From positions 1,302,001-1,366,000 of the forward strand of contig NZ_PTRA01000001.1 in assembly GCF_002943425.1 (NCBI RefSeq): a stretch of DNA of 64,000 bases, given 5' to 3'. The stretch's first letter is position 1, and the number at the start of each line of letters is the position of its first letter. Below are positions 1 to 64,000 of this stretch, in pieces. Source of the stretch: Siphonobacter curvatus. GTDB lineage: Bacteria; Bacteroidota; Bacteroidia; Cytophagales; Spirosomataceae. The notes below the pieces were generated by a model, which made no database searches, had not been told where the DNA came from, and saw only the letters and a program-made list of their open reading frames with translations. A program made the position numbers and the translations under genes.

Positions 1-861
1 CACACCGGTTTTCCCGAACCCGTCCCTTACGCGGGTGATAAGCGAGTATTCATGGCCGAGCAGTTTTACGACGTGACGCATCCCGAGCGGCGGAAACTAC
101 ACCGGGCGTACATCCGACAATGTCTGAATAATTTCATCGGAAACACGGGTGTCGTACAGCTCATTGGAGCGGAATATACGGGGCCTCTGCACTTCGTTCA
201 GTTCTGGATCGATACCATCAAAGAATGGGAAAAAGAAACGGGCAAATGCGTTACCGTCGGACTTAGTACGACCAAGGATGTGCAGGACGCCATTCTGCAG
301 GACGCCAAACGAGCCGACGCCGTGGATCTCATCGACATTAAATACTGGCATTACCAGGCCGACGGGTCCGTCTACGCTCCGGCGGGTGGACAAAATCTGG
401 CTCCCCGCCAGCACGCCCGCTTGCTCAAACCCAAACGCAGCTCCTTCGAACAAGTCTATCGGGCGGTGAAGGAATACCGGGAGAAGTACCCCAACAAAGC
501 CGTAACCTACGCGGGCGACAGTCATGACATTCAGGGGTGGGCCGTGTTGCTGGCGGGCGGTTCCATGCCCAGCCTGCCGCCCATCGCCGACGGTGCTTTT
601 CTACAGTCCGCGGCTCGGATGCAGCCCGTCAACTTACCGGAAAATGGCCCGAATCAGTACGCTTTGAGTAATCCGGCACTTGGTTATATTCTGTACAACG
701 ATTCGAATCAAGCCATTAGTTTACCCATTCAGAAGTCAGTAACCGTTACCCGGATCGATCCAAAAACGGGGCAGGTCCGTGGCGTAAAAAAAGCCGACCG
801 TGGAACGCTTGATTTACCCGCCAGCCAGGGGCCCGAAGTGATCTGGATACGTTTTCAGTAA
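1..861 (+). CDS. DUF6298-type exported glycan-active protein, C-terminal part (5' end outside window)
   Basis: The reading frame is open from the first base, so the gene begins upstream; the internal ATG at base 52 is probably not the true start. The visible part (about 286 residues) looks like the second half of a TIM-barrel glycoside-hydrolase-like protein followed by a small beta-rich C-terminal domain. Motifs seen include LIGAEYTGPLHFVQFW, IDIKYWHYQ and a terminal EVIWIRF strand. I recognise it as resembling DUF6298 proteins of Bacteroidota PULs, whose chemistry is not established as far as I know. It sits about 100 bp upstream of the SusC gene on the same strand, so it probably belongs to the same polysaccharide locus. 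The family call is from memory of sequence patterns and is moderately sure; a catalytic role is inference. Confidence 0.55.
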   Translation, partial: HTGFPEPVPYAGDKRVFMAEQFYDVTHPERRKLHRAYIRQCLNNFIGNTGVVQLIGAEYTGPLHFVQFWIDTIKEWEKETGKCVTVGLSTTKDVQDAILQDAKRADAVDLIDIKYWHYQADGSVYAPAGGQNLAPRQHARLLKPKRSSFEQVYRAVKEYREKYPNKAVTYAGDSHDIQGWAVLLAGGSMPSLPPIADGAFLQSAARMQPVNLPENGPNQYALSNPALGYILYNDSNQAISLPIQKSVTVTRIDPKTGQVRGVKKADRGTLDLPASQGPEVIWIRFQ

Positions 862-958
862 ACCAGTAGGCAGCAGTACCGAATGATTTTCCAGCCTTTT
901 TGCCGAAGGCCGGAAAGCGTATACTTACCTCTTTACAGTTTAAACCTATATAAAACCT

Positions 959-3900
959 ATGAAACAATTCTTCCTGACCCTGCTGGGGTTCCTGCTGCTA
1001 TTCTTCACGGCTCAGGCCCAAACCCGTACCATTAGGGGCAACGTAACGGGAGCCGGGGAGGCCCTGCCCGGCGTAAGCATTTTGCTGAAAGGTACCCAAC
1101 GCGGCACCACTACCGACGCTAGTGGTAGGTTCCAGCTCGAAGTACCGGAATCCAATGCCGTACTGCTGTTTAGTTACGTGGGCTACCAAAACAAAGAAGT
1201 CACCGTCGGTAGCCAGACCGAATTAACCGTAGAACTGATGACGGATAACAAAGCCCTCGATGAAGTGGTCGTCGTGGGTTACGGGACACAAAGCAAGCGG
1301 GCCGTGACAGGGGCGGTTACCTCCATCGGCTATGACCAGTACAAGGATCGTTCGTTCAGTAATGTCACACAATCACTGGCGGGGAAGATGCCGGGCGTAA
1401 ACATCACGCAGGCCCAGGGAGCACCGGGCTTATCGCCCATCATCCGGATTCGGGGCGTCAACTCCATCACGGCGGGTACCAATCCGCTGTTTGTCGTAGA
1501 CGGTGTTCCACTGGAAAACTTCAACCTGAACATGATCAATCCGCAGGACATCGAATCGGTAGAAGTACTGAAAGATGCTTCCTCGGCGGCTATTTACGGG
1601 TCACGCGGGTCCAGTGGCGTAATTCTGGTAACAACCAAGCAGGGGCAGGCGGGCCGGACTGCCGTGAGTGCTACCTTCGAATACGGCGTTCAGGAAGTAG
1701 CCAAGCAGATCAAAATGATGAACGCCCAGCAGTACATTGACTACTACGTCACGGCAAAAAACAACGGCTGGGTGGCGGCGGGAGGGAAGGCGACCGATCC
1801 CAATTCGGCCCGGACGGCTTCGTACCGCATTCCCGAGGATTTCCTCAATAACCGTCAATTATTCGGAAATGGTACCAACTGGCAGGACGCGATGTACCGG
1901 ACAGCTCCGCTGCGAAACGCTCAGGTATCGGTGTCGGGCGGAACGGACAAAACGCAGTTTCTCTTTTCAACGGCCTATCTCGATCAGGACGCCGTACTCG
2001 ATCAGAACTATTACAAACGCCTGACCATTCGCTCCAACATCAAAAGTGCCGTTTCGAAACGCCTCACCATTGGAGCCAATCTCGGCATCACGGGAATCAA
2101 CGACCGGACGGAAGGGACACAGGGGAAAAGTGACGTCATCAGTCTGGCTTTGCAGAGTACGCCGATTTATCCGGTGTACAACGAAAACGGCAACCTCGGC
2201 CCACTGGACCCTAATTCAACCTGGAACCGATTTGTACCCTTCAATGATCTGGTACTCTGGCATCCGTATTCGCTGACCCGCTTTTACCACAAGAAAAACC
2301 GCTCGTTCAATACGCTGGGAACGGCTTACGCGGAGTTCAACATTCTCGACGACCTGAAATTCCGGACGAGTATCAACGCCAATCTTTTCAACAACCGGGG
2401 CGATAGTTACCGCGTGGCGAAGCAGGGCTACGGCTACTCCTCGGTGCTGGACGCGGCAGCAACGAATTTCTCGACGTACTCCCTCAACTGGCTGAGCGAG
2501 AATACGCTGAACTACGACAAGCAATTCGGTGATCACAAACTGACGGCTCTGGCGGGGTATACGGCTCAGAAACAGCGGGATGAGTACGCGACGGTGGGAG
2601 CCAATAACTTTCCGAACGATCTGGTTGAAACGCTCAATGCGGGTACGGTTTCGGCGGGAAGCACCACGGCTTCGGAATGGTCAATGCTGTCGTATCTGGG
2701 TCGGGTGAATTACAATTTCAAAAACAAATACTTTTTGACGGCGGCGGTGCGGCGGGATGCCAGTTCGCGATTTGGCCGGAATAGCCGCTGGGGTACCTTC
2801 CCCTCAGTATCGGCAGGCTGGCTGGTTTCGGATGAGAATTTCATGAGTGACCTCAAAGCCGTCAGTAATCTGAAAGTACGAGTAAGTTATGGCGTAACGG
2901 GCAACAACCAGATTCCCAACTACGGGGCGGTGAGTTTGCTCGGTAGCAGTAATTACGTGGGCAACGGAGCCATCGCCAACGGCCTGCGAAATACGAATAT
3001 CGCCAACCCGGATTTACGCTGGGAGAAGAACAACCAGTTTGATATTGGGCTGGATCTGGGGCTGTTTAACAACCGCCTGAACATCACGGCGGATTACTAC
3101 AATACCGTCACCAAAGACATGCTGCTGAACCTGCCCGTGCCGGACATTACGGGTTTCTCGACGCAACTGACCAACATCGGACGGATGCGGAACCGGGGAT
3201 TCGAACTGGCGATCAACTCCAAAAATGTGGTGGGAAGTTTCAACTGGACGACGGATTTCAATTTTTCCCTGAATCGCAATAAAGTCCTAAAACTCGGGCC
3301 TTCGAATGCTCCGATCATTTATACGGAATACGTCGTGAGCGTGAAGACGGAAATCGGTCAGCCGATTTCGAATTTTTACGGCTACGTGTTCGATGGCGTA
3401 TTTAAAAATCAGTCGGAGATCGACGGCTATCCGCACGACCCGAGTACCACGCCGGGCGATCCTCGCGTGCGGGACGTCAACGGCGATGGCCGCATCACCA
3501 CCGATGATCAGACGACGATTGGCAATTACCAGCCTGATTTCATTGCCGGGATGACGAATACGTTCAGCTACAAAGGCTTCGACCTCTCTTTTCTGTTGCA
3601 GGGTTCCTACGGCGGAGAAATTGTAAACCAGAACGTTCGTTACCTCGGAATCTGGAACGCGGGCCGGAATTTCTACGAAGACCTGACCAATTACTGGCGT
3701 TCCGAAAGCGAGCCGGGTGACGGCAAGCATTTCAAACCTACCATTTCACCGAAGGGTTTGCAGGAGAAATTTTCCAGCTACTGGGTGGAAGATGCGTCGT
3801 TTCTGCGGGTGAAAAACATTCGGGTTTCGTACGCCCTACCGACAAGCTGGCTTAGTAAAACGCCCGTCCGTTCGGCCCGGGTGTATGTGAACGCCGAGAA

Positions 3901-4105
3901 CGTCTTTCTCTTCAGCAAATACCGGAACATCGATCCCGAAAACACCACTTACCGACCCACCAACTACAACGCCATTAGTACCGAAACCGGCACGATTGGC
4001 AGTACGGGCAATGCGAGCTTCCCCTCGGGAGCCATGATCGGCGTGGATTACGGCTCGTACCCGCTGCCCCGGGTCATTACGTTTGGTATTCGTGCGGACT
4101 TCTAA
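959..4105 (+). CDS. susC: SusC/RagA-type TonB-dependent outer-membrane transporter
   Basis: Outer-membrane porin that imports glycan oligosaccharides using TonB energy, in complex with the SusD lipoprotein encoded next to it. A Sec signal peptide (about residues 1-20, ending AQAQ) is followed by a carboxypeptidase-regulatory-like beta-sandwich (about 22-100: IRGNVTGAGEALPGVSI and FSYVGYQ). Then come the TonB-box/plug region with DEVVVVGYGTQSKRAVTGAV (about 100-115) and a long beta-barrel ending in the typical aromatic terminus ITFGIRADF. The 1048-residue length is normal for the family. No N-terminal STN domain is present, so this transporter is not built for FecR/ECF-sigma signalling. The SusD gene starts 11 bp after its stop codon, indicating one transcript. 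It is the only SusC in the window. Confidence 0.96.
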   Translation: MKQFFLTLLGFLLLFFTAQAQTRTIRGNVTGAGEALPGVSILLKGTQRGTTTDASGRFQLEVPESNAVLLFSYVGYQNKEVTVGSQTELTVELMTDNKALDEVVVVGYGTQSKRAVTGAVTSIGYDQYKDRSFSNVTQSLAGKMPGVNITQAQGAPGLSPIIRIRGVNSITAGTNPLFVVDGVPLENFNLNMINPQDIESVEVLKDASSAAIYGSRGSSGVILVTTKQGQAGRTAVSATFEYGVQEVAKQIKMMNAQQYIDYYVTAKNNGWVAAGGKATDPNSARTASYRIPEDFLNNRQLFGNGTNWQDAMYRTAPLRNAQVSVSGGTDKTQFLFSTAYLDQDAVLDQNYYKRLTIRSNIKSAVSKRLTIGANLGITGINDRTEGTQGKSDVISLALQSTPIYPVYNENGNLGPLDPNSTWNRFVPFNDLVLWHPYSLTRFYHKKNRSFNTLGTAYAEFNILDDLKFRTSINANLFNNRGDSYRVAKQGYGYSSVLDAAATNFSTYSLNWLSENTLNYDKQFGDHKLTALAGYTAQKQRDEYATVGANNFPNDLVETLNAGTVSAGSTTASEWSMLSYLGRVNYNFKNKYFLTAAVRRDASSRFGRNSRWGTFPSVSAGWLVSDENFMSDLKAVSNLKVRVSYGVTGNNQIPNYGAVSLLGSSNYVGNGAIANGLRNTNIANPDLRWEKNNQFDIGLDLGLFNNRLNITADYYNTVTKDMLLNLPVPDITGFSTQLTNIGRMRNRGFELAINSKNVVGSFNWTTDFNFSLNRNKVLKLGPSNAPIIYTEYVVSVKTEIGQPISNFYGYVFDGVFKNQSEIDGYPHDPSTTPGDPRVRDVNGDGRITTDDQTTIGNYQPDFIAGMTNTFSYKGFDLSFLLQGSYGGEIVNQNVRYLGIWNAGRNFYEDLTNYWRSESEPGDGKHFKPTISPKGLQEKFSSYWVEDASFLRVKNIRVSYALPTSWLSKTPVRSARVYVNAENVFLFSKYRNIDPENTTYRPTNYNAISTETGTIGSTGNASFPSGAMIGVDYGSYPLPRVITFGIRADF

Positions 4106-4116
4106 ACCTGATACTC

Positions 4117-5547
4117 ATGAAACGTTATTCATTCCATCAATCGGCTTACGGGCTGATGCTCGTGCTGGCGACGCTTACGGGTTGCACGAATTCCTTCCTG
4201 GATCTGGCTCCAATTTCCAACGCCAACTCCGAAAATTTCTACCGGACTACCGCTGATTTCGATCTGGCTGCCAACGCCGCGATGGCTACCCTGTACACCG
4301 TATACGGCCCTGAGGGACCCGTTTCGTACGCGGGAGAAATTCAGTCGGATAACGTAACGCTAAACGCCGTAGCGGGCATTCAGGCCGACAAATGGGCCTA
4401 CCGCGATTATACGCTTAATTCCACCAATACGATCAACTACTCTTTCTGGCAGATATACTATTCGGCTTTGTACAACGTCAACATCGTGATTCAGAAACTG
4501 GAATCGGCTTCACTGAATGAAGACTACAAGAAGTCGGTTCGGGCTCAGATGTTGTTTCTGCGAAGCTTGTACTACTTCAATATGGTGCGAACCTGGGGCG
4601 ATGTGCCGTTGGTACTGACGCCCATTACAGCGGCGGAAAGTTATACCTACGCCCGCAAGCCACAAGCCGAAGTATACCAGCAGATTCTGTCGGATTTGCA
4701 GTACGCGGCGGAAAATCTGCCGCTGGCTTCGGCGACGACCAAAGGCAAGCCGACGCAGGGAGCGGCTCAAACTTTACTGGGCAAAGTATACCTGACGCTG
4801 AACGATAAAACCAACGCAGCCCGCGTGCTGAAAGCCGTTTATGACAGCAAACAGTATTCGCTGGTACCGGCGTACGCTTCGCTGTGGTCGAATACGAACA
4901 AGAATACGAGTGAGTCGATTTTTGAAATTCAGTTTCTGGGCGGTTCACCGACGAGTCCGTACAGCGAGTATTACCAGACGTTTTTTCCCGCAGTGAGTTA
5001 TACGGGGTACATCGGAGGCGGTATCAATCAGGTAACGAATGATTTGTGGAATGAATATGAACCGGGTGATCCCCGCAAAACGGCTAGCATTGATACGGGC
5101 TACGTGGATACGAAAGGAGTGTTTCAATCCATCAAGTTTCCGAAGAAATGGAACGACAAAACGACGCCAGTAACGACGGGCAAGGTGCTGGGGCTGAGTA
5201 ATTTCATGGTACTTCGCTACGCCGATCTGTTACTGATGCTCAGCGAAGCCACCGACGATCCTACGTATCTGAATCAGGTACGGACGCGAGCGGGTGTGCC
5301 GACGTATGGCTCGGCGAATTATCCTTCCGGTCGCTACGGAACGTTGGCCCTGGCTTTGGAACACGAACGTCGGGTGGAGCTGGCTCTGGAATTTCACCGC
5401 TGGTTTGATCTCAAACGTACCAACCGGGCCATTCCAGTGCTGACGACCAAAGGCAAACCCACCACGGAATCGAAACTGATCGCTCCGATACCCTTAACGG
5501 TGCTTCAGCAAAATTCGATTATTACGCAGAATCCGGGGTATAATTAA
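4117..5547 (+). CDS. susD: SusD/RagB-type glycan-binding surface lipoprotein
   Basis: Surface lipoprotein that closes over the SusC channel and captures glycan. The N-terminus has a lipoprotein signal (LATLTGC, acylated Cys about residue 23) followed by the SusD-family opening LDLAPISNANSENFYRTTADF. Internal helices typical of TPR-like SusD folds are visible (AQMLFLRSLYYFNMVRTWGD, about 143-162), as is the C-terminal signature LALEHERRVELALEFHRWFDLKRTN. Length (476 aa) is normal. It lies 11 bp downstream of SusC and is followed by a long-stem terminator-like hairpin, so the SusC/SusD pair probably forms its own transcription unit with partial read-through to the enzymes. The glycan specificity cannot be read from sequence. 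Confidence 0.95.
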   Translation: MKRYSFHQSAYGLMLVLATLTGCTNSFLDLAPISNANSENFYRTTADFDLAANAAMATLYTVYGPEGPVSYAGEIQSDNVTLNAVAGIQADKWAYRDYTLNSTNTINYSFWQIYYSALYNVNIVIQKLESASLNEDYKKSVRAQMLFLRSLYYFNMVRTWGDVPLVLTPITAAESYTYARKPQAEVYQQILSDLQYAAENLPLASATTKGKPTQGAAQTLLGKVYLTLNDKTNAARVLKAVYDSKQYSLVPAYASLWSNTNKNTSESIFEIQFLGGSPTSPYSEYYQTFFPAVSYTGYIGGGINQVTNDLWNEYEPGDPRKTASIDTGYVDTKGVFQSIKFPKKWNDKTTPVTTGKVLGLSNFMVLRYADLLLMLSEATDDPTYLNQVRTRAGVPTYGSANYPSGRYGTLALALEHERRVELALEFHRWFDLKRTNRAIPVLTTKGKPTTESKLIAPIPLTVLQQNSIITQNPGYN

Positions 5548-5576
5548 GTATAGAAACTCCGCTTTTCTGTTCGCCT

Positions 5577-5645
5577 CGCCCCGATTGTGAATGATCGGGG
5601 CGTTCCTATCGCTCGTCCCGATCATTCACAATCGGGGCGTTTTTG
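5577..5645 (+). terminator. Long-stem terminator-like hairpin after SusD
   Basis: Two 26-base arms (5577-5602 and 5614-5639) are inverted copies with one mismatch, separated by an 11-base loop and followed by a run of six T. Each arm is itself palindromic (CCCCGAT ... ATCGGGG), so it also fits the REP-like family seen elsewhere in the window. It lies 30 bp after the SusD stop. Confidence 0.75.
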
Positions 5646-5675
5646 GTCAAGCGTCTTAGCCGCGAAACCACACTA

Positions 5676-5710
5676 CCCCGATCATTCCATGACGGTCATA
5701 AATCGGGGTG
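5676..5710. repeat. REP-like palindrome (ACCCCGAT...ATCGGGGT)
   Basis: Eight-base complementary ends ACCCCGAT/ATCGGGGT enclose a 19-base centre that contains its own small hairpin (ATGAC/GTCAT). The ends match the arms of the hairpin just upstream, indicating a second copy of the same element. Confidence 0.6.
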
Positions 5711-5980
5711 AGCTAAGTAAAATCTTTCAAAAAAAATTTAACCCAATCTTCCTGTTCAACCACCTTCTCAGGAAAGTATCGTATAGAACTATGCTAAGTT
5801 CTTACAACGTACGCATGGGTTTACTCTTCTCTGTTTGAAAAATGGCCCTATGAGGTCAGGAAGCTATTTTTTGTGTCAGAAAAGATAGTAGGGGAGAGCC
5901 TTCTGAGAGGACGTCTGTTCTAGTAAGATTCATTGGTAAAAGTGAATAATACCAAGCCTGACCATTAATTGCGTATAGTC

Positions 5981-7399
5981 ATGACGAAAAAAATAGGGCT
6001 ATTTCTGGGCATGATGGCACTGTTTGCCGCCTGTCAGTCTAAAGGAGAACAAGCAAAAGACGAGAAACCCAACGCATTAAGTTTACTGAAGGTATCGGAC
6101 AATGGCCGCTTTCTGGCCACCCAAGACGATAACGAGCCATTTTTCTGGCTGGGCGATACGGGCTGGTTGCTCTTTACAAAACTCAACCGCGAACAGGCCG
6201 ATCAGTACCTCGAAAACCGGAAGCAGAAAGGTTTCAACGTCATTCAGGTGATGGTACTGCATACGCTGGGAGCTAAAAACGTATACGGCGATTCGGCCTT
6301 AGTGAATAAAAACGTAGCAACGACACGGGTTGAAAACGGCGATGACCCCAATAAACCCGAAGAGTACGACTTCTGGAATCACGTGGATTATGTGATCGAC
6401 AAAGCCGCGGGAAAAGGCATCTACATGGCTCTCGTACCCATCTGGGGGTCGAACGTGAAGTCTGGCAAAGTGAAGCCGGAGGACGCGAAACTCTACGCCG
6501 AATTCCTGGCCAACCGGTATAAAAATCGCAAGAACATCATCTGGCTGAACGGCGGGGACATCAAGGGCAGCGATGGACTGGACGTCTGGCAGGCCATCGG
6601 TACGACGCTTCGGGAAAAAGATCCCAATCACCTGATTACCTACCATCCCCGGGGCCGGTATACCTCCTCGGACTGGTTTCACGCCGAAAAATGGATGGAT
6701 TTTAACATGGTACAGTCGGGGCACCGTACCTACGCTCAGGATACCTCTCGCAACGATAAATGGCACCACGGCGAAGACAACTGGCGATTCATTCAGGCCG
6801 ATTACGCCCGGAAACCCGTCAAACCCGTTATCGACGGTGAGCCTTCGTACGAGGGCATTCCGCACGGTCTGCACGACGTCAACCAGCCCCGCTGGACGGC
6901 TGCCGACGTGCGTCGCTACGGGTATTGGTCGGTGCTGGCCGGAGCCTTCGGGTATACCTACGGCGACAACGAAGTCATGCAGATGCACCGCACGGATGAT
7001 ACGTCGGGAAGCTCGTACGGCCCTAAACTCACCTGGGATAAAGCCGTAGACGTAGAGGGTGCGGGTCAAATGATTCACCTGAAAAACCTGCTGCTTTCCA
7101 AATCGTACTTTGACCGCGTACCGGACCAATCGCTCGTGGCCGATCAGGGAGAACGGTATAATTATCTAACGGCCAGTCGCGGTACGGATTACGCGTTGGT
7201 CTACACCTACACGGGTCGGACTTTCAGGCTGAACATGGGCAAAATCCCGGGGGCTAAAGTGAAAGCTTCCTGGTACAGTCCCCGCGATGGGAAGTACACC
7301 GAAATCGGCGAAGTAAGCAATCAGGGCGTGCAGGAATTCAACCCACCGGGCGAACCCAAAAATGGAAACGATTGGGTACTGGTAATCGACAAGGTATGA
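5981..7399 (+). CDS. GH140 family exported hydrolase (apiosidase family, DUF4038)
   Basis: Probable lipoprotein (MTKKIGLFLGMMALFAAC, acylated Cys18) with a TIM-barrel domain of the DUF4038/GH140 type, residues about 35-370, and a C-terminal beta-sandwich of the putative collagen-binding type (about 380-470). Candidate catalytic acids are Asp193 in WLNGGD and Glu287 in VIDGEPSYEG, the strand-end positions used by this family. The characterised GH140 enzyme cleaves apiose linkages in rhamnogalacturonan II side chains (established knowledge); activity here is inferred. A TTG codon 12 bases upstream is in frame, but the ATG gives a proper lipoprotein signal. The stop codon overlaps the next start (ATGA), indicating translational coupling with the GH43-like gene. 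Confidence 0.88.
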   Translation: MTKKIGLFLGMMALFAACQSKGEQAKDEKPNALSLLKVSDNGRFLATQDDNEPFFWLGDTGWLLFTKLNREQADQYLENRKQKGFNVIQVMVLHTLGAKNVYGDSALVNKNVATTRVENGDDPNKPEEYDFWNHVDYVIDKAAGKGIYMALVPIWGSNVKSGKVKPEDAKLYAEFLANRYKNRKNIIWLNGGDIKGSDGLDVWQAIGTTLREKDPNHLITYHPRGRYTSSDWFHAEKWMDFNMVQSGHRTYAQDTSRNDKWHHGEDNWRFIQADYARKPVKPVIDGEPSYEGIPHGLHDVNQPRWTAADVRRYGYWSVLAGAFGYTYGDNEVMQMHRTDDTSGSSYGPKLTWDKAVDVEGAGQMIHLKNLLLSKSYFDRVPDQSLVADQGERYNYLTASRGTDYALVYTYTGRTFRLNMGKIPGAKVKASWYSPRDGKYTEIGEVSNQGVQEFNPPGEPKNGNDWVLVIDKV

Positions 7400-8292
7400 A
7401 GCCAATAGCGTGGATAATTGGCCTGTGGATGTGCCTGAGTTCGTGTACTCGGGACACGTTCCTGTTCACGTCCTTTCACGAACCCGCCAACGAAGGCTTA
7501 CGCCTATTGTACAGCCCTAATGGCTACCAGTGGAAGGATTTGGACAAGGTATTATTAAAACCCGAAGTGGGTACGCAGAAAGTCATGCGGGATCCTTCGA
7601 TGGTACGGGGCAAAGACGGCACCTTTCACCTGGTCTGGACTTGTAGCTGGAAGGGCGATAAGGGGTTCGGATACGCTAATTCAAAGGACCTGATCCACTG
7701 GTCAGAACAACGCTTCATTCCGGTGATGGAACACGAAGCGGCCACGGTGAACGTCTGGGCTCCGGAAGTTTTCCTGGATGAGGAGACAGGACAGTTCGTC
7801 ATCATCTGGGCGTCCACGATTCCGCACCGGTTTACCCGGGGCGTGGAGGACGAGGATAATAACCACCGGATGTATTACACGACGACCTACGATTTCAAAA
7901 CGTTTGCACCCACCCAGCTTTTCCTCGATCCGGCGTTTAGTGTCATTGACGCCGTGATTGTGAAACGGAAAAAGGAAGATTATGTGCTGGTGTTGAAAGA
8001 CAATACCCGGCCCAACCGAAACCTCAAAGTCGCCTTTGGCAAACGAGCTACCGGGCCGTACACGAACGTTTCGGAGCCTTTTACTGATCCCTTCACCGAA
8101 GGACCTTCCGTGGTGAAAGTGAAGGATAAGTGGCTGATTTACTTCGATTCGTACCGAACGAAAACCTACGAAGCCGTCGAAACCAAAGACTTTAAAAGCT
8201 TTCGGAAAGCCAAGGTGAGCGTTCCTGAAGGCCATAAACACGGGACTATTTTGAAAGTAGACCGCAACATTTTGAAAGGACTACTACCATGA
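7396..8292 (+). CDS. GH43-like five-bladed beta-propeller hydrolase, lipoprotein
   Basis: Exported lipoprotein (lipobox LSSC, Cys17) of 298 residues, essentially one propeller domain. The three acids expected of clan GH-F enzymes are present in the right order: Asp66 in RDPSMV (base), Asp185 in VIDAVIV (pKa modulator) and Glu235 in TEGPSVV (acid). Other blade motifs are HLVWTCSWKG and WAPEVF. GH43 enzymes are mostly arabinofuranosidases, xylosidases or galactosidases; the substrate here is unknown. The start is the ATG that overlaps the GH140 stop; a TTG further upstream would destroy the signal peptide. The stop overlaps the next gene's ATG by four bases, so three enzymes appear translationally coupled. 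Confidence 0.82.
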   Translation: MKPIAWIIGLWMCLSSCTRDTFLFTSFHEPANEGLRLLYSPNGYQWKDLDKVLLKPEVGTQKVMRDPSMVRGKDGTFHLVWTCSWKGDKGFGYANSKDLIHWSEQRFIPVMEHEAATVNVWAPEVFLDEETGQFVIIWASTIPHRFTRGVEDEDNNHRMYYTTTYDFKTFAPTQLFLDPAFSVIDAVIVKRKKEDYVLVLKDNTRPNRNLKVAFGKRATGPYTNVSEPFTDPFTEGPSVVKVKDKWLIYFDSYRTKTYEAVETKDFKSFRKAKVSVPEGHKHGTILKVDRNILKGLLP

Positions 8293-10109
8293 AAAGCCTT
8301 TGTATCCTGGCCCTGGGCTTGCTGATTACGAGTGCGAGTGCTCAGGACACGGTTCGCTATGTAGGCACGACGCTTTCGAACGTGGATTACCACCACGGGC
8401 AACTGAATGCAGCCGTGGGCGTGCACAACATTCAGGTCTTTCGGGCCAATCGGGAGGACCCCGAAAACAACTGGACCTACAACCACGCCCCCATGCTGGC
8501 GTACTGGAACAACACGTTTTACCTGCAATACCTGAGTGACCCGGTGGGCGAGCACATTCCGCCGGGCCAAACGCTGCTACTGACCTCTAAAGACGGCTAT
8601 AGTTGGTCAAAGCCCGTCGTAATCTTTCCCCCGTATAAAGTGCCGGATGGCTTTTCCAAGAAAAAACATCCCGGAGTTGCCAAAGACCTGTACGCAGTGA
8701 TGCACCAGCGGATGGGCTTTTTCGTCGCCAAAAACAAACGACTGCTAACGCTGGCCTATTACGGGATTGCGATGGACGCCAAGGACGATCCCAACGATGG
8801 ACAGGGTATCGGCCGCGTGGTTCGGGAAGTATACAAAGACGGAACGTACGGGCCGATTTACTTTATTCGTCCGAATGCTTCCTGGAAACTGGATCAAAAC
8901 ACGTATCCGCTGTATACCAGCAGTAAGGATAAGGGATTTGTGGAGGCCTGTACCGAGCTGCTCGCGACGCCCTTGATGATGCAGCAATGGGTGGAAGAAG
9001 CCGACCGCAATGATCCGCTGATTCCGCTTAAAAAGGAAGTCAAGGCGTTTAGTTACTACCATTTGCCCAACGGCAAGGTCGTCGGGCTCTGGAAACACGC
9101 CCTGACTTCGGTTAGTACCAACGAAGGGAAAAGCTGGCAGTACAATCCCCTGCGGGCACCCGGTTTTGTGAACAGTAACGCCAAAATCTGGGGGCAGCGG
9201 ACTTCCGATGGCCACTACGCTACCGTTTACAATCCTTCTGAATTTCGCTGGCCACTGGCGATTTCGACCAGTACGGACGGTCTGAATTACAAAAACTTAT
9301 GGCTGGTAACGGGTGAAATTACACCGATGCGGTACGGCGGCAATTACAAATCCTACGGACCACAGTACGTTCGGGGCATCGAAGAAGGCAACGGTACGCC
9401 GCCCGACGGAAATCTGTGGCTGACTTACAGCATGAACAAGGAAGACCTCTGGGTGGCGACAGTGCCCGTTCCGGTGACGGCCGATGTAACGGGTCCCGTT
9501 CGGGAAGTCTTTGACGAAATGCCCGCCGGAAAAGAACTGAGTTCCTGGAATATCTACAGCCCCATAGAGGCTCGGGTCACGGTCGAAAAGGGGAGTGAGG
9601 GCAAGAAGGCGCTGATCATGCGGGACAAGGATCATTTTGATTACGCTACGGCGGAACGGGTAATCGCTGAATCGCGGAAACCGACGATTGAGTTTACCGT
9701 GGTGCCCCGGCAGAGTAATACCGGCGTGCTGCACATCGAATTGCAGGGGCCGAATGGACAGGCCGCCGCCCGCCTGATTTTCGACGCCGACAGTACGCTG
9801 AAAGCAAAAGTCGGATACCGGGAATCGGCCGTGATGAAGTACGAAGCCGGAAAAGCCTATACGCTCAAACTCGAACTGGATTGTAGCAAACGAATGTATA
9901 CCCTTTCCGTCAACGGTCAGCCTAAGGGGTTGAAGCTGTTCTTCGCTCCGGTACCGTATTTCAAAAAAGTACTCTTCCGGACGGGAACAGTACGCCGCTT
10001 TCCCAACGCCGATACGCCCACCGATCAGAAGTACGACCTGCCCGACGCCGGAAAAACGGACCCGGAAGCGGTGTATGAGATTCGGTCGTTCCGGGCGGAA
10101 GGAGAGTAA
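8289..10109 (+). CDS. Exported sialidase-like six-bladed propeller protein with C-terminal lectin-like domain
   Basis: Sec signal (MKSLCILALGLLITSASAQ), then an approximately 370-residue beta-propeller with Asp-box-like strands (LTSKDGYSWSKP, STNEGKSWQ, STSTDGLNYKNL) and a C-terminal beta-sandwich resembling concanavalin-type domains (about 420-560: WNIYSPIEARVTVEK, YTLKLELDCSKRMYTLSVNG). It is translationally coupled to the GH43-like gene. Propellers of this class include GH33 sialidases and the GH143 enzyme that removes 3-deoxy-sugars from RG-II, so a role on an acidic side-chain sugar such as Dha or Kdo is possible. I see no residue set that proves either family. The architecture is clear; the activity is open. 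Confidence 0.65.
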   Translation: MKSLCILALGLLITSASAQDTVRYVGTTLSNVDYHHGQLNAAVGVHNIQVFRANREDPENNWTYNHAPMLAYWNNTFYLQYLSDPVGEHIPPGQTLLLTSKDGYSWSKPVVIFPPYKVPDGFSKKKHPGVAKDLYAVMHQRMGFFVAKNKRLLTLAYYGIAMDAKDDPNDGQGIGRVVREVYKDGTYGPIYFIRPNASWKLDQNTYPLYTSSKDKGFVEACTELLATPLMMQQWVEEADRNDPLIPLKKEVKAFSYYHLPNGKVVGLWKHALTSVSTNEGKSWQYNPLRAPGFVNSNAKIWGQRTSDGHYATVYNPSEFRWPLAISTSTDGLNYKNLWLVTGEITPMRYGGNYKSYGPQYVRGIEEGNGTPPDGNLWLTYSMNKEDLWVATVPVPVTADVTGPVREVFDEMPAGKELSSWNIYSPIEARVTVEKGSEGKKALIMRDKDHFDYATAERVIAESRKPTIEFTVVPRQSNTGVLHIELQGPNGQAAARLIFDADSTLKAKVGYRESAVMKYEAGKAYTLKLELDCSKRMYTLSVNGQPKGLKLFFAPVPYFKKVLFRTGTVRRFPNADTPTDQKYDLPDAGKTDPEAVYEIRSFRAEGE

Positions 10110-10252
10110 GGTTAGGTGTTGGTTGTTAATTAATGGTTGTTGGTTGATGGATCCTGTTGGGTTTTGTTGAATCAAGAGTTGAAAGAAGAATACAAGAGAT
10201 GATGTTCTACGATTTCGCTAATAAAGTCCATAGGACTGACCCATGCATTAAC

Positions 10253-10270
10253 CCCGGATTTCAATCCGGG
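10253..10270. repeat. REP-like palindrome (CCCGGATT-TC-AATCCGGG)
   Basis: Perfect 8-bp stem with a two-base centre, 48 bases upstream of the acetylesterase start. It belongs to the CCCGGAT/ATCCGGG variant of the intergenic palindrome family. Confidence 0.6.
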
Positions 10271-10317
10271 AGACCAGCAATCTCAGTCCAGTACCTCCAT
10301 TTTCATTCGTAAGCGTC

Positions 10318-11736
10318 ATGCGATACCTTGTTCTGCTTCTGGTCCTACTGCTCCACGTCACCGCTCAGGCGGACGTCGTGCTGCCTCGCATTTGGGGGCA
10401 CCACATGGTCTTGCAGCGGGAAAAACCCGTTGTCGTCTGGGGACAGGCCTCTCCGGGAGAAGCCGTGACGGTACGCTTCGCGGATCAGAACGAACGAACC
10501 ACCGCCGATGCTTCGGGATACTGGAAACTCAGCCTGAAACCGTTGGCAGCCTCCGGTCAGGCGAGAGACCTGACGATTCAGGGCACGAATACCATCGTAC
10601 TCAAAGACGTGCTCGTGGGGGAAGTCTGGCTGTGCTCCGGACAGTCGAACATGGAATTTACGATGCGGAAAAACAGCAAGGTCAAACCCTGGAAACAGAT
10701 AGGTGAATGGCCCGATCCCGTAAACGAACTCGAATGGGCCGATAATCCCGAAATCCGTATTTTCCTCGTCAACCGCAAAACCTTACCCAAACCCGATTCG
10801 ACGCACGCGGGATGGAATATGGCGAAAGACTCCGCCCTGCGATCCTTCTCCGCTCCGGCGTACTTTTTCGCGAAAAAACTCCAGCAGGAACTAGGCGTAC
10901 CCGTGGGCGTCATTGCTTCCGCCGTTCCCGGCAGTCGCATCGAACCCTGGATTGCCGAACGGGCTTTTCAGGAAAATGCCTATTTCCGCAATCAGAAAAT
11001 CGAAGGAGAACCCGGAAAGTTTTACGAACCCATGATTCGTCCGCTGGCTCCGCTCACACTTCGGGGATTTTTGTGGTATCAGGGCGAAAGCAACTGTTTT
11101 CTGAACGAAACCGAAAGCTATACGCAGAAAATGAAAACACTGATGGACAGCTGGCGTAAGGCGTTCGGTGATCAGGATTTACCCTTCTACTACGTGCAAC
11201 TGGCTCCCTTCACCTATAGCGAATCGAAGGGCAACAAAGCTCCGTTGACGAAAGCGTCTTTACCGGAATTTCGGGAAGCTCAGGAGAAGATACTACAACT
11301 GCCGCATACGGGCATGATCATCACCACCGATCTGGCCGATAGCCTGACGGACATTCACCCGCCCTACAAATGGGAAATCGGTCGGCGGCTGGCCCTGGTG
11401 GCTCTGCACGAAACGTATCAGAAAAAAGACGTAGCGTATACCGGACCGATCTTCCAAAAACTGAAAAAGAAAAAAGGTACGCTACAGCTGTATTTCGAGC
11501 ACGCCGAGGGACTGATGAGTCAGGATGGAAAACCATTACGCGATTTTGAAATTGCCGGGAAAGATCAGGTGTTCGTACCCGCTCAGGCCGTAATTCAGGG
11601 CAACACGGTCGTGGTATCAGCACCCCAAATCAAAAATCCGGAAGCTGTCCGCTTCGGCTGGTACGAGCGGGCTCAACCGAATCTATTCAACCAAGCGGGT
11701 TTACCCGCCCGACCCTTCCGGACCCGTTGGCCGTAA
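10318..11736 (+). CDS. Sialate O-acetylesterase-like SGNH carbohydrate esterase
   Basis: Exported SGNH-fold esterase that would remove acetyl groups from sugars, opening the glycan to hydrolases. The N-terminus has a short Sec signal ending near TAQA. A beta-sandwich (about 20-95) precedes block I with the nucleophile Ser110 in LCSGQSNMEF. The GFLWYQGESN block and the His-containing block DSLTDIHPP (about residue 346) follow. Length (472 aa) is normal for bacterial sialate O-acetylesterase-type proteins, which in PULs usually act on plant polysaccharide acetyl esters rather than sialic acid. RG-II carries O-acetyl groups, so the gene fits the locus. The substrate assignment is inference. Confidence 0.88.
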   Translation: MRYLVLLLVLLLHVTAQADVVLPRIWGHHMVLQREKPVVVWGQASPGEAVTVRFADQNERTTADASGYWKLSLKPLAASGQARDLTIQGTNTIVLKDVLVGEVWLCSGQSNMEFTMRKNSKVKPWKQIGEWPDPVNELEWADNPEIRIFLVNRKTLPKPDSTHAGWNMAKDSALRSFSAPAYFFAKKLQQELGVPVGVIASAVPGSRIEPWIAERAFQENAYFRNQKIEGEPGKFYEPMIRPLAPLTLRGFLWYQGESNCFLNETESYTQKMKTLMDSWRKAFGDQDLPFYYVQLAPFTYSESKGNKAPLTKASLPEFREAQEKILQLPHTGMIITTDLADSLTDIHPPYKWEIGRRLALVALHETYQKKDVAYTGPIFQKLKKKKGTLQLYFEHAEGLMSQDGKPLRDFEIAGKDQVFVPAQAVIQGNTVVVSAPQIKNPEAVRFGWYERAQPNLFNQAGLPARPFRTRWP

Positions 11737-11802
11737 GGATTCGCATCGATTTTCAGCAGTTTAACGCTTTTCGGAACGTGAACGAAAGCCAGTATTGAAA
11801 GC

Positions 11803-14589
11803 ATGAAAAGTATAAGTTTCTACCTCTTATTCCTAAGCATCTGGCTGGTGTCCCTGGCTCAGGCTCAGCAGACCCGGAAACACTATTTGTCGGGTACGGG
11901 CAGCGACCAGACCGTCAACTGGCAGTTTTACTGTACTGCTGGGCAAAATTCCGGGAAATGGACGACCATTCCCGTACCTTCCAACTGGGAATTACAGGGC
12001 TTCGGTAAATACAATTACGGCTTTAACCGTGACAGTTCGAAAGGCCGGGAACAGGGCTTGTATAAGTATACGTTTGCGGTTCCGGCGGCTTGGAAAAATA
12101 AAAAAATCAACCTGGTGTTTGAAGGCGTGATGACCGATACCGAAGTGAAAATCAACGGTACTTTGGCGGGGCCTAAACACGAAGGTTCCTACTACGCCTT
12201 CAAGTACGATGTAACCAATCAGCTTAAATACGGAGCGGATAATCTACTCGAAGTCACCGTTTCCAAACACTCCGCCAATGCGTCGGTCAACGCGGCTGAG
12301 CGGAAGGGCGATTTCTGGATTTTCGGGGGAATATTCCGTCCCGTCTGGCTGGAAATTCTTCCGGTGAAACACATCGAACACGTAGCCATCGACGCTCCGG
12401 CGACGGGGTCCTTCAAGGCCGAAGTAAAGCTGGGTGATGTAACGAAAGCCAGCGAAATCAAAGCTCAGCTGTACACGCTGACTGGCCAGAAAGTAGGCGT
12501 TCCCTTCGGAGGGAAAGTATCCCCAAATCAGACATCCGTTACGATTCAGACGAAGGTCAACAACCCATCACTCTGGACTTCCGAAACGCCTACGCGTTAC
12601 CGGGTAGAGCTTAGTCTGGTTCAAAACGGAAAGACGCTTCATACACTTCAGGAAAAGTTCGGCTTCCGTACCGTCGAAGTCCGGAAACGCGATGGGGTTT
12701 ACGTCAACGGTACGAAAGTGAAATTCAAGGGCGTGAACCGGCATTCGTTCTGGCCGACATCCGGTCGTACAATGAACAAAAAGCTGAGTGTACTAGACGT
12801 GAACCTGATGAAGGAAATGAATATGAACGCCGTGCGGATGTCGCATTATCCGCCGGACGATCATTTCCTGGACGTTTGCGATTCGCTGGGCTTGTTTGTG
12901 TTCGACGAGCTGGCGGGCTGGCACGGCAACTACGACACCCCAACGGGTACCAAACTGCTGCACGAACTCGTCACGCACGACGTTAATCACCCTTCCGTGA
13001 TCTTCTGGATTAACGGCAACGAAGGGGGACACAACTACGATCTTGATCCGCTGTTTGCGAAGGAAGATATTCAGAAACGCCCCGTCATTCACGCCTGGGA
13101 GGTATTCGGCGGTTTCGATACCCAGCATTACCGGGAATACAACTACGGCATTGGCAGCTATGACCTGGGCCATGAAATTGTAATGCCGACGGAATTTCTG
13201 CACGGCATGTACGACGGCGGCCACGGGGCAGGCATTGAAGATTACTGGGAAGCCATGTGGCAGAATCCGCTGTCGGCGGGGGGCTTTCTCTGGGATTTCG
13301 CGGACAATGGCGTCATCCGTACCGACAAAAACGGCATCCTGGATACCGACGGCAACCACGCCGCCGATGGCATCGTGGGTTCGTATCGCGAAAAAGAAGG
13401 CAGTTTCTTCACCATCAAACAGGTCTGGTCACCGATCAAGATCGAACGCCGGGAAATCGCCGAGGGTTTCGACGGGACGTTCACCATCGAAAACCGGTAT
13501 CATTTCACGAATATCAATCAATGTTCCTTTTCGGGGAAACTCGTGAAAACGGCTTTTGGTACTACCAAAGCCAGCGAACAGAGCTTTACCGTGACCGCAC
13601 CTTCGCTGAAACCGCTGGAAAAAGGGACGATCCGGGCGAATCTTCCGGCCCACTGGCAGAGCTTTGACATACTTTATATTACGGCTTTCGATCCGCAGAA
13701 AAAAGAACTCTTTACCTGGAGCTTCCCCATAGCCTTACCCGAAAAAATCGCCGCGACGGTGGTCAAAACGGAGGGAACGGGCAACGTACAGATCAGCGAA
13801 ACCGACTCACTTTACACGCTTTCGGCGAATGGCATGCAGCTCGTGCTGCACAAAGGCAATGGCCGGATTCAGCAGGTCAAAAACGGTTCGGGCGTGATTC
13901 CGCTGACGAATGGTCCAGTGCTCCAGGAAGGCGTGAATAACTTCAAAAGCTTCACTCGACGCACCGAAGGTAAAAACGTCATCATCGAATCGACCTTCGA
14001 TCGCAAAAACAGTTACAATACGCTGCAATGGACGATTTATCCCTCCGGCTGGGTGAAAATGCAGGTGAAGTACTTCCCGGGAGCCTACTTTACGAATCTG
14101 GTGGGGGTAAACTTTTCGTTTCCGGAAGAAGAGGCGAAGTCCGTTCGCTGGATGGGCAACGGTCCGTACCGCGTCTGGAAAAACCGCATGAAAGGCAACC
14201 AGCTGGGCGTCTGGGAAAAAGCCTACAACAATGCTTCCACGGGCGAGCCGCCGCTGACGTACCCCGAATTCAAGGGCTATCATTCCAACCTGTACTGGAT
14301 GCAACTCGAAACGAAGGGGCAGCCGCTGACGGTGGTTACGCCAGACGAAGATCTGTTTTTCCGCCTGTTCACGCCCAAACCGATTGTGGATGAGTACAAC
14401 AACGTACAAATGACCTTCCCCTCGGGTGATCTGTCGTTCATGCAGGGTATTTCGGGCATCGGTACCAAAACCCAGAAGCCCGAAACAACCGGGCCGATGG
14501 GGATGAAACACATTTACTACGATTACGAAAAAGAACCGATGCGGGCGAAGGTGCTCACGGTCTATTTCAATTTCTCCGGAAAAAATTAG
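11803..14589 (+). CDS. GH2 family hydrolase (beta-galactosidase-like), 928 aa
   Basis: Sec-exported GH2 enzyme. After the signal (about 1-22) come a jelly-roll sugar-binding domain (about 35-190), an immunoglobulin-like domain (about 195-290) and a TIM barrel from about residue 295 (FKGVNRHSFWPTSGR). The acid/base is Glu407 in FWINGNEGG and the likely nucleophile Glu464 in MPTEFLHGMYDGG. A DUF4981-like domain and a large beta-sandwich typical of beta-galactosidase small chains follow (about 690-928). The linkage cut could be a beta-galactoside, beta-glucuronide or alpha-L-arabinopyranoside, all activities known in GH2 enzymes; sequence alone does not decide. It is in line with neighbouring PUL genes. 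Confidence 0.88.
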   Translation: MKSISFYLLFLSIWLVSLAQAQQTRKHYLSGTGSDQTVNWQFYCTAGQNSGKWTTIPVPSNWELQGFGKYNYGFNRDSSKGREQGLYKYTFAVPAAWKNKKINLVFEGVMTDTEVKINGTLAGPKHEGSYYAFKYDVTNQLKYGADNLLEVTVSKHSANASVNAAERKGDFWIFGGIFRPVWLEILPVKHIEHVAIDAPATGSFKAEVKLGDVTKASEIKAQLYTLTGQKVGVPFGGKVSPNQTSVTIQTKVNNPSLWTSETPTRYRVELSLVQNGKTLHTLQEKFGFRTVEVRKRDGVYVNGTKVKFKGVNRHSFWPTSGRTMNKKLSVLDVNLMKEMNMNAVRMSHYPPDDHFLDVCDSLGLFVFDELAGWHGNYDTPTGTKLLHELVTHDVNHPSVIFWINGNEGGHNYDLDPLFAKEDIQKRPVIHAWEVFGGFDTQHYREYNYGIGSYDLGHEIVMPTEFLHGMYDGGHGAGIEDYWEAMWQNPLSAGGFLWDFADNGVIRTDKNGILDTDGNHAADGIVGSYREKEGSFFTIKQVWSPIKIERREIAEGFDGTFTIENRYHFTNINQCSFSGKLVKTAFGTTKASEQSFTVTAPSLKPLEKGTIRANLPAHWQSFDILYITAFDPQKKELFTWSFPIALPEKIAATVVKTEGTGNVQISETDSLYTLSANGMQLVLHKGNGRIQQVKNGSGVIPLTNGPVLQEGVNNFKSFTRRTEGKNVIIESTFDRKNSYNTLQWTIYPSGWVKMQVKYFPGAYFTNLVGVNFSFPEEEAKSVRWMGNGPYRVWKNRMKGNQLGVWEKAYNNASTGEPPLTYPEFKGYHSNLYWMQLETKGQPLTVVTPDEDLFFRLFTPKPIVDEYNNVQMTFPSGDLSFMQGISGIGTKTQKPETTGPMGMKHIYYDYEKEPMRAKVLTVYFNFSGKN

Positions 14590-14658
14590 TACATGCTCGG
14601 GACAGCAAAACGGTATACAAACAGATAACCTTAGCCTCTCGAACGTTTAACAGATACC

Positions 14659-17406
14659 ATGAAACGCTACGTACTCATCCTGCTGCTGCCTTTTTTTCTG
14701 TTCGCCTTCGATCAGAAACCAACGGCCTTGCGGGTCGGTGACCTGCGAATTGAGGGACGCGTGAATCCGGAAGGAATCGATGCCCGACAGCCCCGTTTCA
14801 GCTGGCAGCTCACGAGCGAGCAACGAAAACTGCAGCAGACGGTCTACCAGATTCTGGTCGCTTCGAGCGAAGAAAAACTGGCAGTGAATGAAGGCGATCT
14901 CTGGGATTCGGGAAAAGTAAACGCCGACCAGAGTATCCAGAATCCGTATCAGGGGGAAACGTTGAAAAGCAGGACCGAGGCGTTCTGGAAAGTGAAAATC
15001 TGGACCAATCAGGGCGAAAGTGACTGGAGTATGCCGCAGCATTTCAGCATGGGGCAGCTCTACGCGGTTGACTGGAAAGGCCGCTGGATTGGGCTGGATC
15101 GGGCCTTCGCCTGGGATACGGAAACGCAGTTTTCCCGCCTGTCGGCCCGGTATTTCCGCAAGGAGTTTACCCCGAAAAGAGAAATCAAACGGGCGAAGGT
15201 ATACATCATCGGACTGGGTTTGTACGAACTCTACCTGAACGGACAGAAAGTAGGCGACCAAGTCCTGGCTCCCGCTCCAACGGATTACACGCAGGGCGTC
15301 AAGTACAATACTTTCGACGTTACTGCACTACTGAAATCGGGTAAAAATGCCATCGGGACTATTTTGGGTAACGGCCGTTACTACACGATGCGGCAGGCCT
15401 ATAAACCTTACAAAATCAAGACGTTTGGTTACCCAAAACTGCTGCTGAATCTGGTATTAACCTATGCCGATGGCTCGACGGAGTGGATCACAACCGATGA
15501 TTCCTGGAGAGCCACGGCCGACGGCCCGATTCGTACCAACAACGAATACGACGGCGAAGAGTACGACGCGACGAAAGAACTGCCGGGATGGAGTACCGCA
15601 GGTTTCAACGATCAGAAGTGGCTGAAAGCGGAATTTGTGCAGGAGCCGGGCGGAGCCTACGAAGCCCAGATGAATGAAAACATGAAGGTGATGGAGACAG
15701 TAAAACCCGTATCGATCAAACCTTTAAAAACGGGGGGCTACGTGCTGGATATGGGTCAGAATCTGGCGGGCTGGGTTCGGCTGAAGGTACAGGGTAAACG
15801 CGGCGACCGGATCAAACTCCGCTTTGCCGAAACATTGCAGGAAAACGGCGAACTGTTCGTCCGCAACCTTCGCGATGCCAAAGTGACGGACGTGTACACG
15901 CTGAAGGGCGGCGGTACGGAAACCTGGGAGCCGACGTTTGTGTACCACGGGTTTCGATACGTGGAAATTACAGGTTTTCCGGGCGTACCCAAACTCGAAA
16001 ATTTTGAAGGACGCGTAGTCTATGATGATATACCGACGATTGGTACGTTTACCTCTTCCAACCCAACGCTGAATCAGATTTTCAAGAATGCGTACTGGGG
16101 CATTCGGAGCAATTACAAAGGAATGCCCGTCGATTGTCCGCAACGCAACGAGCGGCAACCCTGGTTGGGCGACCGGAGCACGGGGGCGTACGGAGAGAGT
16201 TTTGTGTTTGATAACAGTCGGCTATATGCCAAGTGGCTGGATGATATTCAGCAGGCCCAGAAAGCCGACGGGAGTATCCCCGACGTCGCTCCGGCCTTTT
16301 GGCGGTACTACAGCGACAATGTCACCTGGCCGGGCACGTATCTGATGGTGGCAAACATGCTGTATCGGCAGTTTGGCGACACGGAATCGATACGGAAACA
16401 CTATCCCTCCATGCAGAAATGGATGGCCTACATGGCCGCTCAGTACACCAAAGATGGCCTTATTACCAAGGATAAATACGGCGACTGGTGCGTACCGCCG
16501 GAATCAAAAGAGCTCATCCACGCCAAAGGTCCGGCTCTGCAAACGGATGGCGTGCTGCTGGCTTCAGCTACGTACGTCGGTCTGCTGGATTTGATGCAGC
16601 AATTTGCTCAGTTGTTACAGAAAACGGAAGAGGCTCGTACGTACGAGCAACAGGCAGTGGCGATGAAAAAGGCTTTCAATGAGAAGTTCTTCCAGGCTTC
16701 CACGGGGCAGTACAGCAATAATACGGTCACGGCGAATTTGCTGCCACTGATGTACGGGATTGTACCCGAGAAACAGCAGTCGCAGGTGTTTACTAGTATC
16801 GTCAATAAGATCGTGAAGGAGCAGAAATCGCACATTAGTACGGGCGTGATTGGTACGCAGTGGCTCATGCGGGGACTGGCCCAGCACGGTCGGCCCGATC
16901 TGGCCTATACGCTGGCAACCAACCGCGATTATCCGAGCTGGGGCTACATGGTGGAAAACAGTGCTACCACCATTTGGGAATTATGGAACGGCAATACGGC
17001 CAATCCGGAAATGAATTCGGCCAATCATGTGATGTTGCTGGGGGATTTACTGATTTGGTACTACGAGCATATCGCCGGAATTAAGGCTCAGACACCGGGT
17101 TTCAAAGTCATTGAAATGAAACCGGATTTTCCGGAAGGGCTGACGGAAGTAGACGCCTCGTATCGCTCGGGCTACGGATTGATTCAGTCCACCTGGAAGA
17201 AAGAAAAAGGACGGCTGAACTGGTCGATTCAAGTTCCGGGCAATGCCCAGGCACAGGTCTATATCCCCGCCCGCTCCGTGGATGAAATCAAAGAAAACGG
17301 CAAAAAGGTGACGGCCCTGGAAGGGGTGAAGTTGGTAAAGAAAGAAGGCAATCGCGTAGTACTGAATGTGAGCTCAGGAACATATCGGTTTGAGGTCAAC
17401 CAATAA
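14659..17406 (+). CDS. GH78 alpha-L-rhamnosidase (first of three)
   Basis: Exported enzyme that releases terminal alpha-L-rhamnose. The signal peptide is short (FLFAFDQKP). The full multidomain layout of GH78 is present: a fibronectin-like N-domain (about 22-130), a sugar-binding domain (about 165-325, YIIGLGLYELYLNGQKVGD), a concanavalin-like domain (about 350-450), an (alpha/alpha)6 catalytic barrel (about 460-790) and a C-terminal beta-sandwich. The catalytic signature is at 492-505 (DCPQRNERQPWLGD): the acid Glu is kept, but the usual Asp before it is Asn. WGYMVENSATTIWELWNG carries the second conserved acid region. Rhamnose is a major constituent of RG-I and RG-II, consistent with the locus. 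Confidence 0.92.
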   Translation: MKRYVLILLLPFFLFAFDQKPTALRVGDLRIEGRVNPEGIDARQPRFSWQLTSEQRKLQQTVYQILVASSEEKLAVNEGDLWDSGKVNADQSIQNPYQGETLKSRTEAFWKVKIWTNQGESDWSMPQHFSMGQLYAVDWKGRWIGLDRAFAWDTETQFSRLSARYFRKEFTPKREIKRAKVYIIGLGLYELYLNGQKVGDQVLAPAPTDYTQGVKYNTFDVTALLKSGKNAIGTILGNGRYYTMRQAYKPYKIKTFGYPKLLLNLVLTYADGSTEWITTDDSWRATADGPIRTNNEYDGEEYDATKELPGWSTAGFNDQKWLKAEFVQEPGGAYEAQMNENMKVMETVKPVSIKPLKTGGYVLDMGQNLAGWVRLKVQGKRGDRIKLRFAETLQENGELFVRNLRDAKVTDVYTLKGGGTETWEPTFVYHGFRYVEITGFPGVPKLENFEGRVVYDDIPTIGTFTSSNPTLNQIFKNAYWGIRSNYKGMPVDCPQRNERQPWLGDRSTGAYGESFVFDNSRLYAKWLDDIQQAQKADGSIPDVAPAFWRYYSDNVTWPGTYLMVANMLYRQFGDTESIRKHYPSMQKWMAYMAAQYTKDGLITKDKYGDWCVPPESKELIHAKGPALQTDGVLLASATYVGLLDLMQQFAQLLQKTEEARTYEQQAVAMKKAFNEKFFQASTGQYSNNTVTANLLPLMYGIVPEKQQSQVFTSIVNKIVKEQKSHISTGVIGTQWLMRGLAQHGRPDLAYTLATNRDYPSWGYMVENSATTIWELWNGNTANPEMNSANHVMLLGDLLIWYYEHIAGIKAQTPGFKVIEMKPDFPEGLTEVDASYRSGYGLIQSTWKKEKGRLNWSIQVPGNAQAQVYIPARSVDEIKENGKKVTALEGVKLVKKEGNRVVLNVSSGTYRFEVNQ

Positions 17407-17492
17407 TTCATCCAAAATACCCGCGGATAATCCCAGGATCCGATCCCAAGGAAAGTCGAAGTAAGAAGTCCGGAGGATTTCAATGTGCATAG

Positions 17493-17511
17493 CCCCGGGT
17501 AGAACCCGGGG
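17493..17511. repeat. REP-like palindrome (CCCCGGGT-AGA-ACCCGGGG)
   Basis: Perfect 8-bp stem with a three-base loop in the spacer between the GH78 gene and the following sialidase-like gene; variant arm sequence of the same intergenic family. Confidence 0.55.
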
Positions 17512-17593
17512 ACGGGACGGCAAAATCCCCGAAATCCCCAAAAAACAGTAACCTCGGAAACCGATGAAAATCCGGCATCCTAACATAAAAACC

Positions 17594-18730
17594 ATGAATA
17601 CTTTCCAAACCTACCTATTCCTGGCGGGTGGTCTGCTGGCCGCCCACTTAACCCAGGCCCAGGTCAAAAAATGGCAGAGCGGCTTAGTCAAACACGAAGC
17701 CATTTTTGAGTCAGCCCCTTTCCCGGAAAGCCACTCGGCCACCATTGTCGAAACGCCCAAAGGTCTGGTAACGGCCTGGTTTGGAGGGACGAAGGAGCGG
17801 AATCCGGACGTCTGTATTTACGTCAGTCGGCTGGAAAAAGGGCAGTGGACAACTCCCCAAAACGTCGCCAATGGCATCGTAAACGATACCCTTCGGTATC
17901 CCACCTGGAACCCGGTGTTGTACCAGATACCCAACGGAGAGCTGCTGTTATTTTACAAAATCGGTCCGAGTCCGAGTAAATGGCAGGGCTGGATGAAAAC
18001 GTCGTCGGACGGGGGCCTAACCTGGTCGTCGGCAAAATCCTTGCCCGAAGGCTATATCGGCCCCGTCAAAAACAAACCCATCTTACTGGAAAATGGCAAC
18101 CTGTTTTGCCCAACGAGCACCGAAGGCAAGGGCTGGAAAATCCATTTTGAAGTAACCGCGGATCAGGGAAAAACCTGGCGTAAAGTCGGACCGATCAACG
18201 ACGGAAAAACGCTCAACGCCATTCAGCCCAGTATCCTCAAACACGGGAAAGGCAAGCTACAGATTCTGGCCCGCAGCAAAGACCGGGCTATTCTGGAATC
18301 CTGGTCGAACGACAATGGGGAAACTTGGTCGCCGCTGGCGAAAACCAATCTGCCCAATAATAACTCCGGTACCGATGCCGTCACCCTGAAAGACGGTCGG
18401 CAGGCCCTGGTGTATAACCACGTGCTGCCGCCGGGCGACAAAGCCAAAGGTCCGCGGACGCCCCTGAATCTCTCCATTTCCGAAGACGGCAAAAACTGGT
18501 CGGCGGCGGTGATTATCGAAGACTCACCCATCAGTCAGTATTCCTATCCGTCGATCATTCAAACGTCGGATGGACTCATTCACGTCGTGTATACCTGGCG
18601 TCGCCAGAAAATCAAACACGCCGTGATCGACCCGAAAAAGATGAAACTGATTCCGATCAAAGACGGCGTCTGGCCATCGATCAAAGGCTATACGCCCCCA
18701 CAGGGCGGCGAGATGACGAAAGACGGATAA
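17594..18730 (+). CDS. Exported sialidase-like (BNR-repeat) six-bladed propeller hydrolase
   Basis: Sec signal ending HLTQAQ, then a single propeller of the BNR/exo-sialidase superfamily with clear Asp boxes: SSDGGLTWSS, TADQGKTWRK, SNDNGETWSP and SEDGKNWSA. Family-typical blocks are FPESHSATIVETPKGLVTAWFGG near the N-terminus and ISQYSYPSIIQTSDGLIHVVYTW near the C-terminus. In plant-glycan PULs such proteins are usually not true sialidases; related propellers act on Kdo/Dha, rhamnose or uronic-acid linkages. The start is the ATG at 17594, because the upstream in-frame ATG only adds a charged, non-signal extension. The position in the PUL suggests a side-chain hydrolase; specificity is unknown. 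Confidence 0.72.
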   Translation: MNTFQTYLFLAGGLLAAHLTQAQVKKWQSGLVKHEAIFESAPFPESHSATIVETPKGLVTAWFGGTKERNPDVCIYVSRLEKGQWTTPQNVANGIVNDTLRYPTWNPVLYQIPNGELLLFYKIGPSPSKWQGWMKTSSDGGLTWSSAKSLPEGYIGPVKNKPILLENGNLFCPTSTEGKGWKIHFEVTADQGKTWRKVGPINDGKTLNAIQPSILKHGKGKLQILARSKDRAILESWSNDNGETWSPLAKTNLPNNNSGTDAVTLKDGRQALVYNHVLPPGDKAKGPRTPLNLSISEDGKNWSAAVIIEDSPISQYSYPSIIQTSDGLIHVVYTWRRQKIKHAVIDPKKMKLIPIKDGVWPSIKGYTPPQGGEMTKDG

Positions 18731-18775
18731 ACCGATCGGGACGGTTTGAATCCACGAAATGAATCCTCTATAACC

Positions 18776-20152
18776 ATGAAACGAATCCTTGTTTTACTCC
18801 TGCTGCTGGGGGCGAAAACCTACGCTCAAATCTCCGACGACGCCTTCCGAAAACCCTTGAAAGAGGTGATTCAGGAAATCGAAACCCAGTACGCGGTAAA
18901 AATCCGGTATCCTGAAGACTTGGTGAAGGATCGGCAGATTACCTACGCCGACTGGCGGTTTCGCCCCGATGTCGAGCAGACGATGACGAATATCTTCGCC
19001 TCGCAGGACATTACATTTACGAAGGAAGGCGACAAAAAATACAAACTGCAGGCCTTTCAGTATCACCTGAAAACGCCCAAAGAAGGCAAGCAGCAGCTCG
19101 ACTATCTGGCCTCTCTGTACAAGGATCAGGCGAGTTGGGAAACGCGTAAAGCCGAACTCAAAAGCTGTATGCGGACGGCGTTAAAGCTGGACCAGCTACC
19201 CGCGACTCCGAAAAGCCAACCGATCATTACCAACAAACGAACTTTCGATGGCTATACCGTCGAAAACGTAGCCATCGAAACCTTGCCGGGGATGTACGTC
19301 TGCGGATCGTTGTACAAACCTACGCATGCCAAAGGGTTAATGCCCGTTATCCTCAATCCCGACGGTCATTTTGGCGACGGACGCTACCGCTCTGATTCCC
19401 AGTACCGCTGTGCCATGCAGGCCCGGATGGGAGCGATGGCGTTTAGTTACGACCTCTTTGCCTGGGGTGAATCACTGCTGCAATTCAAATCCGCCGACCA
19501 CCGTCGGAGTCTGGCCAATACGATTCAGATTCTGAACGGGATGCGAATTCTCGACTGGCTGTTGACCCAGAAAAATGCTGATCCGGCCCGCGTTGCGGTA
19601 ACGGGTGGTTCGGGCGGCGGTAGCCAGACGATGTTGTTGTCGGCTCTCGATGATCGTATAGATTTAAGCGTTCCGGTGGTCATGACTTCCTCGTACCACA
19701 GCGGCGGTTGTCCCTGCGAGAGTGGAATGGGCGTGCACCTCTGCGGCCACGGTACCAACAACGTGGAGATGGCAGCCATGGCGGCTCCGCGTCCACAACT
19801 AGTCATTTCCGACGGCAAAGACTGGACCCAATACGTTCCCGAACATGAGTTTCCTTTCCTGCAACGAACCTACGGCTTCTACGGTCCTTCGGCGGTGATC
19901 AAAAACGTGCATTTGTCGGAAGAAGGACACGATTACGGCATCAATAAGCGACTGGCTCTGTACCAGTTTCTGGCCGATCAGTTCAAGCTGGATACGAAGC
20001 AAGTGAAAAACACAGCGGGTCAATTCGACGAATCGAAATGCACGATTGAGAAGTATCCCGCGATGTACGTATTCGGTGAAAAAGGGGAGAACTTACCCGC
20101 GAATGCTGTGCGGAGTTTTGAGGAACTGGAGCAGAAAATTGGATTCAAATAG
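18776..20152 (+). CDS. Exported alpha/beta-hydrolase esterase with N-terminal STN/DUF4974-like domain
   Basis: A signal peptide (to about residue 18) is followed by an approximately 70-residue alpha/beta module (20-92) with the pattern of STN or FecR-C-terminal DUF4974 domains: FRKPLKEVIQEIE, YAVKIRYPEDL, a second beta-alpha unit, then ITFTKEGDKKYKL. The rest is an alpha/beta hydrolase of the acetyl-xylan-esterase/prolyl-oligopeptidase type with the nucleophile elbow VTGGSGGGSQ (Ser279), GHFGDGRYR near the oxyanion region and a late His in LSEEGHDYG. It probably deacylates pectic oligosaccharides in the periplasm (inference). An in-frame TTG 30 bases upstream was rejected because the ATG gives a normal signal. 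The domain fusion is unusual and is discussed in the findings. Confidence 0.75.
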   Translation: MKRILVLLLLLGAKTYAQISDDAFRKPLKEVIQEIETQYAVKIRYPEDLVKDRQITYADWRFRPDVEQTMTNIFASQDITFTKEGDKKYKLQAFQYHLKTPKEGKQQLDYLASLYKDQASWETRKAELKSCMRTALKLDQLPATPKSQPIITNKRTFDGYTVENVAIETLPGMYVCGSLYKPTHAKGLMPVILNPDGHFGDGRYRSDSQYRCAMQARMGAMAFSYDLFAWGESLLQFKSADHRRSLANTIQILNGMRILDWLLTQKNADPARVAVTGGSGGGSQTMLLSALDDRIDLSVPVVMTSSYHSGGCPCESGMGVHLCGHGTNNVEMAAMAAPRPQLVISDGKDWTQYVPEHEFPFLQRTYGFYGPSAVIKNVHLSEEGHDYGINKRLALYQFLADQFKLDTKQVKNTAGQFDESKCTIEKYPAMYVFGEKGENLPANAVRSFEELEQKIGFK

Positions 20153-20207
20153 CGGTTGGGTACTCATTTGGCCTGCTTACTAGCGATCGTTAAAAGCAAG
20201 AAATAGC

Positions 20208-21098
20208 ATGAAAAACCTGAATCGTCGTCAGTTTTTGGGTCAGTCGGCTTTGGTGCTGACGGCTCTGTATGGTTCGCCGTTTGAAGTGTTTGCTAAAGAA
20301 AAGCAAGCGTACAAAATCGCCGTAGTGGATCTGATGATCCTGAAACGGCAGAAACTCGGAGCTTTTCAACTGACCAAAGAAATTGGAGCCGACGGTCTGG
20401 AAGTGGATATGGGTAGACTGGGCAATCGGGAAACCTTTGATAGTCAGTTAGGTAAGCCCGAAGTACGGCAGCAGTTTCTGGATAAAGCCAAAGAATTGAA
20501 GTTGGAAATCTGTTCGTTGGCGATGAGTGGATTTTACGCCCAAAGCTTTGCAACGCGACCGACCTACGAGCGAATGGTGCAGGACTGCATCGATACCATG
20601 AAAGCCATGCGGGTAAAGGTGGCCTTTTTGCCCCTGGGTACGCAGGGTGATCTGGTTAAAAATCCGGAACTGCGTCCGGCGATTGTGGAGCGATTGAAAG
20701 TGGTGGGGAAGATGGCGAAAAAAGCGGGTGTGGTCATCGGGATTGAAACGTCCCTGGATGCGAAGGGCGAGGTAGCGTTACTGGATGAAATCGGCTCGAA
20801 ACACATTCAAAGCTACTTCAACTTCTCCAATCCCCTGAAAGCCGGCCGAGACCTGCACGAAGAACTTCGCACGCTCGGCAAAAAACGCATCTGCATGATT
20901 CACTGCACCGACGAGGATGGCGTATGGCTGGAAAACAACCCGCGGCTGGATCTAAAAAAGGTCAAACAAACGCTCGACGACATGGACTGGAAAGGCTGGC
21001 TTGTCATCGAACGGTCTCGCGATGCCAACGATCCCCGCAACGTAAAGAAAAATTTCGGAGCGAATACGGCGTATCTCAAATCCATTTTTCAGGCGTAA
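20208..21098 (+). CDS. Tat-exported sugar phosphate isomerase/epimerase-like TIM-barrel protein
   Basis: The N-terminus carries a twin-arginine signal (NRRQFLGQSALVLTALYG), implying folding in the cytoplasm, probably with a bound metal, before export. The body is a xylose-isomerase-like TIM barrel with metal-ligand regions expected at barrel strand ends: EIGADGLEVDMG, VVIGIETSLDAKGE, CMIHCTDEDG and WLVIERSRD. Length (296 aa) fits the family. Such periplasmic isomerase-like proteins accompany Gfo/Idh/MocA oxidoreductases in Bacteroidota sugar loci, as here with the gene at 24.2 kb. It could epimerise or isomerise an unusual released sugar; the substrate cannot be read from sequence. Confidence 0.85.
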   Translation: MKNLNRRQFLGQSALVLTALYGSPFEVFAKEKQAYKIAVVDLMILKRQKLGAFQLTKEIGADGLEVDMGRLGNRETFDSQLGKPEVRQQFLDKAKELKLEICSLAMSGFYAQSFATRPTYERMVQDCIDTMKAMRVKVAFLPLGTQGDLVKNPELRPAIVERLKVVGKMAKKAGVVIGIETSLDAKGEVALLDEIGSKHIQSYFNFSNPLKAGRDLHEELRTLGKKRICMIHCTDEDGVWLENNPRLDLKKVKQTLDDMDWKGWLVIERSRDANDPRNVKKNFGANTAYLKSIFQA

Positions 21099-21103
21099 CC
21101 ATT

Positions 21104-21140
21104 AACCCCGGGGGGTGTTCCCTATCAATAGCCTGGGGTT
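21104..21140. repeat. Imperfect REP-like inverted repeat before the GH141-type gene
   Basis: AACCCC (21104-21109) pairs with GGGGTT (21135-21140), with a CCCCGGGGGG core inside. It ends 20 bases before the start codon of the next gene, so it would lie in or near its 5' untranslated region. Degenerate compared with other copies. Confidence 0.4.
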
Positions 21141-21159
21141 TCAATCTCAGGTACCTTCG

Positions 21160-23658
21160 ATGAATAAATGTAGTTTCATAGTGCTTGGCATGCTCCTGTG
21201 GTCGACGCTTACCTTCGCCCAGCAGGCCGAAGTGTGGGTATCGACCACCGGATCGGACGCGAACGTAGGTAGCCGCGAAAAACCGCTGGCGAGTCTGATG
21301 ATGGCCTTGCGGAAAGTCCGGGAATTACGACGGCTCGCCGATCCTTCCGTACGCACAGGAGCTCATATCTATCTGGCAGGTGGACGGTATTCGCTGGACG
21401 AACCCGTCTTCCTGCGGCCTGAAGATTCGGGAACGGCTGAAAGTCCCACCTGGATTGAAGCGGCTCCCAACGAAAGGTCCGTCCTAAGCGGCGGTGTAAC
21501 GCTAAAGGGCTGGCAGAAAGTGAAAGGAACCGTACCGGGATTGCCCAAAACTAGTACCGGAAAAGTCTGGGTGACGGACGTTCCCTTTATCGGTGGGCGG
21601 CCCTTCGAATTTAGGCAGCTATGGGTCAACGGACAAAAAGCCACGCGGGCGAAGGATACACCCTACGGAACGATGAACCGGATTTTGTCTTGGAATAAAG
21701 CCGAGCAAACCTGCTGGATTCCGGCTCCGAAGTTCGGTGGCTTACCCCAGGCGTATGGTCTCGAATTTTTTATTCATCAGTGGTGGGCCGTAGCGACCTT
21801 ACGCGTCCGGAAAATGGAAGTGCAGGGCGACAGTGCCCAACTCTTTTTTCACCAGCCCGAAAGCCGGATTCAGTCCGAACACCCCTGGCCCGCTCCCTGG
21901 ATTTCGAAAGAAACGGGCAACTCTGCCTATTACCTAATCAATGCGATTCAGTTTCTGGACGAACCCGGCGAATGGTTCCTCGATATCCGAACGCAGAAAC
22001 TCTATTACTATCCAAAAGCGGATGAGAATCTGAGTACTGCCGAAGTCATCGCTCCGTACCTCGAAACGCTGGTACGTATGATGGGTACCGTCGATCATCC
22101 GGTTTCGTACGTGGAGTTCAAAGGCATTGCCTTTGAGCATACGGGCTGGTTGCGACCCTCGCGGGAGGGGCACGTGCCGCATCAGGCGGGTTTGTACATG
22201 CTGGATGCCTACAAGTTGAAAATTCCGGGTACGCCCGAGAAAAAAACATTGGAAAATCAGGCCTGGGTGGGGCGGCCTACGGCGGCGGTGGAAGTTTCCT
22301 ACGCCACGCACACGGGTTTTGAAAACTGCCGGTTCGAGCATCTGGCCTCTACGGGGCTGGACTACCACCGGGGCGTTCAACACAACCACATCACTGGAAA
22401 TCTGTTCCGGGATATCGGCGGTACGGGCATTCAGGCGGGCGTTTTTTCCGACGAAGCCGTGGAAGCTCATTTGCCGTATCAGCCCCAGGATGAACGGGAA
22501 GTTTGTAGCCAGTTAAGTATCCGGAATAATCTGATTACAAACGTAACCAATGAAGACTGGGGTTGCGTGGGCATTGGAGCGGGCTTTGCCCGGAATCTCA
22601 GCATCGAGCACAACGAAATCAACGAAGTCGGCTATAGCGGCATCAGTATGGGCTGGGGCTGGACGCCGACTATCAACGTTATGCGAAACAACCGCATCCG
22701 GGCCAACAAAATTCACCACTACGGCAAGCACATGTACGACGTAGCGGCGATTTACACGCTTTCGGCCCAGCCCGGTTCGCAGATCATCGAAAACGCCATC
22801 GACAGTATTTACAAAGCTCCGTACGCCCACATTCCGCAGCACTGGTTTTATCTGTACACCGACGAAGGCTCCGCGTATTTCACGATTCGGGATAACTGGA
22901 CGCCGACGGAAAAGTACCTGCAAAACGCCAACGGTCCGAACAACGTCTGGGCACACAATGGCCCCTCCGTACCCGACCCTATCAAAAACCGGGCGGGACT
23001 CGAAGCTGCGTATCGGCATCTGTTGAAAGACAATTCAAAGCCGGATGCGTACTGGAAAATTAATGAAGAGAAACCCGTCATCGTAGAACTGATCGCGACG
23101 CAGTCGTTGGATGAGGAGAAACTACGAGCCGTTATGGCGAAAGGGAACGTGCCTACCATGGCTTTGTACCGTTGGGAAAACCACTACGTCATTTTTGAAA
23201 AGATTCAGGATGTATACCTGCTTCGCGAACGTCTAAAAGCGGCGTTTCCCGGTGTGACGATCAAAACCTACGACGACTTATTTTACGAATTCAACCGGAA
23301 AAAATGTGCGGATGCATCCGAAGCGAAGGAATGGGAGCACACGATTCTTACGGCGAATCTCGTCGCTGATCCAAAGCTGCAGCGGGAATACCTCGATTAC
23401 CACGCCACGCAGTTCGAACAATGGCCGCAAGTCTCGAAAGGCTTTTGTAATGCCCAGTTTCAGCAACTGTTACTATTTCGAAACGGGCGGCAACTCATGC
23501 TGGTCATCAGTACTCCTAAGGGCGAAAGCCTGGAAAAGCTGGACCCCAAAACCACCGAAAATAACCCCCGCGTAGTCGAATGGAATCAACGCATGAAGAA
23601 GTATCAGGAAGGCATTCCGGGTACGAAGGCGGGGGAGGTTTGGGTACAGATGAAGTAA
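21160..23658 (+). CDS. GH141-type beta-helix hydrolase fused to L-rhamnose/L-fucose mutarotase-like domain
   Basis: Sec signal (ending TFAQQA), then VWVSTTGSDANVGSREKPLAS, the usual entry of right-handed parallel beta-helix enzymes, and a beta-helix to about residue 610 with rungs such as NHITGNLFRDIGGTGIQAG and NNRIRANKIHHYGKHMYD. This layout matches GH141, whose characterised member is an alpha-L-fucosidase of RG-II (established knowledge). From about residue 638 to the end the sequence changes to two ferredoxin-like halves. The second half has mutarotase hallmarks: EYLDYHATQFEQWPQV, LLLFRNGRQLMLVI, RVVEWNQRMKKYQEG and EVWVQM. A mutarotase domain would interconvert anomers of the released deoxy-sugar. 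The ATG at 21160 is chosen over an upstream GTG because it gives the signal peptide. Confidence 0.78.
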   Translation: MNKCSFIVLGMLLWSTLTFAQQAEVWVSTTGSDANVGSREKPLASLMMALRKVRELRRLADPSVRTGAHIYLAGGRYSLDEPVFLRPEDSGTAESPTWIEAAPNERSVLSGGVTLKGWQKVKGTVPGLPKTSTGKVWVTDVPFIGGRPFEFRQLWVNGQKATRAKDTPYGTMNRILSWNKAEQTCWIPAPKFGGLPQAYGLEFFIHQWWAVATLRVRKMEVQGDSAQLFFHQPESRIQSEHPWPAPWISKETGNSAYYLINAIQFLDEPGEWFLDIRTQKLYYYPKADENLSTAEVIAPYLETLVRMMGTVDHPVSYVEFKGIAFEHTGWLRPSREGHVPHQAGLYMLDAYKLKIPGTPEKKTLENQAWVGRPTAAVEVSYATHTGFENCRFEHLASTGLDYHRGVQHNHITGNLFRDIGGTGIQAGVFSDEAVEAHLPYQPQDEREVCSQLSIRNNLITNVTNEDWGCVGIGAGFARNLSIEHNEINEVGYSGISMGWGWTPTINVMRNNRIRANKIHHYGKHMYDVAAIYTLSAQPGSQIIENAIDSIYKAPYAHIPQHWFYLYTDEGSAYFTIRDNWTPTEKYLQNANGPNNVWAHNGPSVPDPIKNRAGLEAAYRHLLKDNSKPDAYWKINEEKPVIVELIATQSLDEEKLRAVMAKGNVPTMALYRWENHYVIFEKIQDVYLLRERLKAAFPGVTIKTYDDLFYEFNRKKCADASEAKEWEHTILTANLVADPKLQREYLDYHATQFEQWPQVSKGFCNAQFQQLLLFRNGRQLMLVISTPKGESLEKLDPKTTENNPRVVEWNQRMKKYQEGIPGTKAGEVWVQMK

Positions 23659-24155
23659 GATGATTTATAGGTTGTGTTTAATAGACTGAATTTCGCCCTC
23701 AGACGGAGATTGATTATCCGAGCCTAATTACGCCCTCGGGATTGGCTGGCTAGTAGCCGGTGAGCCTTCCAGGCTGGACCTCTCCGTAACTGCCTAGCTT
23801 AGCTCAAGGCAACCGCATTGCCCGCGAGACAGGTTACTCCGTTGCTCACCAGCGGGAGAGGTTTTCATCCACTAACACTAGGTAATGGTTGCTAGTGAGT
23901 AGTTGTTGGAAATGGGAAATTCCGCTATAGACGGCGTAAAACCGCACCCCGTCCTATCGCGAAAAGCCGCTGACTTCATCCACAATGCGGTGGCTTGGAG
24001 CAGGATGAAGTCAGCGGCGTTCGCGATACGGACTAAAAGACCAGCCGTATCTGCGGCCCAAACCCGGTCTAGGTGAATAACGAATTTCTAAAAGAGCAAG
24101 GCTTTACTTAGTCTAGGCAATTCAGAATAATAAAAAATGATTTAAAAATACCTTT
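23659..24155. other. Gene-free 0.5-kb spacer with dense secondary structure
   Basis: No coding frame of any length is credible here. The first half contains several short complementary pairs, including two that cross (23759-23765 with 23844-23850, and 23778-23785 with 23855-23862) and small hairpins at 23763-23775 and 23808-23822. The second half contains the long inverted repeat listed separately. The last 100 bases are AT-rich and likely hold the promoter of the oxidoreductase gene. No known RNA family was recognised. Confidence 0.5.
23951..24033. repeat. Long inverted repeat, ~30-base arms
   Basis: The arms at 23951-23981 and 24003-24033 share GCCGCTGACTTCATCC/GGATGAAGTCAGCGGC perfectly and TATCGCGAA/TTCGCGATA perfectly, joined by a small internal mismatch, with a 21-base loop. 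No T-run follows, so it is not an ordinary terminator. It does not match the CCCGAT palindrome family. A non-autonomous mobile remnant or a structured RNA are the main alternatives. Confidence 0.65.
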
Positions 24156-25217
24156 ATGTTAAAGCTAGGAATTTTAGGATTGGGCGAGGGCCGTAGCACT
24201 ATGTCGGCAGCATTGCAGAGTACAAAAATCGAACTGGTCAAAGTCTGTGATCAGAAACTCGAACTCTGTCTGCAACGATCCAAGGAATTTGATTTTTACT
24301 CCTACACCACGCAGTATCAGGACTTGCTCGATGATCCAACTATCGATGCCATCGCCATTTATACCCCCGATAAATTTCACGCCGAGCATACCAAACAGGC
24401 CTTGCTGCACGGCAAGCACGTCGTCTGTACCAAGCCCTTCATTGACGATCTGTCCAAAGCCAAAGAACTCATCGAACTGAGCGATCAGACGGGTAAGAAC
24501 GTCTTCGTTGGGCAAAGCTCCCGCTTCTTCGAGCCCATGAAAAAACAGCGGGCCGACTACGAAGCCGGACTCATTGGCGAGCTGATCACCATCGAAAGCT
24601 ATTACCACGCCGACCACCGCTGGTTTCTGGACAAAGGCTGGTCGCTCGAAAACGCCTTCAAGTGGCTGTACGGCGGTCTGAGTCACCCCGTCGATTTCAT
24701 TCGCTGGTACCTGCCCAACATCGAAGAAGTGATGGGTTATGGAATGCTTAGTTCAAATGGGAAAAACGGCGGTCTCAAAAACGCCGATACCATGCACTTC
24801 ATTTTCAGGGCTACGGACGGACGCATCGCCCGGGTTAGTGGAGCCTATACCGGACCCGTACAGCCCGTCACCCGCGACAGCGAAATGAGCTGCATTCTGC
24901 GGGGTACGGAAGGGTGTAGTCAGGGAGATTACATGGATTTACGGTACGCCATCACCGACAAAACCGGCGAAGAACGCATCCTGACCTGGGAACACAAACT
25001 CAAGCACTACTTCCGCTTTGAGGGAAAAAGTCATCATGCGGGCGAATACCAGAACTACCTCGAATACTTCGCCGACTGCCTGGAAAGCGGCCAGACGGCG
25101 TATCCTGACGTAAAAGAAGGCATCGGAACCGTGGCCTTGTTACAGGCGATGGACCAGTCCCTGCAAACGGGGAAACCCGTAAAAGTGGCGGATTTGCTGC
25201 GTGAACACGGACTTTAA
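24156..25217 (+). CDS. Gfo/Idh/MocA family NAD(P)-dependent sugar oxidoreductase
   Basis: Cytoplasmic enzyme (no signal peptide) with an N-terminal Rossmann domain whose glycine motif is LGILGLGEGRS (residues about 3-13). The family's EKP motif is present as VVCTKPFIDD, with Thr in place of the usual Glu. The C-terminal alpha/beta domain has GGLSHPVDFIRWYLPN, the normal position of the catalytic His/Asp pair. Length (353 aa) is typical. It is followed 54 bp later by a sodium/sugar symporter, so the pair probably imports and oxidises a monosaccharide freed by the PUL enzymes. Which sugar is unknown; rare RG-II sugars are attractive candidates but this is inference. Confidence 0.88.
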   Translation: MLKLGILGLGEGRSTMSAALQSTKIELVKVCDQKLELCLQRSKEFDFYSYTTQYQDLLDDPTIDAIAIYTPDKFHAEHTKQALLHGKHVVCTKPFIDDLSKAKELIELSDQTGKNVFVGQSSRFFEPMKKQRADYEAGLIGELITIESYYHADHRWFLDKGWSLENAFKWLYGGLSHPVDFIRWYLPNIEEVMGYGMLSSNGKNGGLKNADTMHFIFRATDGRIARVSGAYTGPVQPVTRDSEMSCILRGTEGCSQGDYMDLRYAITDKTGEERILTWEHKLKHYFRFEGKSHHAGEYQNYLEYFADCLESGQTAYPDVKEGIGTVALLQAMDQSLQTGKPVKVADLLREHGL

Positions 25218-25271
25218 CTTTCATTCCCGACTTCTTGAAAATCGATCATTTTCCGGGAAGTTAATCTTCGT

Positions 25272-26849
25272 ATGAACAATATCATTGATCGCTTAACGCT
25301 GCTGGACTACGGGATTGTGGCGGCTTACATTCTGATTTTAGCTTTCATCGGTTTTCGAGCCAGTGTAAGCAAAAAATCGGTGGATGAAGAAACGCTTTTT
25401 CTGGCGAACAAATCGCTGGGCTGGGCGAGTATTGGCTTCAACATGTGGGGGACCAACGTCGGGCCGTCGATGCTGCTGGCCTTCGCGAGTATCGGGTATA
25501 GTACGGGGATTGTTGCCATTAATTTTGACTGGTATGCCTTCGTTTTTCTTTTTCTGCTGGCGATTGTTTTCGCTCCGAAATACCTGGCTGCCAACGTCAG
25601 TACCATGCCCGAGTTCATGGGGCAGCGATACGGCGAATCCACGCAAACCATCCTGGCCTGGTATGCTCTCATCAAGATTCTGATTTCCTGGCTTTCGCTC
25701 GGCCTGTTCGCCGGAGGATTTTTGGTACGACAGATTCTGGGCTTACCCATGGGGCCGTCGGTGGTGGTACTGGTCGCTTTTGCCGGATTGTTTGCGTACA
25801 CCGGCGGACTGAAGGCCATCGCCCGCGTCAACGTTTTTCAGATGCTGTTGCTGATCGGCGTATCGCTGACATTGACTCTGTTAGGAATTCAGAAAGTCGG
25901 TGGACTGGAGGCCGTTTACGCCAAAGCCCCCGCCGACTACTGGAGCCTGATTCATCCCGCAGACGATCCAAAATATCCCTGGTACGCCATCCTGCTGGGT
26001 TATCCGGTAGCGGCCATAGCTTTTTTCTGTACCGATCAGGCGATGGTCCAGTCGGTACTGGGAGCCCGCAATCTGGAGCAGGGACAACTGGGCGTCAACT
26101 TCATCGGCTGGCTGAAAATCCTTTCGTTGCCGCTGTTCATTCTGCCCGGCATTCTCTGTTACATTCTGTTCCCCAACCTCAAGGACCCGGCCGAGGCGTA
26201 CATGACGATGGTGACCAACCTCTTCCCGCCCGGACTGAACGGACTGGTCATTGTAGTACTGATTGCCGTACTGGTCGGTACGATTGGCTCGTCGCTAAAT
26301 TCGCTGAGTACGGTGTTCACGATGGATGTGTATGCCCGAAAAATCAACCCCTCGGCTACCAATAAAGACCTGATTCGAGTAGGCCGCCTGACGGTCATTG
26401 CGGGCTGCCTGTTTGCCGTAGGCATGGCCCTGGCCATTGACAGTATCAAAGGACTGAACCTGTTTGATGTGTTTCAATCCGTACTGGGTTTCATCGCTCC
26501 GCCCCTGGCCGTCGTCTTTCTGTTGACGGTATTCTGGAAGCGAACTACGCGATGGGCCGTCAACACCGTTTTATCGGCTGGCTCAGTAGTCAGTCTCGGC
26601 GTCGGCATTGTGTACCTGTGGGTCTTACCGCCCGACCGCTACGATTTCTGGCCGCATTACCTGTTGCTTTCGTTTTTGATTTTCGTGAGCCTGCTGGTAC
26701 TGGCGATGCTGATTTCCGTACTGGATCGGAACCCGACGGTTTATCAGGTCAATACCACACAGGTAGTAGTCAAACCCACGCCCAAAGTCTGGGCGGCCTG
26801 GATTGCTCTGATGATTACGATGCTGACGCTGTATCTGCTGTTTCGATAG
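25272..26849 (+). CDS. SSS-family sodium:solute (sugar) symporter
   Basis: Inner-membrane transporter of about 13-14 hydrophobic helices across 525 residues, typical of the SLC5/SSS family. The first helix is LLDYGIVAAYILILAFIGF. Family features include GWASIGFNMWGTNVGPSMLL (substrate and sodium site region), PEFMGQRYG, and the SSLNSLSTVFTMDVY motif near helix 8. Members next to glycoside hydrolases usually carry monosaccharides such as glucose, galactose or rhamnose-like sugars. It follows the oxidoreductase gene closely and precedes a GH78 gene, so it likely imports a final product of the locus. It is the only inner-membrane sugar transporter seen in the window. Confidence 0.92.
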   Translation: MNNIIDRLTLLDYGIVAAYILILAFIGFRASVSKKSVDEETLFLANKSLGWASIGFNMWGTNVGPSMLLAFASIGYSTGIVAINFDWYAFVFLFLLAIVFAPKYLAANVSTMPEFMGQRYGESTQTILAWYALIKILISWLSLGLFAGGFLVRQILGLPMGPSVVVLVAFAGLFAYTGGLKAIARVNVFQMLLLIGVSLTLTLLGIQKVGGLEAVYAKAPADYWSLIHPADDPKYPWYAILLGYPVAAIAFFCTDQAMVQSVLGARNLEQGQLGVNFIGWLKILSLPLFILPGILCYILFPNLKDPAEAYMTMVTNLFPPGLNGLVIVVLIAVLVGTIGSSLNSLSTVFTMDVYARKINPSATNKDLIRVGRLTVIAGCLFAVGMALAIDSIKGLNLFDVFQSVLGFIAPPLAVVFLLTVFWKRTTRWAVNTVLSAGSVVSLGVGIVYLWVLPPDRYDFWPHYLLLSFLIFVSLLVLAMLISVLDRNPTVYQVNTTQVVVKPTPKVWAAWIALMITMLTLYLLFR

Positions 26850-26925
26850 GAACAGAAGTTGGGTTAAAGTAAACTAGTGCAAGAGTCTGTAGTACTGACG
26901 GATTAACATTTTTGATTCAAGTCCA

Positions 26926-29079
26926 ATGAAAAAGAACCTCTTCCTCCTAAGCCTGCTCCTGATGAACGTCTCGGTATTCGCTCAGGCGACCTGGATCTGG
27001 TATCCCGGCGATTACGAAATCTGGCTGGGGAACCAAATGCAGAATCGACGTACGGAACGCACGACTTTTATGCCGCCGTTCTGGAAGCTCGATAGTCATT
27101 ACAACCTCATGGATTTTCACAAGGAATTTATCCTGAGCCAACCGGAAGAATTGGAGCTTTTTGTGGAAGGCCGGTACAATGTTAAGCTCGACGGCAAGAT
27201 TCTCATGGGCTATCCCAAACGCATCACGGTACCCGCCGGGAAACATAAAATCAACCTCAAAGTCTTTAACCAGGACCACGTTCCCGCCGTTTTCGTTCGT
27301 GGAAAAACCATACAGTCCGACGCCTCCTGGCGGGTGACATTCGAGGACAAAGAATGGATCGATGAAACGGGAAAAGCTTCCGATCAGTCGGGAACGACCT
27401 GGTTACAGGCGGGCTCCTGGAACTTCAACGATCCGCTCGTACCGCCTTCGCAATTTAAACTGAATACGAAGGAAGAAAACCCCGTGACGGTCGATAAGCA
27501 GGCGAAGTCATTTTTACTGGATTTTGGGAAAGAAACCTTTGGTTTCCTGAAACTGAAAGGTCTGACGGGAAAAGGAAACGTCCGGATTTATTACGGTGAA
27601 TCGAAGGAAGAAGCCCTGGCAACGGAGACCTGTGAAACCACGGATTTTCTGGAAATCAACCAATCCGCCAAACGCGACTCGGTGATGGAACTGACCAAAG
27701 CCTTTCGGTACGTCAACGTTCAGTTTGACGGCAGTGTGGCCATCGACGGCGTTTCCATGCTCTACGAATTCCTGCCCGTCACGGAGCGGGGCGGCTTCCG
27801 TTGTTCCGACGAAGAAATCAATAAAATTTACGACGTTGCTCTGTATACGCTTCATCTGAATACCCGGGAGTTTTTCATCGACGGTATCAAACGTGACCGC
27901 TGGATCTGGTCGGGCGACGCCTCCCAGAGTTACCTGATGAATTACTATTCCTTCTTCGATTCGCCCTCCGTGGCTCGTACCATGCTGGCCTTACGCGGCA
28001 AAGACCCCGTAACGAGCCACATCAATACCATCATGGATTACACCTTTTACTGGTTCATTAGCATTTACGATTACTACCAGTTTACGGGCGACAAGGCCTT
28101 CATCCAACAGTTTTATCCCCGGATGAAGAGTCTTATGGATTACTGCCTGACCCGGCGGAATAAAAACGGGTTGCTCGAAGGCTTGTCCGGCGACTGGGTG
28201 TTTATCGACTGGGCGGAAGGACTAAGCAAAAAAGGAGAGGTGAGTTTCGAGCAGTTACTCTTCGCCCGGAGTCTGGAAACAATGGCCTTGTGTGCCGGAA
28301 TCGTGAACCATACTGAGGACGCCAGTCAGTACGCTCAACTGGCCAAAGAAGTAAAAGGTAAGCTTTTTCAGTATTACTGGAATTCCGAAAAACACGCTCT
28401 GGTACACAGCCGGGTGGACGGCGTTTCAACCCCGCACGTAACCCGGTACGCGAATATGTTCGCCGTCTTTTTCGATTACCTCAACTCTGCCCAAAAACAA
28501 GAAGTGAAACAACACGTGTTACTAAACAATCAGGTACCGAAAATCACGACGCCGTACATGCGTTTTTACGAGCTGGAAGCCCTCTGTGCCCTGGGCGAAC
28601 AGCCGTATGTAACCAAAGAGATGAAGGACTACTGGGGCGGAATGCTCAAACTCGGAGCGACCTCTTTCTGGGAAGAATACAATCCTGATAAAAAAGGAGC
28701 CGAACATTACGCCATGTACGGTCGCGAATTTGGTAAGAGCCTGTGTCACGCCTGGGGAGCCAGTCCGCTGTACCTGCTGGGCAAGTATTATTTGGGTGTA
28801 AAACCAACGGCGCCGGCGTATCAGACCTATCTGATTGAGCCGAATCTGGGTGGTTTGCAGTGGATCGAAGGAAAAGTGCCGACGCCGCAGGGAGAGGTAG
28901 AGGTGTATTGCAGTGCTAAAGAAATCAAGGTGACGGGTGCCGCCGGAACGGGGACGCTTCGCTTCAAAAGCAAAAAGAAACCCACCAGCAAGCAGGGCGA
29001 AATCCGATCTACGGGGGCCGGTTTGTACGAAATGACGATTGAAAAGGGGAAAAGTTATCGGGTGAGTTACTCGCTGTAG
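26926..29079 (+). CDS. GH78-like alpha-L-rhamnosidase, short form (second of three)
   Basis: Sec signal ending SVFAQA, then a compact N-terminal beta domain (ATWIWYPGDYEIWLGNQMQ), a sugar-binding sandwich (about 60-280) and an (alpha/alpha)6 barrel from about residue 285. The catalytic block is FIDGIKRDRWIWSGDASQS (317-335), where the usual DCPxRxER is replaced by a KRDR form. LSGDWVFIDWAEG and TSFWEEYNPDKK supply further conserved acids. At 717 residues it is shorter than the classical GH78 proteins either side and resembles the sub-type found in RG-II loci of Bacteroides (from memory). The altered acid region implies a different linkage preference from the other two GH78 enzymes. Confidence 0.85.
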   Translation: MKKNLFLLSLLLMNVSVFAQATWIWYPGDYEIWLGNQMQNRRTERTTFMPPFWKLDSHYNLMDFHKEFILSQPEELELFVEGRYNVKLDGKILMGYPKRITVPAGKHKINLKVFNQDHVPAVFVRGKTIQSDASWRVTFEDKEWIDETGKASDQSGTTWLQAGSWNFNDPLVPPSQFKLNTKEENPVTVDKQAKSFLLDFGKETFGFLKLKGLTGKGNVRIYYGESKEEALATETCETTDFLEINQSAKRDSVMELTKAFRYVNVQFDGSVAIDGVSMLYEFLPVTERGGFRCSDEEINKIYDVALYTLHLNTREFFIDGIKRDRWIWSGDASQSYLMNYYSFFDSPSVARTMLALRGKDPVTSHINTIMDYTFYWFISIYDYYQFTGDKAFIQQFYPRMKSLMDYCLTRRNKNGLLEGLSGDWVFIDWAEGLSKKGEVSFEQLLFARSLETMALCAGIVNHTEDASQYAQLAKEVKGKLFQYYWNSEKHALVHSRVDGVSTPHVTRYANMFAVFFDYLNSAQKQEVKQHVLLNNQVPKITTPYMRFYELEALCALGEQPYVTKEMKDYWGGMLKLGATSFWEEYNPDKKGAEHYAMYGREFGKSLCHAWGASPLYLLGKYYLGVKPTAPAYQTYLIEPNLGGLQWIEGKVPTPQGEVEVYCSAKEIKVTGAAGTGTLRFKSKKKPTSKQGEIRSTGAGLYEMTIEKGKSYRVSYSL

Positions 29080-29116
29080 AATTGGAGTAGTTTGTTCATT
29101 TTTATGAGTTGTTAAA

Positions 29117-31900
29117 ATGATTGGTTATCGACGGTTTTTTCTAGTTTTATTCAGTATCCTAAGTGGAGCATTTTTCGAGCTTTCTGCTCAATCGTTGCGA
29201 GTGGTGAACCTGCGGTGCGAGTACCGAACGGAACCCCTGGGCGTTCAGAGCAAACATCCGGCTCTGAGCTGGCAATTGTTAGCCGATGCCCGGAATGTTC
29301 GACAGGGAGCGTATCAGATACTGGTGGCCGACTCGGAAGAGGCCTTAAGCCGCGAGCAGGGTACGTACTGGGACTCGGGAAAAATCACGTCTGATTCGTC
29401 CCTTCAAATTATCTATCGGGGAAAACCCTTAGCCTCCACCCGAACGTATTACTGGAAAGTAAAAGTTTGGGACACCCAGCAGCACTCGTCCGAATGGTCG
29501 GCCCCGGCTTCCTGGCACATGGGTTTGCTCACGCCCGCCGACTGGAAGGATAGTCAATGGATCGCCTACGAAAAACTGGCCGATTCGCTGGTAAATCCGC
29601 TGCCTCGGGATGATGTGAAGGATAAAGTGACGGGAAGCAACGTCCTGCCACTATTCCGGAAAGCCTTCGTCCTACGCAAGCCGCTTCGAAAAGCAACGGC
29701 CTACGTCTGTGGACTGGGCCATTTTGAAATGAGCCTGAACGGAAAAAAGGTAAGTGAACACTTTCTCGATCCGGGCTGGACCAAATACGACCAGGAAGCC
29801 CAGTACGTGACGTTCGACGTAACCAACCAGCTTCAGCTAGGCGAAAACGTCATTGGCGTCATGCTGGGCAATGGCTTTTACTACGTGCCGCCCGTAAAAG
29901 GCCGTTTCCGAAAACTTAAAGTACAGTTCGGGTATCCCAAGCTCATCGCTCGGCTGCAACTGGCGTACGCGGATGGTTCGACGGAAGATATTGTTACGAA
30001 TGATTCCTGGAAAACGGCACCATCCCCCCTTACGTTTTCCAGCATTTACGGCGGGGAAAATTACGACGCCCGTCTCGAGCAAGTCGGTTGGGATAGTGCC
30101 GGTTTCAACGATGCGTCCTGGAAGAAACCGTTACTTGTAACGGGTTCGCCCGTACTCACGTCCCAACTACAGGAGCCGCTGAAAGTAGCCGACGTATTCA
30201 CGGCAAAATCGGTGACGGAAACGAAAACCGGCGAGTGGTTATACGACTTCGGACAGAACTTCTCCGGAATTATTTCCCTGAAAGTCCGGGGCAATAAAGG
30301 CGATACCGTGCGGATTTATCCGGCCGAATTACTGAAAGACGACCTCATTACCCAGCGAACGACGGGCGGACCGTATTACTTCGAATACATTCTGAAAGGA
30401 CAGGGCGTCGAAACCTGGCAACCCCGGTTTTCATATTACGGCTTCCGGTATGTACAGGTGCGAGCCGGCGTACCCACGAAGCAAAACAACCCGGATCGGC
30501 AACCCGAAATTCTGGAGCTACGGGGCTTGCATACGCGAAACATGGCCCCGAATACGGGCACGTTTGTAAGTTCGAATCCGCTCTTCAATCAAACGCACAC
30601 GCTGATCGACTGGGCCATCAAGAGTAATATGGCGAGTGTCTTTACGGACTGCCCGCACCGCGAAAAACTCGGCTGGCTGGAGCAGGTACACCTCATGGGC
30701 GGCTCGGTTCGGTATCCGTATGACATTGCTCTGCTGCTGAAAAAGTCCATTCAGGATATGAAAGCCTCGCAACTGGCGAACGGACTGATTCCGGAAATCG
30801 CTCCGGAATACGTGGAATTCCACTGGGGGGACGGCATTTTCCGGGATTCGCCGGAGTGGGGGAGCAGTGCCATTCTGGCTCCCTGGTACCTGTATCAGTG
30901 GTACGGTGAAAAAAGCGAATTGGCGGCAAGTTACCCGATGATGCAACGCTATATCCAATATTTAGGGACGAAAGCGAAAAATCATATTCTCTCACAGGGC
31001 TTAGGCGACTGGTATGACCTGGGCCCCAAACCGCCGGGAACTTCGCAACTGACGCCCATGGGCGTAACGGGTACGGCGATGTACTATTACGACCTGACGG
31101 TTCTTCAGCAAATCGCTACCTTACTGAACAAACCAGAGGATGCAGCGGCGTATCAGGCTCTGGCCGGAACAGTGAAAAAGGCTTTCAACAATACTTTCTT
31201 CAATCCTCAAACCAAACAGTACGCCACCAATAGTCAAACGGCCAATGCCATGGCGGTGTACATGAAACTGGTGGAGGAGCAGGACAAAGCGGCGGTGATC
31301 GAACACATCATTCAGGATATTAAACGTCGGAAAAATAGTCTGACTGCTGGTGATATTGGCTACCGCTACCTGCTTCGGGTGCTGGAAGACGCGGGTCGCT
31401 CGGATGTGATTTTCGATATGAACAGCCGCAGCGATGTGCCCGGCTACGGCTATCAGCTGGCGAAAGGGGCTACCGCTCTGACTGAATCGTGGGAGGCCTT
31501 GCCCACGTCGTCGAATAACCATTTTATGCTGGGACATTTGATGGAATGGCTCTACGCCGGACTGGCGGGAATCAAGCAGGAGGTATCTTCGGTTGCCTTC
31601 AAACAAATCGTCATCGAACCGCAACCCGTCGGCGATGTGACGCAGGCCAAAGCTACGTATCAGTCCCCGTACGGCTTGATTGTTAGTGACTGGAAGAAAT
31701 CCGGGAATACGTTTGAACTGAACGTAGAGATTCCGGTCAATACGACGGCTACGCTGGTGCTTCCTATCTCGAATCCGCTAACCCTTATGGAAAGCAATCG
31801 CCCTATTCAGGAGGTAAAAGAAATTAAAATGCTGGGCCTCGTGGAAGGCAAAACGAAAGTAATCGTAGGCTCAGGACGCTATCGGTTGGTAAGTCAATAG
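29117..31900 (+). CDS. GH78 alpha-L-rhamnosidase (third of three)
   Basis: Exported full-length GH78 enzyme (927 aa). A signal anchor/peptide (FLVLFSILSGAFFELSAQ) is followed by the fibronectin-like domain (LRVVNLRCEYRTEPLGV; ALSWQLLADARNVRQGAYQ), a sugar-binding domain (AYVCGLGHFEMSLNGKKVSE), a concanavalin-like domain with WLYDFGQNFSGIISLKVRG, and the (alpha/alpha)6 barrel. The acid region is DCPHREKLGWLEQ (about residues 511-523) and the second acid region ends in ATALTESWEALP. The gene lies 37 bp after the preceding GH78 gene, so the two are almost surely co-transcribed. Three diverged GH78 copies suggest three different rhamnose linkages in the target glycan. Confidence 0.92.
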   Translation: MIGYRRFFLVLFSILSGAFFELSAQSLRVVNLRCEYRTEPLGVQSKHPALSWQLLADARNVRQGAYQILVADSEEALSREQGTYWDSGKITSDSSLQIIYRGKPLASTRTYYWKVKVWDTQQHSSEWSAPASWHMGLLTPADWKDSQWIAYEKLADSLVNPLPRDDVKDKVTGSNVLPLFRKAFVLRKPLRKATAYVCGLGHFEMSLNGKKVSEHFLDPGWTKYDQEAQYVTFDVTNQLQLGENVIGVMLGNGFYYVPPVKGRFRKLKVQFGYPKLIARLQLAYADGSTEDIVTNDSWKTAPSPLTFSSIYGGENYDARLEQVGWDSAGFNDASWKKPLLVTGSPVLTSQLQEPLKVADVFTAKSVTETKTGEWLYDFGQNFSGIISLKVRGNKGDTVRIYPAELLKDDLITQRTTGGPYYFEYILKGQGVETWQPRFSYYGFRYVQVRAGVPTKQNNPDRQPEILELRGLHTRNMAPNTGTFVSSNPLFNQTHTLIDWAIKSNMASVFTDCPHREKLGWLEQVHLMGGSVRYPYDIALLLKKSIQDMKASQLANGLIPEIAPEYVEFHWGDGIFRDSPEWGSSAILAPWYLYQWYGEKSELAASYPMMQRYIQYLGTKAKNHILSQGLGDWYDLGPKPPGTSQLTPMGVTGTAMYYYDLTVLQQIATLLNKPEDAAAYQALAGTVKKAFNNTFFNPQTKQYATNSQTANAMAVYMKLVEEQDKAAVIEHIIQDIKRRKNSLTAGDIGYRYLLRVLEDAGRSDVIFDMNSRSDVPGYGYQLAKGATALTESWEALPTSSNNHFMLGHLMEWLYAGLAGIKQEVSSVAFKQIVIEPQPVGDVTQAKATYQSPYGLIVSDWKKSGNTFELNVEIPVNTTATLVLPISNPLTLMESNRPIQEVKEIKMLGLVEGKTKVIVGSGRYRLVSQ

Positions 31901-32060
31901 TTAAACCTATAGACCGCATAACTACCAATCGCTAGCCTTTGCAAACGTTACTGGTTCGGACGAAAGCTGTAAGGCTGGTGATTCGGAGAAGACATAGGCT
32001 GGCGGCAATTTCATACAATCTTTAGAAAAAATGATAGAGAATACTGCGGATTTACGCCTT

Positions 32061-32068
32061 TAGTTTTG
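32061..32068 (+). promoter_or_regulatory. Candidate -7 box TAGTTTTG
   Basis: Matches the Bacteroidota sigma-A consensus TAnnTTTG and lies 42 bases before the start codon of the five-bladed propeller gene. The same 11 bases, TAGTTTTGTAA, recur before the gene at 60.6 kb. No TTTG at the -33 position was found, so support is partial. Confidence 0.4.
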
Positions 32069-32110
32069 TAACGTTCAAAGAAGTAACTGCACAAAACAGG
32101 TCTTTTTCGC

Positions 32111-33214
32111 ATGATTCGTACGCCGCTGATTCTACTATATTCGCTTCTTGCCTCGATTGCCTTTGCCCAGAAAACCAGTGTCCCTGCAACGGAAATGCAG
32201 CAGTTGTACGACGAAGTCAAAACGCCCTATAAGTACGGTCTGGTGATGGTCACGGAGGATAATTCCAAAAAGATGGATTGTCCCACCGTGTTCAGGAAAG
32301 GTAAACACTGGTACATGACCTATTTGCAGTACGACGGTCGCGGGTACGAAACCTGGTTAGCCGAAAGTAAAGACCTCTTGCACTGGGAAAACAAAGGCCG
32401 TCTGCTCTCCTTCTCCGCCGATACGACCCTGTGGGATGCTCACCAGAAAGCGGGATATAACGCTCTGCAGGATACGGAATGGAACGGGAGTTACGAGCTA
32501 AAAACCTATCAGAATAAATACTGGATGTCCTATATCGGGGGTAATGGCCGGGGTTACGAAGCGGGTGATTTATCCATCGGTATGGCCTATACAACGAAAG
32601 AACCTACCCAGGTACACGAATGGCAACGGTTTCCTAAACCCCTATTCACGGCCAAAGACCCCGATACCCGCTGGTGGGAAAATCGCAAGCTGTTTAAAAG
32701 TTCAGTCATCGAGGATCCGCAAAGGCTGACGGGACATCGCTTTGTGATGTACTACAACGCCAACGGGGATTCGGCGAAAAACAACCTGAAAACCCGCTGG
32801 TTCGAACGCATCGGCATGGCTGTTTCTGACGATATGGAGCATTGGCAACGCTTCGAAGCCGAACCCGTTCTCCAGCATCCGGTGGGTATTACGGGTGATG
32901 CAGTTCTCCAGAAAATCAAAGGTACCTGGGTGATGTTTTACTTCGGAGCCTTCTGGGAAGATCAGAAAGCCAAGGGGTTTAACCGTTTCGCTGCGTCCAA
33001 AGACCTCGTGCACTGGACCGACTGGAAGGGCTCCAATCTGATTGAGCCTTCCGAACCCTACGATGAATTATACGCCCACAAATCGTTCGTCCTCAAGCAT
33101 CAAGGCGTCGTATATCATTTCTACTGTGCGGTGAATAAGAAAGATCAGCGGGGAATCGCTGTCGCTACTTCAAAAGATGTAGGAAAGAGTGAAAAGGAAT
33201 TTACGAAAGAGTAA
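32111..33214 (+). CDS. Exported five-bladed beta-propeller glycosidase-like protein
   Basis: A signal peptide (ASIAFAQ) is followed by one propeller of the GH32/43/62/68/117/130/137 type. Blade-defining strands are KMDCPTVFRKGKHWYMTYL, YETWLAESKDLLHWENKG, YWMSYIGGNGRGYEAGDL, GIAVATSKD and FAASKDLVHWTDW. Candidate acids are Asp in KMDCPTV, Glu in EDPQRL and Asp or Glu around ITGDAV. I cannot assign a family: GH137, a five-bladed beta-L-arabinofuranosidase of RG-II, is one possibility given the neighbours, and an uncharacterised clan member is equally plausible. The arrangement is clearly exported and glycan-directed. Confidence 0.65.
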   Translation: MIRTPLILLYSLLASIAFAQKTSVPATEMQQLYDEVKTPYKYGLVMVTEDNSKKMDCPTVFRKGKHWYMTYLQYDGRGYETWLAESKDLLHWENKGRLLSFSADTTLWDAHQKAGYNALQDTEWNGSYELKTYQNKYWMSYIGGNGRGYEAGDLSIGMAYTTKEPTQVHEWQRFPKPLFTAKDPDTRWWENRKLFKSSVIEDPQRLTGHRFVMYYNANGDSAKNNLKTRWFERIGMAVSDDMEHWQRFEAEPVLQHPVGITGDAVLQKIKGTWVMFYFGAFWEDQKAKGFNRFAASKDLVHWTDWKGSNLIEPSEPYDELYAHKSFVLKHQGVVYHFYCAVNKKDQRGIAVATSKDVGKSEKEFTKE

Positions 33215-33242
33215 GGTTCGAGGGATTCCCGGACAATCCCGG

Positions 33243-33348
33243 TATGGCATCCGGGGCTAATCACATTCAAACCTTCCGGGTTTAGGTCGATGTTGGCCGA
33301 ATAAGCCCGGAGGGCTTCCATTTAAATAGCCCCGGATGCCATCCGGGG
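33243..33348. repeat. Compound REP-like inverted repeat abutting a start codon
   Basis: A perfect 16-base inverted repeat (33244-33259 with 33327-33342, core GGCATCCGGGGCTA) encloses a smaller hairpin AAGCCC/GGGCTT (33303-33317). The right arm extends into the palindrome CCCCGGAT-GCC-ATCCGGGG at 33330-33348. The structure ends seven bases before the next gene's ATG. Confidence 0.7.
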
Positions 33349-33355
33349 TACTGGT

Positions 33356-35728
33356 ATGAAATACGTATTCATTTTTTTGTCGCTAATCTGTCTTCAAACC
33401 TACGCCCAGGTTTCCCCCCGACAAATCGAGTCATTCAATAAAGACTGGACGTTCGTACTTGCGGATGTGCCCGAGGCCAGAGAAGTCCGTTTCCAGCATC
33501 CCCAAAGCCAGTCCGTCACCCTGCCCCACGATTGGAGTATCGGTGGGCAGTTTAGTAAAGATCACCTGACTACTACGCAGGGCGGAGCCTTACCGACGGG
33601 CATCGGCTGGTACCGGAAAACGTTTACCGTGCCCGTTACGGCTCAGGGAAAACGCGTGTCCATCGAATTCGACGGCGTACACCGCAACAGCGAAGTCTGG
33701 ATTAACGGGCACTCGCTGGGCGTTCGACCGAGTGGGTACAGCTCCTTTCAGTACGACTTGACGCCACATTTGAAATTCGGTACCGAACCCAACGTCATCG
33801 CCGTTCGCGTCGATAACTCCGTTCAGCCGAATTCCCGTTGGTACACGGGTTCCGGGATTTACCGTAATGTTCGGCTGGTCACCACTTCGTCCACGCACAT
33901 CCGTCCCTGGGCCGTATTCGTAACGACGCCGAACGTGACCGCTCAGCAGACCCAGGTGCAGGTACAGACGCAGGTCTCGGGTGGCGACCGACTGGTGCAA
34001 ACCATTCTGGACGCGACGGGGCAGGTAATCGCTACCCAACAGGCTAAAAATGTTCAGAAACCCATCCAGCTAACCCTTTCCAAACCGACTCGCTGGTCCA
34101 TCGAAAACCCGTATCTGTACACCTTGCGGACGCAGTTGTATCAGAATAATCAACTGGTGGATCAGGTGGAAACGCTTTTTGGGGTGCGGTCTTTTCGTTT
34201 CGATGCCAGCAAAGGCTTTTACCTGAACGATCAGCCGACGAAAATCCTGGGCGTATGCCTGCACCACGATCTTGGAGCCCTCGGAGCGGCCGTTCACGTG
34301 CGGGCCATGGAACGGCAACTGGAGCTGCTGAAAGCCATGGGCTGCAACGCCATCCGTACCTCGCACAATCCCCCCGCTCCGGAGTTTCTGGACTTGTGTG
34401 ACCGGATGGGTTTTCTGGTGATGGATGAAGCGTTTGATATGTGGAAGAAGAAAAAGTCCGCGAAAGATTATTCCATGTTTTGGGATCAGGAACATCGCCG
34501 GGATCTGGAAGATCTGGTGAAACGTGACCGTAATCACCCCTCCATCATCCTCTGGAGTATCGGCAATGAAATTCGCGAACAGTTTGATTCCACGGGTACT
34601 ACGATTGCAAAAGAGCTGGTACAGATCGTTAAAAACCTGGATACCAGCCGTCCGGTAACGTCGGCTTTGACGGAAAACATTCCTGAGAAAAACTTCATCT
34701 ATCAGTCGAAAGCCCTCGATATACTGGGCTTTAATTACAAGCACGAAGCCTACGCCGATCTGCCCAAAACCTTTCCCCATCAGCTTTTCCTGCCTTCCGA
34801 AACCGTTTCAGGCCTGCAAACCCGTGGCGACTATATCATGCCCTCGGACTCCCTGCAACTTTGGCCCCGCAGCGGCCGATCGAAACTGGTGGAGGGCAAT
34901 ATTGACTTTACGGCTTCGGCCTACGATAACGTGTTCGCGTACTGGGGTTCCACCCACGAAGACGTCTGGAAAGTCATCAAAAAATATCCCCATCTGGCGG
35001 GTTGTTTTGTCTGGTCTGGTTTCGATTTTCTGGGCGAACCGCACCCGTATCCCTGGCCCGCCCGCAGCTCGTACTACGGCATTATTGACCTGGCGGGTTT
35101 TCCGAAAGATGTGTACTACATGTATCAGTCGGAATGGACCAATACGCCGATGTTACACCTGTTTCCGCACTGGAACTGGGAGAAAACCCAGACCGTGGAC
35201 GTCTGGGCCTACTACAATCAGGCCGACGAAGTGGAACTGTTCCTGAACGGAAAATCACTCGGTACCCAAAAGAAAACGGACGAACGCCTGCACGTGCAAT
35301 GGCGGGTGAAGTACGAACCCGGAACCCTGAAAGCCATTTCCCGGAAAAACGGAAAAACGGTTCTGACGAAAGAAATCCACACCGCCGGAAAAGCCGCCCG
35401 TATCGAACTGGTAGCCGATCGGAAAGAGCTGAACGCTAACGGAAAAGATTTATCCTTCGTAACCGTTCGAATCCTGGATGAACAGGGAAATCTGGTACCG
35501 AATGCCGGGCATCTGGTGCACTTTGATGTCGAAGGCGAAGGAACGCTTGCGGGCGTTGACAACGGTTTTCCGGCGAGCACGGAACCCTTTCAGGCCTCGT
35601 ACCACCGGGCTTACAATGGCCTGTGTCTGGCGATCATTCGCACCCGTGAAAAAGCGGGAATCATTCGACTAAAAGCTTCCGCGGAAGGCTTGAAGGGGGC
35701 GGAAGTCGTGTTGCAGGTAAAAGAATAA
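33356..35728 (+). CDS. GH2 family hydrolase with C-terminal Big-like domains, 790 aa
   Basis: Exported GH2 enzyme of the beta-galactosidase/beta-glucuronidase type. After the signal (ending QTYAQ) come the jelly-roll domain (about 25-175, LPHDWSIGGQFSKDH, GIGWYRKTF, SGSGIYRNVRL), an Ig-like domain and the TIM barrel. The barrel has acid/base Glu405 in WSIGNEIREQ and nucleophile Glu482 in FLPSETVSG. The C-terminus holds DUF4982-like (VELFLNGKSLGTQKK) and Ig-like/invasin-type (IELVADRKELNANGKDLSFV) domains, common in Bacteroidota GH2 proteins. It differs strongly from the GH2 enzyme at 11.8 kb, so the two likely cut different beta-linked residues. A palindrome reaches to seven bases before its start and may affect its translation. 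Confidence 0.9.
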   Translation: MKYVFIFLSLICLQTYAQVSPRQIESFNKDWTFVLADVPEAREVRFQHPQSQSVTLPHDWSIGGQFSKDHLTTTQGGALPTGIGWYRKTFTVPVTAQGKRVSIEFDGVHRNSEVWINGHSLGVRPSGYSSFQYDLTPHLKFGTEPNVIAVRVDNSVQPNSRWYTGSGIYRNVRLVTTSSTHIRPWAVFVTTPNVTAQQTQVQVQTQVSGGDRLVQTILDATGQVIATQQAKNVQKPIQLTLSKPTRWSIENPYLYTLRTQLYQNNQLVDQVETLFGVRSFRFDASKGFYLNDQPTKILGVCLHHDLGALGAAVHVRAMERQLELLKAMGCNAIRTSHNPPAPEFLDLCDRMGFLVMDEAFDMWKKKKSAKDYSMFWDQEHRRDLEDLVKRDRNHPSIILWSIGNEIREQFDSTGTTIAKELVQIVKNLDTSRPVTSALTENIPEKNFIYQSKALDILGFNYKHEAYADLPKTFPHQLFLPSETVSGLQTRGDYIMPSDSLQLWPRSGRSKLVEGNIDFTASAYDNVFAYWGSTHEDVWKVIKKYPHLAGCFVWSGFDFLGEPHPYPWPARSSYYGIIDLAGFPKDVYYMYQSEWTNTPMLHLFPHWNWEKTQTVDVWAYYNQADEVELFLNGKSLGTQKKTDERLHVQWRVKYEPGTLKAISRKNGKTVLTKEIHTAGKAARIELVADRKELNANGKDLSFVTVRILDEQGNLVPNAGHLVHFDVEGEGTLAGVDNGFPASTEPFQASYHRAYNGLCLAIIRTREKAGIIRLKASAEGLKGAEVVLQVKE

Positions 35729-35833
35729 TACCGTTCTTTTCCAAGGAATAAAACTTAAAATCCGTCTTTCCCCTAAAGCGTTCGGGCCTTTAGAAAAGGC
35801 GAAGGTTTTGAGTTGATACCGTAATTTACTTGT

Positions 35834-38800
35834 ATGAGGCTTATCCGTTTTCCGAAGTTACTCTTCACTATATGCTGGCTCCTCAGCACGGCAGGCTTTG
35901 CCCAGTCGGGTAGCGGGTTGACGCAACTCGTGCCGAATCCGCCTTCATCGGCCAAACCCTGGGTATTCTGGTACTGGATGCAGGCGGGCGTTTCGAAAGC
36001 GGGCATTACGGCCGATCTGGAAGCCATGCAGGCGGCGGGGATTGGCGGAGCGTACCTGATGCCGATTCAGGGAGCGAAAAATCCACCCGTGTACACACCC
36101 GTGGCCGAACAACTCACGCCGCACTGGTGGGACCTGGTACGCCACGCCATGCAGGAAGCCAAGCGGCTGAAGCTGGAGATGGGTATGCACGTGAGCGATG
36201 GTTTTGCTCTGGCCGGAGGACCCTGGATTACGCCGGAATTATCGATGCAGAAAGTGGTATACGCCACAACGCAGGTGCGGGGGAATCAAAAATTTTCGGG
36301 CGTGTTGCCGCAACCGCCCACGCAGGAGAACTACTACAAGGACATTGCCGTATTCGCCATTCCCGCACCGCCTACGATTCTTTCCAAGCCAGTGATAACT
36401 TCCAGTCAAGCTGGGAATCATCCGCAGTTTTTGACCGATCCGGCCAACAAGCAGGCCTTTCGAAGCGATACTGTTTGCTGGATTCAGTACGCGTATGAGC
36501 AGCCCGTCACGGTTCGGTCGCTACTGGTGCGAACGCCCGGCAACAACGTGCAGGCCCATCGCCTGAAACTGGAAGCGAGTAACGATGGTAAAACCTTCCG
36601 ACCCGTGACGCAGCTACAGCCGCCCCGGCACGGCTGGCAGGATACCGACGCGGATGTCACCCACGCCATTCCGACGACTACGGCCCGGTATTTCCGTTTC
36701 ATTTCCGATAAAAAAGGATCGGAACCGGGTGCCGAAGACTTGGACGCGGCCAAGTGGAAACCTACCCTAAAGCTCACCGGACTGGAATTATCCGCCGAAC
36801 CCAAAATTCATCAGTACGAAGGAAAATCGGCTCTGGTCTGGCGGGTGAGTCCGCGTTCAACCGAACAGCAGCTTCCCCGGGAATTATGCGTTCCGCTGAA
36901 TAAAATCATTAACCTGACGGGTAAACTCAAGGCCGATGGTCGGCTGGACTGGCAGGCTCCCGCCGGTACCTGGACGATCATCCGGATGGGCCATACCTCC
37001 ACCGGACACACCAACGCTACCGCCGGAGCTGGCAAGGGACTGGAATGTGATAAATTCAACCCGCAGGCCATTACGCTGCAATTCAATCGCTGGTTCGGTG
37101 AGGCCCAGCGGCAGATTGGGCCGAGTAAAGACGTGCTGAAAGTACTGCACGTGGATAGCTGGGAATGCGGGAGTCAGAACTGGTCGGTCACGTTTCCGGC
37201 GGAATTTAAAAAACGCCGGGGCTACGATCTACTGCCGTACCTGCCCGTGCTGGCGGGGATTCCGCTGGTATCGGCCGAGACGTCCGAACAGGTGCTGTAC
37301 GACCTGCGGCGAACGGTAGCGGAACTGGTCGTGGACAAATTCTATACCACCCTGGCCGGACTAGCGAAACAGCACGGCGTACAGTTTTCAGCGGAAAGCG
37401 TGGCTCCGACGATGACGAGTGATGGACTGGCTCATTACCGGAAGGTCGATATTCCGATGGGCGAATTCTGGCTAAATAGTCCCACGCACGATAAACCCAA
37501 CGACATGCTCGACGCCACGTCGGCGGCTCACATTTATGGCAAAAATATTGTACAGGCCGAGGGCTTTACCACCGTTCGCATGGATTGGTCGGAGCATTCC
37601 GGCATGCTCAAAACCTTGCAGGATCGAAATTATGCCCTGGGAATCAATAAACTGGTCTATCACGTTTTCTCACACAATCCCTGGCTGGACCGCAAACCCG
37701 GCATGACGCTTGACGGTGTAGGACTGTACTTTCAACGCGATCAAACCTGGTGGAAACCCGGTCGGGCCTGGGTGGAGTACGCCCGGCGTTGCCAGACCTT
37801 ACTACAACTGGGAAAACCCGTGGCGGATATAGCCGTGTTTACGGGCGACGACTTGCCCCGGCGTTCGGTATTGCCCGACCGACTGGTAAACACCTTGCCG
37901 GGTATTTTCGGCAACGAGCGGGTGCAGAGCGAGGCCCGGCGACTAGCGAATGCGGGCGAACCCTTACGCGTCAAACCCCTGGGCGTATCGCATTCGGCCA
38001 ACATGGCGGATCCCGAACACTGGGTCGATCCCCTGCGGGGCTACGCCTACGACTCATTCAGTGCCGATGCGTTGACCCGACTGGCTACCGTAAGCGATTC
38101 CAACGTACGTTTTGCTCCGGGTACGGCGTATCGGATTCTGGTCGTTCCCGGCCGGCATCCACTAAACGTAAATCAGCCTTTTGTAACGCCCGAAACGGCC
38201 AGCAAGCTAGTTGCTCTGGCGAAAGCCGGAGCCACGGTGCTGATCGAAGATCAGGCTTTTTTTGCCGCCGGAAAAGGGGCGAAGGAGGTTAGCAATGAAT
38301 TATGGGAGGGGCGTTTTGAAATGGAAAATGGACTGGTTGCCAAGACGTTAGGCAAAGGCCGGGTCATTCAATTGCCATATGAACTGGAATCTTTCGCGTC
38401 GCTGGGGATTGAACGGGATGTAGCGTTCACAGAAACGAACGGTTCGTACGCTAAAGACCTCGCCTGGACGCATCGTCGCAGTGCTGATATGGATCTGTAT
38501 TTTATTGGAAATCAGCAGGAAAAAGTACGGGAAATTACGGCTTCTTTTCGGGTGCGGGGCAAACAACCGGAACTATACGATGCCGTCACCGACGAACTCC
38601 TGAACGCCGATCAGTGGCGAATGCACCCAAACCGGACGGAGGTAACGCTTCGTCTGGAGCCCAACGCTTCGGTATTCGTCATTTTCCGGAAACCGACGAA
38701 GCAAAGCGAAGGTACGGGTCAGGTGGCAAAGGAACCGCAACGCGTGCAAACCCTGTCGCAACCCTGGCAGGTCCAGTTTGATCCGGCGTTCGGTGGCCCC

Positions 38801-39214
38801 GCCCAACCCCAAACTTTCGCTACACTTAGCGATTGGAGTCAGCACGCGGACTCGTCCATTCGGTACTATTCGGGCACGGCTACGTATACGCAAACCTTTC
38901 AGTGGTCAGATCAAAAAGGTCGCTACTGGCTGGATTTGGGAAAAGTAGCCAATATGGCTGAGGTGAAGCTTAATGGCCAATCCTGTGGCGTAGCATGGAC
39001 ATTTCCGTACCGCGTTGAACTCACATCGTATCTCAAAGCCGGAGAAAATCAATTGCAAATCGAAGTGAGTAATACCTGGGCGAATCGGCTCATGGGAGAC
39101 CATCAGTTGCCCGAAAAACAACGCATCACTACTACTACCGCCCCGTACCGACTGGAGGGCAGACCGTTGCTGGAGGCGGGCTTGCGGGGACCAGTACAGA
39201 TTATCACTCGCTAG
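35834..39214 (+). CDS. GH106 alpha-L-rhamnosidase
   Basis: Large exported enzyme (1126 aa) with the GH106 opening KPWVFWYWMQAGVSKAGITADLEAMQAAGIGG (about residues 36-67), which begins its TIM barrel. Interspersed beta-sandwich domains follow (about 190-350), and the C-terminal jelly-roll resembles GH2 sugar-binding domains (RYWLDLGKVANMAEVKLNG, then SNTWANRLMGDH). Candidate catalytic acids are Glu444 in VDSWECGSQNW and Glu521 in FSAESVAPT. A characterised GH106 enzyme removes rhamnose from an RG-II side chain (established knowledge), which fits the locus. The gene is the last of the continuous + strand run. Confidence 0.9.
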   Translation: MRLIRFPKLLFTICWLLSTAGFAQSGSGLTQLVPNPPSSAKPWVFWYWMQAGVSKAGITADLEAMQAAGIGGAYLMPIQGAKNPPVYTPVAEQLTPHWWDLVRHAMQEAKRLKLEMGMHVSDGFALAGGPWITPELSMQKVVYATTQVRGNQKFSGVLPQPPTQENYYKDIAVFAIPAPPTILSKPVITSSQAGNHPQFLTDPANKQAFRSDTVCWIQYAYEQPVTVRSLLVRTPGNNVQAHRLKLEASNDGKTFRPVTQLQPPRHGWQDTDADVTHAIPTTTARYFRFISDKKGSEPGAEDLDAAKWKPTLKLTGLELSAEPKIHQYEGKSALVWRVSPRSTEQQLPRELCVPLNKIINLTGKLKADGRLDWQAPAGTWTIIRMGHTSTGHTNATAGAGKGLECDKFNPQAITLQFNRWFGEAQRQIGPSKDVLKVLHVDSWECGSQNWSVTFPAEFKKRRGYDLLPYLPVLAGIPLVSAETSEQVLYDLRRTVAELVVDKFYTTLAGLAKQHGVQFSAESVAPTMTSDGLAHYRKVDIPMGEFWLNSPTHDKPNDMLDATSAAHIYGKNIVQAEGFTTVRMDWSEHSGMLKTLQDRNYALGINKLVYHVFSHNPWLDRKPGMTLDGVGLYFQRDQTWWKPGRAWVEYARRCQTLLQLGKPVADIAVFTGDDLPRRSVLPDRLVNTLPGIFGNERVQSEARRLANAGEPLRVKPLGVSHSANMADPEHWVDPLRGYAYDSFSADALTRLATVSDSNVRFAPGTAYRILVVPGRHPLNVNQPFVTPETASKLVALAKAGATVLIEDQAFFAAGKGAKEVSNELWEGRFEMENGLVAKTLGKGRVIQLPYELESFASLGIERDVAFTETNGSYAKDLAWTHRRSADMDLYFIGNQQEKVREITASFRVRGKQPELYDAVTDELLNADQWRMHPNRTEVTLRLEPNASVFVIFRKPTKQSEGTGQVAKEPQRVQTLSQPWQVQFDPAFGGPAQPQTFATLSDWSQHADSSIRYYSGTATYTQTFQWSDQKGRYWLDLGKVANMAEVKLNGQSCGVAWTFPYRVELTSYLKAGENQLQIEVSNTWANRLMGDHQLPEKQRITTTTAPYRLEGRPLLEAGLRGPVQIITR

Positions 39215-39302
39215 GGATTGTCTGAAACGTTCACTACGGGAGATCAGCGATCGATTTAATAACGTTTCTTCGTGAGGCCTCTATTTGCTTTGTGGCTAAG
39301 AG

Positions 39303-39860
39303 TTAAACGTTACTGGCAAAGTCAAATTTTCGAAGCGGTTCCCACTGCTTGCCCGTGTGTTGCAACAGCCAGAGGGCATCTAAAGGCATGCGAGTGGAAA
39401 AGGATTCCTGCTCAAAATAGGGCCAGGCCTGTTCAAACTGACTGCGACTCAGGTCCCGGTACGCAATGGTTAGGTGCGGTGTGAATACGGGATGGATAGG
39501 TGGCAGGGATACTTGCAGGGTTTCCCGCACAAATGCATCGAGTGCAAGATAGTGTTGCTCCATGCGTTCCGTCTTTTCAACGGCTACGTAAATCACGTGC
39601 CCCCGCTTGGTGGAAAAATACCCGAAATCAGTCAGCTGAATAGATTCGGACTGAAAGCTTCTCAAGAAAGATTCCAACTGTTCTTCCAACGACGAGCTAG
39701 ATACGTTTTCGGGCAAGGTAAATGGACTGACGTAGGTGATATGCGGTAGTACCCGCAAGCCCCGAACACTGCCGTAGTGCTCGGCTACGTAGCGTTTATA
39801 CACCCAGATGGGCTCAGCAATCGATTCGGGCGGCAGAGCGGCAATGAGATAACGGGGCAT
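39303..39860 (-). CDS. 2'-5' RNA ligase-like 2H phosphoesterase
   Basis: Cytoplasmic 185-residue protein with the two HxT/S motifs that define the 2H superfamily: His40 in LPHITYVSPF and His129 in TPHLTIAYR, spaced as usual. Members open or form 2'-5' or cyclic phosphodiester bonds in RNA or nucleotides; the physiological substrate is usually unknown. It is divergent in orientation from the PUL that ends just before it and marks the boundary of the carbohydrate locus. Nothing in the neighbourhood points to a particular RNA. Confidence 0.88.
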   Translation of the reverse strand: MPRYLIAALPPESIAEPIWVYKRYVAEHYGSVRGLRVLPHITYVSPFTLPENVSSSSLEEQLESFLRSFQSESIQLTDFGYFSTKRGHVIYVAVEKTERMEQHYLALDAFVRETLQVSLPPIHPVFTPHLTIAYRDLSRSQFEQAWPYFEQESFSTRMPLDALWLLQHTGKQWEPLRKFDFASNV

Positions 39861-39971
39861 GGCTGAGAAATATAGTTTGTTGAAGTAAGGGAACGTATAT
39901 TCGTAATAAACAAAAAGACAGTTTAAAAAAACTTAAATAATACATCAAACATACTTAGGATATTTACTTTG

Positions 39972-39990
39972 CTTCGCACACAGTGCGAAG
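39972..39990. repeat. Short hairpin in the spacer before an unknown secreted protein
   Basis: CTTCGCAC-ACA-GTGCGAAG, a perfect 8-bp stem. The surrounding 280-bp spacer is otherwise AT-rich and without a gene. It could be the operator of a dimeric regulator or a small terminator for the leftward gene; there is no T-run. Confidence 0.4.
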
Positions 39991-40143
39991 TCTTCAAAAA
40001 TAGCAAAAGTACCAGACTAGGGCGTAAGCGAAAGAACATACTGAGGTTTTTAGACTGCTGGACTACAGGTTTAACCAAAGGATATCTGGCCGTATAAATG
40101 TACTCGATTCGCTAATCCTCAATACCTTTTAAACCCTAAAACG

Positions 40144-40743
40144 ATGAAATGCATTTTTTGCGTAGTATTTACTTTTATAGCTACAGCCGTGTATGGACAA
40201 ATGCCTAAAGAGGGTGCTGGAAAAGCGATTAACCCATCGATCCCAGTACTTCCGGATACGGTGTTTCGGGTAATTCATCTGGACCAATCCGTAAAACTAA
40301 AAAATCAAAATCTGGCTGTTTTTGTAAATGATCAATTTGCAGGAAATATTCCCGTCGCAGGTATACCACCTCAACAAATAGAAAGCTTAACGGTTGAGCA
40401 TAAAAAAATACAGATGAAGGGAATCGATTATGAGCATCAGCTATATATCAAGACCAAAAGTACATACAAACCTAATCTTATTTCCTTAAGTGATTTGAAA
40501 TCCAAATATACCGATCTACGCAATAAGCCAGCTGTTTTCAGTATAGATGGAGAAGTTTGTACTTCTGATTATTCTGAATACTTTATTGATGAAAGCAATC
40601 TGCTTCGGATCATTATTGATCGTATTTCAGACAAAAAAGAAAAGACAAATATTGTCTTAATTAAAATATTAAGTAAAAATCCGGAAAATATTAAAAAAGT
40701 AAAGCAGATACGAATCAGGGGCCAAGAAGCTTACTCTCGCTAA
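40144..40743 (+). CDS. Secreted protein of unknown function, AT-rich
   Basis: 199 residues with a Sec signal (CVVFTFIATAVYGQ). The mature part contains a segment reminiscent of small TonB-plug or secretin-like folds (FRVIHLDQSVKLKN, LAVFVNDQF, IPPQQIESLTVEH; later PAVFSIDGE), but I cannot assign a family. The gene is visibly AT-richer than the PUL genes around it (runs of AAA/ATT codons, few C/G third bases), suggesting different ancestry or relaxed selection. It stands alone with no co-directional partner close by and is followed by a cluster of palindromes. Confidence 0.65.
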   Translation: MKCIFCVVFTFIATAVYGQMPKEGAGKAINPSIPVLPDTVFRVIHLDQSVKLKNQNLAVFVNDQFAGNIPVAGIPPQQIESLTVEHKKIQMKGIDYEHQLYIKTKSTYKPNLISLSDLKSKYTDLRNKPAVFSIDGEVCTSDYSEYFIDESNLLRIIIDRISDKKEKTNIVLIKILSKNPENIKKVKQIRIRGQEAYSR

Positions 40744-40750
40744 TTGTGTA

Positions 40751-40870
40751 AACGGATTAAAATCCGTTCTTAGCGAATGTGCCGAGCCTACAGCTCTGTT
40801 TCGTCAGGAGTGTGGCATTGAAGAGCCGTAGGCTCGGCCTATTTTGTAAGGTTGGGCTTTAACCCAACCC
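40751..40870. repeat. Cluster of three palindromes
   Basis: Within 120 bases: AACGGATT-AA-AATCCGTT (40751-40768), a longer inverted repeat GCCGAGCCTACAGCTC/GAGCCGTAGGCTCGGC (40781-40796 with 40823-40838, one mismatch), and GTTGGG-CTTTAA-CCCAAC (40851-40868). Each has the layout of the REP-like units elsewhere but a different arm sequence. Confidence 0.6.
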
Positions 40871-40945
40871 CCTCAGCTTAAAGTATAAATTAAGCCGAAA
40901 TTAAACGTACCTTGCTGTATCAGTAAGCGAAAATCTTCAATCGGT

Positions 40946-41309
40946 ATGAAAAGCACCGCACCGGCCAGCATCGATGAATACATCGCCGGCTTTCCCGACG
41001 ACGTTCAGGCGATTCTCCAGCATAATTCGTGCGGTAGTGAAAAAAGCCGCTCCGGAAGCCGAAGAAACGATCAAATACGCCATGCCGACGTTTACCCTGA
41101 ATGGAAATCTAGTGCATTTTGCGGCTTACAAAAATCATATCGGCTTTTATCCGACACCTTCGGGTATTAGTACCTTCGAAGCCGAACTTGCTCCGTATAA
41201 AAAAGCGAAAGGTTCTGCCCAGTTTCCCCTTACCCAACCCATTCCCTACGAGCTGATTGAGAAAATGGTACGGTTGCGGGTACAGGAAAATAGGGTGAAA
41301 GGAGAATAA
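40946..41309 (+). pseudogene. DUF1801 (YdhG-like) protein interrupted by a +1 frameshift
   Basis: The first frame gives STAPASIDEYIAGFPDDVQAILQ (from the ATG), the normal start of DUF1801 proteins, then becomes nonsense. A second frame picks up IRAVVKKAAPEAEETIKYAMPTF and continues through FAAYKNHIGFYPTPSG to the expected C-terminus. The join lies at 41021-41024, where one extra base (CATA before ATTCGT) breaks the frame. With one base removed, a normal protein of about 120 residues results. Either the gene is inactivated or the base is an assembly error; the rest of the sequence is so well preserved that decay, if real, is recent. Confidence 0.8.
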
Positions 41310-41408
41310 CCTCACGCGTAAATGCTAAGGCAAATAGCTCACTTCTAAATCATAAACAGGGGAGAATCGAACGAAATTCCGTGCTAAACTCAATCCTTTT
41401 CTACGCTT

Positions 41409-41843
41409 ATGAAAGTACTTGTACTGGGATTACTGGCTTGGTTTACTGTCGCTTGTCAGCCAGATGCTGAAAAAAAGAAGATGCCTGAAAACGAAACCAT
41501 CGCCCGGCAGGTATACGAACGTTTCAACGCCCATGACTGGGAAGGGATGGCGGCTCTCTACAGCGATTCTACCGAATTCAAAGATCCGGCCTTTGGTACG
41601 AAAGCCGTGATGCAATCCCGAAAGCAAATCGTTGAAAAGTACGCCGCCATGCACAAGGAAACGCCGGATATTCACGATGAAATTACGGGTGTGTACCCTT
41701 CCGGTGATAAACGGGTAATTGTTGAATTTGTATCCTCCGGCTCCATGCCCGACGGCAACAAATGGGAGTTACCCATTTGTACCGTTTTTACGATTGAAAA
41801 GGGAAAAATTATAAAGGATTATACGTATTACGATCAGGAATAA
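41409..41843 (+). CDS. SnoaL/NTF2-like lipoprotein
   Basis: 144 residues. A lipoprotein signal (LLAWFTVAC, Cys16) is followed by a cone-shaped NTF2/SnoaL-like domain: ETIARQVYERFNAHDWEGMAALYSD (helix and first strand), then VIVEFVSSGSMPDG and a final ICTVFTIEKGKIIKDYTYYD strand pair. Proteins of this group are polyketide-cyclase-like or ligand-binding, and most Bacteroidota members have no known role. Single gene, no clear operon. Confidence 0.8.
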   Translation: MKVLVLGLLAWFTVACQPDAEKKKMPENETIARQVYERFNAHDWEGMAALYSDSTEFKDPAFGTKAVMQSRKQIVEKYAAMHKETPDIHDEITGVYPSGDKRVIVEFVSSGSMPDGNKWELPICTVFTIEKGKIIKDYTYYDQE

Positions 41844-41904
41844 AAGCACGTTTCATAAAACGATAGAATTCCAATACGTTTAATCCGAAGCGTGGTGAAA
41901 GCCG

Positions 41905-42493
41905 TTATTTACTCAGCTTAACAGTCGGAATCTTCAGGCTAATCATCTCATTGATAAAAGCCACCCGGTCGTTTTTCAAGCGATTCAGGAACGCAGTGAT
42001 CTCGTTGTCATACGCCCGCTTGGAGTACGCACAAACCTGAACACCCGGTTGATTCGGATGAATTTCAACCCGTTGGTATCGATAGACATTGAATTCGACC
42101 GTACTTAACTCGTTTCCTTGGCTTTCACTAAGAATAAAATCAACGATAAATTCTTTTCCGTCAGGACTTTCGCTGACCACGTAATTACACGTAGGATCTG
42201 TTTTTTTTGCGATTTTCTAATTCCTTTACTTTCTGACTTACTGCTGCTTTTACTTCAACGTTTTTATCAAGCAGATAAAACGTGATCATCTGGTTAAATT
42301 TTTCCGGGGTTTCGCTCGCGGGCAAGTATTCCTGAATGTAATAAAAATCGTTTGGCTTAGCGGTCCAGGCCAGTTTGAATTGGGTTTGATTGAAGGTAAA
42401 CGGGCCTTTAATCCCTATTCTCTCAATGGGATCAATACTGAAACTGCTAAACACTAAAACAATGAAGGCTAAACAAAAAAGTCGGGAAAGCAT
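41905..42493 (-). pseudogene. Small exported protein of unknown family split by a frameshift at an A8 tract
   Basis: The 5' part starts at an ATG giving a signal peptide (LSRLFCLAFIVLVFSSFS) and runs through FKLAWTAKPNDFYYIQEYLP and FNQMITFYLLDKN to KVKELENRKK, then stops shortly after a run of eight A (coding strand; eight T at 42201-42208 on +). If one A is dropped, translation continues TDPTCNYVVSESPDGKEFIVDFILSES and on to the natural end of the second frame. The two halves form one compact protein of about 195 residues. An A8 run is a classic slippage site, so this could be sequencing error, mutation, or switchable expression. No family recognised. Confidence 0.7.
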
Positions 42494-42839
42494 GCGGATA
42501 TAATTAGAGTGCCTGTAAAAGTACACATTCGTTTTTAAGAATGATTTGCGGTGATTATTTAGGCATTCGTTTGTTGCCAGCAAAGTGACACTCCTACGGC
42601 AGACAATGTTGTTAGGCTCAAAAGTTAGCCGTTGGATCGCTTAGCTCTTCCAAGTTTATAATCTACGTTCTTTCGGAGTTACAATCCGAAAGCAACTGTT
42701 TCGAATGTACCCTTCATTTTCCGCTAACAACTTTTAACATAGTTCTTAACAACTATTAACGTTCTGATTTTTAGAGCGTTGGTACGGCGTTCTACTTTCG
42801 GCCTGCTTATCGTAGCCTTTCACATATTCGCTGTACCTT
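42494..42839. other. Divergent spacer upstream of the DUF2723 gene
   Basis: About 345 bases between the start of the frameshifted leftward gene and the DUF2723 start. It contains a hairpin CTTTCGGA/TCCGAAAG (42670-42677 with 42685-42692) and AT-rich direct repeats of TTAACA type around 42725-42760. A near-consensus box TACTTTCG lies at about 42793. Promoters for both directions are expected here, but none is convincing. Confidence 0.4.
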
Positions 42840-45836
42840 ATGAAAAACTTTTTACGTATCAACACCTGGTTAGGCTGGGGCATGTTTGCCGTTGCCTTCT
42901 TTACGTACGCTTTTACGGTCGAACCCACGGCCAGCTTCTGGGATTGTGGCGAATTCATTGCCTGCTCGTACAAACTTCAGGTACCACACCCGCCCGGAGC
43001 ACCGATTTTCCTGATTTTAGGTCGATTGTTTTCGCTGTTGGCCGGAAGTGACCACTCGCAGGTCGCGTACTGGGTCAACATGGTATCGGTGCTGGCGAGT
43101 GCCGGTACTATTCTGTTCATGTTCTGGACGCTTACCTTACTGGGCCGTAAAGTCATCGGTAAAACGGCAGCTACCGTATCTGCAAGTGAAGCCATTGGCA
43201 TCTTTGGAGCGGGCCTGGTTGGAGCCCTGCTGTACACCTTTAGTGATAGCTTCTGGTTTTCAGCGGTAGAAACGGAAGTATACGCTTTGTCTTCATTCTT
43301 GATCGCTCTGGTCTTCTGGGCCATGTTGCGATGGGAGCTGATCGAAGAGGAAGCGGCTGCCAACCGCTGGCTTATTCTGGTTGCGTATCTGACGGGTATT
43401 TCCATTGGGATACACCTGGTTAATCTGGTCATTCTGCCAGCCCTGACTTTGGTTTATTACCACCGTAAAAAGCAGAATCCTTCATTTTTACAAAGCATAG
43501 GAGCGGTACTGGTCGGGGTTTTACTGGTCGGATTGATCAACGGAGGGATGCTTTCCGGTCTTGGGGCTCTTGCCTTTGCTACGGATCGTTTGCTAGTCAA
43601 TTCGTTCGGTTTCCCGTTCCATTCGGGCGTAGTGGTGTGGCTGTTGCTGGTGTTTGGGGCTCTGGGCTACGGCGTTTATTTCGCCCAGCAACGTAAACGC
43701 CCCGTGCTCAGTACGGCTCTGCTTTCGGTGCTGTTTATTTTGATTGGTTATGGCTCGTATACGTCCATCGTGATCCGGTCGAACTTCCATACGCCCATCA
43801 ATGAAAACAACCCTTCTGATCTCATCAATTACCTGCATTACCTGAATCGGGATCAGTACGGAAGTCGCTCCTTGCTGTATGGACCGCAGTTTACGGCTCG
43901 GGTCACGGATTTTAAACGGGGTAAGCCGCAGTACAAAACCGAGGGGACTCGCTACCAAATTTACGACTACGAACCCGCCTACATCTGGGAAAAAGACCAG
44001 CAGTCTTTCCTGCCCCGCATGGGCTCGCAGCTGCCCGGTCATGCCGACCTGTATGCCGCCTCGCTGGGCTTAGTCAAAGACCCCACGGACCCCTCGCGGT
44101 ACCAGAAGCCTACATTTTTTCAGAACCTGCAATACATGTTTAGCCGCCAGATGGGCTTTATGTACATGCGATACTTTTTGTGGAATTTCGTGGGTCGGGA
44201 AAGTGATCAACTCTGGGCCGACTGGTACCCACGGCTGGGCAAAAGCGTAGCTCTGCCCGAAAGTATTCGTACGAACAAAGGACACGATAACTTTTATTAC
44301 CTGCCGCTGATGCTGGGACTGATGGGCTTTTTCACGCAGTTTACCAAGGGGGATAAGGATTGGCTGGTGATTGCCGTTGCTTTTCTGATGACGGGCCTGG
44401 CTCTGGTGTTTTTCCTGAATGCTCCACCCGTAGAGCCTCGCGAACGCGATTACATCTACGCGGGGTCGTTTTATTTCTTCGCTCTATGGGCCGGACTGGG
44501 CGTACTGACCCTGCAAAATCTGGTTCAGAAAATCACGAAACATCAGGTACTGGCCGGATCGCTAGCGGGTGCTTTGGCTCTGGGTGTACCCGTATTGATG
44601 GGGGCGAAAAGCTGGGATAACCACGACCGTTCCCATCGGTACACGGCCGTTGATTTTGCCCGAAATCTGTTGAGTTCCTGTGCTCCGAATGCGATTCTGT
44701 TTACCGGAGGCGACAATGATACGTTCCCGCTCTGGTACGTGCAGGAAGTCGAAGGTTTTCGGAAGGATGTACGCGTGTGCTGCCTTTCGCTACTGGGTAC
44801 GGAATGGTACATTCAGCAAATGAAGGAGCCAGCGGATGGATCGGAGCCGTTGCCGATTTCACTGGCGATGGACAACTTCCGGACGGGTATCAACGATCAG
44901 ATCATCTTCTCGGAAAACCCGAATGTCAAGGAAGGCATTGATCTAACGGAGTATCTGAAACTAGTTCGTGAAAACAACCCCGCCATTCAGGCCGAAACGT
45001 CGCTGGGAACGATCAACGTGTTGCCTTCGCGGGTTTTCTCGCTGAAGCTGGACCGGGATACGATTCAGAAATCGGGGGTGGTGGCGAAGGGCATGGAGCC
45101 GTTGTTTACGGAAGACCGGATGACCTGGGATTTTGGTACGAACGACATCATCAAGGATCGGTTGATTCAACTGGACATTATTGCTCAGAATCAGTTTAAA
45201 CGGCCCGTATACTTTGCCTCGACGCTCTCATCGGCTAATTACCTGGGTTTGAAAGAGTTTATGCAAATCGAAGGGTACGCATATCGACTGATGCCGTTCA
45301 AGGTAGCCGGAGCCACCGATGGGTTCGTCAATACGGAACTGATGTACGATAAAATGATGCACAAAATGGCCTGGCGGGGTATGAACAACCCGGATGTCTA
45401 CCACGATGATACCATTCGCGGTATCCCCGTCGTGTCGGCCCGACTGGCTTTTTATCGCTTATCGACCCAGTTGATTCAGGAAGGAAAGCTGGATACGGCG
45501 AAAGCGGCTTTGCATCGTTGCCTGGAGGTGATGCCGGATCAGGCAATTCCCTACGATCAGATTTCAGCGAGTTTCATTGGGCCCCTGATTTCCGTGGGTG
45601 AAAAACAGAAAGCTCTTGAGATGGCTCAAACGATGATGAAACGCTGCGATGAAAACCTGAATTACTACTTTTCCAGCAATGGCGATGCCGAGGATATACG
45701 GGTCAATTTGTTTCAGATGAACCGGATCGTCCAGCAATTACGCGAAGCGAAACTGGAAACGCTGGCCCAGAATTACGAGACGACATTTGAACGGCAGTAT
45801 CAGAAATTTGAACGTCGCTTTGTAGAAGCGGAGTAA
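42840..45836 (+). CDS. DUF2723 family large membrane protein
   Basis: 998 residues. The N-terminal half has about 12 hydrophobic helices (first: WGMFAVAFFTYAFTV). The family signature EPTASFWDCGEFIACSYKLQVPHPPGAP in loop 1 contains the conserved Asp/Glu pair seen in GT-C-type glycosyltransferases. The C-terminal half is a large soluble, probably periplasmic, region (from about residue 600) with helical repeats near the end (AFYRLSTQLIQEGKLDTAKAALHRCLEVMPD). DUF2723 proteins are widespread in Bacteroidota and are thought to be lipid-linked-sugar-dependent protein glycosyltransferases (inference from fold). Single gene, not linked to the PUL. Confidence 0.88.
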   Translation: MKNFLRINTWLGWGMFAVAFFTYAFTVEPTASFWDCGEFIACSYKLQVPHPPGAPIFLILGRLFSLLAGSDHSQVAYWVNMVSVLASAGTILFMFWTLTLLGRKVIGKTAATVSASEAIGIFGAGLVGALLYTFSDSFWFSAVETEVYALSSFLIALVFWAMLRWELIEEEAAANRWLILVAYLTGISIGIHLVNLVILPALTLVYYHRKKQNPSFLQSIGAVLVGVLLVGLINGGMLSGLGALAFATDRLLVNSFGFPFHSGVVVWLLLVFGALGYGVYFAQQRKRPVLSTALLSVLFILIGYGSYTSIVIRSNFHTPINENNPSDLINYLHYLNRDQYGSRSLLYGPQFTARVTDFKRGKPQYKTEGTRYQIYDYEPAYIWEKDQQSFLPRMGSQLPGHADLYAASLGLVKDPTDPSRYQKPTFFQNLQYMFSRQMGFMYMRYFLWNFVGRESDQLWADWYPRLGKSVALPESIRTNKGHDNFYYLPLMLGLMGFFTQFTKGDKDWLVIAVAFLMTGLALVFFLNAPPVEPRERDYIYAGSFYFFALWAGLGVLTLQNLVQKITKHQVLAGSLAGALALGVPVLMGAKSWDNHDRSHRYTAVDFARNLLSSCAPNAILFTGGDNDTFPLWYVQEVEGFRKDVRVCCLSLLGTEWYIQQMKEPADGSEPLPISLAMDNFRTGINDQIIFSENPNVKEGIDLTEYLKLVRENNPAIQAETSLGTINVLPSRVFSLKLDRDTIQKSGVVAKGMEPLFTEDRMTWDFGTNDIIKDRLIQLDIIAQNQFKRPVYFASTLSSANYLGLKEFMQIEGYAYRLMPFKVAGATDGFVNTELMYDKMMHKMAWRGMNNPDVYHDDTIRGIPVVSARLAFYRLSTQLIQEGKLDTAKAALHRCLEVMPDQAIPYDQISASFIGPLISVGEKQKALEMAQTMMKRCDENLNYYFSSNGDAEDIRVNLFQMNRIVQQLREAKLETLAQNYETTFERQYQKFERRFVEAE

Positions 45837-45909
45837 GGGGAAGCCGATCTTTGTTGCGACGAACGGATTGGTGGGGCGGAATAACGCGTCGGAGACGCTG
45901 GACCCCTAA

Positions 45910-45932
45910 GATCCCGATTGTAAATCGGGATC
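45910..45932. repeat. REP-like palindrome (GATCCCGATT-GTA-AATCGGGATC)
   Basis: Perfect 10-bp stem, same CCCGATT/AATCGGG variant as the units at 5.6 kb, here between convergent genes and just before a terminator. Confidence 0.65.
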
Positions 45933-45954
45933 AGCGGATATACAATTGGAAAGA

Positions 45955-46003
45955 GAAGAAGCCCCATGGTTTCAGGTGACGCCTGAAACCATGGGGCTTC
46001 TTC
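45955..46003. terminator. Bidirectional terminator, 22-bp perfect stem
   Basis: Arms 45955-45976 and 45982-46003 (core GCCCCATGGTTTCAGG) with a five-base loop. It lies between the convergent DUF2723 and M81 peptidase genes and can end transcription from both sides. Confidence 0.75.
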
Positions 46004-46048
46004 TATCGCTGAGCATAAGCTTCACCCAATAGTTCGGTAGGAATACAG

Positions 46049-47593
46049 TTACTTCCCCGACACCGGAATCCACTGAGCCGACAGATTCGGCGTTTTCATG
46101 TTTTTATCCAGAGGATACATGGGCCGCTGGATGTGTTTGTAGGGTAGACGGTACAAATCCTGATCGACGCCACCGGGCGTCAGGGCCATGATCCAGTCTT
46201 TTTGCATGTTGTATAATTCGGGTTCAAGGTAACCGATTTTTACGACGACAATGTCCGCTTCGCGGGGTTTAAGTCCCAAGCGGGTAAAGTCTTTTTCTTT
46301 GTGATACGGTTTGCGTTTTTGCGTCACGATGACGTGTACGCTACCCACTTTGACCACCACTTCCACCACGGCATCCCGGTCGCCTTCCACGATGGATTCA
46401 ACCGTACCTTTCAACGCTACAGGTTTGGCAAAGCGGTGATCGACGATGGCTCCGGCCGTACCCTCAATCGAGCCACCGACACCCACAGCCTGGGCTTTCT
46501 TCACAAAAGCAGGATCGGGAATGGAGGCATAAATCAGCGTCGGACCATCGGCTTTCCGGAACTCTGGACGTTTCAAAATTTCCGTAATCGTCCAGGTGAC
46601 ATCACCGGCCGCTCCGGCCGTTGGGTTGTCGCCCGTATCGCTGATAAAAAAGGGCTTTTTCTGGCTGGCGATGGCTTTCGACAGTACCTCATCCAGCTTG
46701 CCTACGGGGGCCACAAAATCGAATTTCGAGCGAACGTCCCAGAAATGCTTCGCCAGCTTCTCGGCCGCCTTGGCCACTTTCGCCTGATCGTCACCCACCA
46801 TCATGATGACGCCGTGATTGCGGGGAGCGTCGGCCCAGGCGTAGCTGATCCAGATGCCGCCATCCACAATACCGGGGTTATTGTCGGCGAGGGGAGCCAC
46901 TTCGGCATACAGACTTTTGCCCGGTTCGATGCGGGTGCTGGTTTGTTCACCGGGCAGCAGAATCGGTACGGGAATCCAGGCTTTGTAGGCGGGTTTGCCC
47001 TTGCCACTTTTTAGGCGGTCGATGAGGTGTTGAACGGCCCGTTCTTTCGTCTGCATAGCGTCTTCATGGGGAGCCATGCGGTAACAGGTCATGAGGTCGG
47101 TATTTTGGGCCAGTCGTTTGGTGACGCAACCGTGCAAGTCCATCGAGGTAGATAGTAAAGTTTTGTACCCCACCACCTGCCGGATTCGCGTAATGAGATC
47201 GCCTTCGGGATCGTCGAGGCCTTGTACGCTCATGGCTCCGTGAATGTCCAGGTACAGGCCATCATAGGGAGCGTTTTGCTTGAGCAGGTCCAGCATTTTC
47301 GTGACCAGCGATTCGTAGGCCTCCCGCGTAGCCGCTCCGCCGGGAATAGATTTGCCAACTAGCGAAGGAAACCACTGAGCTTGCTGCCGCAGGGGTGAAT
47401 CGGGCGTCAGAAAAGGGTAGGAGGTAAAAACCTGCTCTCCCGTTTTGGGGTGAAACGCCTCTTCGTGCGTAACGGCGGGCGAAAATGTACTGGATTCAAT
47501 ACCCAATCCCGCGATGGCGATGCGGGGTAACGTCGATTGAGCAAAACTGGTGTTCAACCAGAGCGTGAGAATAAAGAGCAGAGGTTTTTTCAT
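46049..47593 (-). CDS. M81 family (MlrC/microcystinase-like) metallopeptidase, exported
   Basis: 514 residues with a Sec signal (LLFILTLWLNTSFAQS). The M81 N-domain begins RIAIAGLGIESSTFSPAVT (about 24-42). Metal-ligand candidates are Asp/His in YDGLYLDIHGAM, His in SMDLHGCVT and the PHEDAMQTK block. The C-terminal MlrC-C domain has FISDTGDNPTAGAAGDVTWT (about 315-334). MlrC cleaves linear microcystin peptides in Sphingomonads, but most homologues are unrelated to toxin degradation and have unknown substrates. Expressed singly, convergent to the DUF2723 gene. Confidence 0.88.
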   Translation of the reverse strand: MKKPLLFILTLWLNTSFAQSTLPRIAIAGLGIESSTFSPAVTHEEAFHPKTGEQVFTSYPFLTPDSPLRQQAQWFPSLVGKSIPGGAATREAYESLVTKMLDLLKQNAPYDGLYLDIHGAMSVQGLDDPEGDLITRIRQVVGYKTLLSTSMDLHGCVTKRLAQNTDLMTCYRMAPHEDAMQTKERAVQHLIDRLKSGKGKPAYKAWIPVPILLPGEQTSTRIEPGKSLYAEVAPLADNNPGIVDGGIWISYAWADAPRNHGVIMMVGDDQAKVAKAAEKLAKHFWDVRSKFDFVAPVGKLDEVLSKAIASQKKPFFISDTGDNPTAGAAGDVTWTITEILKRPEFRKADGPTLIYASIPDPAFVKKAQAVGVGGSIEGTAGAIVDHRFAKPVALKGTVESIVEGDRDAVVEVVVKVGSVHVIVTQKRKPYHKEKDFTRLGLKPREADIVVVKIGYLEPELYNMQKDWIMALTPGGVDQDLYRLPYKHIQRPMYPLDKNMKTPNLSAQWIPVSGK

Positions 47594-47665
47594 GCCTACA
47601 AGATAAAATATTTCAAGCGTCTAAGTGTAGGCTTGCCAATGGATGGAGGATGGAATAAAAAAAGA

Positions 47666-47696
47666 CTGCTATAGATTCTTTAAAAATCCATAGCAG
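47666..47696 (-). terminator. Intrinsic terminator of the zinc metallopeptidase gene
   Basis: An 11-bp stem (CTGCTATAGAT/ATCCATAGCAG, one mismatch) sits 22 bases after the stop of the leftward gene. On the minus strand it is followed by a T7 run (A-run at 47657-47663 on +), the classical layout. Confidence 0.75.
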
Positions 47697-47718
47697 CCTG
47701 TAGCAAGCAGAAATGATG

Positions 47719-48567
47719 TTACTGAAGATTGGCGTCTTCGTTGCTGTTGAAGGTATCTCCCTGTTTAATATCGCCGGTTTTCAACCCTTTTTTGAACCAG
47801 TACACGCGTTGGGCTGAACTACCGTGCGTAAAAGCATCCGGTACGACGCGACCCTGCGTTTCTTCCTGAATCTTGTCGTCGCCAATGGCGTGAGCGGCGT
47901 TGATGGCCTGCTCAATGTCTTTCTCGTCCAGGGCTACACTTTGGCCCTGAGCCCGGTTGGCCCATACGCCCGCGTAGAAGTCGGCCTGTAATTCCAGTCG
48001 TACTGATAAGCGGTTATATTCCTTCTCGCTCAGCCGTTGTCGCATGGCCTGCATTTTGTCGGTCGTACCCATCTGTTTTTGCACGTGGTGACCGATTTCG
48101 TGGGCAATGACGTAGGCCATGGCAAACTGCCCCGGAGCCTGAAAACGCTCGGCCAGTTCGTCGTAAAACGAAAGATCAATGTAGACTTTCTCATCCGCCG
48201 GACAGTAGAAAGGCCCCATGGCGTTCTGAGCCGTACCGCAGCCCGAGGAGGTGACGCCCCGGTACATGACCAGTACCGGCTTGGGATACTGAGCATTCTG
48301 TTCGGCGAAGATCTTTGTCCACGCGTCTTCGGTACTGGCCAGTACACGACGGGTAAATTGAGCGGCGGCGTCATCGGCCTGCTGATCGACGGGAGCCTGC
48401 GTCGTAGCCTGTTGATTGCCTAAGATACTGGAAGGATCGCCACCCAGCAGGGTAACAATTAAAGCAATGACGACGGTACCAATACCACCGCCAATGATCA
48501 GGCCACCGGAGCCGCTGCTCCGACGGTCGTCGACGTTATCGCTCTCGCGACCTCCTAACCAACGCAT
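47719..48567 (-). CDS. YpfJ/KPN_02809-type neutral zinc metallopeptidase
   Basis: 282-residue membrane-anchored protein. The N-terminus is MRWLGGRESDNVDDRR, the family's hallmark, followed by a Gly-rich stretch and one transmembrane helix (GTVVIALIVTLLGG). The C-terminal peptidase domain has the zinc motif YVIAHEIGHHVQ, and ELQADFYAGVWAN provides the third ligand. A conserved Cys-containing block SGCGTAQNAMGPFYCPADEKVYID precedes it. The ATG at 48567 is chosen because the family starts with this MRW motif; the frame stays open further upstream, but that extension lacks similarity. Substrates are unknown. It ends in a clear terminator. Confidence 0.92.
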   Translation of the reverse strand: MRWLGGRESDNVDDRRSSGSGGLIIGGGIGTVVIALIVTLLGGDPSSILGNQQATTQAPVDQQADDAAAQFTRRVLASTEDAWTKIFAEQNAQYPKPVLVMYRGVTSSGCGTAQNAMGPFYCPADEKVYIDLSFYDELAERFQAPGQFAMAYVIAHEIGHHVQKQMGTTDKMQAMRQRLSEKEYNRLSVRLELQADFYAGVWANRAQGQSVALDEKDIEQAINAAHAIGDDKIQEETQGRVVPDAFTHGSSAQRVYWFKKGLKTGDIKQGDTFNSNEDANLQ

Positions 48568-48755
48568 AGATAGATAGTAGTATAAAAGTTGAACATATAG
48601 CTCTGTAAAATTTCGATGCCAAGAATACATCTTTTCTATGAAAATGTTCGAACGTGAGTACAAAAGCCTAACATAGAGGAGGGTGCTGACTGGCAACTTT
48701 TTTTTTTGACTTTTATGAAAAAAGCGTTGCTTCGCATTCTTCAATGATCGTAAGT

Positions 48756-49244
48756 ATGCATAAACGGGTCTATTGTCTATTGGTGTTAGTCTTTTTGATA
48801 GCTTGTAGAGATTCACAGAAAGCCACTAAGCTGAATCGGGAAAAAATTGCGATTCTGTCCACTTCGGAGAAAACGTTTGTACCTACCGATCAGGATTTGC
48901 TTTTGGCTGAACGTTTAGTAAAAGAACGCCTGGAGGTTTATAACGCTGAAATGAAGGCTCGAAATGTTGATTTTGCGTATACAACGGGCGACTCTCTGCA
49001 GTATGAAAGTGATACCATTCAATTCGAACACTATTACAGGCAATACACACTAACGGTGAATGATGAGGGTGATAAAGTAGTGGCAATGAATTGCCTGTGT
49101 ATGCTAAATCCATTCGATAAAGAGCAGGATTCCTGGAGAAAAAACAAGGTCGTGGTGAGAGATGGTGGGCATTGTTTTTTCCAAATATCCGTAAATATCA
49201 GTCGTGGTATTGTGTATGGATTTATGATCAATGGCTTAGCTTAA
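48756..49244 (+). CDS. Small lipoprotein of unknown function
   Basis: 162 residues starting HKRVYCLLVLVFLIAC, with the acylated Cys at about 17. The mature part is charged and helical first (LLLAERLVKERLEVYNAE), then a beta-rich end (YRQYTLTVNDEGDKVVAMNCLCML, GGHCFFQISVNISRGIVYGFMING). I do not recognise the family. An earlier in-frame ATG (48744) adds only four residues. Divergent from the YpfJ gene, which starts about 190 bases away; AT-richer than average. Confidence 0.7.
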   Translation: MHKRVYCLLVLVFLIACRDSQKATKLNREKIAILSTSEKTFVPTDQDLLLAERLVKERLEVYNAEMKARNVDFAYTTGDSLQYESDTIQFEHYYRQYTLTVNDEGDKVVAMNCLCMLNPFDKEQDSWRKNKVVVRDGGHCFFQISVNISRGIVYGFMINGLA

Positions 49245-49312
49245 TCCTTTCGATTAACGCATTTCGCTCAGAACTAGTCTTTAGTTCAGCGAACTTGAAA
49301 AGGTTGTTCTCC

Positions 49313-49570
49313 ATGAAAAAGCTATTTGAATTCGTAACCCCGCTCACTCTCATGGCCGGAGCCGGACTGCTCATCATTGGTCAGGGCCTGCTACATCTGG
49401 GGGAAGAAAACAACGTACTACAATTTTTCTTCGGTGTTCCACTGTTGTTCGGAGCAGTGGTCGTTCACATCATCATCTGGGGAATGCTAAAACGTAACGT
49501 ACTCTACATCTGGCTGGTGGAATTTGTTCTGGTAGGCTCGTTTCTGTACGCTTTTTTCTTTCGGTGGTAA
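49313..49570 (+). CDS. Small integral membrane protein, 85 aa
   Basis: About three hydrophobic segments (LTLMAGAGLLIIGQGLLHL, FFFGVPLLFGAVVVHIIIWG, YIWLVEFVLVGSFLYAFFF) and almost no soluble part. The ATG at 49313 is preferred over a longer frame that overlaps the preceding gene, because it gives the MKKLFEF start directly before the first helix. No family recognised; possibly a stress or envelope protein. No function is inferred. Confidence 0.7.
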   Translation: MKKLFEFVTPLTLMAGAGLLIIGQGLLHLGEENNVLQFFFGVPLLFGAVVVHIIIWGMLKRNVLYIWLVEFVLVGSFLYAFFFRW

Positions 49571-49641
49571 ATACAGAATCGAAGCCATCACTAGAGTGAA
49601 TGGTATTACTTTTTGTATCGAATCTGCAAAACCTTAAACCC

Positions 49642-50067
49642 ATGAAAACGCTACTCACCTTTCTGATGCTTACGCTGGGCGTGCGGGCCGCCGATGACCG
49701 CGTAGCTAATTTTTCCTACGGTACACCCGGACAAGAGAATTACGAAGAATTCTCGTTCTGGGTAAAAAATAATCAACCCGCTGAAATTCAATACGTGTAC
49801 GGCAAGGATCGTAAAACGCTTCGCTTACGTTACCTAAAACAGGATAAAAGGCATTTTCAGGTACGGTTTCCCAATCAACTCGTTTTAATGCTTTCCCCGC
49901 AAGGGAATCAGCTACGGGTGTACGATTTGAAGGGCAAATACGCTGCAAAGACTTTTTCCTGGCACTACGAAGGGCCCGTCAATGGCGTAGGAACCTTCTG
50001 CCAAGCCTGTGCCGAAGATGAAACCGAAGCTATGCAACTCCTGAGACGGTATTATTTTGTGCCTTGA
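49642..50067 (+). CDS. Small secreted protein of unknown function
   Basis: 141 residues with a signal peptide (KTLLTFLMLTLGVRAAD). The mature region is mostly beta strand (EEFSFWVKNNQPAEIQYVYG, KTLRLRYLKQDKRHFQVRFP, LVLMLSPQGNQLRVYDL) and has two Cys near the end (GTFCQACAED) that could form a disulfide. No family recognised. It is the third small envelope protein in a row on this strand and is followed by a strong bidirectional terminator. Confidence 0.7.
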   Translation: MKTLLTFLMLTLGVRAADDRVANFSYGTPGQENYEEFSFWVKNNQPAEIQYVYGKDRKTLRLRYLKQDKRHFQVRFPNQLVLMLSPQGNQLRVYDLKGKYAAKTFSWHYEGPVNGVGTFCQACAEDETEAMQLLRRYYFVP

Positions 50068-50091
50068 TTTCTAACTCGATCTAGCCCTAAA

Positions 50092-50127
50092 GAAAGAAGT
50101 CCGTAACCACAGTTACGGACTTCTTTC
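50092..50127. terminator. Bidirectional terminator, 16-bp perfect stem
   Basis: GAAAGAAGTCCGTAAC (50092-50107) pairs with 50112-50127 around a CACA loop. It lies between convergent genes and provides U-rich tails in both directions. Confidence 0.8.
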
Positions 50128-50147
50128 ATAAATGACAGGAAACTCGA

Positions 50148-51116
50148 CTATTCCTTCGGCAACGTAATTCGGATATTCCGAAACTCAATCGGACCGTGAT
50201 CACCCTGGAGGTAAATCGGACCCGGCTCGGCTTCATTGCTGTCGATGGCTCCACCCGTAATACCCGGAATGGTGGTGTCGCAGATAATGGTTTTCCCGTT
50301 TAAGGCGACCGTTACCCGTCGACCAATGAGCGTAATGTCATAGCTCTGCCAAGTATCCGCGTCATTCTCCGGGAGTTCATTAGGAACCAGGAAACCGTAG
50401 ACGGCACCCAACATGTCAATTTGTGGTTCAAGTCCTTTGCTGTCGACAATCTGCACTTCGTAACGTCCCCGCAGGTATACGCCGCTGTTGCTCCCCTTGG
50501 GATATTTGAATTCAATGTGCAGTTTAAAGTCTGAAAACTTCTGCTCCGTCTGGATGTTCGAGCCGGATTTGGGACTTTTCAGTACGCCATTTTCCACCAC
50601 CCACTGATTGGTCTGGCCCATGGCCTTCCAGCCTTTCAGGTCTTTCCCGTTGAATAAATCCATCGATTTGCCCCAGTTCGGCTGTTTGGTGCGGGCCAGC
50701 GAAGGAGCCCGTACGCCCGTCCAGGAAACGCTTTGGCCCGTAGGCGTCGTCATGGTTCCACTGAGCTTGTCGCCTTCCAGCGTTCCATTCACGACCAGAT
50801 CCTGCGTGGCTCTTTCCCACTGGGGAGGAATGGCGAAGCTAAGTTTACCATCCGTAAAGGTTACTTTAGAAATCGGACGGGCACTGCCGCTACTGCCCAC
50901 AAATCGGCCCACGAGCGTGTTATGACCCGAATGGGTCACCTCTAGCCAGGAGGGCATGGTGTTGTTACCCGACTGAACGGTCAGATCCCAACGTCCTTCG
51001 AGGGCCGTAGCCGTAGGAGCTGCGGGCGGATTTTTATCATCGGCGTACGCGGACCCGCCAATCGTTGTAAGCGTAACCGTGGCAAGCGTCAGGGTACGTA
51101 AAATAGAGGAGAGCAT
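50148..51116 (-). CDS. DUF1080 (3-keto-disaccharide hydrolase-like) exported protein
   Basis: 322 residues. The signal peptide (TLATVTLTTIGGSAYAD) is followed by a beta-barrel-like domain of about 100 residues (ALEGRWDLTVQSGNNTMPS, LEGDKLSGTMTTPTG) and then DUF1080 (about 150-320): SMDLFNGKDLKGWKAMG, SDFKLHIEFKYPKGSNSGVYLRG and GPIYLQGDHGPIEFRNIRI. DUF1080 has a concanavalin-like fold; some members hydrolyse 3-keto-glycosides. An added N-terminal domain is common in Cytophagales. Not obviously linked to the PUL, although keto-sugar chemistry would pair with Gfo/Idh oxidoreductases. Confidence 0.88.
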   Translation of the reverse strand: MLSSILRTLTLATVTLTTIGGSAYADDKNPPAAPTATALEGRWDLTVQSGNNTMPSWLEVTHSGHNTLVGRFVGSSGSARPISKVTFTDGKLSFAIPPQWERATQDLVVNGTLEGDKLSGTMTTPTGQSVSWTGVRAPSLARTKQPNWGKSMDLFNGKDLKGWKAMGQTNQWVVENGVLKSPKSGSNIQTEQKFSDFKLHIEFKYPKGSNSGVYLRGRYEVQIVDSKGLEPQIDMLGAVYGFLVPNELPENDADTWQSYDITLIGRRVTVALNGKTIICDTTIPGITGGAIDSNEAEPGPIYLQGDHGPIEFRNIRITLPKE

Positions 51117-51426
51117 AGAGGTTTGAAAAGATTAATGGTCGTATTACGAATGTTCAAATCTAGGCATCTAAAGCTTGGGATGAAAGAATCAGGGGAGAAT
51201 CTTGCGAATGGGTTCATCCCTTGTAAAAGCCGCTTTTATTTTCAGTACCTCAGTATCTAAACGATCTACTACAGGACGAGGGCTGCCAGCGGCAAGTTGA
51301 CTATCGGGTAAGAAGGGAGACTCGGTCTACGATTTCTGATGTACCTTCAGTAGCTTTTTACCTATGAAAAAACCTCATCAATCCGATTGATGAGGTTTTT
51401 ACTAGTACGCTAAGACCCTAGAAGGA
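51117..51426. other. Spacer between DUF1080 and the dynamin-like gene
   Basis: About 310 bases without a credible frame. It holds the terminator of the dynamin-like gene at its right end and presumably the promoter of the DUF1080 gene at its left end; no clear TAnnTTTG box on the minus strand was found. Confidence 0.5.
51368..51400. terminator. Terminator of the dynamin-like gene, 15-bp perfect stem
   Basis: AAAAACCTCATCAAT-CCG-ATTGATGAGGTTTTT is perfectly symmetrical and gives A/T tails on both strands. It starts 27 bases after the stop codon of the leftward gene. Confidence 0.8.
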
Positions 51427-53592
51427 CTACCGGACTTCGGATTCCGCCGAAAGAATGCTTTTCAACCGATCTACCTGTTCATTGCTTTGCTGAAGCACCT
51501 GCTGATTGAAATGGACCTTTTCGTAGGTCTCCACCCAGATTCGCACGCGATTCCGCTGATAGAAAATTTCCCAGTTGTCCTTGGTGTTTTTAGCTTTGAA
51601 GAGCTGATCGAGCAGTTCTTCCACCAGAGCAAAGGACATTTTATTCAGGTCTTTTGCCCAGACGTCGAATTCATTCTGAATCTTGTACAGGCAGGCCTCA
51701 ACGGAGCTGACGATGTAGTTAAGAATATCTTCGGCCGTATCTTCCCGGGACAAACGAACCGAGACGTAGTCTGGCGTCAGAATATCCAGGTGTTCCCGAA
51801 TCCGGAAGTGCAGAAAACCGAGGTACGATAACTGAAACTGGGCGAACGACTGCAAGGGAAGGTGTAGCGAAGGCATGGATTCCAGCTCGCGTAGCAGACT
51901 TACCTCAAAAGGCTCATGGGCCTGAGCAATACCCGCCAGGCGACCTTCCGTTTTCAGAATTTCAAAAATGCGTTGACGAACCTGATGGATGACTTCATTG
52001 AGCGTATCCCCCAGTTTCAAAAACTCTTTGGTAATGAACGTACGGTGTTCGTTGAGATACTCTTCGTACGTTTTATTGTAAGAACCTAAGGCATTCCGGC
52101 TTAATTCAATATCCCGAATCGTCAGACTGGCGGCGTAGGCCAAACACGATTGTTTAATCTGATCGAATTTCTCCTGAATCTGTACGTTGGGAGCGTCACG
52201 CTGGGCGTTGAGTTCCTTCAGATTCTCTTCGCAGGCATTGGTCAGTTCCTGCCAGAGGGTATTGAATAAGCTTTTAAAAATGGCGAAATCCGTCATGTCG
52301 TCGGTAGGCGTAAAAATTCCGTTAAAATAGTTGATTACCTCATGGAGGGCTCCGTCGATACTGGACATCTTTCGCTGGTATTCCAGAGCATATTGCTGAT
52401 CCCAGTCATCGAGTTTATCCTGCATGTCATCCAGAACGGCCCGTAGTACTTTTTCTTCGACTTCCTCAACACTGGCACAGTCTACCGTAACGATTTTGCT
52501 AAAAAACAAGCCATTACGACCCGCACTTTCTTCTAAATCCTGACAGTTACGGGCGTTGTCGGTTAAGGTCCGGGTATGATTCAGTAGCAGAAAGGAACAG
52601 GCTGGCAAGCTGATTCCGGGAATCTCCATTTGTTCCAGGGAGTTTTCGCAGAATTGATACAGGTCCAGATCGGCGGGTTCCCAAACGGCTCCCAGTGCAT
52701 CGGGTTTACGAACGAAGAGAATGAAATCAATATCACTAGCCAGCGATCGAATCAATTTCTGTTCATTGACCAGTCCCGTATCTCCCAAACCCGGCATATC
52801 AATGAGCGTAATGGGTCCTGCTTCCGTCAACGGAAAGGGCGTATCAATGTGCACCTGTTTAACGGCCAGATACGCGTAACTAGCCTCCCGGTTTTCATTA
52901 ACCTGGGCAATGTACGGTCGCACCTGATGCAGGGGTACTTCCTGCGTAAGCCCGGTCAGTAAGTGATTGAACGAGGAAAAGTTACGGTGAATTTCCTGAA
53001 GCTTCTGGTACCGGGCTACGGTAACCGGATTGGTATCCTGTGGCTGATCCGGCAAGGCCTGAGAAACGAATTCAGCCAGGTTTTCAGGGCTATACGCTAG
53101 ATCCAGTTCCTGAAAGTACGGAGATACCGTTGATTGGAAAAAGCTCGTCCGGCTGTGAAATTCTACCAAGGCCCGGGCTCTGTGACTATCATTGGCAATG
53201 ACACTCATGACGCCCGTGCAGTGCGGTCCATTGCCATCGGGAATGACTTGAGCGTTCAGACCGGAAAGGCTTTGCAAAAGTCTGCTTTTTCCCTGACGGG
53301 CTCTGCCAATTACGCCAATGCTGATGGTTTTCCGGGAAAATCGCTGATTGAGCTGAGCCAGGTATTGTTGCTCCTTTTCAATTCGCTTGAGCAAAGCCGG
53401 CAAATTAGCCCGGTTGATGGCCTGGATGACCTGGTCGGAAGCATGATCCGATATTTTTAATTTGACGTTTTCCAACACCGACATCGAGTGGCTCATCAAC
53501 GAAAGCCGCTGCATGTCCTGGGTGATTTTATCCGCAAACTGCCCCCGCTTCTGAATGATCTGCTGGATATTGGATACAATAAAATTAGACAT
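51427..53592 (-). CDS. Dynamin-like large GTPase
   Basis: 721-residue soluble protein. An N-terminal helical segment (about 1-88) precedes the G domain: G1/P-loop GRARQGKS (96-103), G3 DMPG within LIDMPGLGDTG (265-268) and a G4-like LLNHTRTLTD (about 335-345, an Asn-His-Thr variant of N/TKxD). A long helical C-terminal region (about 400-720) would form the stalk. No transmembrane paddle is obvious. Bacterial dynamin-like proteins act in membrane remodelling, phage defence or stress. The gene is immediately downstream of a second P-loop NTPase on the same strand, with a strong hairpin between them. Its function is not determined here. Confidence 0.82.
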   Translation of the reverse strand: MSNFIVSNIQQIIQKRGQFADKITQDMQRLSLMSHSMSVLENVKLKISDHASDQVIQAINRANLPALLKRIEKEQQYLAQLNQRFSRKTISIGVIGRARQGKSRLLQSLSGLNAQVIPDGNGPHCTGVMSVIANDSHRARALVEFHSRTSFFQSTVSPYFQELDLAYSPENLAEFVSQALPDQPQDTNPVTVARYQKLQEIHRNFSSFNHLLTGLTQEVPLHQVRPYIAQVNENREASYAYLAVKQVHIDTPFPLTEAGPITLIDMPGLGDTGLVNEQKLIRSLASDIDFILFVRKPDALGAVWEPADLDLYQFCENSLEQMEIPGISLPACSFLLLNHTRTLTDNARNCQDLEESAGRNGLFFSKIVTVDCASVEEVEEKVLRAVLDDMQDKLDDWDQQYALEYQRKMSSIDGALHEVINYFNGIFTPTDDMTDFAIFKSLFNTLWQELTNACEENLKELNAQRDAPNVQIQEKFDQIKQSCLAYAASLTIRDIELSRNALGSYNKTYEEYLNEHRTFITKEFLKLGDTLNEVIHQVRQRIFEILKTEGRLAGIAQAHEPFEVSLLRELESMPSLHLPLQSFAQFQLSYLGFLHFRIREHLDILTPDYVSVRLSREDTAEDILNYIVSSVEACLYKIQNEFDVWAKDLNKMSFALVEELLDQLFKAKNTKDNWEIFYQRNRVRIWVETYEKVHFNQQVLQQSNEQVDRLKSILSAESEVR

Positions 53593-53712
53593 TGAGTTAA
53601 TTCAATACGAATGGTGGAAGAAAATACAAAGAGAACCCCGAACGTCTGATAAAACCTTTGATTGATAAGAGAACGATTCAGTGGATTTCCCAACGACGTA
53701 CATCGAAAGGAG

Positions 53713-53756
53713 CCTCTCAGCGATTAGGCTTCGTAACCAGCCTAATCGCTGAGAGG
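53713..53756. terminator. 18-bp perfect stem between the two GTPase genes
   Basis: CCTCTCAGCGATTAGGCT (53713-53730) pairs with 53739-53756 around an eight-base loop. It follows the stop of the upstream P-loop gene by 15 bases. There is no T-run, so partial read-through into the dynamin gene is possible. Confidence 0.65.
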
Positions 53757-53770
53757 AATCACCTCATAGC

Positions 53771-54703
53771 TTATCTGAGCACTTTCAGGTTACTGTAATT
53801 CAGGCACCGGGAGTGCAAGCGTTCATTGGTTAATTTAAGGTAATGGAGTTCCTTAAACAGGTTCCTGAAAAAGCCGATTAAGCCCTTTTTTCTTTTTAAA
53901 TAATACTGTTCGAAAATGAAGGAGAATAAGTAGAGATAAGGATATTCAATATGCTGAGGATTGTATTGATTGCGTTGGGTTACACTAAATACGGGTTTCC
54001 ATACTTCCGTATTGGTATGAATGAGTTGCACCTTTTTGTGGTACATGAACGAAGCATTCCCCAGCGTCTGAATCGGAATAAGGGCTGATTTAAGGTTTTC
54101 CTGAAGGCCCAGAAAGTCAAAAATTTTCTGGTACACTTCAAAAATTTTCAGCGTTAAATCCTTGGTCAGCGTATCATTGACCAGATACGTCTCGCATTTG
54201 GTGGGAATAAACAAAACCAGTTTTGTATCCGAATTTTTTTCCAGCCCCAGCTTTAGTACCTGCAATAAATTTTGGACGTTGGCTTTACAGTCCTGCATGT
54301 CGTTCATGACGGCTGAGGAATCAATAGGAATAACAATAACGGAAGATTCCTGAATGAATTTTACCACTTTCTCCGTAGCATCGGTAATCCAGTTTCCCGG
54401 AATATCGTTGAACGAAACGACCAGAAAAGGTTCTGAATTTTTGTGAGAAATTTCTAACGGATAGGTAGCGACTGCTTCCGTTGATTGAATACCATCAAAG
54501 TAAGTGATGGTTCCCTTGCCCAGTGATGCAATGAGTTTTTCTCTATTTTGATCTAACTGAGCAGCTAACTGGGAGTCTAGGGTTAGATTTAAACCGATAC
54601 TACTGGCCAAATCGCGGCGGATGTTATCATCCATCGAAGACAGAAACGTGGTCTTGCCTTCACCGGATGCGGCCAGCATCGTGACATTTATAAAGGTTTG
54701 CAT
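53771..54703 (-). CDS. P-loop NTPase resembling DO-GTPase2/TRAFAC-type proteins
   Basis: 310 residues, cytoplasmic, AT-rich. Walker A is MLAASGEGKTT (about 9-19). A G3/Walker B-like FNDIPGNW (about residue 100) carries the DxPG pattern of GTPases, followed by VIVIPIDSSAVM. A possible G4 is IPTKCETYL, a TKxE form. The C-terminal third is helical and basic (RKKGLIGFFRNLFKELHYLKL) and may touch membrane or nucleic acid. A TTG six bases upstream is in frame, but the ATG is preferred. The pattern recalls the double-GTPase (DO-GTPase2) proteins predicted in biological conflict systems; I am not certain of this family. Partner of the dynamin-like gene. Confidence 0.6.
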   Translation of the reverse strand: MQTFINVTMLAASGEGKTTFLSSMDDNIRRDLASSIGLNLTLDSQLAAQLDQNREKLIASLGKGTITYFDGIQSTEAVATYPLEISHKNSEPFLVVSFNDIPGNWITDATEKVVKFIQESSVIVIPIDSSAVMNDMQDCKANVQNLLQVLKLGLEKNSDTKLVLFIPTKCETYLVNDTLTKDLTLKIFEVYQKIFDFLGLQENLKSALIPIQTLGNASFMYHKKVQLIHTNTEVWKPVFSVTQRNQYNPQHIEYPYLYLFSFIFEQYYLKRKKGLIGFFRNLFKELHYLKLTNERLHSRCLNYSNLKVLR

Positions 54704-55461
54704 GGGCAACTAATAAGCTCCTTGGACTTGGCGATTTAACTAAACTTGATCTGGTCTTGGTCCTGAGTTCTTCAAAAGCACAGGCAGGAGTACCGATCTT
54801 TTTTACTAGTGAGGCTACTTCTAATAGACAGTCTGGCGACGACTGCTCATTTCTATATAGGTGTGTATTATGAAGAGTTAATCATGAAATGATAATTTTC
54901 TAAGTGTAGGTACTTAAACTTTACTTCTTTCATGCCTTCTAAAGCAAATCTTTCTAGTAGTTCTCACCGATATAAATGGCTTATATTCACTAGATTTTGA
55001 TGAACATAGCTAATTTCTGAAAGGTAACCTGTCAGGAAATTATCGCCTTATGAGTTAGATACCAAATAAAGGAAGTGAAATCCTGAGAATAATTCATTTT
55101 TACAAGAGTGCTATAAAAATTTACTTAATAAGTTGATAAATAATAATTAAGGATACGACTTAGGTTTGTTTTTAAAGACAAGGTTTGTGAAAGTATACAT
55201 CTTGGGTGATGCCTTAAGAAAATAGCTTCTTCAGTCGTGTTGAACGACTGCCGAATAACGTTTCTCTATATTCTGATTTCAATACTAAATCGCTTGATGT
55301 AATGTTAAAGAACTTCAAAGCTTCGATGAGCAAGTTAAGTTCGTCAGCTGACTAATAAACACGATCTAAAAGGCCTCGGTTGATAAATCAACCGAGGCCT
55401 TTTAGTGTTCTGAAGGGATTTTGGGTAGAGCCGGGTAGCCCGTTTTCTACGTCTGAGCGAC
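54704..55461. other. AT-rich 0.75-kb region with no recognisable gene
   Basis: Stop codons occur in all frames at high density. The only notable items are a 45-codon open stretch on the minus strand without an ATG start (55214-55351), a small hairpin CAGTCGT/ACGACTG (55232-55250) and the terminator at its right end. Base composition is clearly more AT-rich than the flanks, which suggests a decayed or acquired segment. The promoter for the P-loop NTPase gene should be at the left end. Confidence 0.5.
55366..55405. terminator. Terminator of the DUF6984-like gene, 19-bp perfect stem
   Basis: CTAAAAGGCCTCGGTTGAT (55366-55384) pairs with 55387-55405 across a two-base centre. It lies 57 bases downstream of the leftward gene's stop and ends in T4 on each strand. 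Confidence 0.75.
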
Positions 55462-55791
55462 TTACTGAAACACCACCTTTTCGGGTGTAGGATACTCCAG
55501 CAATTTCGAAAAATCCACTTTCCAGAAATCTAGGTCCAGCAGTCGATTGCGTTCGTCTTTAGTGAGGGTAATGACGACGGGCGTCTGGTCGGAGTCGATG
55601 TAATTGACCCGTACTACGTCACCTGCATAAGCCTCGGGATTACCGCCGAGCGAGATACTGCCCATTTTCCCCCCTTCGTATTCTTCCACTAGTTCGTCGA
55701 TGGGATAGTCTGCCGGGTTGAGCTGTACGTGTTGCAACATATGGTGAATGAGTGCTACTTCTTGTTCGCGAATGGGCCGTCGTTGATTCAT
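55462..55791 (-). CDS. DUF6984-like small cytoplasmic protein
   Basis: 109 residues, no signal. It begins RPIREQEVALIHHMLQHV, a helix typical of the DUF6984 group of small proteins, then an acidic loop (ELVEEYEGGKMGSISLGG) and a strand pair (VVRVNYIDSDQTPVVITLTKDE) with the final FWKVDFSKLLEYP. Function is unknown; homologues are often near toxin-immunity or mobile regions, but no toxin is seen here. The family call is from pattern memory. Confidence 0.6.
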   Translation of the reverse strand: MNQRRPIREQEVALIHHMLQHVQLNPADYPIDELVEEYEGGKMGSISLGGNPEAYAGDVVRVNYIDSDQTPVVITLTKDERNRLLDLDFWKVDFSKLLEYPTPEKVVFQ

Positions 55792-55905
55792 AACTACATG
55801 CGAGTAAAAGACAGGCGGCGTACGGTGCCGCTGATTGCCTTCAAAAATAAACGGTTCCCGGCAAAGAGGCTAACATCCTACAGCCTCTGGTAAAATTCCC
55901 GGAGC

Positions 55906-55933
55906 TTTGCCAGTCGGTAATTGCCTACTTTTG
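55906..55933 (+). promoter_or_regulatory. Bacteroidota-type promoter TTTG-N16-TACTTTTG
   Basis: TTTG at 55906-55909 and TACTTTTG at 55926-55933 fit the -33/-7 consensus of the Bacteroidota housekeeping sigma factor. Transcription would start about 40 bases before the GH127 start codon. Confidence 0.55.
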
Positions 55934-55980
55934 ACTACGCCCTGTATCCGCGTTTGTTCGTACTAAAGTGCCTGCTTACC

Positions 55981-58002
55981 ATGCTTAACCTCATTCGCCG
56001 TATTTCCATCGCCGGACTGGTGGGTTGTAGTACCCTGAGTCTGGCCCAGACCAACAGTCTGGTTAATACTTCCCAAAGTAAATTTTCCCGCCTCCGTAGC
56101 CTGGATCTTGATGCCGTGCAGTGGACGACGGGCTTCTGGGCCGACCGCTTCCGGGTATGCCGGGATTCCATGGTACCCCAACTCTGGAAAACTTATACTG
56201 ACGCGGACGTCAGTCACGCCTACCGCAATTTTGAAGTAGCCGCTGGACTTCAATCTGGAGCTTTCAAAGGACCGTCCTTTCACGATGGTGATTTCTACAA
56301 GACGCTCGAATCGGTAGCGAGTATGTACGCCCTGACCAAAGATCCGAAGCTGAAAAAGCACATGGACGAGGCAATTGCCGTCATCGGCAAGGCTCAAACG
56401 CCCGACGGATACATTTATACGAAAGCGATCATCGAGCAGAAGAAGACGGGTAAGAAGCAGATGTTTGACGACAAACTCAGTTTTGAAGCCTACAACTTCG
56501 GCCACCTGATGACTGCCGCCTGCATTCATTACCGGGCTACGGGTCAGACGAGCTTTCTCGACATTGCCCGAAAAGCCAGTGATTTCCTGATTGATTTCTA
56601 TACTAAAGCCAGTCCTGAGCAGGCTCGTAATGCCATTTGTCCCTCCCACTACATGGGCATTACGGAAATGTACCGAACCACGCACGAGCCGAAATATCTG
56701 GATCTGGCCCAGAAGCTTATCAATATTCGGGGAATGAGCGAAGGTACGGACGACAACTCCGACCGCGTACCGTTTCGCGAGATGAAGAAAGTGATTGGAC
56801 ACGCCGTACGAGCTAATTACCTCTTTGCCGGAGCCGCTGACGTATTCGCCGAAACGGGAGATAGTACGCTGCTGTCTACGCTCGATCTGGTTTGGGACGA
56901 CGTCGTCAACCGCAAAATGTACATCACGGGTGGTTGTGGAGCTTTGTACGATGGCGTATCGCCCGAGGGAACTTCGTACCAGCCGGATACCGTTCAGAAA
57001 ATTCATCAGGCTTACGGAAAAGCGTATCAGCTACCCAACCTGTCGGCCCACAACGAAACCTGTGCGAATATTGGGAATCTGCTCTGGAATTACCGGATGC
57101 TACAAATTACGGGCGATGCCAAATACGCGGATGTGATGGAGCTGGCTTTGTACAATAGCATTCTTTCGGGCATTGATCTGGGCGGAACGAAGTTCTTCTA
57201 CACCAACCCTTTGCGGGCTTCGGATGCTTACCCGTATCAGATGCGTTGGATGGGGGGGCGTTCGCCGTACATCGCTTTGTCCAACTGCTGTCCACCGAAT
57301 GCCGTCCGGACGATTGCCGAGGTCAGTAATTATCTGTATAGCACGTCGGATGAGGGTTTATGGCTGAATTTATACGGCAGTAATCGGCTGAACACAAAGC
57401 TGTCCGATGGTTCGCCACTGGCTGTTTCGCAGGAAACGGACTATCCCTGGCAAGGTACGATCAAGGTACGTATGGAGAAAGTGCCGACGCGGGCCTATTC
57501 GCTTTTTGTGCGAATACCGGGCTGGTGTACGGGAGCGACGTTGAGCGTAAACGGAAAAACGCAATCCGCGACGTCCGGTACGTACGTGGAAATTCGCCGA
57601 ACTTGGAAAACAGGCGATGTGGTAGAAATCAAATTGCCCATGCCCGTACAATTGATGGAATCCAACCCGCTGGTGGAAGAAACCCGCAATCAGGTAGCCG
57701 TGAAACGCGGACCACTGGTGTACTGCCTAGAATCCGTAGATAATCCTTCCGTACCCACGGATCAGGTGGCTTTATTAACCGAAACGACCTGGAAAACCCA
57801 GCCGCTGCGAGTGGAAGGGACCGAAGTGATGGTACTGGAAGGAAAGGCTCGCCCGCTAACGCCTACGAACTGGAACCAGCAGCTCTATCGACCGCTCCAG
57901 ACGCTCAAGCCTGCACCTACTACCGTTCGCCTCATTCCGTACTACGCCTGGAGTAACCGGGGGCATTCGGAAATGGCGGTATGGTTGCCGGTGGTTCGGT
58001 AA
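55981..58002 (+). CDS. GH127 family exported glycosidase (DUF1680)
   Basis: 673 residues. Signal peptide (ISIAGLVGCSTLSLAQ), an (alpha/alpha)6 barrel (about 40-470) and C-terminal beta-sandwiches. The zinc/cysteine centre of GH127 is complete: Glu359 and Cys361 in AHNETCANIG, Cys436 and Cys437 in ALSNCCPPN, with Cys436 the expected nucleophile. KRGPLVYCLE near residue 565 is another family landmark. Known activities are beta-L-arabinofuranosidase and, in RG-II loci, removal of aceric acid (established knowledge). The latter would fit the GH140/GH141/GH106 set upstream. The ATG is chosen over a TTG 60 bases earlier because it gives the signal peptide and leaves room for the promoter. Confidence 0.93.
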   Translation: MLNLIRRISIAGLVGCSTLSLAQTNSLVNTSQSKFSRLRSLDLDAVQWTTGFWADRFRVCRDSMVPQLWKTYTDADVSHAYRNFEVAAGLQSGAFKGPSFHDGDFYKTLESVASMYALTKDPKLKKHMDEAIAVIGKAQTPDGYIYTKAIIEQKKTGKKQMFDDKLSFEAYNFGHLMTAACIHYRATGQTSFLDIARKASDFLIDFYTKASPEQARNAICPSHYMGITEMYRTTHEPKYLDLAQKLINIRGMSEGTDDNSDRVPFREMKKVIGHAVRANYLFAGAADVFAETGDSTLLSTLDLVWDDVVNRKMYITGGCGALYDGVSPEGTSYQPDTVQKIHQAYGKAYQLPNLSAHNETCANIGNLLWNYRMLQITGDAKYADVMELALYNSILSGIDLGGTKFFYTNPLRASDAYPYQMRWMGGRSPYIALSNCCPPNAVRTIAEVSNYLYSTSDEGLWLNLYGSNRLNTKLSDGSPLAVSQETDYPWQGTIKVRMEKVPTRAYSLFVRIPGWCTGATLSVNGKTQSATSGTYVEIRRTWKTGDVVEIKLPMPVQLMESNPLVEETRNQVAVKRGPLVYCLESVDNPSVPTDQVALLTETTWKTQPLRVEGTEVMVLEGKARPLTPTNWNQQLYRPLQTLKPAPTTVRLIPYYAWSNRGHSEMAVWLPVVR

Positions 58003-58024
58003 AGTTTTTTCGTGATGTGAATGT

Positions 58025-58053
58025 GTTTTCCCCGCATGCAATGCGGGGAAAAC
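58025..58053. terminator. Bidirectional terminator, 13-bp perfect stem
   Basis: GTTTTCCCCGCAT-GCA-ATGCGGGGAAAAC between the convergent GH127 and DUF5703 genes; T4 tract on each side of the stem. Confidence 0.75.
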
Positions 58054-58064
58054 GAGAAACCAAA

Positions 58065-60386
58065 CTATTCCGGCAACAGCAACACCACATCCTTCCGTCG
58101 TTCCTCGGGCCATACCTTCAGTTGTTCCAATTTCCCATTCTTCAGCACGCCCTCTACTGTCGTTTGGTAGGGGGCGTGGAGTTTGAAATGTACGTCCCAG
58201 TTTTGGGGCCAGGCGGGAAAAAGGTACAACTTCCGGCCATCGGCCTGTAGGAGCATCTCCTGCAGCCCAATCATCCCCGAGCCGCCCCAGTTGTGGTCGG
58301 GTGTCCAGTCGTAGCCGGGGCCCCAGAAGGCGGGAAAGCGACGGCCCGAATCCTGGAGTTTCAGTAAAGTCAGGCGGGCGGCTTCGTCCCGGAGTCCAAG
58401 TCGGGCGGCGAAGATGTTATCCTGTTTCCAGCCCACGTGACTTCGAAACCGCAACGCATCGGGATCGTAACGATAGGTGTTAATCGCCGTATCCAGATTG
58501 GCCCGGCCAATGCCGTGCGTGCGCCAGGGAAATACCGGATACAGCTGCGGCGTTTCGATATTGTTAATGCGTTCCCAAAGCTGGGCGGGGGCCAGTGTCG
58601 GATGACCTTCGAAGCTGCGAAAACTGATACCCGGAATTCGAGTCAGCATCAATTGCCAGTGTTGTCGTTTTTCCGGATTCAGATACGAATCAGGCAGTTC
58701 CAGCAGTCGGGTTACTACCGTTTTTAGGGCGGCAATCGTGGAAGTGGCATTATACGTCATCTTATACGTTTCTGCCGCCGAACCGGGATAAAGAATCAGC
58801 TTTCCAGCTCCATCAAACGTCTTACTTCCGCGTTTTTTCGCCAGATACTGGTAATGCTCATTGAAGAACGTCAGGCAGCTTTCAATGAACGGTACGTAGG
58901 CCTGAATGGCGTCTCCGGCGTACCGCTCGGTTTCCAGCATCATCAGGCAAAATTCCAGTACTGTATCCCATTCGTATTCCAGCCACGCATTGTATTCCAT
59001 GCCCGGATCATAGCCCGCCGGCCGCTTCCAGGTATATTCCGCGGGGTTGGGTAATCCAAAGTTTTCCAGTTGTTCCGTGAAGCTGGCCCCGGCGTGTTTC
59101 CAGTACACCCGCGTCCGTAGTTCGGCGTTAGCCAACGTCCGTTGGTAAAAGGCAAACTGTGGCTTCATTAAGGCCCAGTCGCCGCTTTTCAGCATCGGCC
59201 AGTACACCAGTCGCTGGTTCTGGGCCGTATGCGTACCGCCGCCCCAGTTCCGAAAATCGGGCGTGAATTTCATCGAAGAATCCGTCAGAGCGGGATCGTA
59301 AGTAAAGAGGCCACCATTGAATTTGGTCGGCCAGTGTCCACTGGCATTGCAGCCCAACATGTAGCGGAACAACTGATAATTGCGGCCTACCTTCCATTCG
59401 GTGGTATTCGCCGCTCCGATGGAAATGAAGCTGCGTTCCCAGAAGGCTTTCCACCAGTCCAGCGTCGCTTTTCGGGCTGAACGGGCCGTTTGGGCGGATT
59501 CGTTCTGGAGAGCTGTCAATCCTTTTTCCCATTCGTGAAACGACTCATGTTGAGCCGTGTGTAAATGAATTGTGAGCGACTGTTGCCGCTGGGGGCGTAG
59601 GCTAACGAGCTGGTGCCCCTGAAAGTCCGTATCCTGGTACTTCCCCTCAACTGTACCCGCCGTTTTCATCCCTGGTCCTGAAAGGACGCCCCCAAACGTC
59701 AGGTTTTTTAGCGGATTGTATAGTTGATTCTTGACCGAATCGAGTTGCTGCTGGCGTACCGTTACGTCGAATACCGAAGGGCCGGAACCGTTGGCGTGGT
59801 AGAAGAGAATTTCATTTTCCTGAGCCTGTACTTCGTCCTTTCGCGTGACGATTTCACCCTGCGGAGCAAATTTATACGAGTTCGCATGGTTGGCTTTGCC
59901 TTTCACGGGACGGTCGGCGTACCGCCAGCTTTCGTACGTTGCCTGGGTTTGAACGGCCCGATTACTGCTTATATCTACGTGAACGACGGGTCGAAAAACG
60001 TCCACCCAAACATCGATCTGAGCCGTGTGTGTACCCTTGCTACCCGTGATGCGTACGTGCCCTTCCTGCAGCCGAAGTTCCTGGCGAAAACGGGTTCCAG
60101 ATTCGAAAGGATTGGGGGAAAGTCGCACCCGAACGCGTCCTAGTTTTAGTAGCGTATTGTTGTGATCGAAGGTGCCGCTGCGAGCTACGTACAAAAGCAG
60201 CTCGCCCTGTTCTACCCAGACGTTCAAACCTACGTCACCACCGCCGCAGGGCATGGACTCCGAAGCGTTCCGACTGGGCGTGTCCCAAACTACATTATAG
60301 GATGTTAGCGAAGGCGTTTGAGCACGAACTCCGGACAAAGACCACAGAAGTGCAGCAACTAACGAAAGTCTGAATATACCCATCAT
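58065..60386 (-). CDS. DUF5703 exported glycoside hydrolase-like protein
   Basis: 773 residues. Signal peptide (SLVAALLWSLSGVRAQ), then the DUF5703 N-terminal beta-supersandwich starting YNVVWDTPSRNASESMPCGGGDVGLNVWV, followed by an (alpha/alpha)6 barrel (about 330-690) and a C-terminal beta domain (KLYLFPAWPQNWDVHFKL). The layout parallels GH95 fucosidases/galactosidases and related clan members. ATWPTKF-like and GWKQDN blocks are present in the barrel, but I cannot point to confirmed catalytic acids. It is the only minus-strand glycan enzyme in the window. The start is the ATG at 60386, which gives the signal peptide; the upstream extension is not signal-like. Activity unknown. Confidence 0.78.
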   Translation of the reverse strand: MMGIFRLSLVAALLWSLSGVRAQTPSLTSYNVVWDTPSRNASESMPCGGGDVGLNVWVEQGELLLYVARSGTFDHNNTLLKLGRVRVRLSPNPFESGTRFRQELRLQEGHVRITGSKGTHTAQIDVWVDVFRPVVHVDISSNRAVQTQATYESWRYADRPVKGKANHANSYKFAPQGEIVTRKDEVQAQENEILFYHANGSGPSVFDVTVRQQQLDSVKNQLYNPLKNLTFGGVLSGPGMKTAGTVEGKYQDTDFQGHQLVSLRPQRQQSLTIHLHTAQHESFHEWEKGLTALQNESAQTARSARKATLDWWKAFWERSFISIGAANTTEWKVGRNYQLFRYMLGCNASGHWPTKFNGGLFTYDPALTDSSMKFTPDFRNWGGGTHTAQNQRLVYWPMLKSGDWALMKPQFAFYQRTLANAELRTRVYWKHAGASFTEQLENFGLPNPAEYTWKRPAGYDPGMEYNAWLEYEWDTVLEFCLMMLETERYAGDAIQAYVPFIESCLTFFNEHYQYLAKKRGSKTFDGAGKLILYPGSAAETYKMTYNATSTIAALKTVVTRLLELPDSYLNPEKRQHWQLMLTRIPGISFRSFEGHPTLAPAQLWERINNIETPQLYPVFPWRTHGIGRANLDTAINTYRYDPDALRFRSHVGWKQDNIFAARLGLRDEAARLTLLKLQDSGRRFPAFWGPGYDWTPDHNWGGSGMIGLQEMLLQADGRKLYLFPAWPQNWDVHFKLHAPYQTTVEGVLKNGKLEQLKVWPEERRKDVVLLLPE

Positions 60387-60595
60387 GCAATGAATTGAAT
60401 AGCCAGCGGAATCTCTGGAAAAATAAAGCCAGTATCCCCGAAATATGGTAGTAATAAGTGAGGAAGCCTGGCGATACTTTAGAAAAGACCAAAGAAACAT
60501 ACGCCGACCATTACACGCAAAATGTCCGCAAGGCTCTGGCTAAGATGGTACAATTAAAAGAGAAAATGTTAGATAATCAGGCTGGCTTACGCTGG

Positions 60596-60603
60596 TAGTT
60601 TTG
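60596..60603 (+). promoter_or_regulatory. Candidate -7 box TAGTTTTG
   Basis: Matches TAnnTTTG, 26 bases before the next start codon, and shares TAGTTTTGTAA with the box at 32.06 kb. No good -33 TTTG. Confidence 0.4.
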
Positions 60604-60629
60604 TAATTCATTCGTTCTGAACATTTACT

Positions 60630-63326
60630 ATGCATCGATTCTTTCTATTCCTTTCCCTTCTTTTTGCTTTCCATATTCAGGGGCAGGCTCAGCAAAAACT
60701 GACCCTGGTATTGCCGTCGAAAAGCCCGGAACGGGTCAGCTTTGGAGCCGAAAAATTACAGCAGAAACTACAGGCGGCGGGCTATCAGGTCACCCTGGTC
60801 CGCAAGGATCAGCTAAAAGCCGACCCGTCACAAATTCGTATTGGAATTGCCGGTGACGTTCTGGTTCAGTCCGTTACCGAAAAAAGCGGCAAGGAGGGGT
60901 TCGTCCTGCACAAAGAAAAAGGGCAGCCCTGGTTCATCAAAGGCAGCGACGCTTCCGGAGCCCTGTACGGATGTCTGGAGCTGGCTTCCCGTCTGCAACC
61001 CCAACTACCCGAAACCCTGCATCTGACCGACCAGCCCGAAATGGTGCTGCGGGGTACCTGCATTGGCATCCAGAAACCGTACTATCTGCCGGGACGTACG
61101 GTGTATGAGTATCCGTATACGCCCGAAACGTTCCCTTGGTTTTACGACAAAGAGCTGTGGATTCAGTACCTGGATATGATGGTGGAAAACCGCTATAACT
61201 CCCTGTATCTCTGGAACGGCCACCCCTTTGCTTCCCTGGTGAAACTCAAGGAATACCCGTACGCCGTAGAAGTGGACGATGCGACGTTTAAAAAAAATGA
61301 AGAAATGTTCCGTTTCCTGACGCAGGAAGCGGATAAACGCGGCATCTGGGTGATTCAGATGTTTTATAACATTCTGTTGTCGAAACCATTCGCCGAAAAA
61401 CATAACCTGAAAACGCAGGATCGGGAGCGACCCATCACGCCGCTCATGGCCGATTACACGCGGAAATCCATCACTGCTTTCGTGGCCAAGTACCCCAATG
61501 TTGGTTTGCTCATCACCCTGGGCGAAGCCATGGAAGGCGTAGGGCAGGACGATGTGGACTGGTTTACGAAGACCATCATTCCCGGCGTACAGGACGGTTT
61601 AAAAACGATTGGACAGAAAACCGAACCGCCCATTGTACTGCGGGCTCACGATACGGATGCTCCCCGCGTTATGAAATCAGCCTTGCCTTTGTACAAGAAT
61701 CTGTACACGATGGCGAAATTTAACGGCGAGGCTCTGACGACGTATACTCCCCGGGGAAAGTGGGCCGAGCTGCACCGCACGTTGAGTAATATCGGTACGG
61801 TACACATTGAAAACGTCCACATTCTGGCCAATCTGGAGCCTTTCCGCTACGGTTCGGCGGACTTCGTGCAAAAGTCCGTACAGGCCATGCACAACGTTTA
61901 CGGAGCCAATGGTTTGCACCTGTACCCGCAGGCTTCGTACTGGGACTGGCCCTACGCCGCTGATGCCGCACCCAAACGTTTGCTACAGGTCGACCGCGAC
62001 TGGATTTGGTACCAGACCTGGGCTCGCTACGCCTGGAAAGCCAATCGCGATCGGGCGGGAGAAGTCGCGTATTGGGGCCATGAGCTGGCTCAGAAATACG
62101 GATTGCCGCTGGAAAAAGGCAAGGCCGTATTGGAAGCCTACGAACAAACGGGCGAGATTTCACCGAAATTGTTACGGCGGTACGGTATCACCGACGGCAA
62201 CCGTCAAACGCTCACGCTGGGTATGCTGATGACGCAACTCATCAACCCCTGGCGGTACGGCCTCTTCACGCTGTTGTACGAATCGGAAGCTCCCGAGGGC
62301 GAGATGATCATTGAGTACGCGGAAAAAGAAGCGAAGCAGGAGAAGCACCTTGGAGAAACGCCGATTCGGGTAGCGGAGGAAGTGGTTGAACACGGAAAGA
62401 AAGCCGTGCGAGCCATTGACGAAGCGACGCCCGCCGTCACCAAAGATCAGGAAGAATTTAAGCGGTTACGAAACGATGTCTACGCACAGAACGCCATGGC
62501 TCAGTTTTACGCCGACAAAGCCCGGGCGGCTGTGGCGGTGCTACGCTACAAGTATTCCGGCAAAGTCGAGGATCTGGAAAAAGCCTTACCGCTGCTAAAA
62601 TCGAGCGTGGCTCATTACGCGGAGCTAACGAAACTGACGAAAGATACTTATCTCTACGCCAACAGTATGCAAACGGCCCAGCGGAAAATTCCGATGCGGG
62701 GCGTCAACGCGACGTACAAAAACTGGTACGAAATGCTGCCCGTTTTTGAAAAGGAACTCCGGACCTTCGAACGGAAGATTGACTCGCTCAAAGCTCATAC
62801 GGGGGCCACCGCTCAGCAGCGACTGGCTTTTAAACCCGCGACGGTCCAACTGACGAACGCCAGCTACTTCCCGGTAAAAGCGGGCGAAAGCATTTACGCC
62901 GATACGCTGGCAAAAATCGTCGCTCTGACGCCTGAACTAAAAGATCTGAAAGGCCTGAAAATGAGTAAGAAACAGCAGCGGTCGGAGCGTACCACGCTGA
63001 CCTTCCGTACCGATAAGCTCGTGAAACTGCTAGTGGGTTTTTACAACGAAAAAAATCCGGCGTACCTGTGGGCACCCGAGCTGGAAACCGACGCCAGTGC
63101 CAACGATTACGGGCAGGCGGAAATCAAGATTTCCAACGCTATCCAGATCGAAGGCTTCCCGCCCGTACACGTACATGCGTTCACGTTTGCTCCCGGTAAT
63201 CATACCTTACACCTGGGTCGGGGCCAGTGCGTACTGCTGGGTTTTGTGGAAGGGGCTCAGGAAATTCCGGTATTCGACGGCGGATTGGCCGGTAATCAAA
63301 AAAACATCGACTGGTTATTCGAATAA
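60630..63326 (+). CDS. Large exported putative uronidase (GH67/115/138-like architecture)
   Basis: 898 residues. The signal peptide (FAFHIQGQAQ) is followed by an N-terminal alpha/beta domain of the kind found in GH20/GH67/GH115 enzymes (about 20-125: GAEKLQQKLQAAGYQVTLVRK; IRIGIAGD; GSDASGALYGCLELASRL). Then come a TIM barrel (about 130-450: MMVENRYNSLYLWNGHPF; VGLLITLGEAMEG; YPQASYWDWPY), a helical domain (about 500-720) and a C-terminal beta-sandwich (about 730-898). Candidate acids are Glu in LGEAMEG and Glu in AKFNGEALT. I believe related proteins are annotated as alpha-D-galacturonidases, which would suit pectin, but I cannot separate GH67-, GH115- and GH138-like assignments by eye. Confidence 0.65.
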   Translation: MHRFFLFLSLLFAFHIQGQAQQKLTLVLPSKSPERVSFGAEKLQQKLQAAGYQVTLVRKDQLKADPSQIRIGIAGDVLVQSVTEKSGKEGFVLHKEKGQPWFIKGSDASGALYGCLELASRLQPQLPETLHLTDQPEMVLRGTCIGIQKPYYLPGRTVYEYPYTPETFPWFYDKELWIQYLDMMVENRYNSLYLWNGHPFASLVKLKEYPYAVEVDDATFKKNEEMFRFLTQEADKRGIWVIQMFYNILLSKPFAEKHNLKTQDRERPITPLMADYTRKSITAFVAKYPNVGLLITLGEAMEGVGQDDVDWFTKTIIPGVQDGLKTIGQKTEPPIVLRAHDTDAPRVMKSALPLYKNLYTMAKFNGEALTTYTPRGKWAELHRTLSNIGTVHIENVHILANLEPFRYGSADFVQKSVQAMHNVYGANGLHLYPQASYWDWPYAADAAPKRLLQVDRDWIWYQTWARYAWKANRDRAGEVAYWGHELAQKYGLPLEKGKAVLEAYEQTGEISPKLLRRYGITDGNRQTLTLGMLMTQLINPWRYGLFTLLYESEAPEGEMIIEYAEKEAKQEKHLGETPIRVAEEVVEHGKKAVRAIDEATPAVTKDQEEFKRLRNDVYAQNAMAQFYADKARAAVAVLRYKYSGKVEDLEKALPLLKSSVAHYAELTKLTKDTYLYANSMQTAQRKIPMRGVNATYKNWYEMLPVFEKELRTFERKIDSLKAHTGATAQQRLAFKPATVQLTNASYFPVKAGESIYADTLAKIVALTPELKDLKGLKMSKKQQRSERTTLTFRTDKLVKLLVGFYNEKNPAYLWAPELETDASANDYGQAEIKISNAIQIEGFPPVHVHAFTFAPGNHTLHLGRGQCVLLGFVEGAQEIPVFDGGLAGNQKNIDWLFE

Positions 63327-63410
63327 ACCGATTAACCCAACTCCGAGAGAGTTCAACAAAAGTAACCAGGACTATAACTTCTGGCACATCCCAGGAAAAC
63401 AAGCTTCTCT

Positions 63411-64000
63411 ATGCGTCAGTACCTAATTAGCGGAATGCTCGCTTGTCTGAGTCTAAGCACCTTCGCTCAACACGTATTAACGGATCAGTCTCTTCAGAAA
63501 TACGTAACGGCCTTCAACGCGGCTGACGAAGAGGCCGTGAAAAACTACGTTCCCAACGCCCAGTCGCAGGCCTGGCTTTGCCAAAACATTCCGTACTTCG
63601 ATAGTCCCGATTCCGTACTTACGCAGCTGTATTACTATCGCTGGTGGGCCTTCCGCAAACACCTCAAGCAAACGCCCGACGGATTCATTTTCACGGAATT
63701 CATTACGCCAGTGAAACACGCCGGAAAGCACAATGCCATCAGTAGTGCCCTGGGACACCACGTGTACGAAGGCCGCTGGCTCCGCAATCCGCAGTACATC
63801 GACGAGTACATTTCCTTCTGGCTGTACGTCGATCCCAAGCATACCGTACAGCGGTTCCATTCCTTCAGCAGCTGGCTCGCCGACGCCGTGTACCAGCGGT
63901 ATCTGGTCAATACAGACGAGGCTTTTGTTCGGAAAGTTACCCCCGCTCTGGCTGCTGACTACCGTCGCTGGGAGTCGGAGCGGCAATTGCCCAATCAGCT
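63411..64000 (+). CDS. MGH1/GH63-like (alpha/alpha)6 glycoside hydrolase, N-terminal part (runs off window)
   Basis: The frame from the ATG stays open to the last base, so the gene continues. Signal peptide (LISGMLACLSLSTFAQ), then PYFDSPDSVLTQLYYYRWWAFRKH, DGFIFTEFITPVKHAGK and LGHHVYEGRWLRNPQYID, the typical first part of MGH1-like (mannosylglycerate hydrolase-like, GH63-related) domains of Bacteroidota. The catalytic residues would lie beyond the window. It starts 84 bases after the putative uronidase on the same strand, so the two are probably co-transcribed. About 196 residues are visible. Confidence 0.75.
   Translation, partial: MRQYLISGMLACLSLSTFAQHVLTDQSLQKYVTAFNAADEEAVKNYVPNAQSQAWLCQNIPYFDSPDSVLTQLYYYRWWAFRKHLKQTPDGFIFTEFITPVKHAGKHNAISSALGHHVYEGRWLRNPQYIDEYISFWLYVDPKHTVQRFHSFSSWLADAVYQRYLVNTDEAFVRKVTPALAADYRRWESERQLPNQ

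Follow-up and report, generated by a model that had tools for sequence, protein, structure and literature searches.

A GH141 hydrolase fused to an L-fucose mutarotase-like domain in an RG-II-type locus of Siphonobacter curvatus

The window analysed here, a stretch of 64,000 nucleotides from Siphonobacter curvatus, encodes a protein of 832 amino acids in which a GH141-type hydrolase and a domain of the mutarotase family PF05336 form one chain. Our preferred reading, to which we assign a probability of roughly 60%, is that this protein is a periplasmic hydrolase-mutarotase of an RG-II-type locus that brings the anomers of the released L-fucose end into equilibrium before import. The open frame spans positions 21115 to 23658 of the forward strand, on which all features described below lie, and the coding sequence (21160–23658) starts with an ATG at 21160 and runs without an internal stop to the stop codon at 23656–23658. 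Residues 1 to about 20 (21160–21219), read by eye, form a probable Sec-type signal peptide in which a pattern search found no lipobox, and from this a periplasmic location of the protein is probable. An earlier note on this DNA had described a hydrolase and a mutarotase-like domain in one uninterrupted chain, and a single 832-residue open frame with a predicted export signal is indeed what is found; both hallmark strings quoted in that note are present in the protein. The Pfam matches are GH141_M (residues 134–286), Beta_helix and rhaM (PF05336, residues 735–832). Siphonobacter sp. BAB-5405 (L014) encodes a protein 95% identical to the window protein over residues 1–832.

Architecture and distribution of the fusion

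The PDB match of the hydrolase part is 5MQP, the Bacteroides thetaiotaomicron RG-II alpha-L-fucosidase BT_1002, which aligns with residues 22–622 (21223–23025) at an E value of 1.3e-217. The GH141_M insertion domain (residues 134–286, 21559–22017) matches PF21231 with an E value of 3.4e-70. Residues D523 and D564 of BT_1002, which are described as essential in PMC12786026 and, with mutagenesis, in PMC10154630, correspond in the alignment to the predicted catalytic residues Asp527 (22738–22740) and Asp568 (22861–22863), both invariant in 38 sequences; the pair was located via its spacing of 41, the aligned 5MQP chain being numbered 5 higher. By its full-length similarity, its insertion domain and its aspartate pair, the GH141 part is BT_1002-like in sequence. 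The GH141 family also includes a xylanase and endo-fucanases (PMC12786026), and whether it is retaining or inverting was called undemonstrated in a 2023 review (PMC10154630). By analogy with BT_1002, the GH141 part would act as an alpha-L-fucosidase on RG-II.

From 105 relatives, 80 loci were retained for comparison; the query patterns included C-terminal peptides, and the set therefore favours fused copies. Seventy-two of these loci, from other records, carry GH141 and the C-terminal domain in one frame, two of them (L056 and L091) being cut by contig ends, and eight are unfused (L059, L060, L061, L071, L080, L090, L092 and L093). A less biased survey of 395 genomes of the phylum with the GH141_M profile gave 18 strong matches (E below 1e-60), of which 15 are frames of 833–872 residues, and the 15 full-length matches to the two-half C-terminal domain fall in the same 15 genomes. 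The other three strong matches are frames of 617, 600 and 693 residues without the two-half domain, and none of 17 weaker GH141_M matches coincides with it. Since the same fusion recurs in 72/80 loci and in 15/18 strong matches of the phylum survey, it is not an artefact, and a missed stop or a chimeric assembly is ruled out. The earlier note had named exactly such an artefact as a danger to its reading and had proposed a search for the architecture across Bacteroidota; fused copies in independent records dispose of the former, and the latter finds the architecture in most BT_1002-like GH141 proteins of the 395 genomes. An in-frame TAG inside the domain match of one of five same-genus genomes (G005) counts against this. 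Judged from the genera of the relatives, with orders verified for three genera, the fusion is present in Cytophagales, Sphingobacteriales and Chitinophagales. Viral contigs gave a single weak, partial match to the domain, and 17 plasmid records matched it, none covering 80% of its length.

The two-half domain also exists as a protein of its own. In the seven genomes with unfused GH141 that were searched (all but that of L059), five encode it separately, in frames of 248–268 residues, and one of these five also has a fused copy; two Dysgonomonas genomes with unfused GH141 gave no match to it at E 1e-3, and it was not found within the L059 locus. The separate copies start, by eye, with a signal or lipobox of their own. 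At L060 and L061 the mutarotase gene stands immediately after GH141; a frameshift origin was rejected there, since the second open frame begins at a start of its own with a lipoprotein-like signal, and it was also rejected for L071/L164. The remark in the earlier note that RhaM and FucM mutarotases are normally separate cytoplasmic proteins is incomplete as to location, because exported members of the family exist as separate proteins, a number of them carrying lipoprotein signals.

The two halves of the C-terminal domain

The C-terminal domain is about 195 residues long. Its residues 727–832 (23338–23655) form a FucM-like mutarotase half, as defined by Pfam, profile match and tree alignment. 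The PF05336 match over residues 735–832 has an E value of 4.7e-10 and 40.1 bits against a curated cut-off of 23.4, and hhalign pairs this half with single-domain mutarotases at a probability of 99 (E 4e-18, 35% identity). In an alignment of 76 rows, comprising the window protein and 75 relatives of which three are separate copies, Tyr744 (23389–23391), His748 (23401–23403) and Trp808 (23581–23583) stand opposite Tyr18, His22 and Trp76 of RhaM, which we take to be its active site, with His22 catalytic. Tyr744, His748, Gln751 and Trp755 are each present in 76/76 rows and Trp808 in 75, the remaining row being cut. A three-residue insertion that includes Gln751 (23407–23415) follows the histidine: the spacing from His to Trp is six residues in 26/26 two-half copies checked, whereas among 26 single-domain relatives it is three in 24 and five in two. 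Searched against solved structures, the profiles of the whole domain and of the second half found no match, and the second half alone gave weak, unrelated matches to solved chains (best 0.1). Family membership and the conserved residues are observed directly, and from them we infer that the C-terminal domain is an active mutarotase.

The earlier note had described two mutarotase-like halves. The second is a clear mutarotase, but the first, residues 639–726 (23074–23337), has no Pfam match, the best hit (0.083) being unrelated; we regard it as a putative decayed mutarotase half. Residues W672, Y709 and C716 of this half are found in 76/76 rows. With hhalign it matches the single-domain mutarotases at a probability of 31% over 25 columns with a score of 24.5, the same profile with RhaM and 7BYU added at 56% over 35 columns, and RhaM and 7BYU alone at 5%, so that the matches overall range from 5 to 56% by profile and cover 25–40 columns. 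Neither the 100 profiles with shuffled columns (maximum 17.6) nor the 20 decoys cut from GH141 (maximum 13.4) attained 24.5. Compared directly by hhalign, the first and second halves gave no match (0.6% to 15%). The first half drifts while the Tyr, His and Trp of the second stay conserved. The profile match, weak though calibrated by these controls, makes the first half a probable divergent and inactive copy of the mutarotase fold.

One further feature may link the two halves. Cys716 (23305–23307) in the first and Cys763 (23446–23448) in the second are both present in 76/76 rows, and the domain has exactly two cysteines in 70 rows and three in six. Cys763 is absent from the 26 single-domain relatives checked, in which R, T, S and K are the commonest residues at this position, and a one-domain lipoprotein (L144) has Lys there. 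The two cysteines are putative disulfide partners, and perhaps a Cys716–Cys763 bond joins the halves.

Among the 395 genomes, four PF05336 frames besides the 15 GH141 fusions exceed 200 residues (L170, L171, L172 and L173), and PF05336 was not seen fused to any hydrolase other than GH141. To judge by reading, L171 and L173 resemble proteins of one domain inside a long open frame and L172 resembles a lipoprotein. At about 230 residues, L170 looks like an independent tandem of two mutarotase halves: the first contains the Tyr and His and scores 73.6 bits, and the second is weak, with 7.1 bits and E 6e-4 in a search of two sequences. Near it lie fucP (TIGR00885, scoring above the cut-off), two SDR genes and genes for an enolase-family dehydratase and for an FAA hydrolase; the best model for the FAA hydrolase, scoring below its cut-off, belongs to the L-rhamnonate route. 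Given these neighbours, L-fucose is likely the sugar there, though not certain.

Sugar specificity, gene context and proposed role

The L-rhamnose mutarotase label given to the domain in the earlier note is replaced here by FucM-like, since its sequence signature and its gene context favour the FucM-like branch over RhaM. An NCBIfam scan of the window protein up to E 0.01 gave no match, TIGR02625 (RhaM) included, and the protein is therefore not TIGR02625. This genome encodes a TIGR02625 RhaM as a protein of its own (129.9 bits against a cut-off of 99.6), and the gene for it adjoins those for L-rhamnose isomerase and rhamnulose-phosphate aldolase. Residues Q816 and W828 are common to the window domain, 7BYU and 26/26 single-domain relatives, and are not found in three solved rhamnose mutarotases; M812, which agrees with RhaM and not with 7BYU (Cys there), counts against the FucM-like assignment. 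The best solved matches of one relative were 7BYU/7BYW (7e-11), followed by 1X8D (2e-5).

Neighbours of the single-domain relatives bear on the same question. In 12 of 20 loci chosen from the 56 single-domain matches listed, an SDR protein encoded within about 5 kb passes NF052481 (L-fucose dehydrogenase). This model was unspecific at E 1e-30, because many SDR models matched the same 11 members, and the 12 close SDR proteins were therefore scanned singly; each of them exceeds the curated threshold of 300 bits, although the general SDR model PRK08628 outscores NF052481 for five of them. Two remoter SDR neighbours gave no NF052481 match at 1e-75. GH29 accounts for three of the 72 nearest neighbours in 18 single-domain loci, and in this genome one mutarotase gene (L095) begins about 12 bases or less after a GH29 alpha-L-fucosidase gene. 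Another such mutarotase of this genome lies between dxr and yigZ, a position uninformative on fucose. In a tree of 58 sequences the fused and separate copies form one group with a UFBoot value of 87, rising to 99 with the lipoprotein L144, and support within the fused clade is weak. Because 7BYU joins RhaM in this tree, on a long branch, and the placement of the root is doubtful, we use the label FucM-like, not FucM.

The fusion gene lies in a polysaccharide utilization locus (959–39214) that encodes SusC/D, an apiosidase, a BT_1020-like protein, GH2, GH78, BNR, esterases and GH106, and which looks like an RG-II-type locus from its homologues of BT_1002 and BT_1020. Downstream of the fusion are genes for a Gfo/Idh/MocA oxidoreductase (24156–25217; Pfam), without a signal peptide by eye and with distant solved relatives, and for an SSF Na+/sugar symporter (25272–26849; Pfam), whose nearest solved chains are sodium/glucose cotransporters. 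Homologues of the two are found in 70 and 66 of the 80 loci, respectively, in support of the role in uptake or in the next enzymatic step that the earlier note had suggested. Of the ten loci without the oxidoreductase, three (L024, L054 and L056) are truncated by the end of a contig, another six (L059, L071, L080, L090, L092 and L093) have GH141 in unfused form, and the fused L021 is a real exception with neither gene within 6 kb; in L031–L033 the oxidoreductase is present and the symporter is absent within the 6-kb flank. In two of the unfused loci, from Olivibacter (L071 and L080), a separate mutarotase (L164 and L165) immediately precedes the Gfo/Idh and SSF genes, at a distance of 5–8 kb from GH141; a further separate copy (L166) adjoins neither. 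More distant exported mutarotases (L144 and L175) each adjoin an SSF gene. From this gene context, the recurrent partner of the exported mutarotase is the Na+/sugar symporter.

According to our preferred reading, the GH141 part would cut an alpha-L-fucosyl bond, by analogy with BT_1002, and release either L-fucose itself or a short sugar whose reducing end is L-fucose. The cytosolic relatives of the mutarotase domain are dimeric alpha/beta barrels. In the fusion, one chain would form the dimer otherwise built from two cytosolic chains, the second half carrying the active site, the first serving as an inactive copy of the same fold and the putative Cys716–Cys763 disulfide holding the two together. 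The mutarotase would then equilibrate the anomers of the freed reducing end outside the cytoplasm, and, as the conserved gene order suggests, the symporter (25272) would thereby receive the anomer that it transports, and the imported sugar would be oxidised in the cytosol by the Gfo/Idh enzyme (24156). As a whole, the interpretation in the earlier note survives in its fused, exported chain and its role in uptake or a next step, and gives way in its L-rhamnose label and in the phrase "normally cytoplasmic".

The nature of the substrate bears on this reading. The product reported for BT_1002 is a disaccharide with L-fucose substituted at O-3 (PMC10154630). The substrate of FucM, in contrast, is the free sugar, and this counts against the reading as stated. 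So does the lack of the domain in the 5MQP chain and in the two Dysgonomonas genomes, which makes it not essential to RG-II use. The BT_1002 product favours the possibility, which we hold to be rather doubtful, that the mutarotase acts on the reducing-end L-fucose of an oligosaccharide (for example 2-O-methyl-xylosyl-L-fucose) in a pocket altered by the three-residue insertion. That insertion, with Gln751 in every row, sits beside the histidine and has its length in none of the 26 single-domain relatives; it could nevertheless serve another purpose, and two of those relatives carry a two-residue insertion at the same place. An L-rhamnose mutarotase proper, serving the L-rhamnose that the GH78 and GH106 rhamnosidases nearby set free, would fit the Pfam name rhaM, the RhaM-type M812 and the several rhamnosidase genes within the locus, and the specificity of the domain need not match the product of its own hydrolase. 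The absence of an NCBIfam match, the L-fucose-type Q816 and W828, the L-fucose dehydrogenases of the single-domain loci and the dedicated RhaM in the rhamnose cluster of the genome nevertheless make it quite improbable.

It is also conceivable, though unlikely, that the C-terminal domain serves in binding or assembly and is no enzyme, its mutarotase fold being retained to hold the fucosyl product or to dimerise the hydrolase. Accessory domains are frequent on fucosidases (PMC10154630), one half of the domain appears decayed, and neither the domain nor its second half matched a solved structure. A module of this kind is hard to square with the conservation of Tyr, His and Trp (75 or 76 of 76 rows) next to a drifting first half, or with separate exported copies, twice found 5–8 kb from GH141 beside oxidoreductase and symporter genes.

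Novelty and relation to known systems

A literature search, in which subscription journals were thinly covered, found no description of a GH141-mutarotase fusion, in agreement with the earlier note, which knew of no described enzyme with this pairing. The Pfam architecture is visible to any scan of this kind, and therefore what may be new here lies in the functional interpretation, in the pseudo-dimer as an exported protein and in the link to the symporter. More broadly, we put forward as a tentative suggestion, held at less than even confidence, that exported FucM-like mutarotases are a recurrent, unrecognised component of uptake, in which a secreted pseudo-dimer turns the anomer made by the hydrolase into that taken by the symporter, possibly on a disaccharide; this covers mutarotases fused to the fucosidase or encoded beside a Na+/sugar symporter. 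Mutarotation is usually regarded as spontaneous or cytosolic. If the suggestion is true, the anomeric state would be a controlled step of pectin sugar uptake in Bacteroidota, and a hydrolase with its own mutarotase would show that extracytoplasmic anomer conversion is worth selecting in the use of plant cell walls. The fusion also offers a testable route to the anomer accepted by SGLT-like symporters and to the stereochemistry of GH141.

Among known systems, BT_1002 resembles the window protein in the whole GH141 part, both aspartates, the insertion domain and an RG-II-type locus; unlike it, the solved chain (624 residues) stops where the mutarotase domain of the window protein starts. The L-fucose mutarotase of the non-phosphorylating pathway, reportedly described by Watanabe in 2020 (PDB 7BYU/7BYW) and presumably cytosolic, shares PF05336, the Tyr, His and Trp residues and the equivalents of Q816 and W828, but is a single domain of about 120 residues, whereas the window domain is predicted to be exported and has two halves, a cysteine pair, an insertion and a fused hydrolase. 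RhaM/RhaU (1X8D, 2QLX and 6HHN) likewise share PF05336 and the equivalents of Tyr, His and Trp, and differ in that the window protein has no TIGR02625 match, another C-terminal signature and another gene context. NanM, which we take to be a Kelch propeller of unrelated fold that is not fused to a hydrolase, is comparable in proposed role. This periplasmic sialate mutarotase converts alpha-Neu5Ac to the beta form carried by SiaPQM (PMC4646407), and the fusion would in the same way supply a transporter with a sugar whose anomers are interconverted outside the cytoplasm.

Separate copies of the two-half mutarotase domain

The two-half mutarotase domain, which is joined to GH141 in the fusion gene of the window, constitutes an exported protein of its own at loci L060, L061, L071, L165 and L166 of other genomes. 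In a tree of 58 sequences, these separate copies appear, with weak support, at several scattered positions among the fused ones. This scatter suggests that the separate copies originated by repeated gene splitting together with gain of a signal peptide. Genome G413 contains both a split pair (L061) and a second, fused GH141-mutarotase (L169), the latter in a genomic context other than the usual one. In a genome of the same genus, a TAG codon lies in frame within the mutarotase part of the fused copy (G005:C78:12535-12831).

Surroundings of the fusion gene

The ∼500 bases that separate the fusion gene from the Gfo/Idh gene (window 23659-24155) contain no listed ORF of at least 120 residues. The protein encoded at window 18746-20152 is esterase-like (GCE_fung), with a weak FecR_C-like stretch close to its N-terminus.

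Other mutarotase arrangements

The single-domain PF05336 mutarotases at L144:4525-4962 and L175:8588-9157 have lipoprotein-like signals, and each adjoins an SSF symporter gene. At L170/L176 (around G345:C4:78479), two mutarotase halves, the second of them weak, are present in tandem in one chain, and nearby lie fucP and genes for an enolase-type dehydratase, two SDR proteins and an FAA hydrolase. The window's own genome also contains a GH29 α-L-fucosidase gene followed on the same strand, within ∼12 bases, by a fucose-type mutarotase gene (L095:8309-10290).
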